Source: Geopsychrobacter electrodiphilus DSM 16401
Lineage (GTDB): Bacteria; Desulfobacterota; Desulfuromonadia; Desulfuromonadales; Geopsychrobacteraceae
Reading direction: 5' to 3'
Assembly (NCBI RefSeq): GCF_000384395.1
Contig: NZ_ARWE01000001.1
Coordinates: forward strand, 4,128,501 to 4,192,500
DNA: 64,000 bases
The position numbers and the translations under genes are program-made. Positions 1-64,000 of this stretch are shown one piece after another; positions within the stretch are counted from its first letter, which is position 1; each line of letters opens with the position of its first letter. The notes under the pieces were generated by a model. That model was not told the origin of the DNA. It ran no database searches and was given only the letters and a program-made list of their open reading frames with translations.

Positions 1-419
1 TGATCCGGAAAATAAATTAAAGCCACACGAGAAATGACGGCATCGAATGGTTCTGCATTGAGATCCGCCAGGTTTTCACCATCAATGGACAGGGTTTGCA
101 CATTTTTCAGGCCCGCCAACTTTGCGGATGCGGCGGCATATTGCAGAATCTTCGCGGAGAGGTCCGTGGCCAGAACCTGCCCCTGGGGACCAATCCGTTT
201 GGCCACTCTCAGGGTTTGCTCCCCGGCGCCGGCAGCCACATCCAGCACTCGGCAGCCATTTTTAATCCCACACATATCCAGCATGGTTTCGGTGGCCGGG
301 CCTAACCATCTGGACAATAAGGGTCCCCAGCGGTGCCAGGCTTCTGCGGCAGAATCCCATTGTTGCAGGGTCGTTTGCTTGTACTTTACAGCATCAAATT
401 TGGGTGGGTTTTCAGTCAT
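1..419 (-). CDS. Class I SAM-dependent methyltransferase (3' part beyond window)
   Basis: Reads leftward from an ATG at 419 preceded by an AGGAGAG ribosome site; about 139 codons are visible and the C-terminus lies outside the window. Residues 58-67 form the glycine-rich SAM-binding motif (VLDVAAGAGE), residues 85-88 (TDLS) fit the acidic loop after strand 2, and the visible end (FDAVISR) fits strand 4 of a Rossmann methyltransferase. The nearest general type is the UbiE/COQ5-like small-molecule methyltransferases. The substrate cannot be told. It diverges from the LysR gene at 541 and may be its target. Confidence 0.8.
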   Translation of the reverse strand, partial: MTENPPKFDAVKYKQTTLQQWDSAAEAWHRWGPLLSRWLGPATETMLDMCGIKNGCRVLDVAAGAGEQTLRVAKRIGPQGQVLATDLSAKILQYAAASAKLAGLKNVQTLSIDGENLADLNAEPFDAVISRVALIYFPD

Positions 420-447
420 GGCGCTCTCCTTTCTGTTAGGTGTCAGA

Positions 448-464
448 CTATGACTCAATCATAG
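448..464. promoter_or_regulatory. Inverted repeat in LysR/methyltransferase divergent region
   Basis: CTATGA-N5-TCATAG is a perfect 6-bp inverted repeat between the divergent methyltransferase and LysR genes, and it contains T-N11-A spacings typical of LysR boxes. The position fits a LysR operator that could control both genes. Assignment to this regulator is inference. Confidence 0.4.
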
Positions 465-509
465 GACCTGTTTATTGCGGCTTACAATTCGCAAAAAGAT
501 GAAACATAA

Positions 510-525
510 TGTGCAAAAATGCACA
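510..525. promoter_or_regulatory. Inverted repeat just upstream of the LysR ribosome site
   Basis: TGTGCA-AAAA-TGCACA is a perfect 6-bp inverted repeat ending 5 bases before the GGAGG of the LysR gene. It could be an autoregulatory site or an mRNA hairpin near the translation start. Confidence 0.3.
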
Positions 526-540
526 GACTTGGAGGATGCG

Positions 541-1443
541 ATGAACTGGGACGATATGCGGTTTTTTCTGGCAGTTGCGCGCACCGGCTCCATCAGTGGG
601 GGGGCCAAACAGTTGGAAGTGCAGCATTCGACGGTTTCCCGGCGCTTGCGGGCGCTGGAGGAAACCCTGGGGACGCGTCTGATTGAGCGTAAAAAGACCG
701 GCTATGAACTGACCCCGGCCGGCGAACATATCAAGCAGTCGGCCATCCGGGTTGAAAGGGAGATGCTCGGTGTCGATGAAGCACTCCTGGGCAAAGATGC
801 CGCTCTCGCCGGCCCCCTGCATGTGAGTGCTCTAAACAACATGGCCTCATCGATACTTATGCCGATGTTCGCCCGTTTTAGTGAAAAACACCCGCAAGTG
901 GAAGTGCACATCAACGTCTCCAATGTGGATGCCAGCCTGGCACAACGCGAGGCGGATGTTGCGATTCGCCTCACCAATGCACCGATAGATACCCTGATCG
1001 GAAAACGGATGCTGACGGTTGCCTCCACCATTTACGGCAACCGTGACTATCTGAATAACATCAAACAACAGGCAGGTGAACCCAAGTGGATCGGGGTCAA
1101 CTGCTGTCTGTTTCACAAAACCTGGACCAAGCAAACGTGCAGTCATCAGTCGCATAACTTTTATAGCAATGACACCTTGCTGACCCTGGGGGCGATCAGA
1201 GAGGGTTTGGGGGTTTCCTATTTACCCTGTTTTATGGGAGACAGCGACCCCTTGTTGCAACGTTACTCTGAGCCAGACCCGCAACATGATCTGGGATTAT
1301 GGATATTGCTGCATTCGGATTTGAAGCGAACTGCCCGCGTCCTGTCATTTCGCGACCATATGATCAGGAGTATTCAGGAAAAACGGGATTTGTTTGAAGG
1401 GAAATTAGCGGATGAAGAGTCCGGCCGCGTCCTAGAGGCCTAG
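541..1443 (+). CDS. LysR-family transcriptional regulator
   Basis: About 300 residues, the normal LysR length. The ATG at 541 is chosen because GGAGG (531-535) sits 5 bases upstream; an in-frame extension to 475 lacks a ribosome site. Residues 1-60 are the winged helix-turn-helix ([20 protein letters not shown], then [13 protein letters not shown]), followed by a two-lobed effector domain. The protein resembles the subgroup whose members have a short hinge and a '[12 protein letters not shown]'-like effector region. The 3' end overlaps the convergent kbl gene by 12 bases. The effector is unknown; the divergent methyltransferase is the likeliest target. Confidence 0.88.
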
Positions 1444-2622
1444 CTGTTTCTTCACCCGGCCGAAGGCCTCAATCGCGAATTCTAGATCCTCTGCCGTTAA
1501 GGCGGCCGACATCTGGGTGCGGATGCGGGCCTTACCCTTTGGTACTACCGGGTAGGAAAACGCCACCACGAAGATCCCCTGGGCCAGCATCGCTTCGGCA
1601 AATTTCCCCGCGATTGCGGCATCGTGCAGCATCACTGGCACGATCGGGTGTTCACCTGGCAGAAGGTCAAATCCGTGCCGGGTCAGGCCTGCGCGAAAGA
1701 TTGCTGTATTTTCGCGCAGTTGATCGCGCAGTGCACTCGATTCGCAGATCAGATCGATCGCCTTCAGGGCGCCGGCCACTGCGGGCGGGGCCACTGAATT
1801 GGAGAAGAGATAGGGGCGCGAGCGCTGGCGCAGCAGATCGACAACCGCCTGGCGTGCACTGGTAAAGCCACCGCTGGCGCCGCCCAGGGCCTTGCCTAGG
1901 GTGCCGGTGATAATATCCACCCGCTCCAGGCAGTTACGATACTCGGCGGAGCCGCGGCCGCCGGCGCCGATAAAACCGGTGGCATGGGAATCATCGACAT
2001 GCACCAGGGCCTGGTATTTTTCGGCGAGGGCACAGATCTCATCAATCCGCGCGATATAGCCGTCCATGGAGAAAACTCCGTCGGTGGTAATCAGCTTGAA
2101 GCGCGCGCCGTTATTGTCGGCGGCCTGCAGCTGAGCCTCCAGATCGGACATGTCGCTGTTGCGGTAGCGATAGCGCGCGGCCTTGCACAGCCGTACCCCG
2201 TCGATAATGCTGGCGTGGTTGAGCTCGTCGGAGATGACCGCGTCTTCTTCGCCAATCAGGGATTCGAACAGCCCGCCGTTGGCGTCAAAACAGGAGGGGT
2301 AAAGGATCGTATCTTCCGTGCCTAAAAACTGGCTGAGCCGCTCTTCGAGATGTTTATGCAGGGTCTGGGTGCCGCAGATAAAGCGGACCGAGGCCATGCC
2401 GAAGCCCCAGTCTTTGAGGGCGGCTTTGGCGGCGGCGTTCACCTGTGGGTGCTGGGCCAGGCCAAGGTAGTTGTTGGCGCACAGATTCAACATCTGACCG
2501 CCGGTGCTGACCCCGACACGGGCACTTTGCGGGGTTGTGATCAAACGTTCACGTTTATAGAGACCGGCCGACTCAATCGCAGCCAGTTCGGCACTGATAT
2601 GCTGCAGAAAATGATGATTCAT
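1432..2622 (-). CDS. kbl: Glycine C-acetyltransferase (2-amino-3-ketobutyrate CoA ligase)
   Basis: A 396-residue PLP enzyme of the alpha-oxoamine synthase family that converts 2-amino-3-oxobutyrate and CoA to glycine and acetyl-CoA. Visible marks are the glycine-rich [10 protein letters not shown] stretch, the HATGF cofactor motif ([11 protein letters not shown]) and the Schiff-base lysine in [13 protein letters not shown] at 2622 follows a GGGAG site. It lies 52 bases behind tdh on the same strand, so the two steps of threonine-to-glycine degradation are co-transcribed. Length and motifs are complete. Confidence 0.95.
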
Positions 2623-2674
2623 CGTTTTATACTCCCGGCTAGAAGACCTTTGGGTAAGAGGTTTGGTTACAGCC

Positions 2675-3703
2675 TCAACAGTCCCAATTCAGAATGACTT
2701 TGCAGGCCTCACCGGCATTCATGGCGGCAAAGCCTTCCTCGAATTCCGGATAATCGAAGCGGTGGGTGATAACCGCCGAGATGTCCAGCCCCGACTCGAT
2801 CATCACCGACATCTTGTACCAGGTTTCGTACATTTCGCGACCGTAAATCCCCTTGAGGGTGAGCATATTGAAGATCACCGTGTTCCAGTCGATCGCCACA
2901 TCGCCCCCCGGAATCCCGAGGATGGCGACCTTGCCGCCGTGGCACATGTTGGCCAGCAGATCCTTGAACGCTGAAGCGTTGCCGGACATCTCCAGCCCCA
3001 CATCAAACCCTTCGTTCATTCCCAGTTTTTTCTGCACTTCGGCGATGCTCTCGCGGCCGACATCGACGGTACAGGTTGCACCCAGGGCTCTGGCTAACTC
3101 AAGGCGTCCGGGATTGATGTCGGTGATCACGACATGGCGGGCCCCGGCGTGACGACAGACGGCCGCTGCCATGGCGCCGATGGGTCCGGCACCGGTAATC
3201 AGCACATCTTCCCCGAGCAGATCGTATTGCAGGGCGGTGTGCACCGCGTTGCCCAACGGATCGAAGAGCGCCGCCACATCCAGATCGATATTCGGGCGAT
3301 GCTCCCAGACATTGGACATGGGGAGGGCCAGATATTCAGCGAAGGCTCCGGGGCGGTTGACTCCGACGCCGCTGGTGCGGGCACAGAGATGGCGACGTCC
3401 GGCCATGCAGTTGCGGCAGCGGCCGCACACCACATGCCCTTCACCCGAGACGATCTGGCCCGCCCTGAAATCGATGACGTTGGAACCGACCGCGACGATC
3501 TCGCCGACAAACTCGTGTCCGACGATCATAGGGACGGGGATGGTTTTTTGGGCCCAGGCATCCCAGTTATAGATATGCATATCGGTGCCGCAGATGGCGG
3601 TGCGCTTGACCTTGATCAGAACATCGTTGATGCCGATTTTTGGTTCGGGTTGCTCTTCCAGCCACAGGCCGGGGGCAGCTTCTTTTTTTACCAGTGCTTT
3701 CAT
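2675..3703 (-). CDS. tdh: L-threonine 3-dehydrogenase
   Basis: A 342-residue zinc medium-chain dehydrogenase that oxidises L-threonine to 2-amino-3-oxobutyrate with NAD+. The N-terminus holds the catalytic zinc ligands ([13 protein letters not shown] and GHEFVGE), a four-cysteine structural zinc loop ([15 protein letters not shown]) near residues 96-110, and a Rossmann motif ([10 protein letters not shown]) near 170. Start ATG at 3703 follows GAAGGA. Tdh feeds Kbl, and the pair is divergent from the XRE-cupin gene at 3821 across a region with three inverted repeats. Confidence 0.95.
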
Positions 3704-3735
3704 GATGCAATCCTTCGCCGAAAAGTTTAAGATAG

Positions 3736-3748
3736 TGGAATATTTCCA
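3736..3748. promoter_or_regulatory. Putative XRE-cupin operator 1
   Basis: TGGAA-TAT-TTCCA, an inverted repeat with perfect 5-bp arms, 33 bases upstream of the tdh start. The same TGGA/TCCA half-site recurs at 3754-3772 and 3788-3801, so the tdh-regulator interval holds three related sites. Binding by the 3821 protein is inferred. Confidence 0.55.
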
Positions 3749-3753
3749 ACATC

Positions 3754-3772
3754 ATGGAATAATATTTTCCAT
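3754..3772. promoter_or_regulatory. Putative XRE-cupin operator 2
   Basis: ATGGAA-N7-TTCCAT, perfect 6-bp arms, using the same half-site as the neighbouring repeats but with a wider spacer. It lies midway in the tdh/regulator divergent region. Confidence 0.55.
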
Positions 3773-3787
3773 TACGCAAGATTTATT

Positions 3788-3801
3788 TCCACTATAGTGG
3801 A
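3788..3801. promoter_or_regulatory. Putative XRE-cupin operator 3
   Basis: TCCACTATAGTGGA is a perfect 14-bp palindrome directly upstream of the AAGGAG ribosome site of the XRE-cupin gene. Its position, next to the start of transcription or translation, fits autorepression. Confidence 0.6.
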
Positions 3802-3820
3802 TTTACCGAAGGAGAAAGTC

Positions 3821-4408
3821 GTGAGCTCTATCCCAGACCCTGATAATAACTTGACCGGCACATTGCTCTGCAATCGGGTCACCGCGTTGCGCAAAAAGAA
3901 AAAACTGACCCTCGACCAGCTTGCGGCGGCATCGGGTGTCAGCCGCTCGATGCTGAGTCAAATCGAAAGGGGACAGGCGAACCCGACTCTGGCTGTGACC
4001 TTTCGTATCGCCCAGGCCTTCGGCGTGACGATCGGCGAACTGGTCGACCAGCCGGGGGTCTTCAACAGTATTGAGGTCGTGTCCGGAGATGATCCCGCCA
4101 ACCTGTTCCGCAGCGACGACAGATGCCATATCCGCACCCTCTCTCCGCTGCATATGGAGAGAAACATCGAGTTTTACGAGATCCGGATTGCCGTCGCCGC
4201 CTGTCTGTCCAGCGCTCCTCACTTTGAAGGCACCAAGGAATTACTGACGATCACCAGAGGGAGTGCCCGGGTTATCTCCGGCGACAATTGTTGTGACCTG
4301 GCGCAAGGTGATTCGGCGTCTTATCGCGGCGACCTGGAGCACGCCATCGAAAACTGTGGCCACCAGGAGCTGGTGTGCTATCTGGTCGTGACCAACTCGC
4401 AGGCCTGA
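3821..4408 (+). CDS. XRE-family regulator with C-terminal cupin domain
   Basis: About 195 residues. The GTG at 3821 is preferred because AAGGAG (3809-3814) lies 6 bases upstream; the GTG at 3797 falls inside the palindrome. The N-terminal lambda-repressor-type helix-turn-helix (LTLDQLAAASGVSRSMLSQIERG) is followed by a cupin fold (residues about 110-190, with SAPHFEGTKELLTITRGSA). Members of this architecture usually sense small amino-acid-derived effectors and repress a neighbouring catabolic operon. Divergence from tdh-kbl suggests control of threonine degradation. Confidence 0.85.
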   Translation: MSSIPDPDNNLTGTLLCNRVTALRKKKKLTLDQLAAASGVSRSMLSQIERGQANPTLAVTFRIAQAFGVTIGELVDQPGVFNSIEVVSGDDPANLFRSDDRCHIRTLSPLHMERNIEFYEIRIAVAACLSSAPHFEGTKELLTITRGSARVISGDNCCDLAQGDSASYRGDLEHAIENCGHQELVCYLVVTNSQA

Positions 4409-4463
4409 AAGCAAGGGTGTTGGTCCCGCTTGTTTAGAGCCTTGAATATAACATGGAGGGGAA

Positions 4464-5651
4464 TTAACTGTGTGGCGAGGCCTCGGCCGGGGCAGAAATC
4501 AGCTTCAGGTAGGCATTGCGGCTCAGCGTTTCGATCGCCGCGAGATGGGCAAAGGCATCGCGGAAATCCTGGTTGCCGAGGGTGAAGACGCCGTGGCCGT
4601 AGACGATGGCGCCGCGGCGGCCGCGCACGGCGGGTGGCAGGGTGTTGCTGAGGCCTCTGGGCCCTGTGCCGACCTCGCCGGGAATCACCGGGATATCGCC
4701 GATAAAGCGCGGCTTGTCACAGCGGATATGACATTTGCCGCGATTTTGACAGTCGGGTTCAAAGCAGAGCATCGACATGATGACGCTGAATTTGGGGTGG
4801 CCGTGGAGGATCGCGCGGTTGTCGCCACCCAGGTAGATATCGCGGTGCGCCAGCAGCTCGCTGGAGGCGGTGATCCCGGTACAGGCCGAATCATCCAGCG
4901 GGCAGGCGTCGATACAGCCTTCAAGCTCGTCGAGTGAAGACCCGGTCTGGCTGATATAGATGCTGTCGTTGGCGAAGTAGGAGATGTTGCCGAAGAATGA
5001 ATCGACCATCCGTGCGTTAACCGTCGCATGCCCGGCCTGGATCATGGCCCGCACAATTTCATCCTCAGTTGAAAAATCCCCCGCTTCAAGTTCTGCTGTT
5101 GGAACCTCAGGTAAAAATCGCTCATAGGCGGCCAGCACCACGGGCAGCATTTTTGCCGTTTCTTCATCCGGGGTTCCTTTGTTGAGCGCATAGGCGTAAT
5201 CGACAAAGAACTTCACGAAGGCGGAGAAGATGATCGAGCTGAAGACGACAAAGGCCTGCTCCGGGCTGACCGTGCCGAAGCTGATAATCCCCTGTCCCTC
5301 GACGACGCAGCCCTTGCGCTTTTGCAGCAGCGGGACGATCTCAGCGGCGGTCAGGGAGCGCGCCACCGGGATCGCATGCAGAAAGGTGCGGGTCTCGGTG
5401 TCTTCTGGAATGAACTCGCTGGCGCTGTGGCGACAGTGATAGTTGAGAATGCTGAAGAACGGCTCCGCTGGCCGGGCAAAGATCAGGCTGTTGATGTTGA
5501 GGCCGGCGATGACGTTTTCCAGTTCGGGGGTCAGCGGGTCGGCGCGGTTCCAGACCACGGCGTCATTTACCCCGCCGATCAGGGGCGAACCGGCGGAGCA
5601 TAAGCCATGGGTCACCATTTTCTGAGCATATTTGTTCAGCAGCTTCAGCAT
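4464..5651 (-). CDS. Class II aldolase/adducin-domain protein with N-terminal extension
   Basis: 395 residues, longer than a single class II aldolase domain (about 220). The C-terminal half is the aldolase domain, with zinc-binding histidines in HGHPKF and YGHGVFT. Between them is a cysteine-rich insert (CFEPDCQNRGKCHIRC) that is unusual for the family and could bind a metal or be structural. The N-terminal half also has aldolase-like features (CVVEGQGIISFG), so the protein may be a duplicated aldolase module with a degenerate first copy. Its start overlaps the AOR stop by 7 bases, implying translational coupling and a shared aldehyde intermediate. The substrate is unknown. Confidence 0.75.
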   Translation of the reverse strand: MLKLLNKYAQKMVTHGLCSAGSPLIGGVNDAVVWNRADPLTPELENVIAGLNINSLIFARPAEPFFSILNYHCRHSASEFIPEDTETRTFLHAIPVARSLTAAEIVPLLQKRKGCVVEGQGIISFGTVSPEQAFVVFSSIIFSAFVKFFVDYAYALNKGTPDEETAKMLPVVLAAYERFLPEVPTAELEAGDFSTEDEIVRAMIQAGHATVNARMVDSFFGNISYFANDSIYISQTGSSLDELEGCIDACPLDDSACTGITASSELLAHRDIYLGGDNRAILHGHPKFSVIMSMLCFEPDCQNRGKCHIRCDKPRFIGDIPVIPGEVGTGPRGLSNTLPPAVRGRRGAIVYGHGVFTLGNQDFRDAFAHLAAIETLSRNAYLKLISAPAEASPHS

Positions 5652-7405
5652 GACAGCCCCAGTTCGGCGGCTTTATGGGGTGTCGGCAGACCGTTTTCAT
5701 CCAGCCCGCGGATGCGGTAATAGGCCGCCCGCTCCTGCAAAAATTCGTCACGGTCGACTGGCAAGACCCGGATCGATTCGCTGCTGCTGCCGCTCTCGGC
5801 AAAAAAGCGCGCCGGAATATCATCGTCAGCGGCACTAAAGCCGTTGCGCGCGTTGATGATCCGTTCGCGGTAGTAGATCCGTTCGCCGACCTTGAGCAGT
5901 TGCTGGGCGGAGGTCTGCATCCCGGTCACCGCATTTAAGGCGCGGGCGTATTCTTCCAAGGAGGCGGCAAAGAACAGAAACTTGCAGGCGGTCAGGGAAT
6001 CGACCACCGCATTCAGATCTTCACTGATTTTGATGATGCGCGCCTTGCCGCTCAACGAAAAGCGGTCGGTGGCGACCGGCTTGCGCAAAATTTCATGGGA
6101 GATCGGGTAGGCGCGCAAATGACAGCCGCCACGCGTCGAGGTGGCATAGGCCAGCGCCATCCCTAAAGCGCCGCGGGGATCGTAGGCGGGGAACTCCAGC
6201 CCTTTTGAGACCATCGCGATCTCCGGTCGGCCCGCCGCTGTGGCGAAGCGCAGGGCGCCCTGACCAAGCGTGGCACCCGCGCCAGTGCCTGCGGCGATTT
6301 CTCGAAGCAGCTTCAGAAATGATTCCGGGGTCAGAACCTGTCCGCTGAGCTCTGCAGAGGTCGCCAGGCTGACTGCGGCGGAGATCGTATCCATCCCCGC
6401 TTCGTTGCAGATCTGGTTGGCTTCCACCACCGCCTCCAGATCCTGGTTACCGAGCAGGGCGCTGAAGTGCGACATGGTCTCGAATTCGGGGATGATCTCC
6501 CCTTTGGCGCCGATCTTTTTACACAGGATATGGCAGCCTGCACAGCCGAATTTTTTCGTGTCGTACTGCTGTTTATAGGCATGGGCGTTCATTGTCGGCG
6601 CATGCTCAAACCAGGTCTGGCGAAAATTATGGGTCGGCATCATGCGTCGGCTGCCGATCAGATCGTAGAGCGCCCCGGTGCCGTAGTGGGTGATCCCCAG
6701 ATCGCCCGTCAAAACCGGTGAGGCGGCAACCAGGCGGTAGATCTCTTCCTGCGCCCCTTTGAGCTCAGCGCGTTCAAAGACCTCGGTCTTGAGGCTGCCG
6801 CAGACCGAGATATGTTTCAGTTTTTTTGCGGCCATCACCAGCCCCAGCCCGCCCCGCCCGGCAAAATAATGGCCATCGAAGACAATCGCGGCGTAGCGCA
6901 CGCCGTTTTCAGCGGCCGGACCGACCATGGCGTGCGCGCCATTCTGCATTGCGGGAACGTCTGATAGACGGGCATGGATCGTCGAAACCGGCAGACCGGT
7001 CAGGTGGGTCGCGTTGCTGAATGTAACCCCGGTATCACTGATGTTCAGTCCACACCAGCCTTCGCTCTGTCCCGTAACGACAATCCCGTCGTAGCCGGCG
7101 CGCTTGAGAATCGTCCCCATCTTCCCGCCGACCGAAGCGTCACAGATCGCTCCCGTTAAGGGTGAGCGCGACATCACGGTCATGCGGCCCGAGGTCGGCG
7201 AAGAGGTGTTGTTGAGCGGTCCGGTCATGAAGGCTAGCGACATCTGCGGGTCGTCCCAGCGGTGGCCGAGATGTTCGAACAGCAGTTCACCGGCCAGCCC
7301 CTTGCCGCCGATGTTGTTCAGGTAGGTCTCCGGCGGCAGACGCAGCTCCTCCGTGGTTTTATCGGTCAGGTTGACTTGCAGGATTTTTCCGGTCCAGCCG
7401 TGCAC
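5645..7405 (-). CDS. Aldehyde:ferredoxin oxidoreductase family protein
   Basis: 586 residues, full family length. The AOR N-terminal domain (GGKGLAGELLFEHL; SPTSGRMTVMSRSPLTGA) binds the bis-pterin tungsten cofactor. Cysteines 288, 291 and 295 (FGCAGCHILC) plus one in TACKFLFF near residue 475 would ligate the 4Fe-4S cluster. The start is GTG at 7405, close behind GAGGTGA. It would oxidise an aldehyde to an acid with ferredoxin as acceptor. The coupled downstream aldolase suggests the aldehyde comes from, or goes to, an aldol reaction. It is not BamB-like: it is shorter and lacks bam neighbours. Confidence 0.85.
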   Translation of the reverse strand: MHGWTGKILQVNLTDKTTEELRLPPETYLNNIGGKGLAGELLFEHLGHRWDDPQMSLAFMTGPLNNTSSPTSGRMTVMSRSPLTGAICDASVGGKMGTILKRAGYDGIVVTGQSEGWCGLNISDTGVTFSNATHLTGLPVSTIHARLSDVPAMQNGAHAMVGPAAENGVRYAAIVFDGHYFAGRGGLGLVMAAKKLKHISVCGSLKTEVFERAELKGAQEEIYRLVAASPVLTGDLGITHYGTGALYDLIGSRRMMPTHNFRQTWFEHAPTMNAHAYKQQYDTKKFGCAGCHILCKKIGAKGEIIPEFETMSHFSALLGNQDLEAVVEANQICNEAGMDTISAAVSLATSAELSGQVLTPESFLKLLREIAAGTGAGATLGQGALRFATAAGRPEIAMVSKGLEFPAYDPRGALGMALAYATSTRGGCHLRAYPISHEILRKPVATDRFSLSGKARIIKISEDLNAVVDSLTACKFLFFAASLEEYARALNAVTGMQTSAQQLLKVGERIYYRERIINARNGFSAADDDIPARFFAESGSSSESIRVLPVDRDEFLQERAAYYRIRGLDENGLPTPHKAAELGLSC

Positions 7406-7728
7406 ATCTCACCTCATGGAAAAGGGGTCTGTCGCTTGCGCAAAGAGACGCCATCTTAGCTGAACCTGACGCAATGTGGAAGGGACCTCGGGATTACCCG
7501 GTCTCCAGGCGTCAGCCGGTCTTGAGATCCGCGCCTCAACGCAAACCGTCTGAGACATGCAGCTCCGAGGATAGACATTCATCCCCGAAGCGAGATAATA
7601 TAACCATATCTGTCCCATATACAGGGAGGGCTCGCTTTAAGGAGTGATAGCGAGGGAAGGTCGGGGCGAACCGATCTTCCCCTGCTCAGATCCATTGATT
7701 ATCTCAGGAACCGATGAAGGAGTGTCCC
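7406..7728. other. Divergent promoter region, AOR / Ni-SOD
   Basis: No gene is visible in this 323-base interval. A direct repeat CCATAT-N5-CCATAT (7604-7609, 7615-7620; 11-bp phase) sits about 110 bases before sodN and could be a regulator site. A GC-rich folded stretch around 7480-7560 precedes the AOR gene on the other strand. AAGGAG at 7717-7722 is the sodN ribosome site. Confidence 0.4.
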
Positions 7729-8187
7729 ATGAAGCTTTTGACCCGTACTATTCAACAATTTTTTCCAGCTGCAAAAACAGTCAGTGCCCACTGTGATGGC
7801 CCCTGCGGGGTTTATGATCCTGCCTCGGCCCGTATCGCCGCCGAAGCTGTGCTCTCTATGACTAAAAAAATTCTGGCCATCGATACCAAAGACCACAGCC
7901 ACGCCACCGCCAACAGCCTGTCGCGGTTTATCAGCATCAAGGAAGAGCAGGCCCATCTGGCCAAGACCGATCTGCTCGTGCTCTGGACCGACTATTTCAA
8001 ACCGCCGCACCTGGAAAAGTACCCCGATCTGCATGACACCTTCTGGAAGGCGGCCAAGCTCTGCTCGGCGGTTAAGGTCGAGGTCAGTCTGGAAAAAGCC
8101 GAGGCATTGATGAAGGCCGTCCACAAGATCCACGACATCTTCTGGGCAACCAAGGGGCGCGAGGTCCCTTATTACACTGCCGGCTGA
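7729..8187 (+). CDS. sodN: Nickel superoxide dismutase
   Basis: 152 residues. The start at 7729 follows AAGGAG with 6-base spacing. After a propeptide of about 20 residues ending in SA, the mature protein would begin HCDGPCGVYDP, the nickel hook: His1, Cys2 and Cys6 bind Ni, with Asp3 and Tyr9 also conserved. The usual Leu at hook position 4 is Gly here. The rest is the four-helix bundle (ILAIDTKDHSHATAN onward). Ni-SOD is made as a precursor and cut by a dedicated peptidase, encoded next door at 8209. It removes superoxide in the cytoplasm. Confidence 0.95.
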   Translation: MKLLTRTIQQFFPAAKTVSAHCDGPCGVYDPASARIAAEAVLSMTKKILAIDTKDHSHATANSLSRFISIKEEQAHLAKTDLLVLWTDYFKPPHLEKYPDLHDTFWKAAKLCSAVKVEVSLEKAEALMKAVHKIHDIFWATKGREVPYYTAG

Positions 8188-8208
8188 CGGCGCAGCGGAT
8201 GCTGTGGA

Positions 8209-8553
8209 ATGCAGACAAGCAATGGCAAAGAGATCTTTTTGTGGCTGATCAGGCGGCGGCAGCGCTACCGGGTGACGGGAGCCTCCATGCAGCCCCTGCT
8301 CGTATCCGAGGATGAGGTTCTGGTCGATCCGCGTGCCTATCGGCGTCAAGCGCCACGCATCGGAGATATCGTCATTGCCCGGCACCCCAGCCAGGCCGGC
8401 CTGAAGATCATCAAGCGGGTTGACGCTGTGCGTGAGCAGGGAGCTTATCTGCTGAAGGGGGACAATCCCGACCCGGCGCAGAACAGCCCCAGCCTGGTCC
8501 CCGTCCAATTGATTCTGGGGCGCGTTACCAGCCGTTTTGCTTCTGCATCATAA
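8209..8553 (+). CDS. sodX: Nickel-type superoxide dismutase maturation peptidase (S24/S26 type)
   Basis: 114 residues, 21 bases after sodN. It carries the signal-peptidase-like nucleophile in TGASMQPLL (Ser26) and the general-base lysine in the KIIKRV segment (Lys69), then GDNP, a hallmark of S24/S26 peptidases. No membrane anchor is seen, as expected for the cytoplasmic enzyme that removes the SodN propeptide so that the histidine amino group can bind nickel. The ribosome site is weak, so translation may be coupled to sodN. A terminator follows at 8559. Confidence 0.9.
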   Translation: MQTSNGKEIFLWLIRRRQRYRVTGASMQPLLVSEDEVLVDPRAYRRQAPRIGDIVIARHPSQAGLKIIKRVDAVREQGAYLLKGDNPDPAQNSPSLVPVQLILGRVTSRFASAS

Positions 8554-8558
8554 CCAGG

Positions 8559-8589
8559 AACCCCGGAATCAACGCTTGATTTCGGGGTT
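8559..8589 (+). terminator. Intrinsic terminator after sodNX
   Basis: A 14-bp stem (AACCCCGGAATCAA paired with TTGATTTCGGGGTT, one G-T pair) with a 3-base loop, followed by TTTCTC, 5 bases after the sodX stop. Confidence 0.8.
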
Positions 8590-8806
8590 TCTCATCTCAC
8601 ACCTTCAACCCTGTTTCAGGCTCAAGCCGCCCTCTTTTGTAACCCCTAATGGACCAGCCCTCGGTACGATAATACAAAAAGCGCGGGATTCAAACGGTAG
8701 CGACATTCTTATTGGCGGCTAGTTTAAAATCCCGGCAAAGGAGCGAGGATACAGTCACGTCCCGCAGGTCTTTTCCTTCTGAAGCCACCATCAATCGGAA
8801 CTCCCC

Positions 8807-9262
8807 TTAGGTCAACTTTTGCCTGGAGAAGAGTCTGAGAAAAAAGGCTGTTCCGACTCCCCAGGCACCGTTTATCAGAAACGCTGTAGCCAGTAGCGGA
8901 AACCCCCATCCTCCACCCATGGGCCGTCCCTTGAGAGGCAGCACTATCACTAACGCCACCAGCGAGGGGAGCAGTGCGCCGAACAGAAACGCCGTGATCC
9001 AATACCCGCTTCGGGACGGAAACTTGCGCTCGGCAAAAGCAAACAGAATCCCCCAGATTCCACCCCAAAAAGACAGAGAAAAGACCGCCGGCACCCCGAA
9101 CGGAGGTACCGCTTTGAGGGGAAAGGGGGCGAAGGGTGCCAGACCTGCATGCCACAAGATCCAGAGTGTTAACTGGTGAAAGATCAGGGTGGCCAGAAAA
9201 CCTGCGAAGAAAGCGGAAACTATCCTTGGCATAAGCGCGACGTTATTTTTGTTATCAGTCAT
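8807..9262 (-). CDS. Small integral membrane protein, unknown function
   Basis: 151 residues from the ATG at 9262, which has CGGAGAGG upstream; a longer in-frame start at 9340 has none. Four hydrophobic segments are visible (around IVSAFFAGFLATLIF, AVFSLSFWGGIWGILF, WITAFLFGALLPSLVALVIVL and LLATAFLINGAWGVGTAFFL). No enzymatic motif is seen. The arrangement resembles small conserved inner-membrane proteins of proteobacteria. It is alone on its strand, 547 bases from sodX. Confidence 0.65.
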   Translation of the reverse strand: MTDNKNNVALMPRIVSAFFAGFLATLIFHQLTLWILWHAGLAPFAPFPLKAVPPFGVPAVFSLSFWGGIWGILFAFAERKFPSRSGYWITAFLFGALLPSLVALVIVLPLKGRPMGGGWGFPLLATAFLINGAWGVGTAFFLRLFSRQKLT

Positions 9263-9879
9263 GATGACACCTCTCCGTAAGACTTTGGACTCCATGTGAT
9301 GCGACCCTATGTGTGGACTATACATGACCATGGTGGTCATGATTTATGATATCACAGGAATTAATCGTGTTCATCAAATCCTTCAACGATAAATCTCTCG
9401 ATCCGTCGGTGTCTTCAATCTGGAACCCAAAGGCTGGCCTCGTTGGAGATTCCTTTCAATCAAAACAGACCCATGCCGCCAGGCGCTCGGGGGCTCTTTC
9501 GTTTGTCCTGAGAGGCATGATTTTTACGGGTAAATAGCAGGCAGGGCGCAACGCATATGGTGTATATTCATTTGATGGCGACAAAGAAATCGGTGGGGGA
9601 ACAGGGATGCTTATTATCACCCAGGCTCGCCACCAATTTTTAAGCAAAAATAACCAGGGATTATCGATCAAACCCATCCATCTGTTATTAGATGGAACCC
9701 AGTCACCTATAATTGTTCAGGAATTTTCGGCGGTTGTGGTTGATCGGTTGTGGATGATACGGTCTAGTTGATGTAAGACCCTATTGCGGAAATTTTTTTA
9801 AGACCGTCCAGCTCTGTTGGCTTCAGGTTGGGCTGCTGAATATCCTAAATCTCGTGACTTGTTGGAAGCGAAGATCCAG
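9263..9879. other. Gene-poor interval with one strong inverted repeat
   Basis: 617 bases without a credible gene. An inverted repeat CATGACCA-TGG-TGGTCATG (9323-9341) lies 61 bases upstream of the membrane-protein start and may be its operator. The remainder is low-complexity intergenic sequence with no conserved motif I recognise. Confidence 0.5.
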
Positions 9880-12264
9880 TCAAATTGACGGTACAGAACG
9901 CCCAGCCTCAGCCAATACTCTTTTGACCACAGTGAAGAGTTGTTCAGCCTCCAAAGGTTTCATACAGAATTCACGCACACCCATGCCCTTAGCGACTTCT
10001 TCGGTAGTCGTGGCACTGTATCCGCTACAGAGAATAACGGGGATATCGGGCCTGATTTTTAGCAGTTCTCGGGTTAGTTCTAGTCCTGTCATTTCCGGCA
10101 TCGCTTGGTCGGTGATGACCAGATCGAACTGGTCAGGGTTGTCCTTAAAAATTTCAAGAGCTTTAATGCTGCTGCTTGTGGTCATAGTTTGATATCCCTG
10201 ACTTTCCAACAGTTCTTTGCTCAACGATGCAATTTGCGCTTCATCATCAACAAATAGAATCCTCCCTGTACCGTGCGGTAAAGGTTCTGTTGTCTCTGCG
10301 TCCGCCACTGAGACGGCCTCCTTGACTGTGCGAAAATAGAGGTGAAAGGTTGTTCCTTGCCCGAGGGTACTGTCGACAATGATAAAACCTCCAAACTGCT
10401 CAACGATACCGTGGACCACCGACAGGCCCATACCGGTCCCTTTACCCACCCCCTTGGTCGTAAAGAATGGGTCAAAGATCTTAGCTAAAGTCGCGGCGTC
10501 CATTCCGCTACCGCAATCATTGATCGAGAGCCTGGCATAGTGGCCTGCCTGCTGGGCGGGGGTATCAGGTATCTCATGGTCGTCAAGCTCTACTTCTTCT
10601 AGGCCGGCTCTTAATCGCCCGTTCCCCCCCATGGCATGCACAGCATTACTACACAGGTTGATAACAACCTGCTGCAATTGCGTCATATTGGCGTTGATGA
10701 AAATTGCGGGACAAGCAACAGGGCTTATGATCTCAATCGTGGAAGGAATCGTCGAGCGTAATAAGCCGATCGATTCGGTAACCGCAACTGTGAGGTTGGT
10801 CGGTACGATGATGTTATCTTCCTGACGACTGAAGGTCAGAATTTGTTTCACGAGTTCTGCTGCCCGTGTTGTGGCAATTTCTATATGCTCAAGGTTCTTC
10901 TCTGATGACTTTCCGGTTTTTTTCTTAAGTTGAATAATATCCAGATTCCCACGGATAATCGCCAATAGATTGTTGAAGTCGTGAGCAATACCACCTGCCA
11001 GTGTGCCGATGACTTCCATCTTATGTGTCTGGCGCAGTTGTTTTGCATGCACTTCCCTCTCTTCCTCGGCTTGTTTGATCTTGGTTATATCTCGGAATGA
11101 AACCAGCACACGACATAAGCTCTCATCACAGTCGGGCTGTATGACCACGGATAAGTCCAATATCAGTTTCTCACCTTGAGCATTTAAATAGGGGGCCTCG
11201 GCCTGGAAACGCTTCTGGCCAGCGATCAAAGCCAACAGTTCCTCCTTGAACACTTGCATGGAGGCCGGCGTGAAATAGCTGGGGAAGTTCTGGGTGATTT
11301 GCTCGACACTCTCGACGCCGAACAGTTCCAAACTGCGCTGATTAATTGCCAATATCTGGACCTGTCCCGCCAGCGCGGCGACCTCTTCCGGTTTTTGCTC
11401 AAAGTAGGCCCGCAAGTCACTGATCCCTGAACTGCGCAACGCATTAATCCGGGATTTGACAATAGAAAGATCCTCCTCCCAGATAGCCACCGGCGATTCA
11501 TCAAACAAGGACTTATAGCGCGCTTCGCTCTGTCTTAAAGAGGAGTCGACATCTGCAAGAGAATCGAGCATAAGATTGAAATCCCGCCCCAGTTGTGCGG
11601 CTTCATCGGAGCCCGTGACGTCGCAGCGGGCGGTCCGGTTGCCTGACTGCACCGCAGAGGTTGTCGCCTGGACGACGTAAAGACGCCGGGTAAGGCGTAA
11701 GCCCATGCGCCAGGCGATAAAGGCCCCGACCAGAATTGCGACGAACGCATAGAAGGTTCCGTTCAGGATAATTGCGGCCAGTTGCTTCAGGCTTGTTTTA
11801 TTGCCCAGGCCGACGCGCACCCAGCCCACATGTTGACCAGCCAGCATGGCGGGGGCGGCGATATCGACAAGGTCGGGTGTGTCGCTGATAATCTTTTGCC
11901 GCGGTGATTGAGGCAGATCGAGCAAAAACTCGCCCTTCCTGGCTTTGTCCGTATGCGCAAAAATCTGACCGTCCCTGCCGGTCAGAATCGCAAATTTGAG
12001 ATCAGGATTGCGGCGTTGGGTTTCAACCAACTCTTGCAGCCCTGCGGTGTCGTATGCCTCCAGCCACGAAGCCGCCGAGGTGGACAGGGTCAGTGCGATC
12101 CCCTTGGCCTCCCGTTGCCGCTGTTCGTGCAGCAGGGTGCGTTGCCGCAGCGACAGATCAAGAATAAACAGGGTCATCATGACTGCGTGAACCAGAGCCA
12201 CACTCAGGATCAGCTGCCCTCGCAGGGTGCCGAAAAAAAAGTTGCGTAACTTGCTGAGATTCAC
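9880..12264 (-). CDS. Membrane hybrid histidine kinase (HAMP-PAS-HisKA-HATPase-REC)
   Basis: 794 residues. Two membrane segments (about 15-38 and 167-190) flank a periplasmic sensor; HAMP follows, then a PAS region (about 250-400), a HisKA box with the phospho-accepting His in GGIAHDFNNLL, HATPase motifs (NLCSNAVHAM, GTGMGLSVVHGI) and a C-terminal receiver with its Asp in LVITDQAMPEMTG. The start codon is GTG, overlapping the upstream lipoprotein gene by 4 bases (GTGA), so the two are translationally coupled. No separate response regulator is nearby; the signal may leave through a distant phosphotransfer protein. Confidence 0.9.
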   Translation of the reverse strand: MNLSKLRNFFFGTLRGQLILSVALVHAVMMTLFILDLSLRQRTLLHEQRQREAKGIALTLSTSAASWLEAYDTAGLQELVETQRRNPDLKFAILTGRDGQIFAHTDKARKGEFLLDLPQSPRQKIISDTPDLVDIAAPAMLAGQHVGWVRVGLGNKTSLKQLAAIILNGTFYAFVAILVGAFIAWRMGLRLTRRLYVVQATTSAVQSGNRTARCDVTGSDEAAQLGRDFNLMLDSLADVDSSLRQSEARYKSLFDESPVAIWEEDLSIVKSRINALRSSGISDLRAYFEQKPEEVAALAGQVQILAINQRSLELFGVESVEQITQNFPSYFTPASMQVFKEELLALIAGQKRFQAEAPYLNAQGEKLILDLSVVIQPDCDESLCRVLVSFRDITKIKQAEEEREVHAKQLRQTHKMEVIGTLAGGIAHDFNNLLAIIRGNLDIIQLKKKTGKSSEKNLEHIEIATTRAAELVKQILTFSRQEDNIIVPTNLTVAVTESIGLLRSTIPSTIEIISPVACPAIFINANMTQLQQVVINLCSNAVHAMGGNGRLRAGLEEVELDDHEIPDTPAQQAGHYARLSINDCGSGMDAATLAKIFDPFFTTKGVGKGTGMGLSVVHGIVEQFGGFIIVDSTLGQGTTFHLYFRTVKEAVSVADAETTEPLPHGTGRILFVDDEAQIASLSKELLESQGYQTMTTSSSIKALEIFKDNPDQFDLVITDQAMPEMTGLELTRELLKIRPDIPVILCSGYSATTTEEVAKGMGVREFCMKPLEAEQLFTVVKRVLAEAGRSVPSI

Positions 12265-13172
12265 GGCGTCTCCACCTTGCGTACGTTCCGCTCAAAGCGC
12301 GCAATGAAAGGGCGCACTACGTCATAATCCTGATCCACCGCTGGCGTAAACAGAGCGGTCTCCATGCCAGAGAGGATCGCTCGACCCTCTTCTGTCTCAT
12401 TGAGTCTGATCAGCATTGTTTGTACCTGCGCTTGAATGGCAGCGGGGATATCGTCACGGACCATAACGGAATTGTTGATCAACGGTCCGGTTTCCCACGC
12501 AACTTTTAAGGCGGCGGCTTCTACGGGGTGAGACTTCTGATAAGCTCGCCATGGTGGTGGCCAAGTCACGCCAGCGACCGACTTTTTTAGGTAAACATTA
12601 TCGATGGCGGATTCCTGGGAACCAACATAGGTGTTAGTGATCTCCCGGTTGATATCGATGCCATGCTCGTAAAGAAAATATTGCGGCATGATGCAGGCGG
12701 CCAGAGCCGTGGGTGAGGGATAGCTGACGGTCTGACCCTTTAGATCGGCCGGCCGGGTGATCCCGCTGTCCTTGCGGATGATGAAAACCCCCTTGAAGTC
12801 CAGGGGGTCTCCGGCCATCGCGATAACGCGGTAGCCAGATTGAATGGCCTGCAGGGACTGCCAGGGGTTCGGCAGCAGAAACGCCGGCTCGCGCGCCTGA
12901 TACTTTTTTTCGAAATCAGCGTAGTTTCGCGAAGCCTCAAGTTTCAGCTGCCCTCCCTTTAAATTCGCATTTAGATAATCGATAAGAGGTTGGTAGGACT
13001 CTATGAGTTTGGCAGGATTATGTAGGGGATGAACGGCGAAACGATAAACGGAAATCTCTGTGGACACGGGATTTGAGCCATATTGGGGACCAGTATTTTG
13101 CGGGTCAGATTCGCAGCCAAGTAGTGACAAGAAAAGAAGCAGTGCCGCGACCAGAACCACATGTCTTTGCAT
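12261..13172 (-). CDS. PhnD-like periplasmic binding lipoprotein
   Basis: 303 residues with a lipoprotein signal (residues 1-19, lipobox LLGC). The mature part is the phosphate/phosphonate-type periplasmic binding fold (SYQPLIDYLNANL near residue 60; GITRPADLKGQTVSYPSP; a tail ending AVDQDYDVVRPFIARF). No permease or ATPase gene accompanies it. Because it overlaps the histidine kinase gene, it is more likely a ligand-sensing partner of that kinase than a transporter component. GGGAG precedes the ATG. Confidence 0.85.
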   Translation of the reverse strand: MQRHVVLVAALLLFLSLLGCESDPQNTGPQYGSNPVSTEISVYRFAVHPLHNPAKLIESYQPLIDYLNANLKGGQLKLEASRNYADFEKKYQAREPAFLLPNPWQSLQAIQSGYRVIAMAGDPLDFKGVFIIRKDSGITRPADLKGQTVSYPSPTALAACIMPQYFLYEHGIDINREITNTYVGSQESAIDNVYLKKSVAGVTWPPPWRAYQKSHPVEAAALKVAWETGPLINNSVMVRDDIPAAIQAQVQTMLIRLNETEEGRAILSGMETALFTPAVDQDYDVVRPFIARFERNVRKVETP

Positions 13173-13781
13173 GCTGATCTCCCTGGAGAGTAAAATGGTG
13201 CCGGCGCTCTTGGTTGATTATTCCAACTTTAAAAAATAAAGCTCCCACATAACTTAAGGTTAACAGTTAATCACAATTTATCGTTAAGACATTGTAGATT
13301 GGAGAAGAAAATTTTCTAAGTCAAATATGAAGACACGACATTCTCTGATGAACATGAGAGCCGAGATTTTGAACGGAGCGGATATGTCGAATATGTTGTG
13401 CTACTCAAAATGCGGGCATCGCGTCGGGCAATATCTGTAAAATTCCAAAGACCCTGCAAACCGAAACTCTCATCAGCAATCTGATATTGGGTGGATGGGC
13501 TTCGGCAAGAAAACCTGGTTGGTTTTGACTGACAACAGGTGGACGGGTTTGCTCAAGAACCCCTGGATGGTATTCATCAGAATAAGCAACAGGTACCCAT
13601 GAGAGTCCCCCCTTTCAGGAGGGTTCTACATGCAAAGATCAGCACCTGCCGGCTGGAACCTTGAAGGTCGAGAGGGAACAGATCAAGTCATCCGCTTGGC
13701 TCAAAATTAAGCCGGCGGTCCCAAATCAGACAGCTGAAATTTATCGTAGCAATGGCAGGCCAGGTCGCGGGGTTAAGCGTC
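13173..13781. other. 609-base interval without a recognisable gene
   Basis: The first 150 bases are AT-rich and would hold the promoter of the leftward lipoprotein-kinase pair. The rest (13330-13760) has only short open frames without ribosome sites or recognisable protein motifs. It may be decayed sequence; no repeat ends or transposase remnants were recognised with confidence. Confidence 0.4.
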
Positions 13782-14117
13782 TCAGCAGATTAAATCGGTT
13801 TTTGCCGCCATGATAAAGTCATTGTCATGCAGCCCGGCTATTTTGTGCGTCCACCAGGAGACTTTAACTTTTCCCCATTCTGTCAGGATGGCCGGATGAT
13901 GCTTTTCCTGTTCGGCGATGGCTCCGACCTTGTTGGTAAATTCGAGAGCTTGCTTGAAGTTTTTGAATTTATAGGTTTTTTCCAAATGATTGATGCCTTC
14001 AACGCCGAATATTTGCCAGCCTGGAAGCTGGGACATGTAGGTCGCGATATCTTCCCGAGTCGCCAACGGGGCACCCTCTCTGCACGCCTGGCAGATCTTG
14101 TCAGCTAACAATGTCAT
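13782..14117 (-). CDS. phhB: 4a-hydroxytetrahydrobiopterin dehydratase (PCD/DCoH family)
   Basis: 111 residues, normal length. It contains the family signature EKHHPAILTEWGKVKVSWWT followed by HKIAGLHDND, with the catalytic histidines. The classic role is dehydrating pterin-4a-carbinolamine made by aromatic amino acid hydroxylases. No hydroxylase is visible here, and the organism appears anaerobic. Members of this family in such genomes have been linked by gene context to molybdopterin metabolism, which would suit the nearby fdhD and tungstoenzyme genes. GAAGGAG precedes the ATG. Confidence 0.85.
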   Translation of the reverse strand: MTLLADKICQACREGAPLATREDIATYMSQLPGWQIFGVEGINHLEKTYKFKNFKQALEFTNKVGAIAEQEKHHPAILTEWGKVKVSWWTHKIAGLHDNDFIMAAKTDLIC

Positions 14118-14153
14118 GGGAATCTCCTTCTTCAGGATGAAAAACTCTAGGTC

Positions 14154-14324
14154 TCAGGTATCAGATAAGGATTCTCGCTCTTTAAGCAGGCGTATCTCTT
14201 CATCAATGAGAACTTCAAGGTGTGAAATCAATTCTTTAATTTCTTGTTTATTCGCTGAATCTGAAAAACCCATGCCGATCAAAATTTCGCAAAGATCTCT
14301 TAAGCGTACGATATTGTTAATCAT
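14154..14324 (-). CDS. Small hypothetical protein (56 residues)
   Basis: Short frame from ATG at 14324, with GGGGGTG upstream; an earlier in-frame start at 14339 adds five residues. The product is highly charged and predicted helical (KQEIKELISHLEVLIDEEIR), possibly a coiled coil. It lies 36 bases upstream of the pterin dehydratase on the same strand. I do not recognise it. Coding is supported by the ribosome site and amphipathic pattern only. Confidence 0.45.
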   Translation of the reverse strand: MINNIVRLRDLCEILIGMGFSDSANKQEIKELISHLEVLIDEEIRLLKERESLSDT

Positions 14325-14454
14325 ATTGCACACCCCCATATGAAAGAGCGATCAACGTTTCACCTGACCTGAAAAAATTTATTTCTTTTTACATATCAGT
14401 ATTTTAGCGGAAGACTTCCAGCGGTCAACTTTCTCATGCCCTCTGCCACGCTGA

Positions 14455-15255
14455 CTAATTCAACTGCTGAGGATGGCTGAAGATTTCGAAAGTATTGCCG
14501 CGCAGGTAGCCGACCAGGGTGATGCCGGCCTGTTCGCAGAGGTCGATGGCTTTGTCGGTGGGGGAGGTGCGTGAGGCGATCAGGCCGATTCCGAGGCGCG
14601 CGGCCTTGGCGACCATTTCAGTCGAGACCCGTCCGGAGGTGACCAGCATTCTGCCGTGAAGTTCAATTTTTTTGAACAGAGCTTCGCCGGCCAGGCGGTC
14701 AAAGGTGTTATGGCGACCGATATCTTCGGCATAGAGCAACAGGTGGTCACCGTCACCGATGGCGGCAGAATGGATACCGCCGTGGCTGCGATACTGTTCG
14801 GCCTGCTCCTGCAACTCTTTCATCAGACGGAACAGCCCCGCGCTCTTGTAGGTGTGCGGCTGTTGCCGGGAAAGATCGAGCAGATTCTGGGGAAGATTGT
14901 AGGAGATCCCGGTGCCGCAGCCGGATGTCAGGGTCGGTTGCAACTGTTGCGGCAAGTCGTTGCGGATGCGGAGTTCGGCCAGACCAAACTCGGAGCAGAT
15001 CCCCATGCTGAGGATATCGTCAAGGCTGTTGATGAACCCCTGCAGCAACAGAAATCCGGCGACCAGAAAATTGAGCTGCTGCGGGGAACAAACCAGGGTC
15101 GCCAGATCACGATCATTGATTCTGAGGCGCAGGGGAAATTCCTCGACCACTCCGCGTTCCGCCTCTTCCCTTTGTCCCTTTGCAACCCGGATAATTTTGC
15201 GCGCGGCTCGTCCTACCATGCTTCTCACTTCTCTGGCTCTCTGATTAGCGCTCAT
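14455..15255 (-). CDS. fdhD: Formate dehydrogenase accessory sulfurtransferase FdhD
   Basis: About 266 residues from ATG 15255 (an alternative is 15219). The frame stays open upstream to 15441 only because it runs through the intergenic repeat at 15264-15365, so that part is excluded. Motifs are the sulfur-carrying cysteine region TSGCGTG and the conserved AEDIGRHNTFDRLAGEAL and VTSGRVSTEMVAKA. FdhD passes sulfur from a cysteine desulfurase to the Mo/W bis-pterin cofactor of formate dehydrogenases. No formate dehydrogenase is nearby; it follows bamI on the same strand, so a role in maturing BamB or another tungstoenzyme here is possible. Confidence 0.9.
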   Translation of the reverse strand: MSANQRAREVRSMVGRAARKIIRVAKGQREEAERGVVEEFPLRLRINDRDLATLVCSPQQLNFLVAGFLLLQGFINSLDDILSMGICSEFGLAELRIRNDLPQQLQPTLTSGCGTGISYNLPQNLLDLSRQQPHTYKSAGLFRLMKELQEQAEQYRSHGGIHSAAIGDGDHLLLYAEDIGRHNTFDRLAGEALFKKIELHGRMLVTSGRVSTEMVAKAARLGIGLIASRTSPTDKAIDLCEQAGITLVGYLRGNTFEIFSHPQQLN

Positions 15256-15263
15256 ATTCTGTT

Positions 15264-15365
15264 GACCCTTCTCCCAGAGGGAGAAGGTGGCCGAAGGCCG
15301 GATGAGGGGATGGCTTTTTGAGCGATCCCCCTCACCCCGAACCTCTCCTCCTGGGAGAGGGGAAT
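15264..15365. repeat. MITE-like intergenic repeat between bamI and fdhD
   Basis: Two facing hairpins: CTTCTCCCAGAGGGAGAAG at the left and CTCTCCTCCTGGGAGAG at the right, with complementary inner parts (GGATGAGGGGAT and ATCCCCCTCA). This 'CTCTCCC-GGGAGAG' type of intergenic repeat is widespread in proteobacteria. It artificially extends the fdhD reading frame. Confidence 0.7.
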
Positions 15366-15410
15366 CGATATTTGGAGGGAAATTGATCCTAGCCCATTCT
15401 GTTTTTGATT

Positions 15411-16043
15411 TTAAGACTTGCCCGAACAGCCTCCTCCGCACGACGGGACAGTTGCATCAGGAGGCGTCAGCAACGATTCAGTTAAAACGTACGCGGCCTG
15501 CAGCGCCGAGGTGGGGCAGAGCGGAAAACATTCTTTGCAGTCCCAGCATTCCTGCATGGCGATCTCCGGTAAAAATGCGATCTCGCGTTTGGCGCCGCGG
15601 TCGAAAAAGCTGATGGCGTGCTTCTGCTTGACCTCGGCGCAGTATCTCACACATAGACCGCAGAGAATACAGAACGAAGCTTCCTGCTCAAACCGGTTGC
15701 GGTCTGCGCCATACTGTCTGGCCAATTCCTGCAGGGGTTCGGAGTCGGGAGCGTGCGAGAGCATCTGCTCCAGCAGCAGCTTGCGGATCTTGTCGAGCTT
15801 TTCAGTTTTGGTCCTGATGACCATCCCGTTTTCGACCGGATACTGACAGGCGGCGACCAGATTGGAGCGACCGTTCGCATCCGCCTCAACGGTGCAGACT
15901 CGGCAGGCCCCGTAGGGTGCCAGTTGTGCATGATCGCAAACGGTGGGAATCGTGATCCCCAGGCTGCGCGCCGCCACCAGAACGGTCGTCCCTTCTTCGG
16001 CAGTTATCTGTTTTCCATCGATCTGCAGGCTGATTTTATTCAT
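15411..16043 (-). CDS. bamI: BamI: 2Fe-2S/4Fe-4S subunit of class II benzoyl-CoA reductase (NuoG N-terminus-like)
   Basis: 210 residues. An N-terminal plant-type 2Fe-2S domain (CDHAQLAPYGACRVC and ACQYP) is followed by a NuoG-like helical region and cluster motifs CILCGLCVRYC and CWDCKECFPLCP. It corresponds to the N-terminal part of complex I NuoG or the NADH-hydrogenase small module, without the large catalytic domain. Its ATG overlaps the bamH stop (TAATG). With BamG and BamH it forms the pyridine-nucleotide/ferredoxin electron module of the Bam complex. The tail (CGGGCSG) is cysteine/glycine-rich. Confidence 0.88.
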   Translation of the reverse strand: MNKISLQIDGKQITAEEGTTVLVAARSLGITIPTVCDHAQLAPYGACRVCTVEADANGRSNLVAACQYPVENGMVIRTKTEKLDKIRKLLLEQMLSHAPDSEPLQELARQYGADRNRFEQEASFCILCGLCVRYCAEVKQKHAISFFDRGAKREIAFLPEIAMQECWDCKECFPLCPTSALQAAYVLTESLLTPPDATVPSCGGGCSGKS

Positions 16044-17950
16044 TATATGGCCCTTGCTTCTTCAGGAATGGCATCTGGGACGGGGACCCCGGAAATCTTG
16101 CTCACTGCGCCGAAGACCGCCGGGCAGGCTTCAAGGCAGCCGCCGCACTTGGTGCACTTCTCTTGCAGGATGACGTGAATCCGCTTTTTACCCCCTTCGA
16201 TCGCTTCGGCCGGGCATTTCCGGAAACAGGCTCCGCAGCCCTTGCACTTCTCCGGTGCGATATGAAAGGCAATCAACGCCTTGCACGAGAGGGATGGATA
16301 GCGCTTCTCGTTAATATGCGCCTCATACTCTTCGCGGAAATGGTTCAGGGTACTCAAGACCGGGTTGGGTGCGGTCTTCCCTAAGGCGCACATGGAAGAA
16401 CCCTTTGTCGTCTCGGCCAACTCCAGCAATAGTTCGAGATCTCCTGGGCGGCCCAACCCTTTGGTCATATTGGTCAGGATCTTCAGCATCTGCCGGATCC
16501 CTTCGCGGCAGGGTGTACATTTGCCGCAGGACTCGTCACTCAAAAAGGCCAGGAAGTAGCGGGCGATATCGACCAGGCAGGTATCCTCATCCATGACGAT
16601 CATCCCGCCGGAACCCATCATCGCGCCCGCCTTGCTCAGTTCGTCAAAGTCGACCTTGATATCCAGCAGTTTTTCCGGCAGACAACCGCCTGAGGGTCCG
16701 CCGGTCTGCACCGCCTTGAACTTTTTGCCGTCGGGCACCCCGCCGCCGATCTTGAAGATGATGTCGCGCATCGAGGCCCCCATCGGCACCTCGACCAGGC
16801 CGGTGTTATTGACCTTGCCGACCAGCGAGAAGATCTTGGTCCCCTTGCTGCTCTCCGTACCGATGGCGCTGAAGAAAGCGGCGCCCTTATTGATGATCAT
16901 CGGGATATTGGCCCAGGTTTCGACATTATTGATATTGGTTGGTTTTCCCCACAAGCCTTTGATCGCCGGGAAGGGTGGTCGTGCATTCGGTTCGCCCGCC
17001 TTCCCCTCCAGTGAGTTGAGCAATGAAGTCTCTTCACCACAGATAAAGGCACCGGCGCCGCGATGGACCTTGACCGTGAAATCGAAGCCCGAACCGAGAA
17101 TATTCTGACCGAGCAGGCCGGCTTCCTCTGCCTTTTTGATCGCGACCGTCAGGTTGGCGACCGCCAGCGGATACTCCTGCCGCACGTAGACGTAGCCTTC
17201 ATGCGCGCCGATGGCGTAGGCGCCGATCATCAAGCCCTCAAGCACAGCAAAGGGGTTGCCTTCCATCACCGAGCGGTCCATGTAGGCGCCCGGATCCCCT
17301 TCATCGCAGTTGACCACCACATACTTCTGTTCGCCGGGGGCATTGCGCGCAAAATCCCATTTGATTCCAGAGGGAAAGCCGGCACCGCCACGGCCGCGCA
17401 ACTTGGCATCCTTGACTTCACCAACGACCTGTTCGGGCGTCATCTGAAAGAGGACCTTGGCGAGGGCCTGATAACCTTCGACGGCGAGATAATCCTCCAG
17501 ACTCCTGGGGTCGATCTTGCGGTTGGAGCCGAGCACCAGGCGCTGCTGATTCTTGTAGAATGGGATATCGTCTTCGCGGGTCGCTTTTTCACCGTTGTTG
17601 GGATCGACATAGAGCAGCCGTTCGACAATCCGCTTGCCGATGATCGTCTCGCTGATGATTTCGGCGATATCCTCCGGCTGAACCCTGAGGTAGCAGATCC
17701 CCTGCGGGTAAATAACCACAATCGGGCCCTGCTCACAAAAGCCGTGGCAACCGGTGCGTCTGGAGACCACTTCGCTTGAAACCCCCTGTTTTTCGATTTC
17801 ACGCTCAAGGGCGGCGGCAACCTTGCCACTCCCGGTGGCCATACAGGCGCTGCCGGAACAGAGCGTAATACAGGGTTTATCGGGATCTCGCTGGGAGAGG
17901 ATCTCCTGGCGAAACTCTTCCAATGCGGTAACTGATGCTATCCTCGACAT
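16043..17950 (-). CDS. bamH: BamH: NuoF-like flavin/NAD subunit of class II benzoyl-CoA reductase
   Basis: 635 residues. It begins with a thioredoxin-like 2Fe-2S domain (CITLCSGSACMATG and TGCHGFCEQGP), then the FMN/NADH-binding NuoF core (GRGGAGFPSGIKW; FICGEETSLLNSLEG), the N3-type cluster motif (ESCGKCTPCREG) and two C-terminal 4Fe-4S motifs (CKGCGACFRKCP, CTKCGGCLEACP). This is the NADH-interacting flavoprotein of the proposed electron-bifurcating Bam complex. AAGGGAA precedes the ATG. All cluster ligands appear intact. Confidence 0.9.
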   Translation of the reverse strand: MSRIASVTALEEFRQEILSQRDPDKPCITLCSGSACMATGSGKVAAALEREIEKQGVSSEVVSRRTGCHGFCEQGPIVVIYPQGICYLRVQPEDIAEIISETIIGKRIVERLLYVDPNNGEKATREDDIPFYKNQQRLVLGSNRKIDPRSLEDYLAVEGYQALAKVLFQMTPEQVVGEVKDAKLRGRGGAGFPSGIKWDFARNAPGEQKYVVVNCDEGDPGAYMDRSVMEGNPFAVLEGLMIGAYAIGAHEGYVYVRQEYPLAVANLTVAIKKAEEAGLLGQNILGSGFDFTVKVHRGAGAFICGEETSLLNSLEGKAGEPNARPPFPAIKGLWGKPTNINNVETWANIPMIINKGAAFFSAIGTESSKGTKIFSLVGKVNNTGLVEVPMGASMRDIIFKIGGGVPDGKKFKAVQTGGPSGGCLPEKLLDIKVDFDELSKAGAMMGSGGMIVMDEDTCLVDIARYFLAFLSDESCGKCTPCREGIRQMLKILTNMTKGLGRPGDLELLLELAETTKGSSMCALGKTAPNPVLSTLNHFREEYEAHINEKRYPSLSCKALIAFHIAPEKCKGCGACFRKCPAEAIEGGKKRIHVILQEKCTKCGGCLEACPAVFGAVSKISGVPVPDAIPEEARAI

Positions 17951-17959
17951 AATTTTCCC

Positions 17960-18454
17960 TTACTCACAGGCACATTTTTTCAGATCTTCGGCGGCCTCAG
18001 GCTCGGCCAATTTCTGCAAAACCTCGGCCGTTTCGTCCTGCTTGACGTTGCCATGGATTTCGCCATCGACGACCATCACCGGGCCTAAGGCACAGCAGCC
18101 GAGGCAGCTGACGGTCTCGATGCTGAAGTTCAGGTCGGGGTCGGTTTCGCCGGGGGCGACGCCCGTCACTTCCCTGACCGTGTCGAGAATCCGCTCCGCA
18201 CCGCGCACATGGCAGGCCGTGCCGACACAGACGTGGACCTCATGCTTCCCCTTGGGACTCAGGCTGAAGTGTTTGTAGAAGGTGGTGATATGCTGGATGC
18301 GGCTCATGGGCACCGCCAGCTTCTCGCCGACCCTGGTCAGCGCTTCCTTGGGCAGCCAATGGTTTTCGCTCTGGATGTCGAGCAATATCTGGATCAGCGC
18401 GCTGGCTTCGCCCTGATGCTGGTCTATAATCTGATCAATTTTGCCGATATCCAT
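17960..18454 (-). CDS. bamG: BamG: NuoE-like 2Fe-2S subunit of class II benzoyl-CoA reductase
   Basis: 164 residues, the length of NuoE/HndA proteins. An N-terminal helical bundle is followed by a thioredoxin-like fold with four cluster cysteines (CVGTACHVRGAERIL and CLGCCALGP). It would pass electrons between BamH flavin and the other clusters. AAAGGAC precedes the ATG. The stop lies 9 bases before bamH. Confidence 0.9.
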   Translation of the reverse strand: MDIGKIDQIIDQHQGEASALIQILLDIQSENHWLPKEALTRVGEKLAVPMSRIQHITTFYKHFSLSPKGKHEVHVCVGTACHVRGAERILDTVREVTGVAPGETDPDLNFSIETVSCLGCCALGPVMVVDGEIHGNVKQDETAEVLQKLAEPEAAEDLKKCACE

Positions 18455-18491
18455 GTCGTAGTCCTTTGTTTAATCCTGGCGGTTTCAACCC

Positions 18492-18530
18492 GAGGTCAAC
18501 CCTTCTCCTTTGAAGGGAAGAGTTGACCTC
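18492..18530 (-). other. Intercistronic hairpin overlapping the bamF stop
   Basis: GAGGTCAAC (18492-18500) pairs perfectly with GTTGACCTC (18522-18530), enclosing a second possible CCCTTC/GAAGGG stem. It covers the bamF stop codon and lies before bamG. It lacks a T-tract, so mRNA processing or attenuation is more likely than full termination. Confidence 0.55.
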
Positions 18531-19299
18531 AAGAAGCAGCCAGGGCGTAGCGTTTTAATTCTGCGTCGAAACGGACCAGGCCGAGGCGTGAAGACATGCC
18601 GAGATGACGTGATACCTCGGCCGCTTCCAGGCCAAGCTCCCTGGCGATATCCCGTGCAGAAATGGCCTTCTCCTGCAGCAGCAGCATGATCTGGCTGACG
18701 ATCAGTTTATCCAGCAGCAGCTCATCAAACAGGCGCTTGAACTTGCTGCTGGCGAAATACTCGTCGTACTTCTCCTGAGCGTCGAAGCGCATCCGCAACT
18801 TCTCCCGCTCCACCATCTTGATGTAGGGGATCAGCTTGTTTAAGGCCTTCAGTTTGAGCTTGAGGATGTCGGGCTCAAGACCTTCCCCTTTGCCAAGGGG
18901 GCCGAACTCTTTGAGCTGCTTGCCGAAACTGTTCATTATTTCGGCATAACGGGTGCCTTCAGAGGTGGCGATCCATTCAAGCCTCAGCCGTTCGGGGGTG
19001 ATCCCGATTGCCTCGAGCAGTTTACGACAGAGGTGCATATTGAACAGCGCGTCGTAATTGCCCTCGGTGACGTAATGGCATTCACCCAGCCAGCAACCAC
19101 CGATAAACACGCCATCCGCGCCATTGGAAAATGCGCGCAGGATAAAAGAGATGTCAACCCGGCCGGTGCACATGACCCGGATAATCTTTGTTTCAGTTGT
19201 GTATTGTTGTCTGGAAACTCCAGACAGGTCCGCAGCCCCGTATGCTCACCAGGTGCACAAAAATCCGATGACGCTGGGCTTGTATTCAAAACCGGCCAT
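18529..19299 (-). CDS. bamF: BamF: MvhD-type iron-sulfur subunit, selenoprotein (UGA at codon 18)
   Basis: 256 residues when the in-frame TGA at 19246-19248 is read as selenocysteine. Start ATG 19299 has AAAGGAGG upstream. The N-terminus reads FLCTW-U-AYGAADLSG, where most MvhD proteins have CNWCSYGGADL: Sec replaces a cluster cysteine. IIRVMCTGRVD and GCWLGECHY complete the 2Fe-2S ligand set. A perfect 8-bp hairpin 19 bases after the TGA fits a bacterial SECIS. Without recoding the protein would begin only at Met 19173 and lose two cluster ligands. The C-terminal 70 residues look like a winged helix (ISARDIARELGLEAAEVSRHL). MvhD proteins shuttle electrons to HdrA, here BamE. Confidence 0.9.
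19208..19248 (-). promoter_or_regulatory. bSECIS candidate and recoded UGA of bamF
   Basis: The UGA codon is at 19246-19248 (minus strand). After 19 bases comes TGTCTGGA-GTT-TCCAGACA (19208-19226), a perfect 8-bp stem with a 3-base loop starting in G. Distance and G-containing loop fit SelB-dependent SECIS elements. The hairpin lies inside the coding region and encodes the conserved LSGVSRQ segment. Confidence 0.75.
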
Positions 19300-19326
19300 G
19301 GTTACCTCCTTTCCAGATCAATCATT

Positions 19327-22300
19327 TCAGTGAGAGTGAGTTTCTTCATAGTCCGGGATCGCCCCGTCAATCTGGGCGAAAATTTCATCATCAGTGTAGT
19401 GCTTCAGATAGATCGCCCCGGTCGGGCACTTGGCGTTGCACAGACCGTCACCCTTGCACAGCACCGGCTCAACCCGCGCCTTTTTGCCTTTTGGGGTGTC
19501 GATAAATGTGATCGCGTTATAGCTGCAGCAGCTGATACAGGCTCCGCATGAGATACAGGCCTCTTCATTGACGTCGCAGACCGCGCCCGAGGCGGTGACC
19601 GAATCACCGGCGAGGATACCGACTGCGCGGCCTGCCGCACCCAGAGCCTGGCTGATGGTTTCGTCGAGATGTTTCGGATAGTGCGCGGTTCCGCACATGA
19701 AAACCCCGTCGGAGGCGAAATCGACCGGCCGCAGCTTGACGTGGGCTTCCTGAAAGAAGCCGTCGGGGTTCATTGAGACCTTGAAGAGTTTGGCCAGCTC
19801 GCGGGTACTCTCCGCCGGCACCACCGCCGCCGCCAGGGCGACCAGATCGGCCTCCAGCTCCAGCTTCTGTCCCAGCACCAGATCCGGCACGGTGATCTTC
19901 AGCTTGTCGCCGGCCGCTTCGACCACCGGCTTGTTCTCCGGCTCGAAACGGATGAACTTGACGTCGAGCTCGGCCGCTTCGCGGTAGAAATCTTCCTTGA
20001 AGCCGTAGGTGCGCATATCACGGAACAGGATGTGGATATCCATGGCCGGGTTCTGCTTTTTGAGTTTCAGGGCGTTCTTGATCGATTGGCCGCAACAGAC
20101 CCGACTGCAGTAGTTGCGACCTTCTTCACGACAGCCGACGCACTGGATCATCACCAGACTCTCTGCGGCTGCGATCCTGGGGTTCTGCGCGACAATCTCT
20201 CCTTCGAGCTCCAACTGGGTCAGCACCCGCTCATCGCTGCCGTAAAGGTATTCGGTGGGGCGGTACTCTTCGGCGCCGGTCGCAATGATGGCGATGCCGT
20301 GGGCGATCTGCCTTGCGCGGCCGGCCGTAGTGACTGTGGTCTCGAAATTGCCGATATATCCGGCGACTTCGTTGATGCTCGAATCGGTCAGGACGTGGAT
20401 CGACTGATGCCGATAAACCTTGCGCACCAAGGCATGCAACTGGGCCTGAACACTCATACCATCGAGGGTGTAATGGATTTTTCTGGCCATCCCGCCCAGA
20501 TCAGAAGCCTGTTCAATCAGATAAATCTCGAAGCCCTGTTCGGCCATGTTCAAGGCGCTGGTCATGCCCGCCAGGCCGCCGCCGACGACCAGGGCGACCT
20601 TGTTGACCGGCAGTTCAAACTCTTGCAAGGGCTGCAGATGCGCGGCACGCGCCACCGACATGCGGATAATATCCTTGGCCTTCTGGGTGGCATTCTCCTT
20701 GTCTTTGGAGTGGACCCAGGCACAGTGCTCGCGGATATTGGCGAACTCGAAGAAATATTGATTGATCCCCGCTTCACGGCAGGTATCGCGGAACAGCGGC
20801 TCATGGGTGCGCGGTGTACAGGCCGCCAGCACCACGCGGTTGAGACCTTTGGCCACAATCGCATCCGTGATCTGCTGCGCGTTTTCGGTCGAGCAGGCGA
20901 ACAGATTCTCCCCCGCCCAGGAGACATTCTTCAGGGTCGAGGCGTATTCAATCACCTCTGGAATATTCACTACCCGACCGATGTTGGCACCGCAGTGGCA
21001 CACCACCACCCCGATCTTGAGCTCCTCCTGTGATACGTCCCGCTCCGGCGGATAGAGGCGTTCACGGCTCAGTTTATCGCGCCGATAGTTCAGCAGCTGA
21101 CCACAGAGGGCGTCGGCACCGCTGGCGGTGACCACTGACTCGGGGATATCCATCGGCCCCTGAAAGGCGCCGCTGACGAAGATCCCCTTGCGGGTCGTAG
21201 CTATGGGATTGGCCGGGTCGATCTTGCAGAACCCCTGGTCATTAAGTTCAATATCGAAGATTTTCGCGAGCTTTAGCGCATCGGCGGGCGGATTCAGTCC
21301 GACCGACAACACCACCAGATCAAACTCCTCCTCCTTGACCCCCTCATCAAAGGTCGAGTAGCGGATGGTTACGTTGTTGTTTTCGGGGATCTCGCGGCCG
21401 ATGGTGACATAGCTGCGGATGAAGCGCACGTCATCAAGCTTTTCGGCGCGTTGGTAGAAGCGCTCGAAATCCTTGCCATAGGCGCGGATATCGTTATGAA
21501 AGATGGTGGCATCGAGATCCGGATAATGATCCTTGGAGAGGATCACCTGCTTCTGGGTGTAGGTGCAGCAGACCGCCGAACAGTAAGAGTTGCCGCCGGG
21601 AATCACCTGGCGTGAGCCGACGCACTGGATCCAGGCGATCCGATGCGGGTGTTTATGGTCCGAAGGGCGCTGAATCTCCCCTTCGTAGGGGCCGGTGGAG
21701 CAGAGAATGCGTTCGAATTCGAGGCTGGTGACGACATTCTGCATGCGTCCGTAGCCGTAATCACCGCGCAGCTTCGGATTGAAGATGTCGAAGCCGGGGG
21801 AGAGCAGGATCGCGCCCACCTCCAGTTCGAACTTCTCCGGCTTCTGGTGCAGGTCGATCGCATTGGTCTTGCATACGCCGACGCAGATCTTGCACTTCCC
21901 CTCTTTAAGATAGAGACAGGTCTCCGGGTCAACGTAGGTGACCAGCGGCTCTGCCTGCGAAAAATAGATATGCACCGACTTATTTTCCGAGAGCCCCTGA
22001 TTGAAGGGATCGGGGATCTTGACCGGGCAGTAGTCGACACAGATGTTACAGCCGGTGCACTTGTCTTCGATAATGTAGCGCGGTTTTTTGGTCAGGCTGA
22101 CCTTGAAATTGCCCGCTTCGCCTGAGACGCTGTCGACCTCGGTGTAGGTGATAATCTCGATATTGGGATGGCGCGAACACTCGATAAATTTCGGTGACTC
22201 GATACACATGGAGCAGTCATTGGTGGGGAAGGTCTTGTCCAGCTGCGACATCTTGCCGCCGAGGGAGGGGGACTTATCGACCAGAAACACCCGGAAACCT

Positions 22301-22422
22301 GAATTCGCCAGGTCAAGCGAGGCCTGGATGCCGCTGATGCCGCCGCCGACGATCAGAACATCGCCGCGGTTTCGGTCGGCGAAATGATCTGCCGCGAGTA
22401 CTTCGACTGAATTGCTTGCCAT
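19327..22422 (-). CDS. bamE: BamE: large HdrA-like flavin/iron-sulfur subunit (duplicated HdrA)
   Basis: 1031 residues from ATG 22422 (AAAGGAAG upstream; a 27-residue upstream extension runs into the repeat at 22463 and is rejected). It has two FAD-binding halves: VLIVGGGISGIQASLDLA near the N-terminus and ALVVGGGLAGMTSALNMA near the middle. Ferredoxin motifs are CTGCNICVDYCPVKIPDP in the first half and CISCGACISCCSYNA plus CKGDGLCNAKCP at the end. HdrA is the flavin-bifurcating subunit of heterodisulfide reductases; in Bam it is proposed to link NADH/ferredoxin electrons to ring reduction. All cluster and FAD motifs appear intact. Confidence 0.9.
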   Translation of the reverse strand: MASNSVEVLAADHFADRNRGDVLIVGGGISGIQASLDLANSGFRVFLVDKSPSLGGKMSQLDKTFPTNDCSMCIESPKFIECSRHPNIEIITYTEVDSVSGEAGNFKVSLTKKPRYIIEDKCTGCNICVDYCPVKIPDPFNQGLSENKSVHIYFSQAEPLVTYVDPETCLYLKEGKCKICVGVCKTNAIDLHQKPEKFELEVGAILLSPGFDIFNPKLRGDYGYGRMQNVVTSLEFERILCSTGPYEGEIQRPSDHKHPHRIAWIQCVGSRQVIPGGNSYCSAVCCTYTQKQVILSKDHYPDLDATIFHNDIRAYGKDFERFYQRAEKLDDVRFIRSYVTIGREIPENNNVTIRYSTFDEGVKEEEFDLVVLSVGLNPPADALKLAKIFDIELNDQGFCKIDPANPIATTRKGIFVSGAFQGPMDIPESVVTASGADALCGQLLNYRRDKLSRERLYPPERDVSQEELKIGVVVCHCGANIGRVVNIPEVIEYASTLKNVSWAGENLFACSTENAQQITDAIVAKGLNRVVLAACTPRTHEPLFRDTCREAGINQYFFEFANIREHCAWVHSKDKENATQKAKDIIRMSVARAAHLQPLQEFELPVNKVALVVGGGLAGMTSALNMAEQGFEIYLIEQASDLGGMARKIHYTLDGMSVQAQLHALVRKVYRHQSIHVLTDSSINEVAGYIGNFETTVTTAGRARQIAHGIAIIATGAEEYRPTEYLYGSDERVLTQLELEGEIVAQNPRIAAAESLVMIQCVGCREEGRNYCSRVCCGQSIKNALKLKKQNPAMDIHILFRDMRTYGFKEDFYREAAELDVKFIRFEPENKPVVEAAGDKLKITVPDLVLGQKLELEADLVALAAAVVPAESTRELAKLFKVSMNPDGFFQEAHVKLRPVDFASDGVFMCGTAHYPKHLDETISQALGAAGRAVGILAGDSVTASGAVCDVNEEACISCGACISCCSYNAITFIDTPKGKKARVEPVLCKGDGLCNAKCPTGAIYLKHYTDDEIFAQIDGAIPDYEETHSH

Positions 22423-22462
22423 GATTCTTCCTTTATCAGAACTATTCAGCACTACGGTGAAG

Positions 22463-22539
22463 GCATGCGGTCTGCAACTATTGCCTCCGTCCAACGTTAG
22501 CACTTAACTTCTCTCCGCCAACAGCCACAGCCCGCCTGC
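22463..22539. repeat. Long-hairpin intergenic repeat, copy 1
   Basis: Lies between bamD and bamE. The conserved centre (GTCCAACGTTAGCACTTAAC) is flanked by imperfectly complementary arms (outer GCA-GCGG-CTG pairing with CAG-CCGC-TGC). The same centre with different but paired arms occurs at 49757 and 55129. All three read the centre on the + strand, although bam genes are transcribed from the - strand. Confidence 0.65.
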
Positions 22540-22584
22540 TGTCTGGATTGCGCAGGGCTCTGAATAGTTATCCCTTTATCAGTT

Positions 22585-23736
22585 TTAAAGCAGAGCCTGA
22601 ATAATTTCCGTGAGATCTTTGATCTCCAACGCTTCACTCTCGTCCAGGCCCAGACAGCTGTCGGTGAAGTTGGTGATGCAATAGGGGCAGGAGGTCACCA
22701 GCACCTCGGCTCCGACGGCCACCGCCTGTCTCACACGCAGATCGGAGAAGCGATCCTCCTTGGGGGTTTCCATCCAGATGTGACCGCCGCCGCCGCCACA
22801 ACAGAGGCTGCTCTCGCGCGAATCGGCCATCTCATTCAAGGTCAGCCCGGGGATCTGCTGCAGCAGGTCGCGCGGGGCATCGTAGATGCCGTTATGTCGG
22901 CCGAGGTAGCAGGGATCGTGATAGGTGACCGTTTTGGGGTACTCGCCGGTCAGCTTGAGGCGGCCGGTTTTTACCAGCTCGGCGATATATTCGGAGATGA
23001 AAACCACCTCGAAGTTGACCATGAATTCGGGGTATTCGTTCTTGAAGCTGTGATAGCAGTGGGGTGAGGAGACCAGAACCTTCTTCACACCCTGATCGAT
23101 AAAGGCCTTGATATTATCCTTGGCCAGGCGTTTGAACAGATCTTCATTGCCGGTCTTGCGGATGCTTTCGCCACAGCAGCTCTCCTTGCTGCCGAGAATG
23201 CCGAAATCGACCCCGGCCTTGTTCAGAATGGCGGTGGTGGCGGCGGCGACTTCACGCATACGCGGATCGTAGCTGAGGTAACAGCCGGTGAAATAGAGGA
23301 TTTCCATCCCCTCGGCATAGGGCTTGACTGAAAGCTCCTTGGCCCAGTCGGCGCGTTTATCACGATCGCCGCCGAGGGAGTTGCCTTCAGAGGTTAGACT
23401 GGCGATGATATTCTGGATTGGCGCGATATTGCCCGGATAGACGTCATACTCGGCACCGAGTTTGCGCAGGGCGACCCCGGCTTCGATCTGGTTCACGCCA
23501 CGCGGGCAGCGCTGAACGCAGGTGCCGCAGGTCGTGCAGCGCCACATCTCTTCCTGGTCAATCTCGGTCAAACCGAAGGTCGCCTGGCGGATGATCTTGC
23601 GCATACTGAAATCGCGCACCCGGTTCCAGGGGCAGACCGCATCGCACAAGCCGCACTGGTAGCAGTACTTGAACGAGTCGCCACCATTCTCTTTGATGAC
23701 CTCGATGATTTCATTTTCGGGGGCTACAGTTTCCAC
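22585..23736 (-). CDS. bamD: BamD: HdrC-HdrB-like iron-sulfur subunit of class II benzoyl-CoA reductase
   Basis: 383 residues. It begins with two 4Fe-4S motifs (CYQCGLCDAVCPWN, CTTCGTCVQRCP), the HdrC part, followed by two CCG domains (GSKESCCGES and SSLCCGGGGGH), the HdrB part that binds non-cubane clusters. The GTG start at 23736 has AGGTGGGA upstream. This fused HdrCB protein is the expected electron relay between the HdrA-like BamE and the catalytic BamBC. No residues appear missing. Confidence 0.9.
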   Translation of the reverse strand: METVAPENEIIEVIKENGGDSFKYCYQCGLCDAVCPWNRVRDFSMRKIIRQATFGLTEIDQEEMWRCTTCGTCVQRCPRGVNQIEAGVALRKLGAEYDVYPGNIAPIQNIIASLTSEGNSLGGDRDKRADWAKELSVKPYAEGMEILYFTGCYLSYDPRMREVAAATTAILNKAGVDFGILGSKESCCGESIRKTGNEDLFKRLAKDNIKAFIDQGVKKVLVSSPHCYHSFKNEYPEFMVNFEVVFISEYIAELVKTGRLKLTGEYPKTVTYHDPCYLGRHNGIYDAPRDLLQQIPGLTLNEMADSRESSLCCGGGGGHIWMETPKEDRFSDLRVRQAVAVGAEVLVTSCPYCITNFTDSCLGLDESEALEIKDLTEIIQALL

Positions 23737-23791
23737 GGTCCCACCTATTCTTGCGAATTAACTTGCTTTAGAAGTTCAGGCTTTCTGCGAT

Positions 23792-24334
23792 TCACTTCTT
23801 TTCCTTGGCCAGCTGCGCAACCATGTCGGCGACCTTGTCGAGGCCATGCTTGTCGACCAGGGATTGCAGGCCGGTCTCGATCTCTTCCGGGTTCGGCTCT
23901 TCTTCGTCGATCTCTACTTCCCGTTCTTCATAGGTCAGGGCGTCAACCATGCACCACTTGACGCACAGGGGTTCATCCTCTCCTTCGCACATGTCGCATT
24001 TCAGCGGCAGTCCGGAATCGGGTTCCTTGAACTCATCGCGCGACGGGCAGGCCGCCCGACAGAAGACACACTCGTCGTATTCTTTGCCGTCGATGGTGTA
24101 TTTGTCGCGTCCTGCACATTCGGCCGCCGCATACTCGCCGGCGTAGACCGGGACATAGACATCCCTGATCGGTTCACGCGTCACCCGGATACGTGAACGC
24201 GCCGGATTATTGCTGCTGTATTTCGGCATCGCGTGAAAGGAGGAGCAGATGACCTCGCAAGCACGGCAGCCGTTGCATTTATCGATATCAATCTTGATGG
24301 TTTTGATGGTTTTGGTTTTCTTAGGGCTCGTCAC
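23792..24334 (-). CDS. bamC: BamC: ferredoxin-like electron-transfer subunit of class II benzoyl-CoA reductase
   Basis: 180 residues with cysteine motifs for several 4Fe-4S clusters (CNGCRACEVICSSF, CVFCRAACPSRDEF, CDMCEGEDEPLCVKWC). The GTG start at 24334 lies 5 bases after the bamB stop, and its GAAGGA ribosome site sits inside the bamB end, so the two are coupled. BamC forms the active-site complex with BamB and carries electrons to the tungsten enzyme. The C-terminus is acidic (EIDEEEPNPEEIE). Confidence 0.92.
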   Translation of the reverse strand: MTSPKKTKTIKTIKIDIDKCNGCRACEVICSSFHAMPKYSSNNPARSRIRVTREPIRDVYVPVYAGEYAAAECAGRDKYTIDGKEYDECVFCRAACPSRDEFKEPDSGLPLKCDMCEGEDEPLCVKWCMVDALTYEEREVEIDEEEPNPEEIETGLQSLVDKHGLDKVADMVAQLAKEKK

Positions 24335-24339
24335 GGTTT

Positions 24340-26352
24340 TTATCCTTCGACCAGGGTTTCGTTGGAAGACACATCCTCTGCCGGCAGATCATCACCTTCG
24401 GTCAAGATCCCGCGGGCGATAAAATCTGCACACACGTAATCCAGGCCCAGGTCGTGGAGGGATTCTTTGGTCGGGATGCCATCTGCATTCCAGCCTTTGA
24501 ATTTGTAGTAGCCGTCAAGCAGTTGTTCCTCAAGTTCGGGGAAGCGCTTTTTCCAGTGATTCTCCGGTGGCTTTTCATCCTTGCGCCGCATCCCTCTGTT
24601 GGTATTAACCGCTCTCACCAGGGTCCGATATCTTTTGGCGGCTTTTTTGAGCTGTTCTTCATTCATCTCGATTCCGGCACCAGCCGAGATAAACTGCGGA
24701 TAGTTGTGGATGTGATACGGCGGTTTCAAGGGGAAGGATGACAGCCCGGCGCACTGGCCGAGGGCGTCGTCGATATAGTGCATGGTCTCCTGCCAGTCGA
24801 CAATATTGCACGACATTTCGATGGTCGGGTAATAGGGATTTGAGTTTTCGCCGCGGAACTCCCAGTCGAGTAAATACTGCTTGAACTTTTCATCCGGCAC
24901 CTGGACCCAGTCGGAAACGAAGGCTTCGCGCTCCTCCATGGTCGCAAACGGTGCCTGGGGGAACTGTCCTTCAATCTGGGTAATGTTCATCTTCTCGCCG
25001 GTGGCATACATCAGGAAGTAGACCGGATTCAGCATCGAGAGCTTGAGCGGCAGCTGTTCGGTCTTCTTGATGTTGTTGTGCGCATAGGCTTCGGCACCAT
25101 TGCCGATCTCTTTGGCCGCCCAATAGGTGCCATTGGCGAGGATGTCGCCAATCCCTTCGCGACGGACAATTTTATCGAGCAGATAGTAGAACCGGCCCTC
25201 GGTGTCCTCGGGCATGTCAGGGAAATCAGAGGCAGGCAGAATGTCGTTTTCCAGCAGTTCCAGGGCGAAAGCCATCACCTGCGGGGTGGAGAAGCCATCC
25301 ACGCCGTACTCGGTGGCTTTCTGCGCAATGCGCAGACCAAAATCCAGGTCCGAAAAGGCGCCCATGGTGTAGGTAAGTTTGGTGAAGCATTTCATCATGT
25401 AGGTCGGCAGCCCCGGCATCGAGATCGTCGCGCCGCATTCCATCGGGCAGTTGAAGCAACTCACCAGCCGGGTGCGAGCCTTGTCCAGGGTTTCTGTCCA
25501 CTCTTTTTCAATCTCCTCGTTCCAGAAGTCCTTGCGCCTGGTCCGGGAATTGCCCCACATGAAATTTTCGGTATGCCATTTTTCATCATGGACCTTCATC
25601 TCCTGCGGTGAACCCAGCCCGGCCAGAATCGGCATGACGCCGGGGATGGGGTTCCCTTCGCGGTGCTTGATGTAGGCCAGTACCTCGTGGCACAGCTCCA
25701 TGTATTTTGCCGGCTCGGCGATGTTGAGATCCTTGGTGCCGCGCACCACGATTGCCTTGACCCCCTTGTCGCCCATGACCGCGCCTATCCCGCCGCGGCT
25801 GGCGCTTGAGCGGCCCTGCTCGATCGAGGCGTAGAACACCCGGTTTTCACCGGCCATGCCGATGGCCGCGACCTGGGCCTTGGGCTCTTTCAGTTCGGCC
25901 TTGATCAATTCCGCGGTTTCGACCGCGCCCTTGCCGCGCAGATGAGAGGCATCGCGAATCTCGACCTTGTCGTCCTTGATCCACAGATAAACCAGATCGG
26001 GCGACTTGCCGCGCAGGACCACTTTGTCATAACCGGCGTATTTCAATTCCGGCGCCCAGAAGCCGCCCATCATTGAAAAGGCCATTAATTTTGTCTGGGG
26101 GGAGATGGTGGAGACAATCGTCCGGTTGCAGCCGGTGGCGGGGGTGCCGCACAGCAGCCCGGTGCCGAAGATCAGCAGGTTGTCGGGAGAAAAGGCCTCA
26201 ACCTCGGGGGCGACGCGATCCCAGATGAGTTTGGTGTTGGTCCCCAGGCCACCAAGATAGAGTTCGGTGTCTTTCGGATCAGTCGCAACCTTCTCGATGT
26301 TGCCGCGGGTGAGGTCAATCTCTAAATTGAAGCCGGTCTCTGCGTACCTCAT
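24340..26352 (-). CDS. bamB: BamB: tungsten active-site subunit of class II benzoyl-CoA reductase
   Basis: 670 residues, AOR superfamily, close in length to known BamB proteins. It opens MRYAETGFNLEIDLTRGNIE and continues with the cofactor-binding TPATGCNRTIVSTISPQTK and SMMGGFWAPELKYAGYDK. The active-site region has KVHDEKWHTENFMWGNSR and the cluster cysteines VSCFNCPMECG. It reductively dearomatises benzoyl-CoA to cyclohexa-1,5-diene-1-carbonyl-CoA without ATP. It is first in bamB-C-D-E-F-G-H-I; AGGGGTGG precedes the ATG. The full set of partner genes makes BamB much likelier than a generic aldehyde oxidoreductase. Confidence 0.94.
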   Translation of the reverse strand: MRYAETGFNLEIDLTRGNIEKVATDPKDTELYLGGLGTNTKLIWDRVAPEVEAFSPDNLLIFGTGLLCGTPATGCNRTIVSTISPQTKLMAFSMMGGFWAPELKYAGYDKVVLRGKSPDLVYLWIKDDKVEIRDASHLRGKGAVETAELIKAELKEPKAQVAAIGMAGENRVFYASIEQGRSSASRGGIGAVMGDKGVKAIVVRGTKDLNIAEPAKYMELCHEVLAYIKHREGNPIPGVMPILAGLGSPQEMKVHDEKWHTENFMWGNSRTRRKDFWNEEIEKEWTETLDKARTRLVSCFNCPMECGATISMPGLPTYMMKCFTKLTYTMGAFSDLDFGLRIAQKATEYGVDGFSTPQVMAFALELLENDILPASDFPDMPEDTEGRFYYLLDKIVRREGIGDILANGTYWAAKEIGNGAEAYAHNNIKKTEQLPLKLSMLNPVYFLMYATGEKMNITQIEGQFPQAPFATMEEREAFVSDWVQVPDEKFKQYLLDWEFRGENSNPYYPTIEMSCNIVDWQETMHYIDDALGQCAGLSSFPLKPPYHIHNYPQFISAGAGIEMNEEQLKKAAKRYRTLVRAVNTNRGMRRKDEKPPENHWKKRFPELEEQLLDGYYKFKGWNADGIPTKESLHDLGLDYVCADFIARGILTEGDDLPAEDVSSNETLVEG

Positions 26353-26405
26353 GTGCCACCCCTTTTGTTCGGATCTATTGGTTCAGAAAGTATTATTATG
26401 CATAA

Positions 26406-26421
26406 AGGTACTTCAATACCT
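26406..26421. promoter_or_regulatory. Putative Rrf2 operator, bamB side (GGTA-N6-TACC)
   Basis: AGGTA-CTTCAA-TACCT, perfect 5-bp arms. It lies directly after a TTGACA -35 match for bamB (minus strand, 26429-26434), where a bound repressor would cover the -10 region. An identically built site is at 26505-26520. Confidence 0.6.
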
Positions 26422-26504
26422 ATTTAACTGTCAAGCAAATTTAACTCTGTTTTTGGTCATGAGAAAGAGGCCAGGGAAATGACTTGTCTCGCTGCTCGAA
26501 TTTA

Positions 26505-26520
26505 TGGTACCAAAATACCA
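26505..26520. promoter_or_regulatory. Putative Rrf2 operator, GNAT/rrf2 side (GGTA-N6-TACC)
   Basis: TGGTA-CCAAAA-TACCA, perfect 5-bp arms with the same N6 spacer as the bamB-side repeat, 39 bases before the GNAT start. It suggests shared control of bamB-I and of the GNAT-rrf2 genes, including autoregulation. Confidence 0.6.
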
Positions 26521-26558
26521 GTTTTGTTTATGACCTTTTTTTGAGGCTGGATGATCGA

Positions 26559-27014
26559 GTGAATACTGCGCTGACCGCCCAAGTCACCATTCGCAATGCC
26601 CTGGCCACCGACTTTGACTCCGTGATCGACCTGGATCTGGTCGGGGTTGCGGCAGAAAAGCCCGCATATTGGCGCGGGATCTTTGACCGCTACGTCACCG
26701 TTGGCCGGGAAGACCGGATTTTTCTGGTCGCCGAACGGCATGGGGCGGCGGTCGGTTTTATTGTCGGCGAAGTGCGCGCCTGGGAGTTTGGCTCTCCCCC
26801 CTGTGGTTGGGTCTTTGCGCTGAGTGTCTCGCCGCAAACTCGCGAGCTGGGGGTTGGGCAGCTGATGTTTGAAGAGATCTGCCGTCGTCTGAAAAAGGCC
26901 GGAGTCTCGACCGTGCGGACCATGGTCGACCGGGAGAATAAACTGACCCTGTCGTTCTTCCGCAGTCAGGGCTTGCGCACCGGGCGCTATATCGAACTCG
27001 AAAAACCGCTTTAG
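26559..27014 (+). CDS. GNAT-family N-acetyltransferase
   Basis: About 151 residues from GTG 26559, just before the conserved fold begins (VTIRNALATDFDSVIDLD); a frame extension to 26484 would run through the operator at 26505. Acetyl-CoA-binding motif A is seen as LSVSPQTRELGVGQLMFEEI, and motif B as SFFRSQGL. It acetylates a small molecule or a protein lysine or N-terminus; the substrate is unknown. It is placed between the bam operon and the Rrf2 gene (14 bases upstream), so a role in controlling aromatic metabolism is plausible. Confidence 0.8.
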   Translation: MNTALTAQVTIRNALATDFDSVIDLDLVGVAAEKPAYWRGIFDRYVTVGREDRIFLVAERHGAAVGFIVGEVRAWEFGSPPCGWVFALSVSPQTRELGVGQLMFEEICRRLKKAGVSTVRTMVDRENKLTLSFFRSQGLRTGRYIELEKPL

Positions 27015-27028
27015 CCAGGAATCCTGCT

Positions 27029-27460
27029 ATGAAAATGCACAAGGCGAGCTTGTTTGCGCTCTATGCGGTCCTCGAACTGGCCAGTGATCCTGAGCGCCAA
27101 CTCTCGACCACCGAGATTGCGGACAAATACGGGATCTCCACTCATCATCTGGCCAAGGTGTTACGCACCCTGGTACGCTCCGGTCTGGTTCAGGCGGTGC
27201 GCGGCGCGGGCGGCGGCTATCGCTTCACCGGCGTCGTCAACCGTACGACGCTGCTGGATGTCATTGAGCTGTTCGAATCCCTGGAATCAGAGCTCGATGC
27301 GCCGAACCCCAAAGGGCAGGATGGTGGCGCGGTAATCGAGGAGCTTCTGAGTATTACCCGCGAGATTGACGATCTCACCAAAGCGGTGCTCGACACCATC
27401 ACCCTCGAAACCGCCCTCAACAGCGCAAACCTGCGCGCGCTGGTCAAACCGGTTTCCTGA
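27029..27460 (+). CDS. Rrf2-family transcriptional regulator
   Basis: 143 residues. The N-terminal winged helix has the family pattern (ALYAVLELASDPERQLSTTEIADKY without the last residues; ISTHHLAKVLRTLVRSGLV; GAGGGYRF). The three cysteines that hold an iron-sulfur cluster in IscR/NsrR-type members are missing, so it probably senses something else, such as an acyl-CoA. An Rrf2-type repressor of benzoate genes is, as I recall, known in Geobacter (BgeR). The GGTA-N6-TACC pair upstream is its likely site. Confidence 0.85.
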   Translation: MKMHKASLFALYAVLELASDPERQLSTTEIADKYGISTHHLAKVLRTLVRSGLVQAVRGAGGGYRFTGVVNRTTLLDVIELFESLESELDAPNPKGQDGGAVIEELLSITREIDDLTKAVLDTITLETALNSANLRALVKPVS

Positions 27461-27521
27461 GGGCGGGAGCTCGTCGAAGGTCGGATGTGCCGGGATAGTT
27501 TCGAAACAGAGAGGATGCATC

Positions 27522-27926
27522 ATGCGGGATAAGCGCGACAGCGAACATGGGAACAGCCCGAGGATGGGACGGATCGGCAATCGTCCCTACTGGCTGCTTA
27601 ATCTCTCCCTGCCGATCAGGGCGGCCCATCAGGTCGGCGCGGCGGTTTTTCTTGCGGCCTATCTGCTCAATGTTCTGCCCGGTCCGCCACGACTCTATGT
27701 GGGGATTGCCCTGATCAGTGGAGGGTTGCTCATGCTCAGCGAATGGTTGCGTCATCGCCAGATCTTCAGGGAAGTGGCGGGCTTGATTACGCTGACGAAA
27801 ATTCTGCTGCTGGGCGCGGCCTACCACGGCTACCTGCCCACGACCGAAACCGTACTCCTGGCCTTTGTTATTGCCTCGATCGGCGCACATGCCCCGAAAA
27901 ATGTCCGTCACCGCCTGTTGTTTTAG
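27522..27926 (+). CDS. Small membrane protein, unknown function
   Basis: 134 residues from ATG 27522 with GAGAGG upstream. A polar N-terminus (about 30 residues) precedes three or four hydrophobic segments (VGAAVFLAAYLLNVL, LYVGIALISGGLLML, AGLITLTKILLLGAAY, TVLLAFVIASIGAHA). No known domain is recognised. It is 61 bases behind rrf2 and 81 before the phosphatidyltransferase-like gene, probably in one transcript. Confidence 0.65.
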   Translation: MRDKRDSEHGNSPRMGRIGNRPYWLLNLSLPIRAAHQVGAAVFLAAYLLNVLPGPPRLYVGIALISGGLLMLSEWLRHRQIFREVAGLITLTKILLLGAAYHGYLPTTETVLLAFVIASIGAHAPKNVRHRLLF

Positions 27927-28007
27927 GCGGAAGTGTCGGACAGTGGGGCTAGCCTTGGGGCTGGATCAAAAACAAGCAGCAATCTCTAACCGTCGGTTTA
28001 AGAATCT

Positions 28008-29336
28008 ATGACAGCTTACAGCTCTATCATGCTTGAGATCCTGCTACCTGTGTTGCTGATACTGGGTGCAGAACGCTTCGCCGTCAGCCGTTTTCTGCGG
28101 ACGCCCAAACAGATCGCCTGGGTGCGTGCGCACCGCTGGCTTCACCCTAACGCCATCAGCCGGGCCCGCTATCCCATGGGATTTATCTCCGTGGCCTTGC
28201 TGTACCTCGGTTTTCCGCGGCTCTGTTTTCTGTTCTTCACCTTCTGGATGATCACCGATATCACCGATGGGGATATTGCTCGCAAGTGTGATCTGCACAC
28301 AGTCGAGGGGGAGTCCATCGACCCCTTCTCCGACAAGCTCATGTATTCCCCCATGCTGGCATATATGGCTTGGTTGGGCTGGCTCAACCCGGTATTGGTG
28401 GGGCTGTTTCTGACCTTCGATGTTATCGGACAGACCTCGCGCCGCTTCAGCAAGGTGAAAGCGGCGAACCTGTTTGGCAAGGCCAAGACCTTTCTGGTGG
28501 TGGTGCTGCTGATTGTTGTCGGCCTGGTCATCATCTACGGGAGACTGCCGATACTTAGCCGCGCCATTTACCCGCTCCTCTGGATCTGCACCAGCCTCGC
28601 GTTTTGCTCGACGATCTTCAAACTTATTCCCAATTACTGGTATGCCAACATTCTCAGCATCTTGAACCTGGTCTGTGGCCTCGCCGGCTGCTGGGTGATC
28701 CTCAGCGGTCACCCGCCGGTCTACGCGCTGGGCCTGGTGTTTTTGGGGCAGTTTCTTGATCTCTTTGATGGGCGCGCTGCCGAGCGCTGGGGCTCTACCC
28801 CCAAAGGGGAGTTGTTCGACGATGTGGCCGACGGGACCAGCTTCGGACTGACCGCCGGGCTGATTGTCACGACCTCCTTTGCACAGTTGTGGGTCGGGCT
28901 GCTGCTGGGCGGATTGTACGCCGGAGCGACCGTGTACCGGCTGATCCGCTTTGTTGTCGAAAAAAGAAAGCAGGGGATCCAGGGGGGAGTGACGACCTTC
29001 GCCGGGATGCCGTCACCCGCCGGAGCCTTGCTGGTGGGAACTACCTGTGTGCTGATTGCCAGCGATCTGGTCAGCGGCATCATCGTTGTCACAGCCGCCT
29101 TGCTGATGATCTCGCGCATACCCTACGCCCACTTCGGTCGCGCCATCCTGCCGAAAATCCCCAAAGTCGTGCGGGTTCTGGCCCTCGGCGCGTTTCTGTT
29201 TCTGCTGGCTCTGGGGGTCCATCGCGATAACTATCTCGCGCCGCTCCTCATCGCCTTTATTGCGGCCATAAGTTACCTGGTCTCCCCCCTGCTCCGGGGG
29301 AAGGGTTCTGCCCAGGAATCTCCGGAGTCTCCATGA
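28008..29336 (+). CDS. Tandem CDP-alcohol phosphatidyltransferase-like membrane protein
   Basis: 442 residues with about ten membrane segments. Two copies of the CDP-alcohol phosphatidyltransferase signature DG-x2-AR-x8-G-x3-D-x3-D are present. The first (DGDIARKCDLHTVEGESIDP, then FSD) matches exactly. The second (DGRAAERWGSTPKGELFDD, then VAD) has AE instead of AR but keeps the metal-binding aspartates. Such enzymes transfer a CDP-linked phosphatidyl or polyol group to an alcohol. Normal family members have one domain of about 200 residues, so this is a fusion or duplication. Substrate unknown. The ribosome site is weak. Confidence 0.8.
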   Translation: MTAYSSIMLEILLPVLLILGAERFAVSRFLRTPKQIAWVRAHRWLHPNAISRARYPMGFISVALLYLGFPRLCFLFFTFWMITDITDGDIARKCDLHTVEGESIDPFSDKLMYSPMLAYMAWLGWLNPVLVGLFLTFDVIGQTSRRFSKVKAANLFGKAKTFLVVVLLIVVGLVIIYGRLPILSRAIYPLLWICTSLAFCSTIFKLIPNYWYANILSILNLVCGLAGCWVILSGHPPVYALGLVFLGQFLDLFDGRAAERWGSTPKGELFDDVADGTSFGLTAGLIVTTSFAQLWVGLLLGGLYAGATVYRLIRFVVEKRKQGIQGGVTTFAGMPSPAGALLVGTTCVLIASDLVSGIIVVTAALLMISRIPYAHFGRAILPKIPKVVRVLALGAFLFLLALGVHRDNYLAPLLIAFIAAISYLVSPLLRGKGSAQESPESP

Positions 29337-29404
29337 GCTGGCTGCAAATCCGACTGTCTGGCGTCACCGTCTGCTGTTCTAAGGATTGAAGGAGAACCTT
29401 GACT

Positions 29405-30061
29405 ATGATCGAATCCTGTTATCTGGAACCGGCTGAATTCATCGACAGTGACCATCCGGCGATTCAGGAGTTCGCCCTGAAATCCTTGACCGCCGGCGAC
29501 ACGGCGCTGGATCACGCCGTTGATCTCTACTATCGGGTGCGTGACGGCATCCGTTACACCCCGTATCTTGATTATTCGGACCCTGAAATGTACCGGGCCA
29601 GCAGCGTGCTGCGAAACGGTTTTGGTTTCTGCATCTCCAAGGCTTCTTTGCTGGCCGCCTGTGGCCGCGTCCTGCAGATTGAGTCGCGGGTCGGTTTTGG
29701 CGACGTCACCAACCATCTCAATTCCTCGCGTCTGCGCGAGATCAACAACGGCGATATCATGCGCTGGCACGCCTTCACCGAGTTTCACCTCGAAGACCGC
29801 TGGGTCAAGGCCACTCCAGCCTTCAATCTCGAACTCTGTACCCGGTTCAGGATCAAACCGCTCGAATTTAACGGGCTGGAGGATTCGATTTTTCATCCCT
29901 TCGATGCGGATCAGCGTCGGCATATGGAATATTTGAAGATGCGTGGTACTTTTGCCGATATCCCGCTGCCAGAGATTCTCGCCACCTGGAAAAGGCACAG
30001 CCCAAAGCTGCTGAAAAGTAATGCCTCCGGCGATTTCGGCGCCGAAGCGGAAATCGTATAA
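29405..30061 (+). CDS. Transglutaminase-like cysteine protein
   Basis: 218 residues from ATG 29405 (AAGGAG at 29389-29394; a TTG at 29399 is also possible). It has the papain/transglutaminase triad pattern: Cys in GFGFCISKASLLAA, His in RWHAFTEFHL, and an acidic-type third position occupied by PAFN (Asn). The N-terminal part (DLYYRVRDGIRY) is typical of transglutaminase-core proteins. These can be proteases, amidases or cross-linkers; no signal peptide is seen, so it is probably cytoplasmic. Its role in this cluster is unknown. Confidence 0.78.
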   Translation: MIESCYLEPAEFIDSDHPAIQEFALKSLTAGDTALDHAVDLYYRVRDGIRYTPYLDYSDPEMYRASSVLRNGFGFCISKASLLAACGRVLQIESRVGFGDVTNHLNSSRLREINNGDIMRWHAFTEFHLEDRWVKATPAFNLELCTRFRIKPLEFNGLEDSIFHPFDADQRRHMEYLKMRGTFADIPLPEILATWKRHSPKLLKSNASGDFGAEAEIV

Positions 30062-30144
30062 GCGAGCGGTTGTTCGCCCGGCAGGCTCATGTCTCAGTCA
30101 GCGCAGTTTCCGATTTGGGAACCAGTTAACCGGTGGGGAGTGAC

Positions 30145-31974
30145 ATGGAAGAACTAAGCGCCAGTTCCTGGAAGAAGTTCATCAATAATGGCTACCGGAT
30201 TTTTATCGGCACCGGGGCTTCCTGCCCGCATCGCCTGATCGAGCTGTTTTTAGAATCGGTCGGGCAGTTCAACGATCTCGAGTTTGTCTACCTGCTGACC
30301 CTGGGCAAAACCCCCTGGATCGATCCGCAGTACGAGCAAAACCTGCGGGTCAATACCTTTTTTGTCGATCAGGGCAGCCGCGAAGCGGTCCGCTCCGGGA
30401 ACGCCGATTATACCCCCTGTTTTCTCTCCGAAATTCCGGCCTTGCTGCGCGACAATATCCTACCGGTCGATATCTCCTTTATCCAGGTGACCCCGCCCGA
30501 TGCTCAGGGCTATTGTTCCCTGGGCGCCTCGGTCGATATCGTCATGGCCGCCGCCAAGTCGGCGAAGTACATCATCGCTCAGATCAATGACCAGATGCCC
30601 CGCACCTTCGGCCAGTGCTACCTGCACCAGGACGAGATTTCAGCCTTCATCAGGGTCTCGGAGCCGCTGCCGGAGGTGGCTCCGTCCGAACTGTGCGAGG
30701 CCACTCTGCAGATCGGCAAGTATGTCTCGCTGCTGATCGAGGATGGCTGCACCCTGCAGGTCGGCATCGGTAAGATTCCCGATGCGGTCCTGTACCAGTT
30801 GACCGGCCACAATGACCTGGGTGTGCACACCGAGATGTTCAGCGACGGCCTGCTGCAGTTGTACAACCACGGCAATATCACCAACCGCCTGAAGGGCCTG
30901 CACGAGGGGAAGACGATCACCTCCTTCTGCTACGGCAGCCGCGAACTCTATGCCTTTATCGATAACAACCCGCATATCGAGTTCCACGGCACCGAATATG
31001 TCAACAACCCGGCGGTGATTGCGCGCAACAATAAAATGATCTCGATCACCAGTGCGACCCAGGTCGATCTGACCGGCCAGATCGTCTCCGATTCGGTCGG
31101 TGGCCAGTTTTACAGCGGCATCGGCGGGCAGGTGGATTTTATCCGCGGGGCGGGGATGAGCCGCGGTGGACGACCGATCATTGCCCTGCCCTCCACGGCA
31201 AAAAACGGCACGTTTTCACGCATCGTCTCGGAGATTAACTCGGGCGCCGGAGTGGTCGCGACGCGCGGCGACGTGCATTATGTGGTCACGGAATACGGTA
31301 TCGCCACCCTGCGCGGGCGCAGTATCCGCGAACGGGTGATGGAGCTGATTCAGATCGCCCACCCGAAATTTCGTGAACAGCTGCTTGAGGATATGCAGCG
31401 TTCCGGCAAGGTGCCCGCCTATCAGCGCCACACCCCGGCGACGGTCAAGGAACTCGGGACCACTGAGGTGCTCAAACTGGAGGGCCAGGAACGGGATTAT
31501 TTCCTGCGTCCGCTCCACCCCTCTGATCAACTCCGTCTGCAGAGTTTCTTCTATTCCCACGACAAGGTCACCCTGTTTCAACGCTACCGCAATGAGCCGA
31601 AAAAGATGGGAACCGTTCAGGCCTATCGCCTGGTCAACACCGATCTCCGCAAGGATATGGCGCTGTGCATTGTCGAACGCCAGGGTCCTCGCGAGGTCAT
31701 CCTGGCGGTTGGACGCTACTATATCCTTGAGCAGGGGATAAGCGCTGAAGCGGCGTTTGTCGTGCATGAGTCCATGCGCGGCAAAGGTTTCGCCAGCTTG
31801 CTGTTGGCGAAACTCATTGATATCGCACGTCGGCGCGGGGTGAAAATCTTGACCGGTAATGTGCGGAAGGATAATCCCGCGATGCGCCGGGTATTCGAAA
31901 AGTTTGGCTTCATCAGCGAGCCTGCGGAAGACCCGGTTGAGCTGGAATTTAAGCTGCAACTGGAAGAGCCATGA
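30145..31974 (+). CDS. CoA-transferase/hydrolase fused to GNAT acetyltransferase domain
   Basis: 609 residues from ATG 30145 (GGGGAG upstream). Residues 1 to about 430 are an acetyl-CoA hydrolase/transferase (GVHTEMFSDGLLQLY; VDLTGQIVSDSVGGQFYSG; VVTEYGIATLRG). Residues about 440-600 form a GNAT domain with the acyl-CoA loop MRGKGFASLLLAKL and a NPAMRRVFEKFGF end. Fusion suggests an enzyme or regulator handling acyl groups as CoA thioesters. Its stop overlaps the start of the deacetylase gene (ATGA), implying equal expression of an acyltransferase and a deacylase. Targets are unknown; benzoate-CoA ligase lies next in the cluster. Confidence 0.85.
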   Translation: MEELSASSWKKFINNGYRIFIGTGASCPHRLIELFLESVGQFNDLEFVYLLTLGKTPWIDPQYEQNLRVNTFFVDQGSREAVRSGNADYTPCFLSEIPALLRDNILPVDISFIQVTPPDAQGYCSLGASVDIVMAAAKSAKYIIAQINDQMPRTFGQCYLHQDEISAFIRVSEPLPEVAPSELCEATLQIGKYVSLLIEDGCTLQVGIGKIPDAVLYQLTGHNDLGVHTEMFSDGLLQLYNHGNITNRLKGLHEGKTITSFCYGSRELYAFIDNNPHIEFHGTEYVNNPAVIARNNKMISITSATQVDLTGQIVSDSVGGQFYSGIGGQVDFIRGAGMSRGGRPIIALPSTAKNGTFSRIVSEINSGAGVVATRGDVHYVVTEYGIATLRGRSIRERVMELIQIAHPKFREQLLEDMQRSGKVPAYQRHTPATVKELGTTEVLKLEGQERDYFLRPLHPSDQLRLQSFFYSHDKVTLFQRYRNEPKKMGTVQAYRLVNTDLRKDMALCIVERQGPREVILAVGRYYILEQGISAEAAFVVHESMRGKGFASLLLAKLIDIARRRGVKILTGNVRKDNPAMRRVFEKFGFISEPAEDPVELEFKLQLEEP

Positions 31975-32960
31975 AGGAGCTGGCGGCCAGATTTCCTTTT
32001 CGGAGGGAGTATTTTCAGCTCTTTTCCCACCCGGACTGTCTACTGCATCAGGTCGGGGAAGATCACCCGGAAACAGCGGGGCGCTTGCGTCAGGTCCTGC
32101 GCGGTTGCTCAGCTCTTGCCGCCAGCCTGCCGATCTCCGTTCAGATCCCGCCTCTGGCCAGGGTCTTCCAGCTGGAGCAGATTCACGAGAAGGACTATCT
32201 GATGCGGCTGAAGATCGCTTGCCTGCGCTCACAGCCCTATTTCATGTCACCCGACAACCATATCAGTCCACAGACGTTTAAGGCCGTGCTCGCCGCCGGA
32301 GGTTGCTCCCTGGCGTTGGCCGCGACCCTGCTGGAACAGGGCGCCGGTTTTGCCCTGGTGCGCCCGCCCGGCCATCACGCCGGGCGTAACCGCGCGGAGG
32401 GCTTCTGCTTCGTCAACCATGCCGCGCTGGTGATTGAAACCATTCGTCGCCAACAACCGCAGGCTTGTTTTCTGGTGGTTGATTTTGATGTTCATCACGG
32501 GAACGGCTTCAATTTTCTCTATTATGACGACCCGCGGATTTTCTATTATTCCCTGCACGGCTCACCCGAGCACATCTTTCCCAACACCGGTCATGGGCAT
32601 GAGAGCGGATATGGGCCGGGCAGCGGCTGTACCTGCAATATTACCCTGCCGCTCGAATGTTCGGGCGACCAGTGGCTGCAACAGTTCAGTGAAAATCTGC
32701 GTAATTTTGAACGGAAGATCCGTCCGGATTATCTGCTGGTGAACGCCGGGTTTGACGCCCACCGCGAAGATCCGTTCGGGGTGATGAACGTTGAGGATCG
32801 ACATTTTCTTGCCGCCGTAAATCAGCTCCAGATGCTTGCCCGCGAATACTGCGCGGGCAAGATCGGGCTGTTTCTCGAAGGCGGCTATTCGCTGGAGGTG
32901 CTTGAACGCCTGGTGCCGCAAATTATCGCGGAATTGGCCCTGGCCCAGCGCCAGTCTTGA
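31971..32960 (+). CDS. Histone deacetylase-family (zinc) deacetylase
   Basis: 329 residues, arginase/deacetylase fold. Visible active-site motifs are RPPGHHAGRN (tandem general-base histidines), VVDFDVHHGNG (zinc Asp and His), NAGFDAHREDPFG (second zinc Asp) and FLEGGYSL (Tyr of the oxyanion site). It removes acetyl or acyl groups from lysines, or acts on acetylpolyamines. A 4-base overlap with the CoA-transferase/GNAT gene couples them. In Rhodopseudomonas, benzoate-CoA ligase is controlled by acetylation and an HDAC-type deacetylase; a parallel here is inferred. Confidence 0.9.
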   Translation: MKELAARFPFRREYFQLFSHPDCLLHQVGEDHPETAGRLRQVLRGCSALAASLPISVQIPPLARVFQLEQIHEKDYLMRLKIACLRSQPYFMSPDNHISPQTFKAVLAAGGCSLALAATLLEQGAGFALVRPPGHHAGRNRAEGFCFVNHAALVIETIRRQQPQACFLVVDFDVHHGNGFNFLYYDDPRIFYYSLHGSPEHIFPNTGHGHESGYGPGSGCTCNITLPLECSGDQWLQQFSENLRNFERKIRPDYLLVNAGFDAHREDPFGVMNVEDRHFLAAVNQLQMLAREYCAGKIGLFLEGGYSLEVLERLVPQIIAELALAQRQS

Positions 32961-32974
32961 TCTGCTTTTCTTTC

Positions 32975-34570
32975 TTACCCGACGACCATAGTGCGCAGTT
33001 TGTAGCGCTGAATCTTGCCGGTCGCGGTCTTGGGCAGCTCCTCCACAAAGTGGAACTGGCGCGGATACTTGTAAGGGGCGAGCGCTGTTTTACAATGCTG
33101 GCGCAGTTCGTCGCTCAGGGTTTTACCGGCGGCGGCCGGATTCTTCAGCACGATATAGGCTTCGGGCTTGATCAGACCGACCCCGTCAGCCCGGCCGACA
33201 ACCGCCACCTCCAGCACCTCGGTATGTTCAATCAGCTTGGCCTCGATTTCAAACGGTGAGCACCAGATGCCGCCGACTTTCATCATATCGTCGTTGCGCC
33301 CGCAATAGTAGTAGTAGCCGTCATCATCCTGAAAATAGGTATCGCCGGTATCGAGCCAGCCATCAACCATGGCCAGGGCCGTCTTCTCCGGTTGGTTCCA
33401 GTAGCAGCGTGCGGTGGACCCACCGCTGATCCATAAGCGCCCCGGGTCTCCGGCTGCGGCTTCCTGTCCGGCATCGTCAATAATTTTCAAGCGGTAACCG
33501 GGGACCACCCGCCCGCTCGACCCGGGCATCAGGTCGTCGACCCGGTTGGAAATGAAGATGTGCAGTGCCTCGGTGGAGCCGATGCCGTCCAGAATCACCA
33601 GTCCGGTTGCTTCGCGCCAGCGGTTGAAAATATCGGCCGGCAGCGCCTCCCCGGCCGAGACACAGAGCCTGATCGAGGAGAGGTCTGGTTTTTCGCTCGC
33701 CAGGGCCTGTAACTGGCCGGCATACAGGGTCGGCACGCCGAAATAGAGGGTCGGCTTGAACTGTTCGATGGTGGCAAAGGTCGACTGCGGCGTCGGGCGA
33801 CCATCATACAGCACCGCAGTGCCACCGACCCAGAGCGGAAAGCACATGCCGTTGCCGAGGCCGTAGGCAAAGAACAGCTTGGCCGCCGAGAAACAGACAT
33901 CCTCTTCGCGCATGCCGAGAATCTCCACCCCGTAGCACTGGCTGGTGACGACCATGTCGCGCTGTCGGTGAACCGTCCCCTTGGGGTTGCCGGTCGAGCC
34001 CGACGAATAGAGCCAGAAACAGTCGTCTTCAGCGCTGGCGGCTATAGCTTCGAGTTCGACCCTGGCTGTGGGCATCAGGCTTTGCAGGCTGGTCACATCA
34101 CCTTCAACACAGAGGACCTGTGCCGGGGGCACCTCCAGCAGGGCCAGCGTCTCCTTGACTGCTGCAGTGTATTCGGTAGAAAAGATCAGCACCTTGCACC
34201 CGGAGTCGGCGAGAATGTAGGCGTAGTCCTTGGCCCGCAGCAGGGTATTGATCGGCACCGGCACCAGACCGGCCTTGATCGCACCCCAGAAGACGTAAAA
34301 AAACTCGGCGCAGTCCTTCATGATCAGCAGGACACGATCTCCGCGTTCAAGACCGAGATCAAGCAGAAGATTGCCGCAGCGATTGACGTTTTCGCTCAAC
34401 AGCCGGTAACTGACCTCGTCCCCCTGGTTGGTGCGGATGGCGATCTTATCGCCTCGCCCCTCGCCGCAGTGGCGGTCAATGAAGGGGACCGCGACATTGA
34501 ACACCGGGGCGAATTGCAAGGTTAATGGTGCTGTTGTCCGGTCGATGACTACGCTATGGTCTTTCAGCAT
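32975..34570 (-). CDS. bamY: Benzoate-CoA ligase
   Basis: 531 residues, AMP-forming acyl-CoA synthetase of the benzoate-CoA ligase clade. Motifs are YSSGSTGNPKGTVH (P-loop-like), FGVPTLYAG, GIGSTEALHIFISN and LDTGDTYFQDDDGYYYYCGR, with the catalytic C-terminal lysine in PKTATGK (Lys519). It activates benzoate with ATP and CoA to benzoyl-CoA, the entry step of the pathway. Its ATG follows the amidohydrolase stop with no gap. It ends 14 bases from the convergent deacetylase gene. Confidence 0.9.
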   Translation of the reverse strand: MLKDHSVVIDRTTAPLTLQFAPVFNVAVPFIDRHCGEGRGDKIAIRTNQGDEVSYRLLSENVNRCGNLLLDLGLERGDRVLLIMKDCAEFFYVFWGAIKAGLVPVPINTLLRAKDYAYILADSGCKVLIFSTEYTAAVKETLALLEVPPAQVLCVEGDVTSLQSLMPTARVELEAIAASAEDDCFWLYSSGSTGNPKGTVHRQRDMVVTSQCYGVEILGMREEDVCFSAAKLFFAYGLGNGMCFPLWVGGTAVLYDGRPTPQSTFATIEQFKPTLYFGVPTLYAGQLQALASEKPDLSSIRLCVSAGEALPADIFNRWREATGLVILDGIGSTEALHIFISNRVDDLMPGSSGRVVPGYRLKIIDDAGQEAAAGDPGRLWISGGSTARCYWNQPEKTALAMVDGWLDTGDTYFQDDDGYYYYCGRNDDMMKVGGIWCSPFEIEAKLIEHTEVLEVAVVGRADGVGLIKPEAYIVLKNPAAAGKTLSDELRQHCKTALAPYKYPRQFHFVEELPKTATGKIQRYKLRTMVVG

Positions 34571-35443
34571 CTAGTTCTCCTTGCCGGCGGTCAACCCGAG
34601 AAAAGCGCGCGGGTTGCTGGAAAATATGGCGGTTTCCAGCTCTTTCGGCAGTTGCAGCGACCTGACCAGGGCGATGTATTCAAGCACGATCTTTGCCTGG
34701 TAGAGCAGCGCATCTGAACCGAAACAGACCCGGTCCGGAAAATGGTTGATAAAGTCGATGTAGCTGCCGGGGTCCTGTTGGATATGCGGCCGCATGAAGG
34801 CGATATCGGTGAAGACGTTGGGGTAGCACTCGAGAATTTTGCTGCAAGCTTTGCGGCCGATGCCGAAGTGGGGAAAGTTGATGCGCAGGCGCGGGAAATC
34901 ATCCAGGATCGCACACATGACATCCCCATATTGGCGTGCGTCCATGTGGTACACAACCGGCAGGCTATGGGCCTCGGCGAAGGCGAAGATTTCCCATTCG
35001 CGCTGTTGATATTGTTTCAGGCTGATGCCAAAAATTTCAGGGACGCTGGCAATGTGCAAGTCATTGCGGTCATCGCCCAGATAGAGGCCCTTGATGCCAC
35101 GGAAGCCGCGGGCGATGGACGCCGTCAGCTGCTCCTCGACATCCCCCGCCAGGCAGCGCGTATCGAGCATGGGGAAGAGCAGACCCTCGCTCTTTTCAGA
35201 AAAGGACAGCAGAGCATCGGCTTCGTTGAAGAGCGGATCGCCCAGATTTTCGAAACCTTCCGGGATCAGGCGGATGATTTCATCCCGTTTAAGGCGGGTG
35301 TTGGCCAGCCCCATGACCGCCAGATGTTTGAGCCCGGCCCGGCGCAGACGTGCCAGCCCGGCCTCAACCTGTTCGGACTGTTCGAACCCGGCAAAGCAAT
35401 GACAATGAACGTCAATAATCTCCTGCGCGCCAGAATTTTCCAT
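34571..35443 (-). CDS. Amidohydrolase-superfamily protein in the benzoate operon
   Basis: 290 residues, TIM-barrel amidohydrolase type. Metal-binding residues appear as DVHCHC (HxH), PVVYHMD, NFPHFG and the terminal catalytic Asp in CFGSDALL. It is near the ACMSD/amidohydrolase-2 group, which hydrolyses or decarboxylates ring-derived acids. It lies between bamR and bamY, abutting bamY directly, so a role in benzoate or cyclic-acid metabolism is likely, but no step of the standard pathway needs it. Confidence 0.78.
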   Translation of the reverse strand: MENSGAQEIIDVHCHCFAGFEQSEQVEAGLARLRRAGLKHLAVMGLANTRLKRDEIIRLIPEGFENLGDPLFNEADALLSFSEKSEGLLFPMLDTRCLAGDVEEQLTASIARGFRGIKGLYLGDDRNDLHIASVPEIFGISLKQYQQREWEIFAFAEAHSLPVVYHMDARQYGDVMCAILDDFPRLRINFPHFGIGRKACSKILECYPNVFTDIAFMRPHIQQDPGSYIDFINHFPDRVCFGSDALLYQAKIVLEYIALVRSLQLPKELETAIFSSNPRAFLGLTAGKEN

Positions 35444-35495
35444 CCTTACCTGCCTGGGGATTTCCCCCGTTTAAGGTCTGCCCCTTCGCTCGGAT

Positions 35496-36266
35496 TTAAC
35501 GATGTGTCCAGATGGCCGGACGCTTTTCCAGAAAAGCCGTCAGGCCTTCTACCGCGTCCTGGCTGGCCATCAATTCCTTGAGATAGAGGACTTCGACCCG
35601 CTCGAGTTTGGCCAGCACGCGCTGGCGATATTCATCGCGCGCAGCCAGCACTGCGAAGCGCAGGGAACTGGCGCTGTGTGGCGCCAACTGCTGATCGAAA
35701 TAAGCCAGGGCGGCGGTTTCGGGATCTTCGCTGACCCTGTCGACCAGACCGGTTGCCAGCGCTTCCTCCGCGCCCATGCTGCGGCCGGAAAAGAGCAGAT
35801 CTTCGGCATGTGCCTGGCCCATTCGTTCCGGGAGCAGGCAGCTGGCCGCCGGGGCGAAGACCGCCAGCTTGATCTCCGGCTGGCCGAGCTTGGCGTCGGG
35901 CGCAGCAAACAGCATGCTGCCGGCGGCGGCGACTTCCAGACCGCCCCCCAGGCACTGGCCCTTAATCGAGACCAGCATGGGGAGCGGAAAGGTGAGCATG
36001 TTGCGCACCAAACTGTGCAGCGCCTTAAGCATCGCGGCACAGCTGCCGGGAAGATGCTCCTCGACGCTGGCGCCGAAGCTGAAATGCGGGCCTTCATGGT
36101 CGAGCAGCACCGCGCGCAATTCTTTGACCTCCCGATACTCCGCCAGTGCATCATTCAGGGCGGCGATCATGACGGCATCGACGATATTGGCCTTGGGTCG
36201 CGCCAGGCGCAGGCGCAACAGGGTCCCGTCGCGGTCGAGCCAGACCTTCAGTGGGCTTTCACTCAT
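35496..36266 (-). CDS. bamR: Cyclohexa-1,5-diene-1-carbonyl-CoA hydratase
   Basis: 256 residues from ATG 36266 with AGGAGG upstream. Crotonase fold: GPHFSFGASVEEHLP holds the first oxyanion segment, and IKGQCLGGGLEVAAAG the second with its active-site region. It adds water to the diene product of BamB, giving 6-hydroxycyclohex-1-ene-1-carbonyl-CoA. It starts 2 bases after the bamA stop and sits with bamQ and bamA, which fixes the assignment better than sequence alone. Confidence 0.9.
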   Translation of the reverse strand: MSESPLKVWLDRDGTLLRLRLARPKANIVDAVMIAALNDALAEYREVKELRAVLLDHEGPHFSFGASVEEHLPGSCAAMLKALHSLVRNMLTFPLPMLVSIKGQCLGGGLEVAAAGSMLFAAPDAKLGQPEIKLAVFAPAASCLLPERMGQAHAEDLLFSGRSMGAEEALATGLVDRVSEDPETAALAYFDQQLAPHSASSLRFAVLAARDEYRQRVLAKLERVEVLYLKELMASQDAVEGLTAFLEKRPAIWTHR

Positions 36267-36268
36267 CT

Positions 36269-37414
36269 TCAGCCCTCCTGTCCAGGCATCAGACTGTCGA
36301 TCAGCTCCACTGTCCATGGCACACCTTTGGCCAGGCCCTGACGCAGCTTGACGTAATCGATCTCGCGCCCGGTTTCCTTGTTCCCCTCGTTGAAGGCGCG
36401 GAAGCCGGTGCGAGCTTCGTTCATCATGTTGAGGGCCAGCCAGGCGCGGGAATTTTCCTTATTGGCGTTCCAGGCGTTGAGCTTTGGCTTGCGCAACTCT
36501 TCGAGACTCTTGGTCATGCATTCGGGGAAGGTCTCGATCAGCTTGGCGCAGAAATCCTCGACCTTCTCATCGAGCATGCTCAGGTCGATCTCACCCGTTT
36601 TAAGTAGTTCGCGCCCATCCTTGAAGGCGCTGCCGGTCTTGAAATCACCGTGGACAATTCGGCCGTACTCGTCGAGATACTGATCGGTCACGACGGTCGG
36701 ATTGGGAACAAACTTGCCGGCGATCTTCAGCGCCGGGACCACCTCGGCGATGATCCCGAGACGCGCCGCCTTGTGGGCCGAGAAGGGTTCGCAGAGGGTG
36801 CCGGAAATCATCGCCTGTTCGCAGCCGATCATTACCGGCAGAAAATCTGTCGCGCCGCCGATGGCCGCCGAGCCGTGCTTGGGTCCGGCCTGGCCGAAGT
36901 TGGCGAGATCCTGGGCGATAGTGAAGTCGCAGGCCATACCGATCTCCTGGCCGCCACCGATGCGCATGCCGTTGACCCGGCAGACCACCGGCTTGTCGCA
37001 ACCGAGGATCGCCGAGACCATGTCGTTGAACAGGCGCATGTACTGGCGATATTCCTGCGGATTGCCGGCGTAATATTCGGCGTACTCCTTGGTGTTGCCG
37101 CCGGTACAGAACGCCTTGTCGCCGACCGCGGTAAAGACTACGGCGTTGACCTCGCGATCGCAGGAGGCGCGGCCAAAGGCAAGGATCGTTGCCTTGACCA
37201 TGTCGGTGGTGTAAGAGTTGAACTGTTTCGGGTTGTTGAAGATGATCCAGGCGTTGTACAGCCCTTCGACAACTGTGCCGTCACGGCGCTTGGCGGGGCG
37301 TTTCTCGTATTTCACCATGCCGTCGCACAGGCTTTCGACCTCCTTGTCGATCAGGTTGTGGTCGATCAGGTGTGCAGGGGCGGTTGCGGCGATAATCTGG
37401 TCGGTATTGGACAT
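36269..37414 (-). CDS. bamA: 6-oxocyclohex-1-ene-1-carbonyl-CoA hydrolase
   Basis: 381 residues, the diagnostic ring-opening crotonase of anaerobic benzoyl-CoA degradation. Conserved stretches include WIIFNNPKQFNSYTT, FTAVGDKAFCTGGNTKEYAE and RVNGMRIGGGQEIGMACDF. It hydrates and then hydrolytically opens the ring to 3-hydroxypimeloyl-CoA. Length is longer than a plain crotonase (about 260), as in known BamA. The operon order bamQ-bamA-bamR on the minus strand supports it strongly. Confidence 0.96.
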   Translation of the reverse strand: MSNTDQIIAATAPAHLIDHNLIDKEVESLCDGMVKYEKRPAKRRDGTVVEGLYNAWIIFNNPKQFNSYTTDMVKATILAFGRASCDREVNAVVFTAVGDKAFCTGGNTKEYAEYYAGNPQEYRQYMRLFNDMVSAILGCDKPVVCRVNGMRIGGGQEIGMACDFTIAQDLANFGQAGPKHGSAAIGGATDFLPVMIGCEQAMISGTLCEPFSAHKAARLGIIAEVVPALKIAGKFVPNPTVVTDQYLDEYGRIVHGDFKTGSAFKDGRELLKTGEIDLSMLDEKVEDFCAKLIETFPECMTKSLEELRKPKLNAWNANKENSRAWLALNMMNEARTGFRAFNEGNKETGREIDYVKLRQGLAKGVPWTVELIDSLMPGQEG

Positions 37415-37454
37415 TGTGTTTGATCTCCTTTGTTCGGAACCAATGAATAAATAT

Positions 37455-38519
37455 TTACGGAATCAGAATCGCCCGGCGCTGCATTTGCTTGTCATGCACG
37501 GCGGCAAAGACGCGGTTGATTTCGGCGAGTGGCTGCTGCTCGGTAAAGGCTTTCAGCTCGATCTTGCCATCCAGCACCAGAGCCAGGGCAGCCGGGTAAT
37601 GCTCGGGCAGACAGCCCCAGTTGCCGAGGGCGCGGGCATGGAAGGCCATCAGGTTGGAGAGGCGGATGTCGACCGTGTCCATGGTGAAGCCGACCACACT
37701 CAGGGTGGCGCCGTGGACCAGCAGACCATAGGCCGCTTCCTGTCCCGGTTTGCTGCCGGAACATTCGAAGATGAACCATTCGGTGGAAGGTAACCCTTGC
37801 TCTTTTGCAAAGGCACCGATCGCTTTTTTCAGATCACGACCGCTGATTTCGCGGCTGTTGAAGGTTTTTGCCGCGCCGTGTGCGGTAATGACGTCGAGTT
37901 TGGCCTGATCAATATCGATGGCGACCACCGTCGCGCCGAAGGCTTTGGCCATCTGCACGCAATAGCCTCCGACCCCGCCGACGCCGATGACAATCGCCAG
38001 ACTTCCGGGGGTGACGCCAGCCTGATGGACCGCCTGATAGGGGGTGGTGACCGCGTCGGCGACCACCGAGACGTCGGCCAGCTCCAGCCCGACCGCTTTG
38101 AGGCGGGTTTCGTCAACCGGGCAGAGATCACGGGCCGGCACTACAATGTGGCTGGCGAATCCGCCCTGAATGTCGTTCCCCGGCATCTTCTGGCTGCGAC
38201 AGATGGTCCCCTTGCCGCGTTTGCACAGCTCACATTCGCCGCAGGGCATGACCGCCGGGATGATCACGGCTTTGTCCTGCCACTGCTCAGCACCGCTGCC
38301 AGTGGCGATCACCCGACCGCTGATTTCGTGGCCCAGAGTCAACGGCAGCTCGCTGTTGGTGCGTACCCCATCATAAAAGAAGCCGAGGTCGGTGTGACAG
38401 ACCCCGCAGCCGGCGACGGCCACCACGACTTCGCCAACTCCAGCGCTGGCGACAAAATCAACTTTTTCGAGGGGTTCTTTTACACCCTTCATCATCCATC
38501 TATAGGCTTTGATCGACAT
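37455..38519 (-). CDS. bamQ: 6-hydroxycyclohex-1-ene-1-carbonyl-CoA dehydrogenase
   Basis: 354 residues, zinc medium-chain alcohol dehydrogenase. It has catalytic zinc residues ([20 protein letters not shown]), a structural four-cysteine loop ([15 protein letters not shown]) and the NAD motif [15 protein letters not shown]. It oxidises the product of BamR to the 6-oxo compound used by BamA. It sits 40 bases upstream of bamA. Length and motifs are complete. Confidence 0.93.
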
Positions 38520-38548
38520 GGTGCGGTCTCCCGTTGGTTAAATAGAAA

Positions 38549-38983
38549 TCAGGTTGAAAGCGAATCTCTGTGTGGTCCGAGTTCGGGTGAAGTAAAAAAC
38601 TTTTGTATGTTCTCCGGCAGACTGCAAGGGCGCATCCCCTCACGTTTGACCCACAGATGCTGGGTATGTCCGCTGGTCAGTAACTGGTCTCCGCGCTCGA
38701 CCCGGTAGCCGAACTGCAGACGACGTTTATTGGTCCAGTCGAGTTGGCAGCTGACCCTGATGGTTTCGCCATAGCGCGCTGCCAGACGGTAGTTCTGCTG
38801 CGCCTGGGTGATGATCATCAGATAGCCCAGGGCCTCGATGTCCGGATAGGGTAGGCCGGCCTCCCTGCAGAAGCGCGTGCGCGCCAGTTCGAACCAGATC
38901 AGATAGTTGGCGTGGTGCACAATTCCCATCTGATCGGTTTCGGCATAACGCACTTCAAGCTCGATGCTGGAGAGCTGCGGCAT
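38549..38983 (-). CDS. Acyl-CoA thioesterase, hotdog fold (4HBT/YbgC type)
   Basis: 144 residues. The catalytic Asp is in the typical context RYAETDQMGIVHHANYLIWF, followed by FELARTRFCREAGL. It hydrolyses an acyl- or aryl-CoA. Within a benzoate operon it may release CoA from dead-end thioesters or overflow intermediates. It is 3 bases after the upstream thiolase stop. Confidence 0.88.
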   Translation of the reverse strand: MPQLSSIELEVRYAETDQMGIVHHANYLIWFELARTRFCREAGLPYPDIEALGYLMIITQAQQNYRLAARYGETIRVSCQLDWTNKRRLQFGYRVERGDQLLTSGHTQHLWVKREGMRPCSLPENIQKFFTSPELGPHRDSLST

Positions 38984-38986
38984 CTC

Positions 38987-40132
38987 CTATAACCTTTCAA
39001 TCAGGGTCGCCAGGCCCTGGCCATGCCCGATGCAGAGCGAGGCGATGCCGTAACGACCGCCGCTGATCTCAAGTCCGTTGAGCAGGGTGGTGATCAGCCG
39101 GGTGCCGGTGCATCCCAGGGGGTGGCCGAGAGCGATCGCGCCACCCCAGGGGTTGACCTTCTGCGCTGGCAACTCAAGTTCGTTGATGCAGGCCAGCGCC
39201 TGGCTGGCGAAGGCTTCATTCAGTTCGAACAGATCGATATCGGCGACTGAAAGTTGGTTTTTCTGCAGCAGCTTGCGGATTGCGGGGACCGGCCCCATCC
39301 CCATCTGGCAAGGATCAAGTCCGACCACGGCAAAATCGATGACTCTAGCCCGTCGCTGCAGGGTGAAGCGTTCGCAGGCGGCGTCGGAGGCGAGCAGGCA
39401 CAGGCTGGCGCCATCGTTGAGCGGTGAGCTGTTCCCCGCCGTGACGCTGCCGTCAGCCTTGAAGAGGGTTTTGAGTGCGGCGAGGTCGGCAAGAGAGGTG
39501 CCGGGGCGGGGGGACTGATCCAGTTCGGCCAGCGTATCACCTGCCGGAATCGCAATGATCTCGCGGATGAAATGGCCCGCCTGCTGTGCGGCGACTGCTC
39601 TGGCATGACTCTCAACTGCAAACTCATCTTGCGCGGTCCGACTGATGCCGTAGACCTGTGCGACCTTCTCCGCGGTCAGGCCCATGTTGTTGAAGGGGAA
39701 TTCGTAGCTGGCCAGCAAGCCCTGATGATAATCGGTGGCGGCCTGCATCGGCACATGGGTCATATGTTCGACCCCGCCGGCCAGTAGCAGCTCGGCCTGG
39801 CCAGCCTTAATCGTCGAGGCGGCAAAGTTGAAGGCCTGCAGGCTGGAGGCGCAGAGGCGATTGATCGTGGTGCCCGGAATTGTGTCGGGCAACCCGGCCA
39901 GGAGTGCGGCGAGGCGGGCAATATTTTTCCCCTGCTCCAGGTGCTGACCGACACAGCCGATGTATATATCATCGAGTGCGAAGCTCAACTCTTTCCCTGC
40001 CGGCAGCCCGTCCAGCAGGCCGCGCATCAGCGCAGCCAGCATTTCATCGGCCCGGGCCTCGCGGAACAGCCCCTTGTCGGGATGAGCCCTGCCGATGGCG
40101 GTGCGTTTTGCTTCGACCAGATAAGCGTTCAT
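38987..40132 (-). CDS. Acetyl-CoA C-acyltransferase (thiolase) 2
   Basis: 381 residues. Nucleophilic Cys in NRLCASSLQAFNFA, His in WGGAIALGHPLG, and the second Cys in SLCIGHGQG (a His replaces the usual Gly of CIGGG). It cleaves a 3-oxoacyl-CoA, for example 3-oxopimeloyl-CoA, to glutaryl-CoA and acetyl-CoA. It is one of two thiolases in the operon; the other (40902) keeps the standard CIGGG. Different chain specificity is likely. Confidence 0.9.
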   Translation of the reverse strand: MNAYLVEAKRTAIGRAHPDKGLFREARADEMLAALMRGLLDGLPAGKELSFALDDIYIGCVGQHLEQGKNIARLAALLAGLPDTIPGTTINRLCASSLQAFNFAASTIKAGQAELLLAGGVEHMTHVPMQAATDYHQGLLASYEFPFNNMGLTAEKVAQVYGISRTAQDEFAVESHARAVAAQQAGHFIREIIAIPAGDTLAELDQSPRPGTSLADLAALKTLFKADGSVTAGNSSPLNDGASLCLLASDAACERFTLQRRARVIDFAVVGLDPCQMGMGPVPAIRKLLQKNQLSVADIDLFELNEAFASQALACINELELPAQKVNPWGGAIALGHPLGCTGTRLITTLLNGLEISGGRYGIASLCIGHGQGLATLIERL

Positions 40133-40140
40133 ACTTTGTC

Positions 40141-40902
40141 CTAGAGTGACAGCAGGCCGCAGCTTTTGCCGCCGTCGACATGCAGCACCTGGCCGGTGAT
40201 AAATTCAGCCTCATCCGAGGCCAGAAAAGCGACCGCCGCGGCGATATCCTCAACCTTGCCCATCTTGCCGGTCGGCTGCATGCGGATCAGCCGTTCGCGG
40301 GCCTGGTCCGTCAGCCCCTGGGTCATGGGCGAGTCGATGGCACCCGGCGCCACGGCGTTGACATTGATCTGAAAGCGTGCGAATTCAAGCGCCAGCGAGC
40401 GGGTCAGGCTGACCAGTCCACCCTTGCTGGAGGTATAGTTGGCCTGACCGATACTGCCGAGCCAGGCGCGCGAGACGATGTTGACGATCTTGCCGGAGCG
40501 TTGGCTTTTCAGGGTCGGGAAGACCGCCTGGCAGCAGAGGAATGCCCCCTTGAGGTTAACATCCAGCACCTGATCCCAGTCCTGCTCTGAGATGTTACTG
40601 ATCAGGTTGTCGCGGATGATCCCGGCGTTATTGACGAGCACATCGATGCGGCCGAACTTTTCAATGACCTGCGCAACCAGCAGTCCGACCTGCTCCTTGT
40701 TGGAAACATCGGCGCTGAGGGTTAAAATTTCAGCTCCGCTGAGACTGCTGGTCAATTGCTGCAAGTGCTCCGGATTGACATCCACCAGCGCCAGTTTGGC
40801 CCCCAGATCGGCAAAGCGACGGGAGATAGCGGCACCGATCCCCTGACCGGCGCCGGTGATCAGCACCACGCTGTCCGTCATGGCTTGTGTGGCCGCTGGC
40901 AT
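40141..40902 (-). CDS. Short-chain dehydrogenase/reductase (FabG-like)
   Basis: 253 residues from ATG 40902, which overlaps the thiolase stop (TGATG); ATG 40881 is an alternative. It has the NAD(P) motif TGAGQGIGAAISRRF, NNAG, and the catalytic Tyr-Lys pair YTSSKGG, with Ser in NIVSRAWLGS. It may oxidise 3-hydroxypimeloyl-CoA or another 3-hydroxyacyl-CoA in the lower pathway, in addition to the fused dehydrogenase at 42188. Confidence 0.88.
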   Translation of the reverse strand: MPAATQAMTDSVVLITGAGQGIGAAISRRFADLGAKLALVDVNPEHLQQLTSSLSGAEILTLSADVSNKEQVGLLVAQVIEKFGRIDVLVNNAGIIRDNLISNISEQDWDQVLDVNLKGAFLCCQAVFPTLKSQRSGKIVNIVSRAWLGSIGQANYTSSKGGLVSLTRSLALEFARFQINVNAVAPGAIDSPMTQGLTDQARERLIRMQPTGKMGKVEDIAAAVAFLASDEAEFITGQVLHVDGGKSCGLLSL

Positions 40903-42167
40903 CAGCAGGCCTCCACGGCGAGGGCGATCCCCTGGCCGCCGCCGATACAGGCTGAAGCGATCCCCAGTTGTTTCTTGTCGCGGTGCAGGGTTTTCAGACA
41001 GGTCAGGGTCAGGCGCACGCCGGTCGCACCCAGGGGGTGGCCGATGGCGATGGCGCCGCCGTTGACGTTGAGCTTCTCCTGATCGAGGTCCAGTGCTCTG
41101 GCCACGGCCAGGCATTGCGCCGAGAAGGCCTCGTTGATTTCGTAGCGGTCGATATCGCCGATGTTCAGCCCCATTTGGCCGAGCAGCAGGCGAATCGCCG
41201 GCACCGGGCCGATCCCCATGATGTCGGGACGAACTCCGGCTGCGGCAAACCCACGAATTTTGCCTAAAGGCTTCAGCCCGTGGGCGCGGACATAATCACC
41301 CGAGGCGACCATCAACGCGGCCGCGCCGTCGACAATCCCCGAAGCACTCCCGGCCGTAGTCGGGCCTTCCTTGCTGAACACATAGGGGAGTTTCGCCAGC
41401 TGCTCCAGAGTCGTCTGGCGCGGATGTTCATCATTGCTGATCCCTTCGCGGCCGTTGAGGCGGTACTTGCGCGGCTTATACGCGCCCATCTCCAGTACGC
41501 CCTTGGCGGCGACCGGAACAATTTCTCCGGCGAAGAACCCTGCCGCCAGGGCAGCGGCATAGCGTTCCTGGCTGCGCATCGAGAAGGCGTCAACCTCTTC
41601 GCGGCTCAGCTTGTATTCTTTTGCCAGATTATCCGCAGTGCAACCCATGGGGACGGCGGCGGTATCGTTCAAGGCCTCCCACAACAGGTCGACAAATTCG
41701 GGTCGTCCCAACTGGAAACCCTGGCGGGCCGAATAGGAGGCGAGCGGGAAGCGGCTCATGGTGTCGGTGCCGCAACCGAGGACCAGCTGGGCCTTGCCGA
41801 GGGCGATCTGCTCCGCCGCCTGTCCGAGCAGTTCCATCCCCGAACCACAGATGCGTTGGGTCAGGAGCGCGGTGCTTTGCAAGGGCGCCCCGGCGTAGAG
41901 GGAGATATGGCGGGGAAGAAAAAAGCTGTCGGCGCTCGCCTGACCGATATTGGCGACGATGGTCTGATCGATATCGTCAGCCGGTACCCCGGAAGCCTCA
42001 ATCGCGGCGCGACTGGCAAAGATGCCGAGGTCGGTGGGGGAGACAGTGGAGAGACTGCCGGTATATTTACCGAAGGGGGTGCGTTTCCCGTCGATGAGAT
42101 AGATGTCTTCAAACAACGCACCGCTGCCTGCCTGTTGATCGCGAAAACCCTTTACGCTTGCTTTCAT
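40902..42167 (-). CDS. Acetyl-CoA C-acyltransferase (thiolase) 1
   Basis: 421 residues. Nucleophilic Cys in TQRICGSGMELLGQ, His in NGGAIAIGHPLGATG, second Cys in ASACIGGGQG. The N-terminus is about 25 residues longer than a typical thiolase. It forms a unit with the HAD/ECH fusion 20 bases upstream, like fadA with fadB. It cleaves 3-oxoacyl-CoA of pimeloyl or fatty-acid type. Confidence 0.92.
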   Translation of the reverse strand: MKASVKGFRDQQAGSGALFEDIYLIDGKRTPFGKYTGSLSTVSPTDLGIFASRAAIEASGVPADDIDQTIVANIGQASADSFFLPRHISLYAGAPLQSTALLTQRICGSGMELLGQAAEQIALGKAQLVLGCGTDTMSRFPLASYSARQGFQLGRPEFVDLLWEALNDTAAVPMGCTADNLAKEYKLSREEVDAFSMRSQERYAAALAAGFFAGEIVPVAAKGVLEMGAYKPRKYRLNGREGISNDEHPRQTTLEQLAKLPYVFSKEGPTTAGSASGIVDGAAALMVASGDYVRAHGLKPLGKIRGFAAAGVRPDIMGIGPVPAIRLLLGQMGLNIGDIDRYEINEAFSAQCLAVARALDLDQEKLNVNGGAIAIGHPLGATGVRLTLTCLKTLHRDKKQLGIASACIGGGQGIALAVEAC

Positions 42168-42187
42168 GGCGTGTACTCCCTGGCTAT

Positions 42188-44203
42188 TTATTTGCCGATA
42201 AAGTTCGGTTTCTGACCGTTAATAATACTGGAAAGTCCGCTCAGTGCATCCTGGGTGGAGAAGATCGTCTTTAACCCGTCGAGCTCCAGCTGCAGTCCAG
42301 CCCGCAGCTCCAGCTTCATCCCTTGATCGATGAGATCCATTGCAGTTTTCAGCGCCAGCGGGGCTTTGCGACTTAAGCCCTTGGCCTGCTTCTCAAACCC
42401 TGCACGACTCAGCAGCGGATGTTTGAGGTCGCCGTCGAAGGCTGCAAATGCGGCCTCCTCCGCACTCTCTTCGCTGCGGCCGGCCTGGGCTTTTTCCAGT
42501 GACACTTCTGCCAGCTCTCGCCAGTCCAGAACCGGCTCAATGATCGCATCAATCAGGCCGAAGGCATAAGCAATTTTCGCATTAATGAACTGACCGCTGG
42601 CGATCAACTGCTTGGCGCGGGCGACCCCGATCAGGCGCGGGGCACGTTGGGTGCCGCCGAGGCCGGGATAGATGCCGATGCCGGTCTCCGGGAAGGACAG
42701 AACCGATTTTTTGGTGCCGATGCGGTAATTACAGGCCAGAGCCAACTCCAGTCCACCCCCCAGGGTTAACCCATCCAGGTAGGCACAGGTGGTCTTGTCG
42801 GAGGCGCTGATCTTGTTCAGCACCTGTTGGCCGAATTCAGTGAAAGCCTGGATTCGTGGCAGGTCATCTGCGGCCATGGCGTCGAGGAAAAACTTGATGT
42901 CGGCGCCGGCGATAAAGGCCTTGCCCTTGCCGTGGATGAAGATTTTGTCGATGTCGGTTCGTGCATTGAGTTCATCAACGCAGGCATTGAGTTGAGTCAT
43001 CACTTGCTCACCGAGTGGGTTCATCCGGTCGGGCAGGTCGAAAATAATAAATCCGTTTTTGCCGATCACTTCACAGGTCACCCAGTTGAGATTCAGCATG
43101 TGTGCCTTATCGGCACTGGCCAGACAGCTCGGAACGGACAGGTTCCAGGGTTTAAAAACGCTCTCGACCATCTCTTTGACTCGGCCGGCACCCAGTTTTT
43201 GCAACAGCTCAAAAGGGCCCATCGGCCAGCGCAGACCAGCGCGTGCACCCAGGTCGGTGGCGGTCGCATCGATCACCCCTTCGGCGACCATCTGTGCCGC
43301 AACCCCGAGGCTGGCACCGACCAGACGGCGGGTAACGACCTCGGCTTGATCTGAGCCATTATTGAGCAGTTGTGCATCCTCGACGTCCCAGTTTTGCCGG
43401 GCTTCGACCTGTCGACAGAGGACCTTGGCCGGGGCGTAGAAAGGATCAAGCTCGCTGGCCAGGCCATCGGCGGCATGCATGGCGATCGGCACTCCGGTGG
43501 CGTTCATCAGGGCGAAAGGCCCCATGCCGACACCGAAGACCTCGCAGGCGACCCGGTCGATAAAGGCGATACTGCCGCAGCCTTCTTCATAGAGACGGGC
43601 AGCTTCGTTCAGCCAGGGAACGAAGAAGCGGTTGACCGCAAAGCCCGGTGCGTCTTTAACCAGAATCGGGGTCTTGTCGTAATAGGTATAAAAGTTTTCC
43701 AGCGCGGTGATTATTTCCGGCGCAGTTTTTTTGCCCGGGATGATCTCGACCAGCTTGTTCTTGGCCGCATGATAGAAGTAGTGCACGCCGACCACCCGTT
43801 CGGGGGTCGCAAGCTCAGCCGCAATCTCGCTGATCAAAAAGGAGGAGGTGTTGCTGGCGAGGATGCAGTCCGCACCAACCAGGGTCTCCAGTTCAGCGAA
43901 CAGTCCCTTCTTGACATCCAAATTCTCGAAGATCGCCTCGACCACCAGATCGACCCCGGAAAGTTCGGCTTTTGCGGTAGTGCAGTGCAGCCGCCCGAGG
44001 ATCTGGTCAAAAGCGGCCTGATCGATCAGGCCACGGGTTAACGCCTCACCCAGGGATGCGCGGATGTGACCGACCCCCTTTTCGAGGAAGGCGTCCTGCT
44101 GGTCGACCAGAATGACCGGCAGACCTTTCATGATGAAATGCTGAGCAATCGCCGAACCCATAGTCCCGGCGCCGACAACCCCTACTTTTGTAATCGGTTT
44201 CAT
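42188..44203 (-). CDS. 3-hydroxyacyl-CoA dehydrogenase / enoyl-CoA hydratase fusion
   Basis: 671 residues. Residues 1 to about 390 are the NAD-dependent 3-hydroxyacyl-CoA dehydrogenase (VGVVGAGTMGSAIAQHF; SNTSSFLISEIA; GVHYFYHAAKNKLVEI), and residues about 400-671 are a crotonase (IHGKGKAFIAGADIKFF; DGLTLGGGLELALACNYRIG). The order is reversed compared with E. coli FadB, where the hydratase comes first. It is first in the minus-strand operon; an IclR-type palindrome lies 41 bases upstream of its start. It probably handles 3-hydroxypimeloyl-CoA and later beta-oxidation steps. Confidence 0.9.
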   Translation of the reverse strand: MKPITKVGVVGAGTMGSAIAQHFIMKGLPVILVDQQDAFLEKGVGHIRASLGEALTRGLIDQAAFDQILGRLHCTTAKAELSGVDLVVEAIFENLDVKKGLFAELETLVGADCILASNTSSFLISEIAAELATPERVVGVHYFYHAAKNKLVEIIPGKKTAPEIITALENFYTYYDKTPILVKDAPGFAVNRFFVPWLNEAARLYEEGCGSIAFIDRVACEVFGVGMGPFALMNATGVPIAMHAADGLASELDPFYAPAKVLCRQVEARQNWDVEDAQLLNNGSDQAEVVTRRLVGASLGVAAQMVAEGVIDATATDLGARAGLRWPMGPFELLQKLGAGRVKEMVESVFKPWNLSVPSCLASADKAHMLNLNWVTCEVIGKNGFIIFDLPDRMNPLGEQVMTQLNACVDELNARTDIDKIFIHGKGKAFIAGADIKFFLDAMAADDLPRIQAFTEFGQQVLNKISASDKTTCAYLDGLTLGGGLELALACNYRIGTKKSVLSFPETGIGIYPGLGGTQRAPRLIGVARAKQLIASGQFINAKIAYAFGLIDAIIEPVLDWRELAEVSLEKAQAGRSEESAEEAAFAAFDGDLKHPLLSRAGFEKQAKGLSRKAPLALKTAMDLIDQGMKLELRAGLQLELDGLKTIFSTQDALSGLSSIINGQKPNFIGK

Positions 44204-44244
44204 TGGCCTGTCCTTTTTGGAAAATCAAAGTCGCTAATTTGTTG

Positions 44245-44259
44245 TTCCGCACTGCGAAA
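44245..44259. promoter_or_regulatory. IclR-type operator, operon side
   Basis: TTCCGCACTGCGAAA, a 15-bp palindrome with one mismatch in the arms (TTCCGCA/TGCGAAA). It differs at two positions from the site at 44453 and lies 41 bases upstream of the HAD/ECH fusion start. Confidence 0.65.
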
Positions 44260-44452
44260 TGTTATTTCATTATTTTAGAATCTTATCCAACAACACGGCG
44301 TTTGTAAATATTTTTATTCGCATAACCGAACCCATCGTGATTAAACTCTATAAGGCCTTGTTATTACAGGTAACATATATGGCTGCTTATTTTTTTATAA
44401 CGCTATAAAGCTAACTTAAGGAAGGTGAAAAAGACAAATTCTTTAAATTTAA

Positions 44453-44467
44453 TTTCGCAATGCGAAA
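44453..44467. promoter_or_regulatory. IclR-type operator, regulator side
   Basis: TTTCGCAATGCGAAA, perfect 7-bp arms around one base, the same architecture as 44245-44259. It is 29 bases upstream of the TTGACA of the iclR promoter. Confidence 0.7.
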
Positions 44468-44496
44468 CTTACGTTCAGAAAACATTGTTTTATCTC

Positions 44497-44523
44497 TTGA
44501 CAGAGGGTCTCCTTTTCTATAGA
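44497..44523 (+). promoter_or_regulatory. Sigma-70-type promoter for the IclR gene
   Basis: TTGACA (44497-44502), 15-base spacer, TATAGA (44518-44523), about 100 bases before the IclR start. The short spacer could mean weak or activator-dependent use. Confidence 0.4.
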
Positions 44524-44621
44524 CGTTAAATACAAACACAAGACCTGGCAGCAGTCTCCTGACATTATTTTATCTTACCTCAGGCTGTTGCCGGTCCTGT
44601 CATTTCCGGAGAATGAAGTCT

Positions 44622-45488
44622 ATGGACGATAGTGCTGACATCACGGAAGATGGACTGAAAGACAGGGGGATCAAGGACGGGTTTATTTCACCCGACGGCC
44701 CTGATCAGCCGGTTGAGAATGTTAAAGATCGGCAATTTGTGACGGCTCTGGCACGCGGGCTGGAGGTCTTGCGCAGCTTTAAACCCAGAGACCGGCATCT
44801 TGGGAATCAGGATATAGCCTTACGTACCGGCCTGCCTAAACCGACGGTCTCACGCCTGACCTATACCCTGACCCGCATGGGCTATCTCTATCACGATGAA
44901 AAACTGGGGAAGTATCAGCTCGGGACCGGTGTTCTTTCCCTGGGATTTTCCTTACTCACCAATATGGACGTGCTCAAAATTGCCCGGCCGCTGATGCAGG
45001 ATCTGGCCAACTATTCACACACCGTGGTTTCGGTCGGAACCCGTGACCGACTGGGCATGATTTATCTTGATGGGCGGCATAGCACAGATGCCACGGTCTC
45101 ATTGCGCCGCGAACCAGGGACCCGGGTCCCCATCGCAACGACGGCCATGGGGCGGGCCTTGCTCTGTGGTTTGCCGGTGGATGAGCGCGAACGGCTAATG
45201 AATGACATTCGGCAGCGCGACCCGGAGAATTGGCCGAAGCATAAGACCGGTATCGAGCAGGCTCTGCGTGACTACCGGGAGCGTGGTTTCTGTCTGTCCA
45301 TCGGCGACTGGCGTAGCGATGTCAACGCCGTTGGTGTACCGATGCTGCCGATTGCCGGCTGTCGGTTGTTGACCTTTAACTGTGCTGCACCCTCGTTTGT
45401 TCTGCGGCAGCATATGCTGGAGGACGACATCGGGCCGCGACTCGTCAACCTGGTCAGAACGATTGAGTCGGAAGCGGCGCGTTATTGA
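44622..45488 (+). CDS. IclR-family transcriptional regulator
   Basis: 288 residues from ATG 44622 (GGAG at 44608, 10 bases upstream; ATG 44613 is too close to it). The N-terminal tail of about 30 acidic residues precedes the winged helix (LGNQDIALRTGLPKPTVSRL), and residues about 120-280 form the IclR effector domain (RDRLGMIYLDGRHS; VPIATTAMGRALLCGLP). It diverges from the lower benzoyl-CoA operon and precedes the acyl-CoA module at 45548, so it may sense an aromatic acid or its CoA ester and regulate one or both. Two palindromes fit as its sites. Confidence 0.9.
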   Translation: MDDSADITEDGLKDRGIKDGFISPDGPDQPVENVKDRQFVTALARGLEVLRSFKPRDRHLGNQDIALRTGLPKPTVSRLTYTLTRMGYLYHDEKLGKYQLGTGVLSLGFSLLTNMDVLKIARPLMQDLANYSHTVVSVGTRDRLGMIYLDGRHSTDATVSLRREPGTRVPIATTAMGRALLCGLPVDERERLMNDIRQRDPENWPKHKTGIEQALRDYRERGFCLSIGDWRSDVNAVGVPMLPIAGCRLLTFNCAAPSFVLRQHMLEDDIGPRLVNLVRTIESEAARY

Positions 45489-45547
45489 TTAAGAACAGGG
45501 ACTTTTCCGACCAGAGGACGTCAAGTCGTCCCGGGTCAGGGGAAACG

Positions 45548-46348
45548 ATGGGACCTATGACAACAGCTGTTTTTGTCGGACTGGATATGGGAGCTTCGCG
45601 CACCAAGGTCGTCGTCATCGACGCTCAGGGACAGATGCGCGGACATGCCGTCAAAAAATCGGGGATCGATTTCGCCGCGACTGCTGCCTTCTGTCTCGAT
45701 ACTGCGCTGGCACAAACCGGTGCCGCACGCTGCGATATCCTCGCCGCAGTCGCGACCGGTTATGGACGCAACAACGTGGCCTTTATAACCCAGGAGAGCA
45801 AAACCGAAATCGGTTGCCACGCCCGGGGCTGTTATCACAGTTTCCCCGAGGCGATCACCATCCTCGACATCGGCGGGCAGGACAACAAGATCATCAAGCT
45901 GGACAGTCGCGGGCGGCGCGACAGCTTCAAAATGAACCGTAAATGTGCCGCCGGTACCGGCGCCTTTCTTGAGGAGATGTCGAGTCGCCTCGATATCCCG
46001 CTGGCCGAGATGAACGATCTGGCGCGCCAGGCGACCCAGGTGCTCAAGCTCGGCAGCTACTGCACGGTCTTCTCGGCCACCGAGGTGCTTGAGAATATTC
46101 GTCATGGCAAGCCGGTCGCCGACATCGTCAAGGGGATCTTTTATTCCATGATCCAGCGCGTGCTGGAGATGGATGCCTTAAGTGAAAAGGTGGTGTTAAG
46201 CGGCGGGGTGGTTGCGCACAACCCCTACCTGGTCGAGATGGCCGCCGAATTGATTGGTCGGCCGGTGCTGCTGCCGGAGTTCCCCCAGCTGACCGGTGCC
46301 CTCGGCGCGGCCCTTTATGCGCGGGACGGATTTCAGGAATCACCTTAA
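45548..46348 (+). CDS. HgdC/BadF-type ATP-dependent activator (archerase)
   Basis: 266 residues from ATG 45548 (AGGGGAAA upstream). ASKHA-fold ATPase: GLDMGASRTKVVVID, DIGGQDNKIIKLD, RKCAAGTGAFLE and GSYCTVFSATEV; the last two cysteines of a homodimer would bind one 4Fe-4S cluster. ATP hydrolysis drives a single low-potential electron into a partner of the 2-hydroxyacyl-CoA dehydratase/benzoyl-CoA reductase superfamily. The partner is the next gene (46394). Size fits HgdC/FldI/YjiL rather than the larger BadF. Confidence 0.9.
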   Translation: MGPMTTAVFVGLDMGASRTKVVVIDAQGQMRGHAVKKSGIDFAATAAFCLDTALAQTGAARCDILAAVATGYGRNNVAFITQESKTEIGCHARGCYHSFPEAITILDIGGQDNKIIKLDSRGRRDSFKMNRKCAAGTGAFLEEMSSRLDIPLAEMNDLARQATQVLKLGSYCTVFSATEVLENIRHGKPVADIVKGIFYSMIQRVLEMDALSEKVVLSGGVVAHNPYLVEMAAELIGRPVLLPEFPQLTGALGAALYARDGFQESP

Positions 46349-46393
46349 CCAGGATCTAGCCAAAAAGCCCAAACCCTATTTTTCGGAGGAGTC

Positions 46394-47650
46394 ATGGCGC
46401 AGGAGAAGCAACCGCAACGCAAGAAGATCGAGGCGACCGGACAGATGATGCAGATCATGTCCGACTACTTCTACGATCTGAACGCCGCCGCTAAGTCGGC
46501 AGAGCGCAAGGTCGCCTGGTGTACCAGCGTCGGACCGGCGGAACTACTGCGGGCGATGGGCTTTGCGGTGCACTTTCCCGAGAACCACGCGGCGATGCTC
46601 GGCGCGACGCGTATGGCCACCGAGCTGATCCCCGAAGCAAACACCATCGGATACTCGCCTGAAATCTGCTCGTATCTGACCGCCGACATCGGTGCCTACT
46701 TAAAGCACGTCTCCCCGCTGGCCAAGGCCTACCCTGGGATTGAAGCGCCGCCCCGCCCCGACGTGCTGGTGTTTAACACCAACCAGTGTCGCGACGTGCA
46801 GGACTGGTTCTCCTGGTACGCCAAGGAGTTAAACGTCCCCTGCATCGGCATCTGTTCCCCCAAAAATCATACCGAGGTCAGTGAGGTTCTGATTGATGAC
46901 GTCAGCCGCCAGATCGAAGCCCTGATTCCGACGCTGGAAGAGGTCTCCGGACAGCCGCTTGATCTACAAAAGTTGCGCGAAGTCGTGGCCCTTTCGCGCG
47001 AATGTACCGAACTCTGGCGTCAGGTTCTGGAGACGGCCGCGGCCGCCCCGGCACCCTTAACCTTCTTCGACGCCACTATCCATATGGGTCCGGCGGTGGT
47101 GCTGCGCGGCACCCCGCAGGCGGTCGCTTATTACCGCCGACTGCTGGCCGAACTGCAGGCGCGGATCAACAGTGGCACCGGAGCGGTGGACGATGAGCAA
47201 TTTCGCATCTACTGGGAAGGAATGCCGGTCTGGGGTCGCTTGCGGCAGCATTCGGAGCTTTTTGCCGGTCTGCAAACCAGCGTGCTGGTCTCGACCTACT
47301 GCAGTAGCTGGATCTTCCCCGACTTCGATCCGCTTGATCCGATCCGCAGTATGGCCAAGGCCTATCTCAGCCTGTTCATCGTGCGCTCCGACGCCTACAA
47401 GGAAACCTATATCAAGCGGATGCTGGAAAAGTTTCATATCGACGGCATCATCTATCACGACGCCAAGACCTGCCCCTGCAATTCGAACAGCCGCTACGGC
47501 ATGCCGCAGCGGCTGGAGCAGCAGACCGGTATTCCGAGCCTGGTGATCTCCGGCGACCTTAACGACCTGCGCTGTGTGTCGGACGAACAGACCATCACTA
47601 ATGTTGAAGCCTTTATTGAGCAGCTTGAGGAGAGAAAACACCATGCTTGA
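46394..47650 (+). CDS. HgdB/YjiM-like 2-hydroxyacyl-CoA dehydratase-family iron-sulfur protein
   Basis: 418 residues; CGGAGGAG precedes the ATG. One protein of the HgdB/FldBC/BcrBC superfamily with several cysteines (AWCTSVGPAELL, SPEICSYLTADIG, NTNQCRDVQDW, STYCSSWIF, AKTCPCNSNSRYG). True dehydratases have two different subunits; here only one is encoded, as in double-cubane-cluster proteins and the YjiM/YjiL pair. It may therefore be a homodimeric reductase or dehydratase fed by the ATPase at 45548. The substrate is unknown; the surrounding genes handle aryl-acyl-CoA. Confidence 0.85.
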   Translation: MAQEKQPQRKKIEATGQMMQIMSDYFYDLNAAAKSAERKVAWCTSVGPAELLRAMGFAVHFPENHAAMLGATRMATELIPEANTIGYSPEICSYLTADIGAYLKHVSPLAKAYPGIEAPPRPDVLVFNTNQCRDVQDWFSWYAKELNVPCIGICSPKNHTEVSEVLIDDVSRQIEALIPTLEEVSGQPLDLQKLREVVALSRECTELWRQVLETAAAAPAPLTFFDATIHMGPAVVLRGTPQAVAYYRRLLAELQARINSGTGAVDDEQFRIYWEGMPVWGRLRQHSELFAGLQTSVLVSTYCSSWIFPDFDPLDPIRSMAKAYLSLFIVRSDAYKETYIKRMLEKFHIDGIIYHDAKTCPCNSNSRYGMPQRLEQQTGIPSLVISGDLNDLRCVSDEQTITNVEAFIEQLEERKHHA

Positions 47651-49730
47651 CGCACTGTTTAAGCCCAAAGCGGTGGCGCTGGTTGGCGCCTCGACCAAAG
47701 AGCTTTCCATCGGCAACGTGATTATTCGTAATCTGCTGAAGTACGGCTATACGGGCAAAATTTACCCGATCAATCCGACGGCGGCCGAGGTCTGCGGACT
47801 CAAGGCCTATCCGACGCTGGCGGATGTGCCGGGTGAGATCGATCTGGCCCACGTCATCGTCCCGAGTCAGTTTGTGCCCCAGACCATCGAGGAGTGTGGC
47901 AAAAAAGGGATCAAGGCGGTGATCATCAATTCCGCCGGCTTCAGCGAGATGGGCGATGAGGGTGCGCGCCTGCAGGCTGAATTTCTGGCCAACGCCAAAA
48001 AATACGGCATCCGTGTCTTTGGTCCCAACTGTCAGGGGATTATCAATTCTGATCCGGGCTTAAACGCCTACTGCAACTTCACCTTTACCTTTCCCAAGCC
48101 GGGGAACATCTCGGTGGTCGCCCTGTCGGGCGGAGTCGGTGCACTGATCATGCAAGTGCTGGACGATCTGGATATCGGTCAGCGACTCTATGCAAGTAAC
48201 GGCAACGCCTGCGATGTCTCGATCCCGGAGATTATTGAATATTACGGTGAGGATGAGGGAACCAAGGCGATCATTCTCTATACCGAAGGATTCGATAAAC
48301 CGCGCGAGTTCCTCGAAGTGACGCGCAAGGTCACGGCCAGAAAACCTGTGCTGGCGATGAAGGCCGGGCGTACCGAACAGGGCGCCAAGGCGGCCTCGTC
48401 ACATACCGGATCCCTGGCCGGGGTCGATATCGCCACCGAACTGATCTTTGAGAAGATCGGCGTGCTCCCCTTTCACGATGAGGGGGAGATCGTGCGCGCG
48501 GCGATGGCCTTTGCAAGTCAGCCGATCCCAAAAGGGAACCGCGTCGGGATTATCACCAATACAGGTGGTCCGGCGGTGATCGCCACCGATGTGCTGGTCG
48601 GCTTCGGTATTGAAGTGCCCAAACTCAGCGAGGCCTCAATCGCGCGCCTGCGTGAGACCCAGTTTCCCCAGGCGGCGCTCGAAAACCCGGTCGACGTGGT
48701 CGCCACCGCCGGCGGGCCGCAGTTTCGCGCCGCCCTCGAGGTGATGATGGATGATGCGCAGATCGACTGCGTCTATATCAACTTTGTCACTGCTCCCTTC
48801 ACCGACACCGATGAGGTCGCACGCGAAATCGTCGCCATCAACCGTCAGCGGAGCAAGCCGCTGGTGTGCAATTTCATGACGAATCTCAAGCTGGAGCGTT
48901 ATCAGAAGACCCAGGCGATTCTGAAAGCGGGGGAGGTCCCCTTCTACGCCAATCCGGGCGATGCGGCCCGGGCCTTGGGAGCACTAGTCAAATACGGCCA
49001 GATCCTGAAGCGCGATATCGGTCAGCCGCAGATCTTCGGCGGGGTCGATGCCGCGCGGGCCAAGGCGATCATCGCCAAGGCGCAAGCTGATGGGCGTGCG
49101 GTGCTTTCGGCGCTGGAGGTCTACGGCATCTTTGAAGCCTACGGGATTCCGGTTGCTCCCTGGCAGGTGGCGGAGAATGCCGCCCGGGCAGTCGCGGCCG
49201 CTGATGGCATCGGCTATCCGGTGGTACTCAAGGTCGACTGCGATGCCATCGATCACAAGAGCGATATGGGTGGTGTCGCGATCAATTTAAAGGATGCCGC
49301 GGCCGTGCGTTCCGCCGCTGAAGAGATGCAGAACCGCCTCGGGCATTACGGCAAACTCGGGTTTTTTGTACAGAAATTTCTGCCCGGTGGGCGTGAACTG
49401 ATCATCGGCGCCAGCGCCGAGCGTGAGCTGGGGCACCTGGTGATGTTCGGTCTCGGCGGCATCTATGTCGAGGTGCTCAAGGACGTGATCTTCAAGATCG
49501 CCCCGGTCACCCGGGTTGAAGCCGAAGAGATGTTGGCCGCACTTAAGACCGCCGCGTTGCTCGATGGCGTGCGCGGCGAAGCGGGGATCGACAAGGCGGC
49601 GGTGATCGAACTGATTCAGCGCGTCTCGCAACTGCTGGGTGATCTGCCGATGATCGAAGAGATGGATCTGAACCCGATCATGGCTTTTAGCAATGGCGCC
49701 TTCGCCGTGGATGGTCGGATCCGGATTTAA
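47643..49730 (+). CDS. Acyl-CoA synthetase (ADP-forming), fused alpha-beta
   Basis: 695 residues from ATG 47643, overlapping the previous stop by 8 bases. The alpha part has CoA-binding KPKAVALVGAS, then the phosphohistidine segment ASSHTGSLAG; the beta part (from about 480) is an ATP-grasp domain (GYPVVLKVDCDAIDHKSDMG). It interconverts acyl-CoA + ADP + Pi and acid + ATP + CoA. Beside an indolepyruvate oxidoreductase it would harvest ATP from arylacetyl-CoA, as in archaeal and syntrophic amino acid fermenters. Confidence 0.9.
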   Translation: MLDALFKPKAVALVGASTKELSIGNVIIRNLLKYGYTGKIYPINPTAAEVCGLKAYPTLADVPGEIDLAHVIVPSQFVPQTIEECGKKGIKAVIINSAGFSEMGDEGARLQAEFLANAKKYGIRVFGPNCQGIINSDPGLNAYCNFTFTFPKPGNISVVALSGGVGALIMQVLDDLDIGQRLYASNGNACDVSIPEIIEYYGEDEGTKAIILYTEGFDKPREFLEVTRKVTARKPVLAMKAGRTEQGAKAASSHTGSLAGVDIATELIFEKIGVLPFHDEGEIVRAAMAFASQPIPKGNRVGIITNTGGPAVIATDVLVGFGIEVPKLSEASIARLRETQFPQAALENPVDVVATAGGPQFRAALEVMMDDAQIDCVYINFVTAPFTDTDEVAREIVAINRQRSKPLVCNFMTNLKLERYQKTQAILKAGEVPFYANPGDAARALGALVKYGQILKRDIGQPQIFGGVDAARAKAIIAKAQADGRAVLSALEVYGIFEAYGIPVAPWQVAENAARAVAAADGIGYPVVLKVDCDAIDHKSDMGGVAINLKDAAAVRSAAEEMQNRLGHYGKLGFFVQKFLPGGRELIIGASAERELGHLVMFGLGGIYVEVLKDVIFKIAPVTRVEAEEMLAALKTAALLDGVRGEAGIDKAAVIELIQRVSQLLGDLPMIEEMDLNPIMAFSNGAFAVDGRIRI

Positions 49731-49756
49731 ACATGCGGGCAACCTCGTTCAGCAAC

Positions 49757-49833
49757 GGCACCCGGTCTACAGCCATTGCCAGCGTCCAACGTTGCCACTT
49801 AACTTCCCGCAAGCAACAGCTGCAGCCCGGATA
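49757..49833. repeat. Long-hairpin intergenic repeat, copy 2
   Basis: Between the ADP-forming synthetase and CoA-transferase genes. Centre GTCCAACGTTGCCACTTAAC; inner GCG/CGC pair and outer arms (CCGG-TCT-CAGC region with GCTG-AG-CCGG) differ from copies 1 and 3 but remain largely complementary. Confidence 0.7.
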
Positions 49834-49882
49834 CCTTGTCGTGGTCCGCTGACAGGATCGTCCCGTCAAAGGAGTGGAATTG

Positions 49883-51226
49883 ATGCTTAGCAAGACACAA
49901 GATTTTATGACCGACTGGCAGCAGAGCTACCGTTCACGGATCACCACGCCAGAGGAGGCGGTCAAGGTCATCAAGTCCGGTGACCGGGTCTTTCTGACCG
50001 GCAATGCCTCGGTCCCTCTGCCGCTGCTGGACGCTCTGGTCAAGCGCGCACCCGAACTGCGGGATGTTGAGGTCTGTCACCCGCTGACGATCTGTCCGGC
50101 TGACTATGTCGCCCCGGCGATGGCGGGGCACCTGCGCATCAATTCGATGTTTATCAGCGCCAACGTCAGAAAGGCGGTTAACGAGGGGCGGGCCGATTTC
50201 ACCCCGGTCATGCTCTCTGAGTTTCCCCTGCTCTTCAAAAATGGCCATCTGCCCCTGGATATCGCCCTGATCCATGTCTCGCCACCGGACAGGGACGGCT
50301 TCTGTTCTATGGGCGCGGAATCCGGCCTGACCATCTCGGCGGCCGAGGTCTCCAAAATTGTCATCGCTCAGGTTAACACCCAGATGCCGCGCACCCTGGG
50401 TGACACCGCCATGCATATCGATAAAATGCATCACATCATCCCATGCGATACCCCACTGTTTGAAATGCCGATGGGGGAGGATGCCGATCAGGCGATCGTC
50501 GAGCAGATTGCGGCGCATATTGCCTCGCTTATCCCCGATGGTGCCACCATGCAGCTCGGGATCGGCGCGCTGCCCAATGCCGTACTGAAATTTTTGTTTG
50601 ATAAAAAGGACCTCGGCATTCATTCCGAACTGATCTCGGACGGCGTCATCGATCTGGTCGAAGCGGGGGTGGTGAACGGGTCGCGTAAAAGTCTGCACCC
50701 CGGCAAGATCATCTGCGGCTTCCTGCTCGGCACCAAACGGCTCTATGACTGGGTCGACAACAATCCGCTGGTCGAACTGCACCGCACCGAATACGTCAAC
50801 GACCCCTTTGTGGTCGCGCAGAACGAGCGGATGGTAGCGATCAATTCGGCCATTGAAGTCGATCTGACCGGCCAGGTTTGCGCCGACAGCATCGGACCGA
50901 AGATGCACTCAGCGGTTGGCGGTCAACTGGATTTCATTTTCGGCTCCTCACGCTCCAAGGGCGGGGTGCCGATTATCGCCCTGCCGAGCACCTCGACCCT
51001 GCGCGACGGTACGGTCATCAGTAAAATTGTGCCGATGCTGAAACTCGGCGCGGGCGTGGTCACCAGCCGCAATCATGTGCACTTTGTCGTGACCGAATAT
51101 GGGGTCGCGGATCTCTATGGCAAAACCGTTCGGCAGCGGGCCGCCGCCCTGGCCGACATCGCCCATCCGCGCTTCAGGGATGAGATCAGGGCGCAGGCCC
51201 GCGAGTTGAACTACCTTCAGGGCTAG
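49883..51226 (+). CDS. Acetyl-CoA hydrolase/transferase-family CoA-transferase
   Basis: 447 residues from ATG 49883 (AAAGGAG 8 bases upstream). Contains GIHSELISDGVIDLVEAG, VDLTGQVCADSIGPKMHSAV and VVTEYGVADLYG, the pattern of 4-hydroxybutyrate/butyrate-type CoA-transferases. It would move CoA between acetyl-CoA (or another acyl-CoA) and a carboxylic acid. It is a paralogue of the N-terminal part of the 30145 fusion but has no GNAT domain. Probable role: activating a 2-hydroxy acid or aryl acid in this module. Confidence 0.88.
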   Translation: MLSKTQDFMTDWQQSYRSRITTPEEAVKVIKSGDRVFLTGNASVPLPLLDALVKRAPELRDVEVCHPLTICPADYVAPAMAGHLRINSMFISANVRKAVNEGRADFTPVMLSEFPLLFKNGHLPLDIALIHVSPPDRDGFCSMGAESGLTISAAEVSKIVIAQVNTQMPRTLGDTAMHIDKMHHIIPCDTPLFEMPMGEDADQAIVEQIAAHIASLIPDGATMQLGIGALPNAVLKFLFDKKDLGIHSELISDGVIDLVEAGVVNGSRKSLHPGKIICGFLLGTKRLYDWVDNNPLVELHRTEYVNDPFVVAQNERMVAINSAIEVDLTGQVCADSIGPKMHSAVGGQLDFIFGSSRSKGGVPIIALPSTSTLRDGTVISKIVPMLKLGAGVVTSRNHVHFVVTEYGVADLYGKTVRQRAAALADIAHPRFRDEIRAQARELNYLQG

Positions 51227-51335
51227 CTGAACCGAAGGGAGAGGTAAAGATCAGGGGGGGGCGATTCTGCAGATCCGATGCGCCGCGATTGCGCACGGAG
51301 GCGGACTATTCAAATGTCAGGAAAGGGAGCAGATC

Positions 51336-52679
51336 ATGGCGTGGAGTAAAGAGGAGACGATCAGTCGCGACGAGATGCAGGCGCTGCAGCTTGCGGGACT
51401 GCAGAAGACGGTCAGCTATGTTTATGAAAAAAATATCCATTATCGGCAGAAGCTTGATCATTTGGGGATTAAACCGGGTGACATCAAAAACCTGAATGAT
51501 ATCAGTTTCCTCCCCTTTACCACCAAACAGGAGCTGCGCGACAACTATCCTTTTAAAATGTTTACCGCCCCGTTGGTAGATATTATCGAGTATCACGCGA
51601 CCTCCGGCACGACAGGCAAGCCGATTGCGGTCGGTTATACCCGCGAAGATCTTGATATCTGGTCCGAGGCGATGGCTCGAACCTATACGGGGGCCGGCAT
51701 CGGCAGTACCGATGTGGTGCAGAACATCTTTGGTTACGGCCTGTTTACCGGCGGGCTGGGTGCCCATTACGGGGCGATCCGGGTCGGGGCGGGGGTTATT
51801 CCGATCTCCGGTGGCAATACCCACAAACAGATCATGTTGATGGAGGACTTCGGTACCACCGCGCTGACCTCGACGCCCTCTTTCTTGATGCATATCTTTG
51901 AAACCGGCGAGCAGATGGGGGTCGATTTCAAAAAGCTCAACCTCAAGTGGGCCCTCTGCGGGGCCGAGCCCTGGAGTGAATCGATGCGGCATTCGATTCA
52001 GCATCTGTTCGGCATCAAAGTCTGCGATATTTACGGCCTCTCGGAAATCACCGGGCCGGGGGTCTCTTTTGAATGTCATGAAGAGCAGAACGGTCTGCAT
52101 GTCAATGAAGACTTTTTCTACCCGGAGATTATCGATCCCGTTACGGGCGAGGTTCTGCCGGCGGGGGCAGAGGGGGAACTGGTCTTTACCACGATCAACA
52201 AGTATGGGCAGCCGCTGCTGCGTTACAGGACCCGGGACATATCGCGATTGACCTATGGCGTCTGTTCCTGTGGTCGGACCCTGGTGAAGATGGCGCGGGT
52301 GAGCGGCCGCAGCGATGACATGCTGATTATCCGCGGGGTCAACGTGTTCCCCTCGCAGATCGAAGCGGTGATCCTCAAGCGCGAAGGGGTCTCCCCGCAC
52401 TACATGGTGGTGATCGAGCGCAAGGGGGTGATGGATTCCCTGCGGGTCAAGGTCGAGGTCACCGAGGAATTCATGCTCAAGGCTGCTGCTGATGTGCTCA
52501 AGGGTGCCGAATACGATATTCTCGAAGATGTAACTGCGGTGCGCAGCAAGGTGAAAAACCTGCAGCACGATATTAAGGATATTATCGGCATCAGCGTCGA
52601 AGTTCATCTGGTGCCGCCGGGAAGCATTCCGCGCAGCGAAGGGAAGGCCAAGCGGATCGAAGACCGTCGGCCGAAATAG
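51336..52679 (+). CDS. paaK: Phenylacetate-CoA ligase
   Basis: 447 residues, AMP-forming PaaK family. Motifs are YHATSGTTGKPIAVGYT, DIYGLSEITGPGVSFEC, RYRTRDISRLT and the C-terminal SGRSDDMLIIRGVNVFPSQI. It makes aryl-acetyl-CoA from phenylacetate or related acids. PaaK, IOR and an ACT-domain protein commonly sit together in anaerobes, exactly as here. AGGGAG precedes the ATG. Confidence 0.9.
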   Translation: MAWSKEETISRDEMQALQLAGLQKTVSYVYEKNIHYRQKLDHLGIKPGDIKNLNDISFLPFTTKQELRDNYPFKMFTAPLVDIIEYHATSGTTGKPIAVGYTREDLDIWSEAMARTYTGAGIGSTDVVQNIFGYGLFTGGLGAHYGAIRVGAGVIPISGGNTHKQIMLMEDFGTTALTSTPSFLMHIFETGEQMGVDFKKLNLKWALCGAEPWSESMRHSIQHLFGIKVCDIYGLSEITGPGVSFECHEEQNGLHVNEDFFYPEIIDPVTGEVLPAGAEGELVFTTINKYGQPLLRYRTRDISRLTYGVCSCGRTLVKMARVSGRSDDMLIIRGVNVFPSQIEAVILKREGVSPHYMVVIERKGVMDSLRVKVEVTEEFMLKAAADVLKGAEYDILEDVTAVRSKVKNLQHDIKDIIGISVEVHLVPPGSIPRSEGKAKRIEDRRPK

Positions 52680-52757
52680 CTACTAGCGTCGTCAAGTCCG
52701 AAATCTTGACACTTTATCCGGCGCCCCATGGGCCGCCCATGACAAAGGTAAGTTTTG

Positions 52758-54524
52758 ATGAAAAAAATAATTTCAGGCAATGAGGCCATCGCTCTGGGTT
52801 TTGGAGACGCGGGCGGGGTTTTCGCCTCCGGCTACCCCGGGACCCCCAGTACCGAAGTCCTCGAAGAGGTCGCGCGACTGGGCGAGGTTTACTGCGAGTG
52901 GGCGTCAAATGAAAAAGTCGCTCTGGAGTCAGCGATAGGCGGTTCTATTGCCGGCGGTCGGGCGCTCTCGACCATGAAACATGTTGGGGTCAACGTCGCG
53001 GCCGATGCGCTCCTGACCCTCTCCTATACCGGGATCAACGCCGGACTGATCCTGATGGTCGCCGATGATCCGGGGATGCATTCCTCACAGAACGAGCAGG
53101 ACAGCCGCAACTACGCCAAGTTCGCCAAGGTGCCGATGCTTGATCCTTCGAACTCACAGGAAGCTTACGACATGGTGCGGGTCGGCTTCGAGATCTCAGA
53201 GCAGTTCGACACGCCGCTGATGCTGCGCACCACCACGCGGATCTCCCATGCCAAGGGGGTTGTGGTGCCGCAGGAGAAGATCGTTTCCCAGGTCAAAGCC
53301 TGGGAGAAGAACGTCCCCAAGTATGTCATGCTGCCCAACTTCGGCAAGCTGAAGCATATCGAGGTCGAAGCGCGTCTGCTCAAGCTGCAGGAATACGCCG
53401 AAACTACCCCCTTGAACCGGACTGAAATGCGCGATACCGAGATCGGCATTATCACCTCGGGAGTCGCCTATCAGCATGTACGTGAAGCCTTTCCGAATGC
53501 CTCGATCCTGAAGCTGGGGATGGTGCATCCGCTGCCGGCGCGCAAAATTGCCGAATTCGCAGCTCAGGTCAAGCGCTTGATGATTGTTGAAGAGATGGAC
53601 GCCATCTTTGAAGAACAGATCCGGGCCATGGGGATCGCGGTTGAGATCGGCAAGAACAAGCTGCCGCTCTGCGGTGAGATCAGCGCCGACATCCTGCGCT
53701 TCGCCATTGGCGGCATCAAGAGTGAGACCAGCGCCCCGGTCGTCGGCCTGCCGCAGCGGCCGCCGGTCTTCTGTCCCAGCTGCGCACACCGCGGCCTGTT
53801 TACCATCCTCAGCAAGCTCAAGGTCTTTGTCTCCGGCGATATCGGCTGCTACACCCTGGGTGCGCTGCCGCCGATGAGTGCCATGCATTCGGTCATCGAC
53901 ATGGGCGCCAGCATCAGCGCCGCCCACGGCATGGCCAAGGTCAATGCCCTTGCCGGGCGGACCGAAAAGCCGGTGGCGGTGATCGGTGATTCGACCTTCT
54001 TCCATTCCGGCATGACCGGGCTGATGAGCATGGCCTATAACGGCGGCAACGCCCTGGTTATCATCATGGACAACCGCACCACCGGCATGACCGGTGGTCA
54101 GGAGAATCCCGGCACCGGCAACACCCTGCAAGGGGTGCCGTGTCGTCAGGTCGAGATGGTGCCGCTGGTCAAGGCGCTGGGGATCGATAATGTGTTCGAA
54201 TTGAACGCCTACGATCTCAAGGAGACCGAAGCCGCAATCAAGAAGGGGCTCGAAACCCCGGGGCCCTACGTGCTGATCGACAGGAATCCCTGTATTCTGC
54301 GTTATAAAATCCGCAAGCAGGCGATGCATGTCGACCAGGAGAAATGCACTGGCTGTCGCGCCTGCCTCAAGGTGGCGTGCATGGCCCTGGGGCTGACTGC
54401 CTCCGGGGAAAAGCAGAAGGTGCGGGTCGATCCCAATGTCTGTAACGGCTGCGGGGTCTGCAAGCAGATGTGTAAATTCGATGCAATGCACACCATAGAA
54501 GGGGCCAACAATGCAAATCTTTAA
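52758..54524 (+). CDS. iorA: Indolepyruvate ferredoxin oxidoreductase, alpha subunit
   Basis: 588 residues from ATG 52758. The N-terminal pyrimidine-binding domain (GNEAIALGFGDAGG; GYPGTPSTEVLEE), the TPP-binding domain with GDIGCYTLGALPP and GDSTFFHSGMTGL, and two C-terminal 4Fe-4S motifs (CTGCRACLKVAC, CNGCGVCKQMC) are all present. With IorB it oxidatively decarboxylates aryl 2-oxo acids (phenyl-, indole-, hydroxyphenylpyruvate) to arylacetyl-CoA, reducing ferredoxin. It overlaps iorB by 14 bases. Confidence 0.95.
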   Translation: MKKIISGNEAIALGFGDAGGVFASGYPGTPSTEVLEEVARLGEVYCEWASNEKVALESAIGGSIAGGRALSTMKHVGVNVAADALLTLSYTGINAGLILMVADDPGMHSSQNEQDSRNYAKFAKVPMLDPSNSQEAYDMVRVGFEISEQFDTPLMLRTTTRISHAKGVVVPQEKIVSQVKAWEKNVPKYVMLPNFGKLKHIEVEARLLKLQEYAETTPLNRTEMRDTEIGIITSGVAYQHVREAFPNASILKLGMVHPLPARKIAEFAAQVKRLMIVEEMDAIFEEQIRAMGIAVEIGKNKLPLCGEISADILRFAIGGIKSETSAPVVGLPQRPPVFCPSCAHRGLFTILSKLKVFVSGDIGCYTLGALPPMSAMHSVIDMGASISAAHGMAKVNALAGRTEKPVAVIGDSTFFHSGMTGLMSMAYNGGNALVIIMDNRTTGMTGGQENPGTGNTLQGVPCRQVEMVPLVKALGIDNVFELNAYDLKETEAAIKKGLETPGPYVLIDRNPCILRYKIRKQAMHVDQEKCTGCRACLKVACMALGLTASGEKQKVRVDPNVCNGCGVCKQMCKFDAMHTIEGANNANL

Positions 54525-55083
54525 TATCGTTATTGCCGGTGTCGGTGGTCAGGGCGTGCTGATGGCCTCCAAAGTCCTCGCTGAAAGTGCGTTGGTCAGC
54601 AACATGGACGTCAAGCAGAACGAAGTCCACGGTATGGCCCAGCGTGGTGGCAGCGTCATCAGCTTTGTGCGCATCGGCGATGAGGTCGCTTCGCCGGTGG
54701 TCATGCCCGGCACCGCCGACATGCTGATCTCCTTTGAACCGCTGGAGGCGTTGCGCTACATCCATTATCTCAAGCCGGGCGGACGGCTGGTCTACAACAA
54801 GATCTCGATCAACCCGAGTACCGTGGCCGCCGGCATGGCAATCTACCCGGATGATGTGGAACAGCAGATTGCCGCTATCTGTCCGGACGCGCTGGGGATT
54901 GACGCCCTTGCCATCGCCCGTGAAGCGGGCAATGGCAAGGCGATGAATATGGTGATGGTCGGCACGGTGATGGAGCATCTACCCTTTAAGGATGAGGTCA
55001 TTACTGCGGTCGTCAAGCAGATATCAAAAGGCAAAGGGGTCGAGGTTAACCTCAAGGCGCTGGCTGGCGGTGCTGCCGCTTGA
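54511..55083 (+). CDS. iorB: Indolepyruvate ferredoxin oxidoreductase, beta subunit
   Basis: 190 residues, the gamma-type domain of 2-oxoacid oxidoreductases (IVIAGVGGQGVLMASKVLAE; EVHGMAQRGGSVISFVRIG). It pairs with IorA, whose gene it overlaps by 14 bases; GAAGGGG inside iorA is its ribosome site. Length is normal. Confidence 0.95.
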   Translation: MQIFNIVIAGVGGQGVLMASKVLAESALVSNMDVKQNEVHGMAQRGGSVISFVRIGDEVASPVVMPGTADMLISFEPLEALRYIHYLKPGGRLVYNKISINPSTVAAGMAIYPDDVEQQIAAICPDALGIDALAIAREAGNGKAMNMVMVGTVMEHLPFKDEVITAVVKQISKGKGVEVNLKALAGGAAA

Positions 55084-55128
55084 GATTGATTTGTTGACTT
55101 GAGCAAACCGTTCTGTGTTTCGGTGAAG

Positions 55129-55206
55129 GCATCTGGGCAACCGCCGGCACCTGCGTCCCAACGTTGCCACTTGACTTCCCGCTGGCACCGGCGGTAGCCC
55201 AGATGC
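55129..55206. repeat. Long-hairpin intergenic repeat, copy 3 (best paired)
   Basis: Between iorB and the first ACT gene. GCATCTGGGC pairs with GCCCAGATGC (10 bp), then ACCGCCGG with CCGGCGGT (8 bp), then GCG with CGC, around a 24-base loop containing AACGTTGCCACTTGACTT. About 22 of 27 arm positions pair. The same loop occurs at 22463 and 49757. Confidence 0.75.
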
Positions 55207-55280
55207 TGCAAGAGTCGTTATGGGTGCTGGAACATTTTCCAAAAAGTCGTTGTAACCGGGAGGGGGCAAGGGAGTCGCTT

Positions 55281-55724
55281 ATGAAACTGAAGCAGATATC
55301 GATATTTCTCGAAAATTCCCCCGGGCGCCTGTACGCGGCGACCCAGGCGCTGGGCGAGGCCGGACTCAATCTGAGATCGCTCTCGATCAGTGACATTTCC
55401 GGGTTCGGGGTGCTGCGCGTGCTGGTCTCCGATGTCGCCAGGGCGCGTCAGGTGATCATGGCGAAGCAGCTCCCGGCGAGGGTTGACGAGGTGGTCGCAG
55501 CCGAGATTGACGATACCCCCGGCAGTCTGGCCCGAGCCCTTAAGGTGTTGATGGAGAGTAAGGTCAACGTTGATTATATGTACGCCCTGGCGGGGACCTC
55601 TTCGGGAAAAGCGGTCATGGTTTTTTGCTTCAGCGACAATGATCTGGCGATCAAACTGCTGCAGGAGCATAAGATCAAAATCCTTGATGCCGAATCTTTC
55701 GGAATTTTAGAAGGCCCGGTTTAG
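55281..55724 (+). CDS. ACT-domain protein, copy 1
   Basis: 147 residues from ATG 55281 (AAGGGAG upstream). Two ACT domains in tandem: residues 1-70 (KQISIFLENSPGRLYAATQAL) and 71-140 (DTPGSLARALKVLMESKVNV). ACT domains bind amino acids. Stand-alone tandem-ACT proteins next to IOR/PaaK genes probably sense an aromatic or branched amino acid. A close paralogue is at 56728. Confidence 0.88.
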   Translation: MKLKQISIFLENSPGRLYAATQALGEAGLNLRSLSISDISGFGVLRVLVSDVARARQVIMAKQLPARVDEVVAAEIDDTPGSLARALKVLMESKVNVDYMYALAGTSSGKAVMVFCFSDNDLAIKLLQEHKIKILDAESFGILEGPV

Positions 55725-55750
55725 GCGGCCCACTCAGGGAGGTTGTGAGT

Positions 55751-56692
55751 ATGGAGAAGTCAGATTATCGTCCGAAAAAATTTGCTGTCATCGGGGCTGG
55801 CCCCGTCGGTGGGATCGTGGCAGCCTTTCTGTCCAGGGGGGGCTACGAGGTCACGCTCTGTGATATTGTCCCGGCCCTGCTGACGCCAGCGCTGGCACCC
55901 GGGATTCTGCTCGAAGGTGCCGATAACTTTCAGGCCCGGGTGACGCGCACTACCACCAATATTGACGACTTGATCAATGATCCGCCCGACGTGATTTTCA
56001 TCACCGTCAAGGCCACGGCTCTGCCCTTGATCGCCTCGGCTCTGGAGGGTTTTGTCGGCCCAGGGCGCTACGTGATCAGCTGGCAGAACGGCATAGACAC
56101 CGAGCTGGAGCTGGCGAAGCATCTGGGGAACAAGGCGGTGATGCGTGGGGTGGTCAATTTTGGCTGTGTCCCGCTCAGCCCGGGGCATATACGTCTGGCT
56201 TTTCATAACCGTCCCCATTATTTACAGGAGCTCGATCCCGAATCAAAGGCTGCCGCCGAAGGAATTTGTCAGGTTTTGACCGAGTGCGGGCTTGATACCC
56301 TGCACACTGACCAGATTACCGACATGGTCTGGCGTAAGACGGTCTTGAATGCCTGCATGAATCCGATCTGTGCGGTGGCCGGTATGACCATGGGCGAGAT
56401 TATTAATGATCCGGTCACCTTCAATCTGGTGGATGCGTTGATCAAAGAGGGGATCGCGGTGGCCCGTTTCAATGAATTTTCGCTGGGCTCGAACTATTAC
56501 CCCTATGCGATCAACTACATCAAAAATGCCGGTAATCACAAGCCATCGATGCTGCAGGATATTGAGGCCAAGCGCCGCACCGAGGTCGATTTTATTAATG
56601 GCAAAATTATTAAATACGGGAAGCAGGTGGGCCTCCCTACCCCCTATAACGAAATGATTCGCGGGCTGGTCAAGGCGCTGGAACCCAAATAA
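55751..56692 (+). CDS. Ketopantoate reductase-family 2-oxo acid reductase, copy 1
   Basis: 313 residues from ATG 55751 (GGGAGG 8 bases upstream). The NADPH-binding Rossmann motif FAVIGAGPVGGIVAAFL is at the N-terminus; the C-terminal helical domain contains the catalytic Lys/Asn region (VWRKTVLNACMNPICA) and the family signature KPSMLQDIEAKRRTEVDFIN. The family includes ketopantoate reductase and NAD(P)-dependent D-mandelate/D-2-hydroxyacid dehydrogenases. In this cluster reduction of an aryl 2-oxo acid is likelier than pantothenate synthesis. Confidence 0.85.
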   Translation: MEKSDYRPKKFAVIGAGPVGGIVAAFLSRGGYEVTLCDIVPALLTPALAPGILLEGADNFQARVTRTTTNIDDLINDPPDVIFITVKATALPLIASALEGFVGPGRYVISWQNGIDTELELAKHLGNKAVMRGVVNFGCVPLSPGHIRLAFHNRPHYLQELDPESKAAAEGICQVLTECGLDTLHTDQITDMVWRKTVLNACMNPICAVAGMTMGEIINDPVTFNLVDALIKEGIAVARFNEFSLGSNYYPYAINYIKNAGNHKPSMLQDIEAKRRTEVDFINGKIIKYGKQVGLPTPYNEMIRGLVKALEPK

Positions 56693-56727
56693 GCCGAAGG
56701 ATTGATTTTATGCCAAGGAAGTTATCC

Positions 56728-57168
56728 ATGAAATTACAGCAGCTCTCCATCCCGCTTGAAAATTCCCCCGGTCGGCTGCATGAGGTCACCCGGGCGCTGG
56801 GGGATGCCGGGATCAACCTGCGGGCGCACTGTATATGCGACTCGGCCCACGATTTCGGCGTGCTGCGGATTCTGGTCTCGGATCTGGCGGCGGCGCGCGC
56901 GGTCATCATGGAAAAATATATTCCGGCCCGAGTTGAAGATGTAGTCGCGGTCGAGATTGAAGACGTCCCCGGAAGTCTGGCGGATCTGCTCGGTTTTTTT
57001 CTGGGGACCAGAGTCAATGTGGAATACATGTACGCCGTCGCCGGAGCGAATCTGGAAAAGGCCGTGATGGTTTTTCGGTTCAATGCCATCGATCAGGCGC
57101 TCGAAATTCTGCAAAAGAATGGGATCAGACTGCTCGATGCAAAATCGTTCGGCATTCTGGTGAAATAG
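56728..57168 (+). CDS. ACT-domain protein, copy 2
   Basis: 146 residues from ATG 56728 (AAGGAAG 6 bases upstream; ATG 56710 would add six residues). Same tandem-ACT build as copy 1 (LENSPGRLHEVTRALGDAG; EDVPGSLADLLGFFLGTRVNV) and ends with the same FGIL motif. The gene order ACT-reductase-ACT-reductase shows a duplication of the whole pair. Confidence 0.88.
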   Translation: MKLQQLSIPLENSPGRLHEVTRALGDAGINLRAHCICDSAHDFGVLRILVSDLAAARAVIMEKYIPARVEDVVAVEIEDVPGSLADLLGFFLGTRVNVEYMYAVAGANLEKAVMVFRFNAIDQALEILQKNGIRLLDAKSFGILVK

Positions 57169-57250
57169 GTTAACGATTTCAAGGATAGAACTTTTGCCAC
57201 AGAATCGACGGGCCAGGTCTTGATCGCCTTTTTGATTCAGGGAGCTAGCA

Positions 57251-58192
57251 ATGCAGGATAAAAGCAGTTACAGACCGCAGAAGTTCGCTGTTATCGGCGC
57301 TGGTCCGGTGGGGTGTATCGTGGCTGCGTTCCTCGCGCGCGGGGGCTACCAGGTGACGCTCTGTGATATTCAGCCGAGCCTGCTTGAGCCCGCGCTGAAC
57401 CCTGGAATCGTTCTTTCTGGGGCCGAAGATTTTCAAGCACGGGTGACAAAAACCCTGACCCGGGTAGATGCCCTGGCCGAGGATCCCCCCGATGTGGTGA
57501 TTGTAACAGTCAAGGCCACGGTGCTGCCGATCATCGCCTCGGCCCTGGAAGCGGTGGTCGGACCGGGACGTTATGTCGTCAGCTGGCAGAACGGAATCGA
57601 CACCGAACTGGTACTGGCGGAACGGCTGGGGAAAAAACATGTCATGCGTGCGGTGGTTAACTACGGCTGCATCCTGGAGGGGCCGGCTGAAGTCAGGCTC
57701 GCTTTTCATCATCGGCCGCACTATCTGCAGGAGTTGGCGGCGGAATCGCGCGAGGCGGCTCTCGGGATCTGTCAGGCCTTGACCGCCTGTGGACTCGACA
57801 CCCTGCACACCGACCAGATTCGCAACATGGTCTGGACCAAGACGGTCAATAACTCCTGCATGAATCCGGTCTGCGCCGTCACCGGCAAGACCATGTTCGA
57901 GGTCATCAATGATCCGATTGTCTTCAGTCTGGTCGAGGCGTTATTGAAAGAAGGGGTCAGGGTCGCGCGGGCGAATGAGCTTTTGCTGGGTGCGGATTTT
58001 TACCCGGAATGTCTCGACTATATCAAGGAGGCCGGTCAGCACAAACCGTCGATGTTGCAGGATATTGAAGCGAAACGGCGGACTGAAATCGATTATATCA
58101 ATGGCAAAATCATGGAATACGGTGAACGGGCCGGGGTGCCGACCCCCTATAACATGGTCTTGCGCAGTCTGGTCAAGGCGCTTGAACCTTAG
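57251..58192 (+). CDS. Ketopantoate reductase-family 2-oxo acid reductase, copy 2
   Basis: 313 residues, the same length as copy 1 and close in sequence throughout (FAVIGAGPVGCIVAAFLARG; VWTKTVNNSCMNPVCA; KPSMLQDIEAKRRTEIDYIN). GGGAGC precedes the ATG. Both copies keep the cofactor motif and catalytic lysine, so both are probably active, perhaps with different 2-oxo acid preference or with assembly into a heteromer. Confidence 0.85.
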   Translation: MQDKSSYRPQKFAVIGAGPVGCIVAAFLARGGYQVTLCDIQPSLLEPALNPGIVLSGAEDFQARVTKTLTRVDALAEDPPDVVIVTVKATVLPIIASALEAVVGPGRYVVSWQNGIDTELVLAERLGKKHVMRAVVNYGCILEGPAEVRLAFHHRPHYLQELAAESREAALGICQALTACGLDTLHTDQIRNMVWTKTVNNSCMNPVCAVTGKTMFEVINDPIVFSLVEALLKEGVRVARANELLLGADFYPECLDYIKEAGQHKPSMLQDIEAKRRTEIDYINGKIMEYGERAGVPTPYNMVLRSLVKALEP

Positions 58193-58404
58193 TCCGCAGG
58201 GGATAAACCACTGGCTTGAATGGAACGGTAATGACCATTCAGCAAATCTTAATGGTGAATCAAAACATACGGTTTAATTGACTAAAAATAAATAGAACGG
58301 GGTTATTTTCAAGTCCGGCATTCCTTGACGCAAGGGAGTTTTAACGCTACTCTTGCCGATATTTGAGCTTGTTTACGGTCTGTATGTTTGAGGATCAAAC
58401 CCAA

Positions 58405-58427
58405 CTTTCACCAATTCGTGGTGAAAG
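58405..58427 (+). promoter_or_regulatory. 5' leader hairpin before dctP
   Basis: CTTTCACCA-ATTCG-TGGTGAAAG, a perfect 9-bp stem 14 bases before the AGGAGG of the TRAP receptor gene. It may stabilise the mRNA or be an operator. Confidence 0.5.
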
Positions 58428-58453
58428 ACTCACCACCCCGTAGGAGGTGTCCG

Positions 58454-59509
58454 ATGAAGAGAACATTCGTTTTGTCCAATCTGCTTGCCCTGCTGATCGT
58501 CTGTTTGATGGCCAGCACGCTGTTCGCGGCTGGAGCGAAAAAAGATCCATTGGCCAACTGGAAGACAAAATTTGATTATTCGAAGGCCGAATATACCTAT
58601 ATTTTGTCGAATATTTCTCACCCGGTGATTGAAGGGGTTGCGAACGGTTACAACATTCGCGACTCATTGTGGAAAAAATCCAATGGCCGTATCTATGTCG
58701 ACTACCGCCCGCTGGCCCAACTCGGTGGTGAGAAGGATGTTATCTCCAAACTGAAAATCGGTGCGGTTCAGGGGATGCTGGCTTCCTCAGTGGCTTCGGC
58801 CAACATTGCCGAGAAACTTGGCGTCGTCAACCTGCCTTATGTTGTCGATACCTATGATAAGCTCGACCAGTTTCGCGCTGACCCAGAACTCTGGGGGCCC
58901 TACAGCACCAGCGCTCTGTCGGCCGGGCTGATGGTGGTGGATATTGTCAATTATGGCGAGTACGGCTGGGCGACCACCACGCCGGTGCGTAACCTTGAGG
59001 ATGCCAAAACGGTTAATTTCCGGATTGCCGAAGCACCGGTTAACATCGATGTTTATAAGGCCTGGGGCCTGAAATTTACCGTCATGCCCTGGCCGGACGT
59101 GCCGCAAGCCCTGCAGACTGGCGTTATCAACGGTCTCGACCATACGGCCATTGTCTGCAACATCACCAAAAAGTTTACCATCGCCAAATACTTTACCGAG
59201 TTGAACTACGCGCAGGGACTCTTTGTTCATCTGGTGAACAAGCGCTGGTTCGATAAACTGCCTGCCGACCTGCAAAAGATTTTCCTGGAAGTTGTCGCCG
59301 AGGAAAGCGCCAAGACCCGTGCCCTGACCCGTGTCCAGCATGATACCCAGATTGCCAAAGCCAAAGCGGCAGGGGTGGAATTTTTTCAACTCTCGCCAGC
59401 CGATAAGACAACCCTGATTAAGGAAGCGGCTCCAGTTTATGCCTCCTGGGGCAAGAAAATTGGCCCTGACTATCTGGCCAAAGTTCGCAGCAAGTTGGGC
59501 GATAATTAA
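58454..59509 (+). CDS. dctP: TRAP transporter substrate-binding protein (DctP family)
   Basis: 351 residues from ATG 58454 with a strong AGGAGGTG. A signal peptide (about 1-26, ending LFAAG) directs it to the periplasm. The fold motifs ISNISHPVIEGVANGY, NFRIAEAPVNIDVYKAWG and MPWPDVPQALQTGVINGLD, with the carboxylate-binding Arg in NFRIA, are typical of DctP. It binds an organic acid for the TRAP membrane unit encoded next. Given the neighbours an aryl or 2-oxo acid is likely. Confidence 0.93.
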   Translation: MKRTFVLSNLLALLIVCLMASTLFAAGAKKDPLANWKTKFDYSKAEYTYILSNISHPVIEGVANGYNIRDSLWKKSNGRIYVDYRPLAQLGGEKDVISKLKIGAVQGMLASSVASANIAEKLGVVNLPYVVDTYDKLDQFRADPELWGPYSTSALSAGLMVVDIVNYGEYGWATTTPVRNLEDAKTVNFRIAEAPVNIDVYKAWGLKFTVMPWPDVPQALQTGVINGLDHTAIVCNITKKFTIAKYFTELNYAQGLFVHLVNKRWFDKLPADLQKIFLEVVAEESAKTRALTRVQHDTQIAKAKAAGVEFFQLSPADKTTLIKEAAPVYASWGKKIGPDYLAKVRSKLGDN

Positions 59510-59531
59510 ACACTGAACTTTTTCGATTATC

Positions 59532-59570
59532 TGCTTGGGACCGGGGAGGATTGCTCCCCGGTCCCAAGCA
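59532..59570 (+). terminator. Strong intercistronic hairpin between dctP and dctQ
   Basis: A perfect 17-bp stem (TGCTTGGGACCGGGGAG with its exact complement) and a 5-base loop, without a following T-run. It probably protects the dctP message or partly terminates, giving more binding protein than membrane subunits. Confidence 0.75.
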
Positions 59571-59586
59571 GCCAGGGTGATGCCGC

Positions 59587-60084
59587 ATGCTGAAAAAAAC
59601 GTTTGAGACAATCGACCGAGTTTTCGGTTGGATCGAAGACTGGTCACTCCTGCTGTCGGTCATCATTGCGCTGCTGGTGGCCATGGCCAACGTATTGCTG
59701 CGCAAGTTCACCGCCGACTTCAACCTCTACTGGTCGGACGAAGTAGTACGCAAGACCATCTACGTCTCCACCTATATCGGCTGCGTTGTGGCGATCCGCA
59801 ACCGTTCGATGATCCGCATTGATGCCCTGCCGCAAATGGTTCCCTGGTTAAAAAAACCGCTGACCGTGTTTTCCCATCTGGTCGTTCTGCTCTTCTCTGC
59901 CTGCATGATCTATCTGGGGGGAATGATGACCCATATGCAGTATCTGGATATCTACGCCAAAACATCCAGCCTGCGAATCCCCGAATGGATCTTTTATGCG
60001 GTGTTGCCGATGATGGGGGTGATGATGTTCGTACGCACCCTGATGGTGCTTGCCGACGACTGGAAGGAGGGGGCGAACAGCTGA
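59587..60084 (+). CDS. dctQ: TRAP transporter small membrane subunit (DctQ)
   Basis: 165 residues with four membrane segments (LLLSVIIALLVAMANVLL, VVRKTIYVSTYIGCVVA, VFSHLVVLLFSACMIYLG and IFYAVLPMMGVMMFVRTL), the DctQ layout. It joins DctM to form the membrane part of the transporter. AGGGTGA precedes the ATG. Confidence 0.92.
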   Translation: MLKKTFETIDRVFGWIEDWSLLLSVIIALLVAMANVLLRKFTADFNLYWSDEVVRKTIYVSTYIGCVVAIRNRSMIRIDALPQMVPWLKKPLTVFSHLVVLLFSACMIYLGGMMTHMQYLDIYAKTSSLRIPEWIFYAVLPMMGVMMFVRTLMVLADDWKEGANS

Positions 60085-60122
60085 GGATGGCCCGCCATCC
60101 TGACTGACCTGCCCGAACCCTT

Positions 60123-61409
60123 ATGGAAACCTCTTACCTGCTTATTCTCGTATTACTCCTTGGCCTGATGGGAGCAACCGTCCCTGTTTTTATGGCCCTG
60201 TTTTTCACCGGCACCGTTGGCCTGGTTTTTTTACTCGGCATTGATCCGCAGATCGTGATCGAGGTGCTCTATCGCAGTATGGACAAGTTCGCCCTGGTGG
60301 TGGTGCTGTTCTTCATCCTCTGTGGCAATATCATGACCACCGGATCCATCGTCCAGAAACTGATCAAAACCGCCAACTGCCTGGTCGGGTTTTTACCCGG
60401 CGGACTGGCGATGGCGGGCATCCTGGCCTGCGGTTTCTTCGGTGCCATCTCAGGCTCGACGGTCGCCACCGTGGTCGCCATCGGCGGGTTCATGATCCCG
60501 GCGCTGATCGACAACGGCTACGATGAGCAATTCTCGGTTGGTATCATGACCACCGCGCCCAACCTGGGGATCATCATTCCGCCGTCGATTGCGATGATTT
60601 TGTACTCGATGGTCAGTAATGACCCGCTTGAGGCGTTGTTTCTCACTGGCTTCATCCCCGGCATCCTGATCATGGCAGCGATGAGCCTCTACGCCTACTT
60701 TTACTGCAAGCGTCGGAAGTACCCCACAATCCCGCGCCCCAGTTTTAAAGAGATTCTCGCTGTCCTGCGCGAGAGCGTCTGGGCGCTCTGCCTGCCGGTC
60801 TTGATTTTCGGTGGTATTTACTCGGGGCTGTTCACGGCCAACGAGGCAGCGGTGGTCGCCTGCTTCTATGCTTTTTTTGTTGAAATGTTCGTCCATAAAG
60901 ACCTCAAACTGTCCGACGTGCGCAAGATCATCGTTTCTTCGTCGGTGACCTCGGCGACCCTGCTTTCGATTGTTGCCGGTGCCTCGGTCTTTGGTGAATA
61001 CCTGACCTTCGAGCAGATTCCCAACAAGATCGCCAACGCCGTCGTCGATCAAATCCATTCCCCCTGGGTGTTTTTGCTGGCGGTCAATATTCTGCTGCTG
61101 ATCGTTGGCATGTTTATGGATATTATCTCGGCCACCCTGATCCTGACCCCGATCTTTTTGCCGATGCTCGGACCTTTCGGCATCAACAGCATGCATTTCG
61201 GGCTGCTGATGACCATCAACCTGGGGATCGGGTACTGTACGCCACCGCTGGGGGTCAGCTTGTATATCTCCGGCGCGGCGGTCAACCGCAACCTGCTTTA
61301 TGTCTCCCGAGCGGTGATGCCGACCCTGCTCATCCAGATCGCCGTTCTGTTAGTTTTGACCTATTGGCCAGATCTTGTCCTCTTCTTGCCGCGTCTGGTT
61401 TACGGCTGA
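60123..61409 (+). CDS. dctM: TRAP transporter large membrane subunit (DctM)
   Basis: 428 residues, about 12 membrane segments. It has the conserved GLMGATVPVFMALFF, GFFGAISGSTVATVVAIGG and NLGIIIPPSIAMILY stretches of DctM. It carries out Na+-coupled uptake with DctPQ. It lies 38 bases behind dctQ. Confidence 0.94.
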   Translation: METSYLLILVLLLGLMGATVPVFMALFFTGTVGLVFLLGIDPQIVIEVLYRSMDKFALVVVLFFILCGNIMTTGSIVQKLIKTANCLVGFLPGGLAMAGILACGFFGAISGSTVATVVAIGGFMIPALIDNGYDEQFSVGIMTTAPNLGIIIPPSIAMILYSMVSNDPLEALFLTGFIPGILIMAAMSLYAYFYCKRRKYPTIPRPSFKEILAVLRESVWALCLPVLIFGGIYSGLFTANEAAVVACFYAFFVEMFVHKDLKLSDVRKIIVSSSVTSATLLSIVAGASVFGEYLTFEQIPNKIANAVVDQIHSPWVFLLAVNILLLIVGMFMDIISATLILTPIFLPMLGPFGINSMHFGLLMTINLGIGYCTPPLGVSLYISGAAVNRNLLYVSRAVMPTLLIQIAVLLVLTYWPDLVLFLPRLVYG

Positions 61410-61494
61410 TGGTGTCGCAAAAAGTTCGTTTTGCAGCGTTGCCGCAGTTTTTTGATAGGGTCATTAAGAGAATTTCTCCACCAGGGAGGCGCAG

Positions 61495-61917
61495 ATGAAT
61501 GCACGAATTCTGATTCCGGTCGATGACACTGAAACCACCGAAAAGGCGATCAGCGGTTTTCTTCGCAACCAAACACATTTTGCGGACAGTGTGATTCTGC
61601 TGCATGTGCTGGAGGACAAACTCGCGTACCGGATGATCCCGCCTGAGCAGATTAAGATGATTCAGGAACGCTCCCGACAGGCTGCGCAGCAGATGCTGGA
61701 GCACTTCAGTGAGCGCTTCAAGGCCGCCGGATTTCATCCCGAACTGCGCATCAAAAGTGGTGATCCCATCGCGGTCATCAGGCGGATTATCACCGAAGAG
61801 GAGATTTTTCTGCTGGTCATGGCGCGGCATAAGGCGGGCGAGGTCAGCGATGTGCTGTTCGGCTCGGTGACCAACGCCTTGATGCACAAGGTGAACTGCC
61901 CGATGTTGTTGTTTTAA
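61495..61917 (+). CDS. Universal stress protein (UspA family)
   Basis: 140 residues. The N-terminal RILIPVDDTETTEKAISGF and the C-terminal ATP-loop region (ARHKAGEVSDVLFGSVTNALM), which keeps the GS but is otherwise a degenerate G-x2-G-x9-GS motif, identify the family; nucleotide binding is uncertain. A UspA gene often follows TRAP operons in this lineage. CAGGGAGG precedes the ATG. Confidence 0.9.
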   Translation: MNARILIPVDDTETTEKAISGFLRNQTHFADSVILLHVLEDKLAYRMIPPEQIKMIQERSRQAAQQMLEHFSERFKAAGFHPELRIKSGDPIAVIRRIITEEEIFLLVMARHKAGEVSDVLFGSVTNALMHKVNCPMLLF

Positions 61918-62092
61918 GGCCGCTTCCGGTGACCTGTGATCGAGGCCTGTTGCCTCCGTTGTGCTTCAGCTTCGCTGAGGCCAAAAGCATCCCCCTTCTC
62001 CTGTCTGCGTGACCTGAATGCTGGCGATCTGATGCGCAGACGCGCAGTTTACCTGAGAAGCGTGCCGCAAAGATTCAAGCAGTGAGGTTAAA

Positions 62093-64000
62093 ATGCATAT
62101 CAGACAGCGTGTCGAACAACTCTTAAAGCGCATGCATGAGCAGCCGCAGTACCCCAGCCAGGGTGCCGTGCTCTTCGTTGATCTTGAAAACCGCAGTTTT
62201 CAGCGTGGCTATTTGCCGCTGACGATGGTGCAGAATTTTCTGGCCGGGCGCGGTGGCAACATGGTGCTGCTTTACAACCTGCTGCAGGAAGAGAAGGACG
62301 CACTCGACCCCGAGGTACCGCTGATCTTCGGGGCCGGGGTCTTGACCAGCCATATGCCCGCGGCCACCCGCGGCAACGTCACCAGCCGCTCGCCGGAGAG
62401 TCGCGCGATCCTCGACAGCAACGCCGGCGATTACTTCCCCAGCTATCTCAAACGTCAGGGCTACGACCATCTGGTCTTGTATGGGCGTAATCCGCAGTGG
62501 ACCCTGCTTAAAATTGAGCAGGAGCGGGTGTTATTTCTTGATGCCAGCCCCTATCACGGCATGGATAATATCGAATTTACAGCCGCAATCGAACGGGATT
62601 TTGTTTGTCATGAGCGCAAGGATCTGGCGATGGCGCGGATCAGTAGCGCCGGTGAAAATCAGGTGCTGTGCAGCGGGATCATGGCGGGTGAAAAAGCGAT
62701 CTGGGGGCGCGGCGGCGGCGGCGCCAAGATGGGTTCCCTGCACCTGAAGGCGATCCTCATCCAGGGGAAACCCCCGGAATTTGAACTTTCGGCGGCGCAC
62801 AAACAGCAGAACCGTGAACTGGGTAAAAAAATTCTCAGTGCGAGTGTGGTTCAGAACGCGCTGAAAAAGGTCGGTACGCCCTTCCTCTACAAGCCGAGCC
62901 GGGTGCTGGGGGCGATGGGGACAAAGAACAATCAGGAGACCACCTGGTTCGACAGCCTGGATGCGGATAACTTTGACCCCTATCGCCCGGGGATGAGCGG
63001 CTGCTACAGATGCCCGGTCTGTTGCCGGGCGAATAACGACATGCTCCCCGGTGGCAAAGGGGGCTGGGGTGCCAGCGCCTTGACCGGTCTCAACGGCAAC
63101 GCCAGTTATGACAAAGAGCAGAGCGCCCTGGAACATCACAAGCGCCGCAGCTACAACGGCATTAACCACGATGGCAAGTTCGACAAGTACGACAAGGGGG
63201 AAGGACCCGAATATATCATCGTCGGTAAATTCGGACCCAATATCGGCATTAAGGAGCCCGAGCAGGTATTAAGGCTCAACAATATCATCAACGATCTGGC
63301 TCTCGACGCCAGCAGCACCGGCAGCGCCATCGCCTGGGCGATGGAACTTTATCAGCGCGGTATCATCGACCGGAAGACCACCGGTGGGCTGGATTTGCGT
63401 TGGGGGAACTATCCGGTCATCGAGCAGCTGCTGTTTCTGACCGCCAAATGCGAGGGCTTCGGCGCGACCATCGCCGCCTCCACGCGCGCCGTCGAAAAAG
63501 GGCTATATCCGCCCGAAGCCCTTGATTACTGCATGGCCTCCAAGGGGCTGTTTCAGTCCGACCCCCACGATGCACGGATCCTCAAGGCTTTCGCCCTGGG
63601 GTTGGCGGTGGCGACACGCGGCATGGACCATCTGCGCAACCGCGCGACCCTCGAGATCAACGCGCGGATCAACGATGACGCCGCCTTCAAGACCGCACTC
63701 TACGGAGGGCTGGTTTCGCCCGAACCGACCTCCTACCTTGGGAAGGAGTACGCGGTCCGGCGTTGTGAAAACACCTTTGCCGTCGGTGATGCGCTCGGCA
63801 TGTGCCGCTTTAATACCAAGCTCTTTAATTCACCCAATACCCCTGACCTTGAAGACTTTGCCGAGCAGTTGACCGCCCTGACCGGCCTCGATTTTAGCGC
63901 TGCACAGTTGGATGAAATCGGGCGCAGCATCACTGGCCTCGAGCGGATGCTTAACTTTCGTCTCGGCCTGCGCGGAGCGGATGACAGTCTGCCGCCGCGC
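62093..64000 (+). CDS. AOR-family tungsten oxidoreductase, divergent (3' end beyond window)
   Basis: 636 codons visible from ATG 62093 (GTGAGG upstream), still open at the window edge. Matches to the family are FLAGRGGNMVLLYNLL, FGAGVLTSHMPAATRGNVTSRSP, WGRGGGGAKMGSLHLKAI and cluster cysteines GCYRCPVCCRAN. Long insertions (for example 62760-62990) separate it from both AOR1 and BamB. It may oxidise an aryl aldehyde or reduce an aryl acid. Downstream partners are not visible. Confidence 0.85.
   Translation, partial: MHIRQRVEQLLKRMHEQPQYPSQGAVLFVDLENRSFQRGYLPLTMVQNFLAGRGGNMVLLYNLLQEEKDALDPEVPLIFGAGVLTSHMPAATRGNVTSRSPESRAILDSNAGDYFPSYLKRQGYDHLVLYGRNPQWTLLKIEQERVLFLDASPYHGMDNIEFTAAIERDFVCHERKDLAMARISSAGENQVLCSGIMAGEKAIWGRGGGGAKMGSLHLKAILIQGKPPEFELSAAHKQQNRELGKKILSASVVQNALKKVGTPFLYKPSRVLGAMGTKNNQETTWFDSLDADNFDPYRPGMSGCYRCPVCCRANNDMLPGGKGGWGASALTGLNGNASYDKEQSALEHHKRRSYNGINHDGKFDKYDKGEGPEYIIVGKFGPNIGIKEPEQVLRLNNIINDLALDASSTGSAIAWAMELYQRGIIDRKTTGGLDLRWGNYPVIEQLLFLTAKCEGFGATIAASTRAVEKGLYPPEALDYCMASKGLFQSDPHDARILKAFALGLAVATRGMDHLRNRATLEINARINDDAAFKTALYGGLVSPEPTSYLGKEYAVRRCENTFAVGDALGMCRFNTKLFNSPNTPDLEDFAEQLTALTGLDFSAAQLDEIGRSITGLERMLNFRLGLRGADDSLPPR

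Follow-up and report, generated by a model that had tools for sequence, protein, structure and literature searches.

Gene content of the bam operon and the bamF frame

The window analysed here, a stretch of 64,000 nucleotides, carries a complete bamBCDEFGHI gene set on its minus strand. The tungsten active-site subunit BamB (24340-26352) matches benzoyl-CoA reductase 4z3w_A with 1258 bits and the Fe-S subunit BamC (23792-24334) matches 4z3w_E at 2.5e-84, the (BamBC)2 structure having come from G. metallireducens (PMC12096430). The remaining genes were assigned by their domains, namely the HdrBC-like bamD with CCG domains (22585-23736), the HdrA-like bamE (19327-22503), which is a Cys form without in-frame TGA and has an uncertain translation start, bamF, the NuoE-like [2Fe-2S] subunit bamG (17960-18454), the NuoF-like bamH (16043-17950) and the NuoG-N-like ferredoxin subunit bamI (15411-16043). 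Judged from these matches and domains, bamF belongs to a genuine class II (tungsten) benzoyl-CoA reductase operon, in agreement with the identity given to it in an earlier note on this DNA. Directly after bamI lies an fdhD/narQ-type sulfurtransferase gene (14455-15441), plausibly involved in maturation of the BamB tungsten cofactor. An Rfam scan of the operon returned nothing relevant, and when five candidates for other selenoprotein genes in the window were scanned by TGA read-through and Pfam, none had a domain running across an internal TGA.

The bamF frame (18529-19299, minus strand) opens at ATG 19299, passes through a TGA at codon 18 (19248-19246) in the context CTW(U)AYG, and closes at the stop TGA 18531-18529. 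It encodes 256 residues including Sec18, and the minus-strand translation begins MAGFEYKPSVIGFLCTWUAYGAADLSGVSRQQY..., where U is the TGA codon of the CxWU motif. The sequence AGGAGGT (19304-19310) lies close 5' of ATG 19299 and so places the start of translation ahead of codon 18. Gene calling with table 11 yields instead a truncated ORF of 214 aa from ATG 19173 (18529-19173) that drops residues 1-42 and with them the CxWU motif; the AGGAGG ribosome site is strong at ATG 19299, whereas no purine-rich site is visible directly 5' of ATG 19173. Every coordinate that the earlier note gave for the frame from ATG 19299 through the TGA proved accurate, as did its prediction that automatic annotation would start at 19173 and lose the N-terminus. 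Since standard gene calling removes this part of BamF, structural models, proteomics databases and metal inventories miss both the selenocysteine and the CxWC motif. Directly 3' of the bamF stop, ahead of bamG, a long imperfect inverted repeat was read by eye (GAGGTCAACTCTTCCCTTC-AAA-GGAGAAGGGTTGACCTC, 18492-18530), possibly forming a processing or attenuation hairpin inside the operon.

Residues 10-133 of BamF match the whole of the FlpD/MvhD profile PF02662 (positions 1-123 of 123, E=4e-46, 156 bits against a gathering cut-off of 22.3), and this match runs unbroken across the TGA, bearing out the claim of family similarity on both sides of it. BamF is the sole FlpD protein encoded in the genome. 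Frame, profile match, conservation and AlphaFold model (mean pLDDT 89.7) together describe an MvhD/FlpD-type electron-transfer subunit with a C-terminal winged-helix extension, for which the domain search gave weak HTH matches at residues 202-245 and the structural comparison weak matches to winged-helix proteins. The model matches the MvhD structures 5odh_D, 5odc_D, 8rvu_F and 7bkb_F from Methanothermococcus and relatives. Among solved structures, the MvhD of Methanothermococcus thermolithotrophicus (5odc chain D) is one of those nearest in fold to the N-terminal domain, with 48% identity in the structural match, and its five invariant Cys positions align with those of BamF (15, 18, 44, 69 and 74); unlike BamF it has Cys rather than Sec and is without the C-terminal winged helix. 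By homology with MvhD, BamF would hold a [2Fe-2S] cluster in which position 18 would take the role of a cluster cysteine, and Sec18 is probably one of the five invariant Cys-type positions at or near that cluster.

Conservation of codon 18 and of the downstream hairpin

We searched 147 genomes for BamF, the genome of the window among them, and found full-length BamF with TGA at codon 18 in that genome and in 20 others, at 71-79% identity. The terminal stop of these orthologues may be TAA, TAG or TGA, whereas codon 18 is TGA in every one of them. Scanning of genome contigs brought in 64 further loci, and removal of duplicates left 83 distinct homologous loci, in which codon 18 is TGA in 48 and TGC or TGT in 35 (26 BamF-like and nine short MvhD genes); none has TAA, TAG or another residue at this position. 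The earlier note had placed the TGA at a site where MvhD proteins carry a cysteine, which the 35 loci with TGC or TGT bear out, and it had held that homologues stopping at this position would speak against it; among the 83 loci there are none. Residues 8-42 are strongly conserved with the Cys homologues across the TGA, and a bamE match adjoins 47 of the 48 Sec loci on the upstream side. A tblastn search of plasmids gave one match, which was distant. Short MvhD genes in two genomes (G139:C22:357883-358296 and G024:C197:2220-2603) contain one in-frame TGA each and probably encode further Sec-MvhD proteins outside bam.

Downstream of codon 18 lies a hairpin (19208-19226, minus strand) made of TGTCTGGA (19226-19219), the loop GTT (19218-19216) and TCCAGACA (19215-19208). 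The published model of the bacterial SECIS places the loop 16-37 nt after the UGA, with a G in its first two positions (PMC13188914). The bamF hairpin satisfies this model, as it starts 19 nt after the TGA and its apical loop, which begins with G, lies at 27 nt. All 32 distinct Sec sequences form stem pairs 2-5, while 4% of the Cys sequences form pair 4. Loss of pair 1 widens the loop to 5 nt with G in second place, which is still within the published model (PMC13188914). The outer pairs 6 and 8 are formed in just 50-56% of the distinct Sec sequences, and no true double-sided covariation was found in the stem among these sequences, so that support for the element comes from its sequence and from synonymous constraint rather than from compensatory changes.

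This constraint is seen at conserved residues 24-34, where mean codon homozygosity in the Sec genes reaches 0.84, compared with 0.45 over the remainder of the gene; the corresponding values for the Cys genes are 0.42 and 0.47. This contrast between the two sets could partly reflect closer kinship among the Sec genes, for which the other parts of these genes provide an internal control. At Ser29 the codon is TCC in all 44 Sec genes that have Ser there, and the commonest Ser codon accounts for 10 of 26 in the Cys genes. Folding of the single bamF hairpin sequence gave no gain in stability over shuffles (z about -0.9), and only 10% of the Sec genes fold significantly better than their synonymous-codon shuffles; as fold energy is not significant, the case for a SECIS must rest on conservation. 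The SECIS-like hairpin claimed at 19 bases downstream thus holds for its spacing, its core pairs and a synonymous constraint confined to the Sec genes, and finds no significant support in energy by itself. On position, pair conservation and codon usage we assign the hairpin as a conserved, predicted bacterial SECIS under selection beyond the protein code.

Decoding of codon 18 and alternative explanations

The genome of the window is a single contig of 4.24 Mb and 100% complete. The order to which it belongs includes Geothermobacter hydrogeniphilus, which makes the organism one of the Desulfuromonadales in the broad sense. It encodes selA (1185320), selB (1186726) and selD (1188717) in one cluster and a tRNA-Sec with anticodon UCA at 2640671; all four of the genes named in the earlier note, whose absence it had said would count against selenocysteine, are therefore present. 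The selD gene carries one in-frame TGA of its own, followed by a hairpin with a 3-nt loop that also begins GT. Across the homologue set, selB scored above cut-off in 26 of 29 Sec genomes and in 10 of 15 Cys genomes. It was not found over cut-off in the Sec genomes G008, G079 and G163, all of them drafts, and for G079 (L038), which is 99% complete, this may reflect either an assembly gap or an unusual SelB.

We regard it as almost certain that bamF encodes BamF, an MvhD-like [2Fe-2S] electron-transfer subunit of a class II (tungsten) benzoyl-CoA reductase, with UGA codon 18 decoded as selenocysteine by means of the hairpin and SelB. Ribosomes would initiate at ATG 19299 and then meet the UGA, where the hairpin 19 nt downstream would recruit SelB with Sec-tRNA(UCA), and Sec would be inserted at what is the second Cys position of CxWC in the Cys homologues. 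MvhD hands electrons from its own [2Fe-2S] cluster to the FAD of HdrA (PMC6019823), and from this homology we infer that BamF would carry electrons between BamGHI, the module on the NADH side, and BamE, the HdrA-like flavoprotein. Sec18 may perhaps tune the [2Fe-2S] cluster, either in its potential or in how well it resists oxidation.

Were the TGA a true stop, it would end a 17-residue leader peptide and BamF would start internally at ATG 19173, as mechanical ORF calling indeed proposes. Such an arrangement would leave the good ribosome site before 19299 to the leader and the internal start with none visible, would strip the CxWC motif of C15 and position 18, and does not account for conservation across the TGA or for a codon 18 that alternates with Cys alone; we give it very little credence. 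A sequencing error or pseudogene, in which a Cys codon TGC or TGT became TGA, would need only one changed base, yet 47 further distinct loci in independent assemblies have TGA here too, which already refutes this reading, and the remaining frame and the operon are intact and the local codons frozen; its probability is negligible. The unexceptional energy of the hairpin might be taken to mean that the structure is incidental and that the UGA is read by chance or as another residue such as Trp. Against this, the alternative at the site is always Cys and never Trp, the full Sec machinery is present, and the synonymous constraint on the hairpin is absent from the Cys orthologues, so that we find this explanation scarcely credible.

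Relation to known selenoproteins and distribution of Sec-BamF

BamF is part of an enzyme that breaks aromatic rings without oxygen, and Sec in BamF would explain a selenium demand of benzoate-degrading anaerobes. Selenocysteine is reportedly among the cofactors of the benzoyl-CoA reductase complex of G. metallireducens, according to Wischgoll et al. in 2005 and Huwiler et al. in 2019, and the title of the 2004 article by Peters et al. reports Sec proteins in the benzoate metabolism of Desulfococcus multivorans. A census published in 2006 counted Sec-FrhD, of the PF02662 family, among the eight selenoproteins of Geobacter metallireducens and recorded 19 cases overall (PMC1794560), and a selenoproteome review of 2026 lists MvhD/VhuD as a CxxU Sec family (PMC13188914). 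Members of the Sec MvhD/FrhD/VhuD family share with the present BamF the CxxU at the same site and the FlpD domain; BamF differs from them by its C-terminal winged helix and by belonging to a bam operon instead of accompanying a [NiFe] hydrogenase. In G. metallireducens, bamF is Gmet_2083, described as 'hydrogenase, delta subunit; HTH' and induced 27-fold on benzoate (PMC1924859), and it shares both this description and its operon type with the gene reported here. The benzoate-degrading anaerobe D. multivorans likewise has Sec genes, with a Sec mvhD and a Sec BamE each split in two by annotation (dmul_C28840/50 and dmul_C24500/10; PMC5109826), whereas bamE in our window is without an in-frame TGA. 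The earlier note, too, pointed to reports of selenocysteine in the anaerobic benzoate metabolism of related bacteria.

Sec18 of bamF is a case of the established CxxU MvhD/FrhD selenoprotein family, examples of which are on record for relatives including Geobacter metallireducens. With Sec-FrhD known from that species and Sec-MvhD and Sec-BamE from D. multivorans, the finding is correct but ordinary in kind, and since Sec-BamF itself has been recognised in relatives, what is gained is a correct annotation and a clean test of conservation. What is new is the present bamF gene as an instance, together with a survey that points to Sec-BamF-like genes beyond Desulfuromonadales.

In a tree built from 74 proteins after masking of residue 18, two changes suffice to explain the Sec/Cys label, against 22 expected on shuffling. 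Rooted with two short and distant Cys MvhD proteins, the tree suggests, with caution, that Sec was gained once and reverted to Cys once (L111/L112), in a sample that followed query peptide patterns, includes many metagenome bins and leaves other Sec-MvhD lineages absent. It is conceivable, although we hold it to be doubtful, that Sec in BamF-like proteins had essentially one origin, that it later reached several phyla with its SECIS core almost unchanged (Actinomycetota, Planctomycetota, Gemmatimonadota and Rokubacteria, in addition to Desulfuromonadales), that it reverted to Cys at least once, and that some lineages hold both Sec and Cys copies.

Six Sec MvhD genes in Planctomycetota, Gemmatimonadota, Rokubacteria and one unclassified bacterium (L101, L102, L106, L108, L110 and L113) have a BamE-like HdrA upstream but neither a BamG match nor any resemblance to the tail of BamF past residue 195, and apparently represent a related HdrA-MvhD module of another complex. 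Four Geobacter-type assemblies contain two bamF-like genes each (L069/L087, L070/L074, L064/L082 and L079/L092), the Sec copy lying beside bamE and the Cys copy having no bamE or bamG match nearby. These pairs are possible selenium-dependent alternatives and, if Sec and Cys copies are truly kept together, would suggest selenium-dependent switching between isoenzymes. Geotalea daltonii has a bamF1/bamF2 pair (PMC13119186), which may be of the same Sec/Cys kind.
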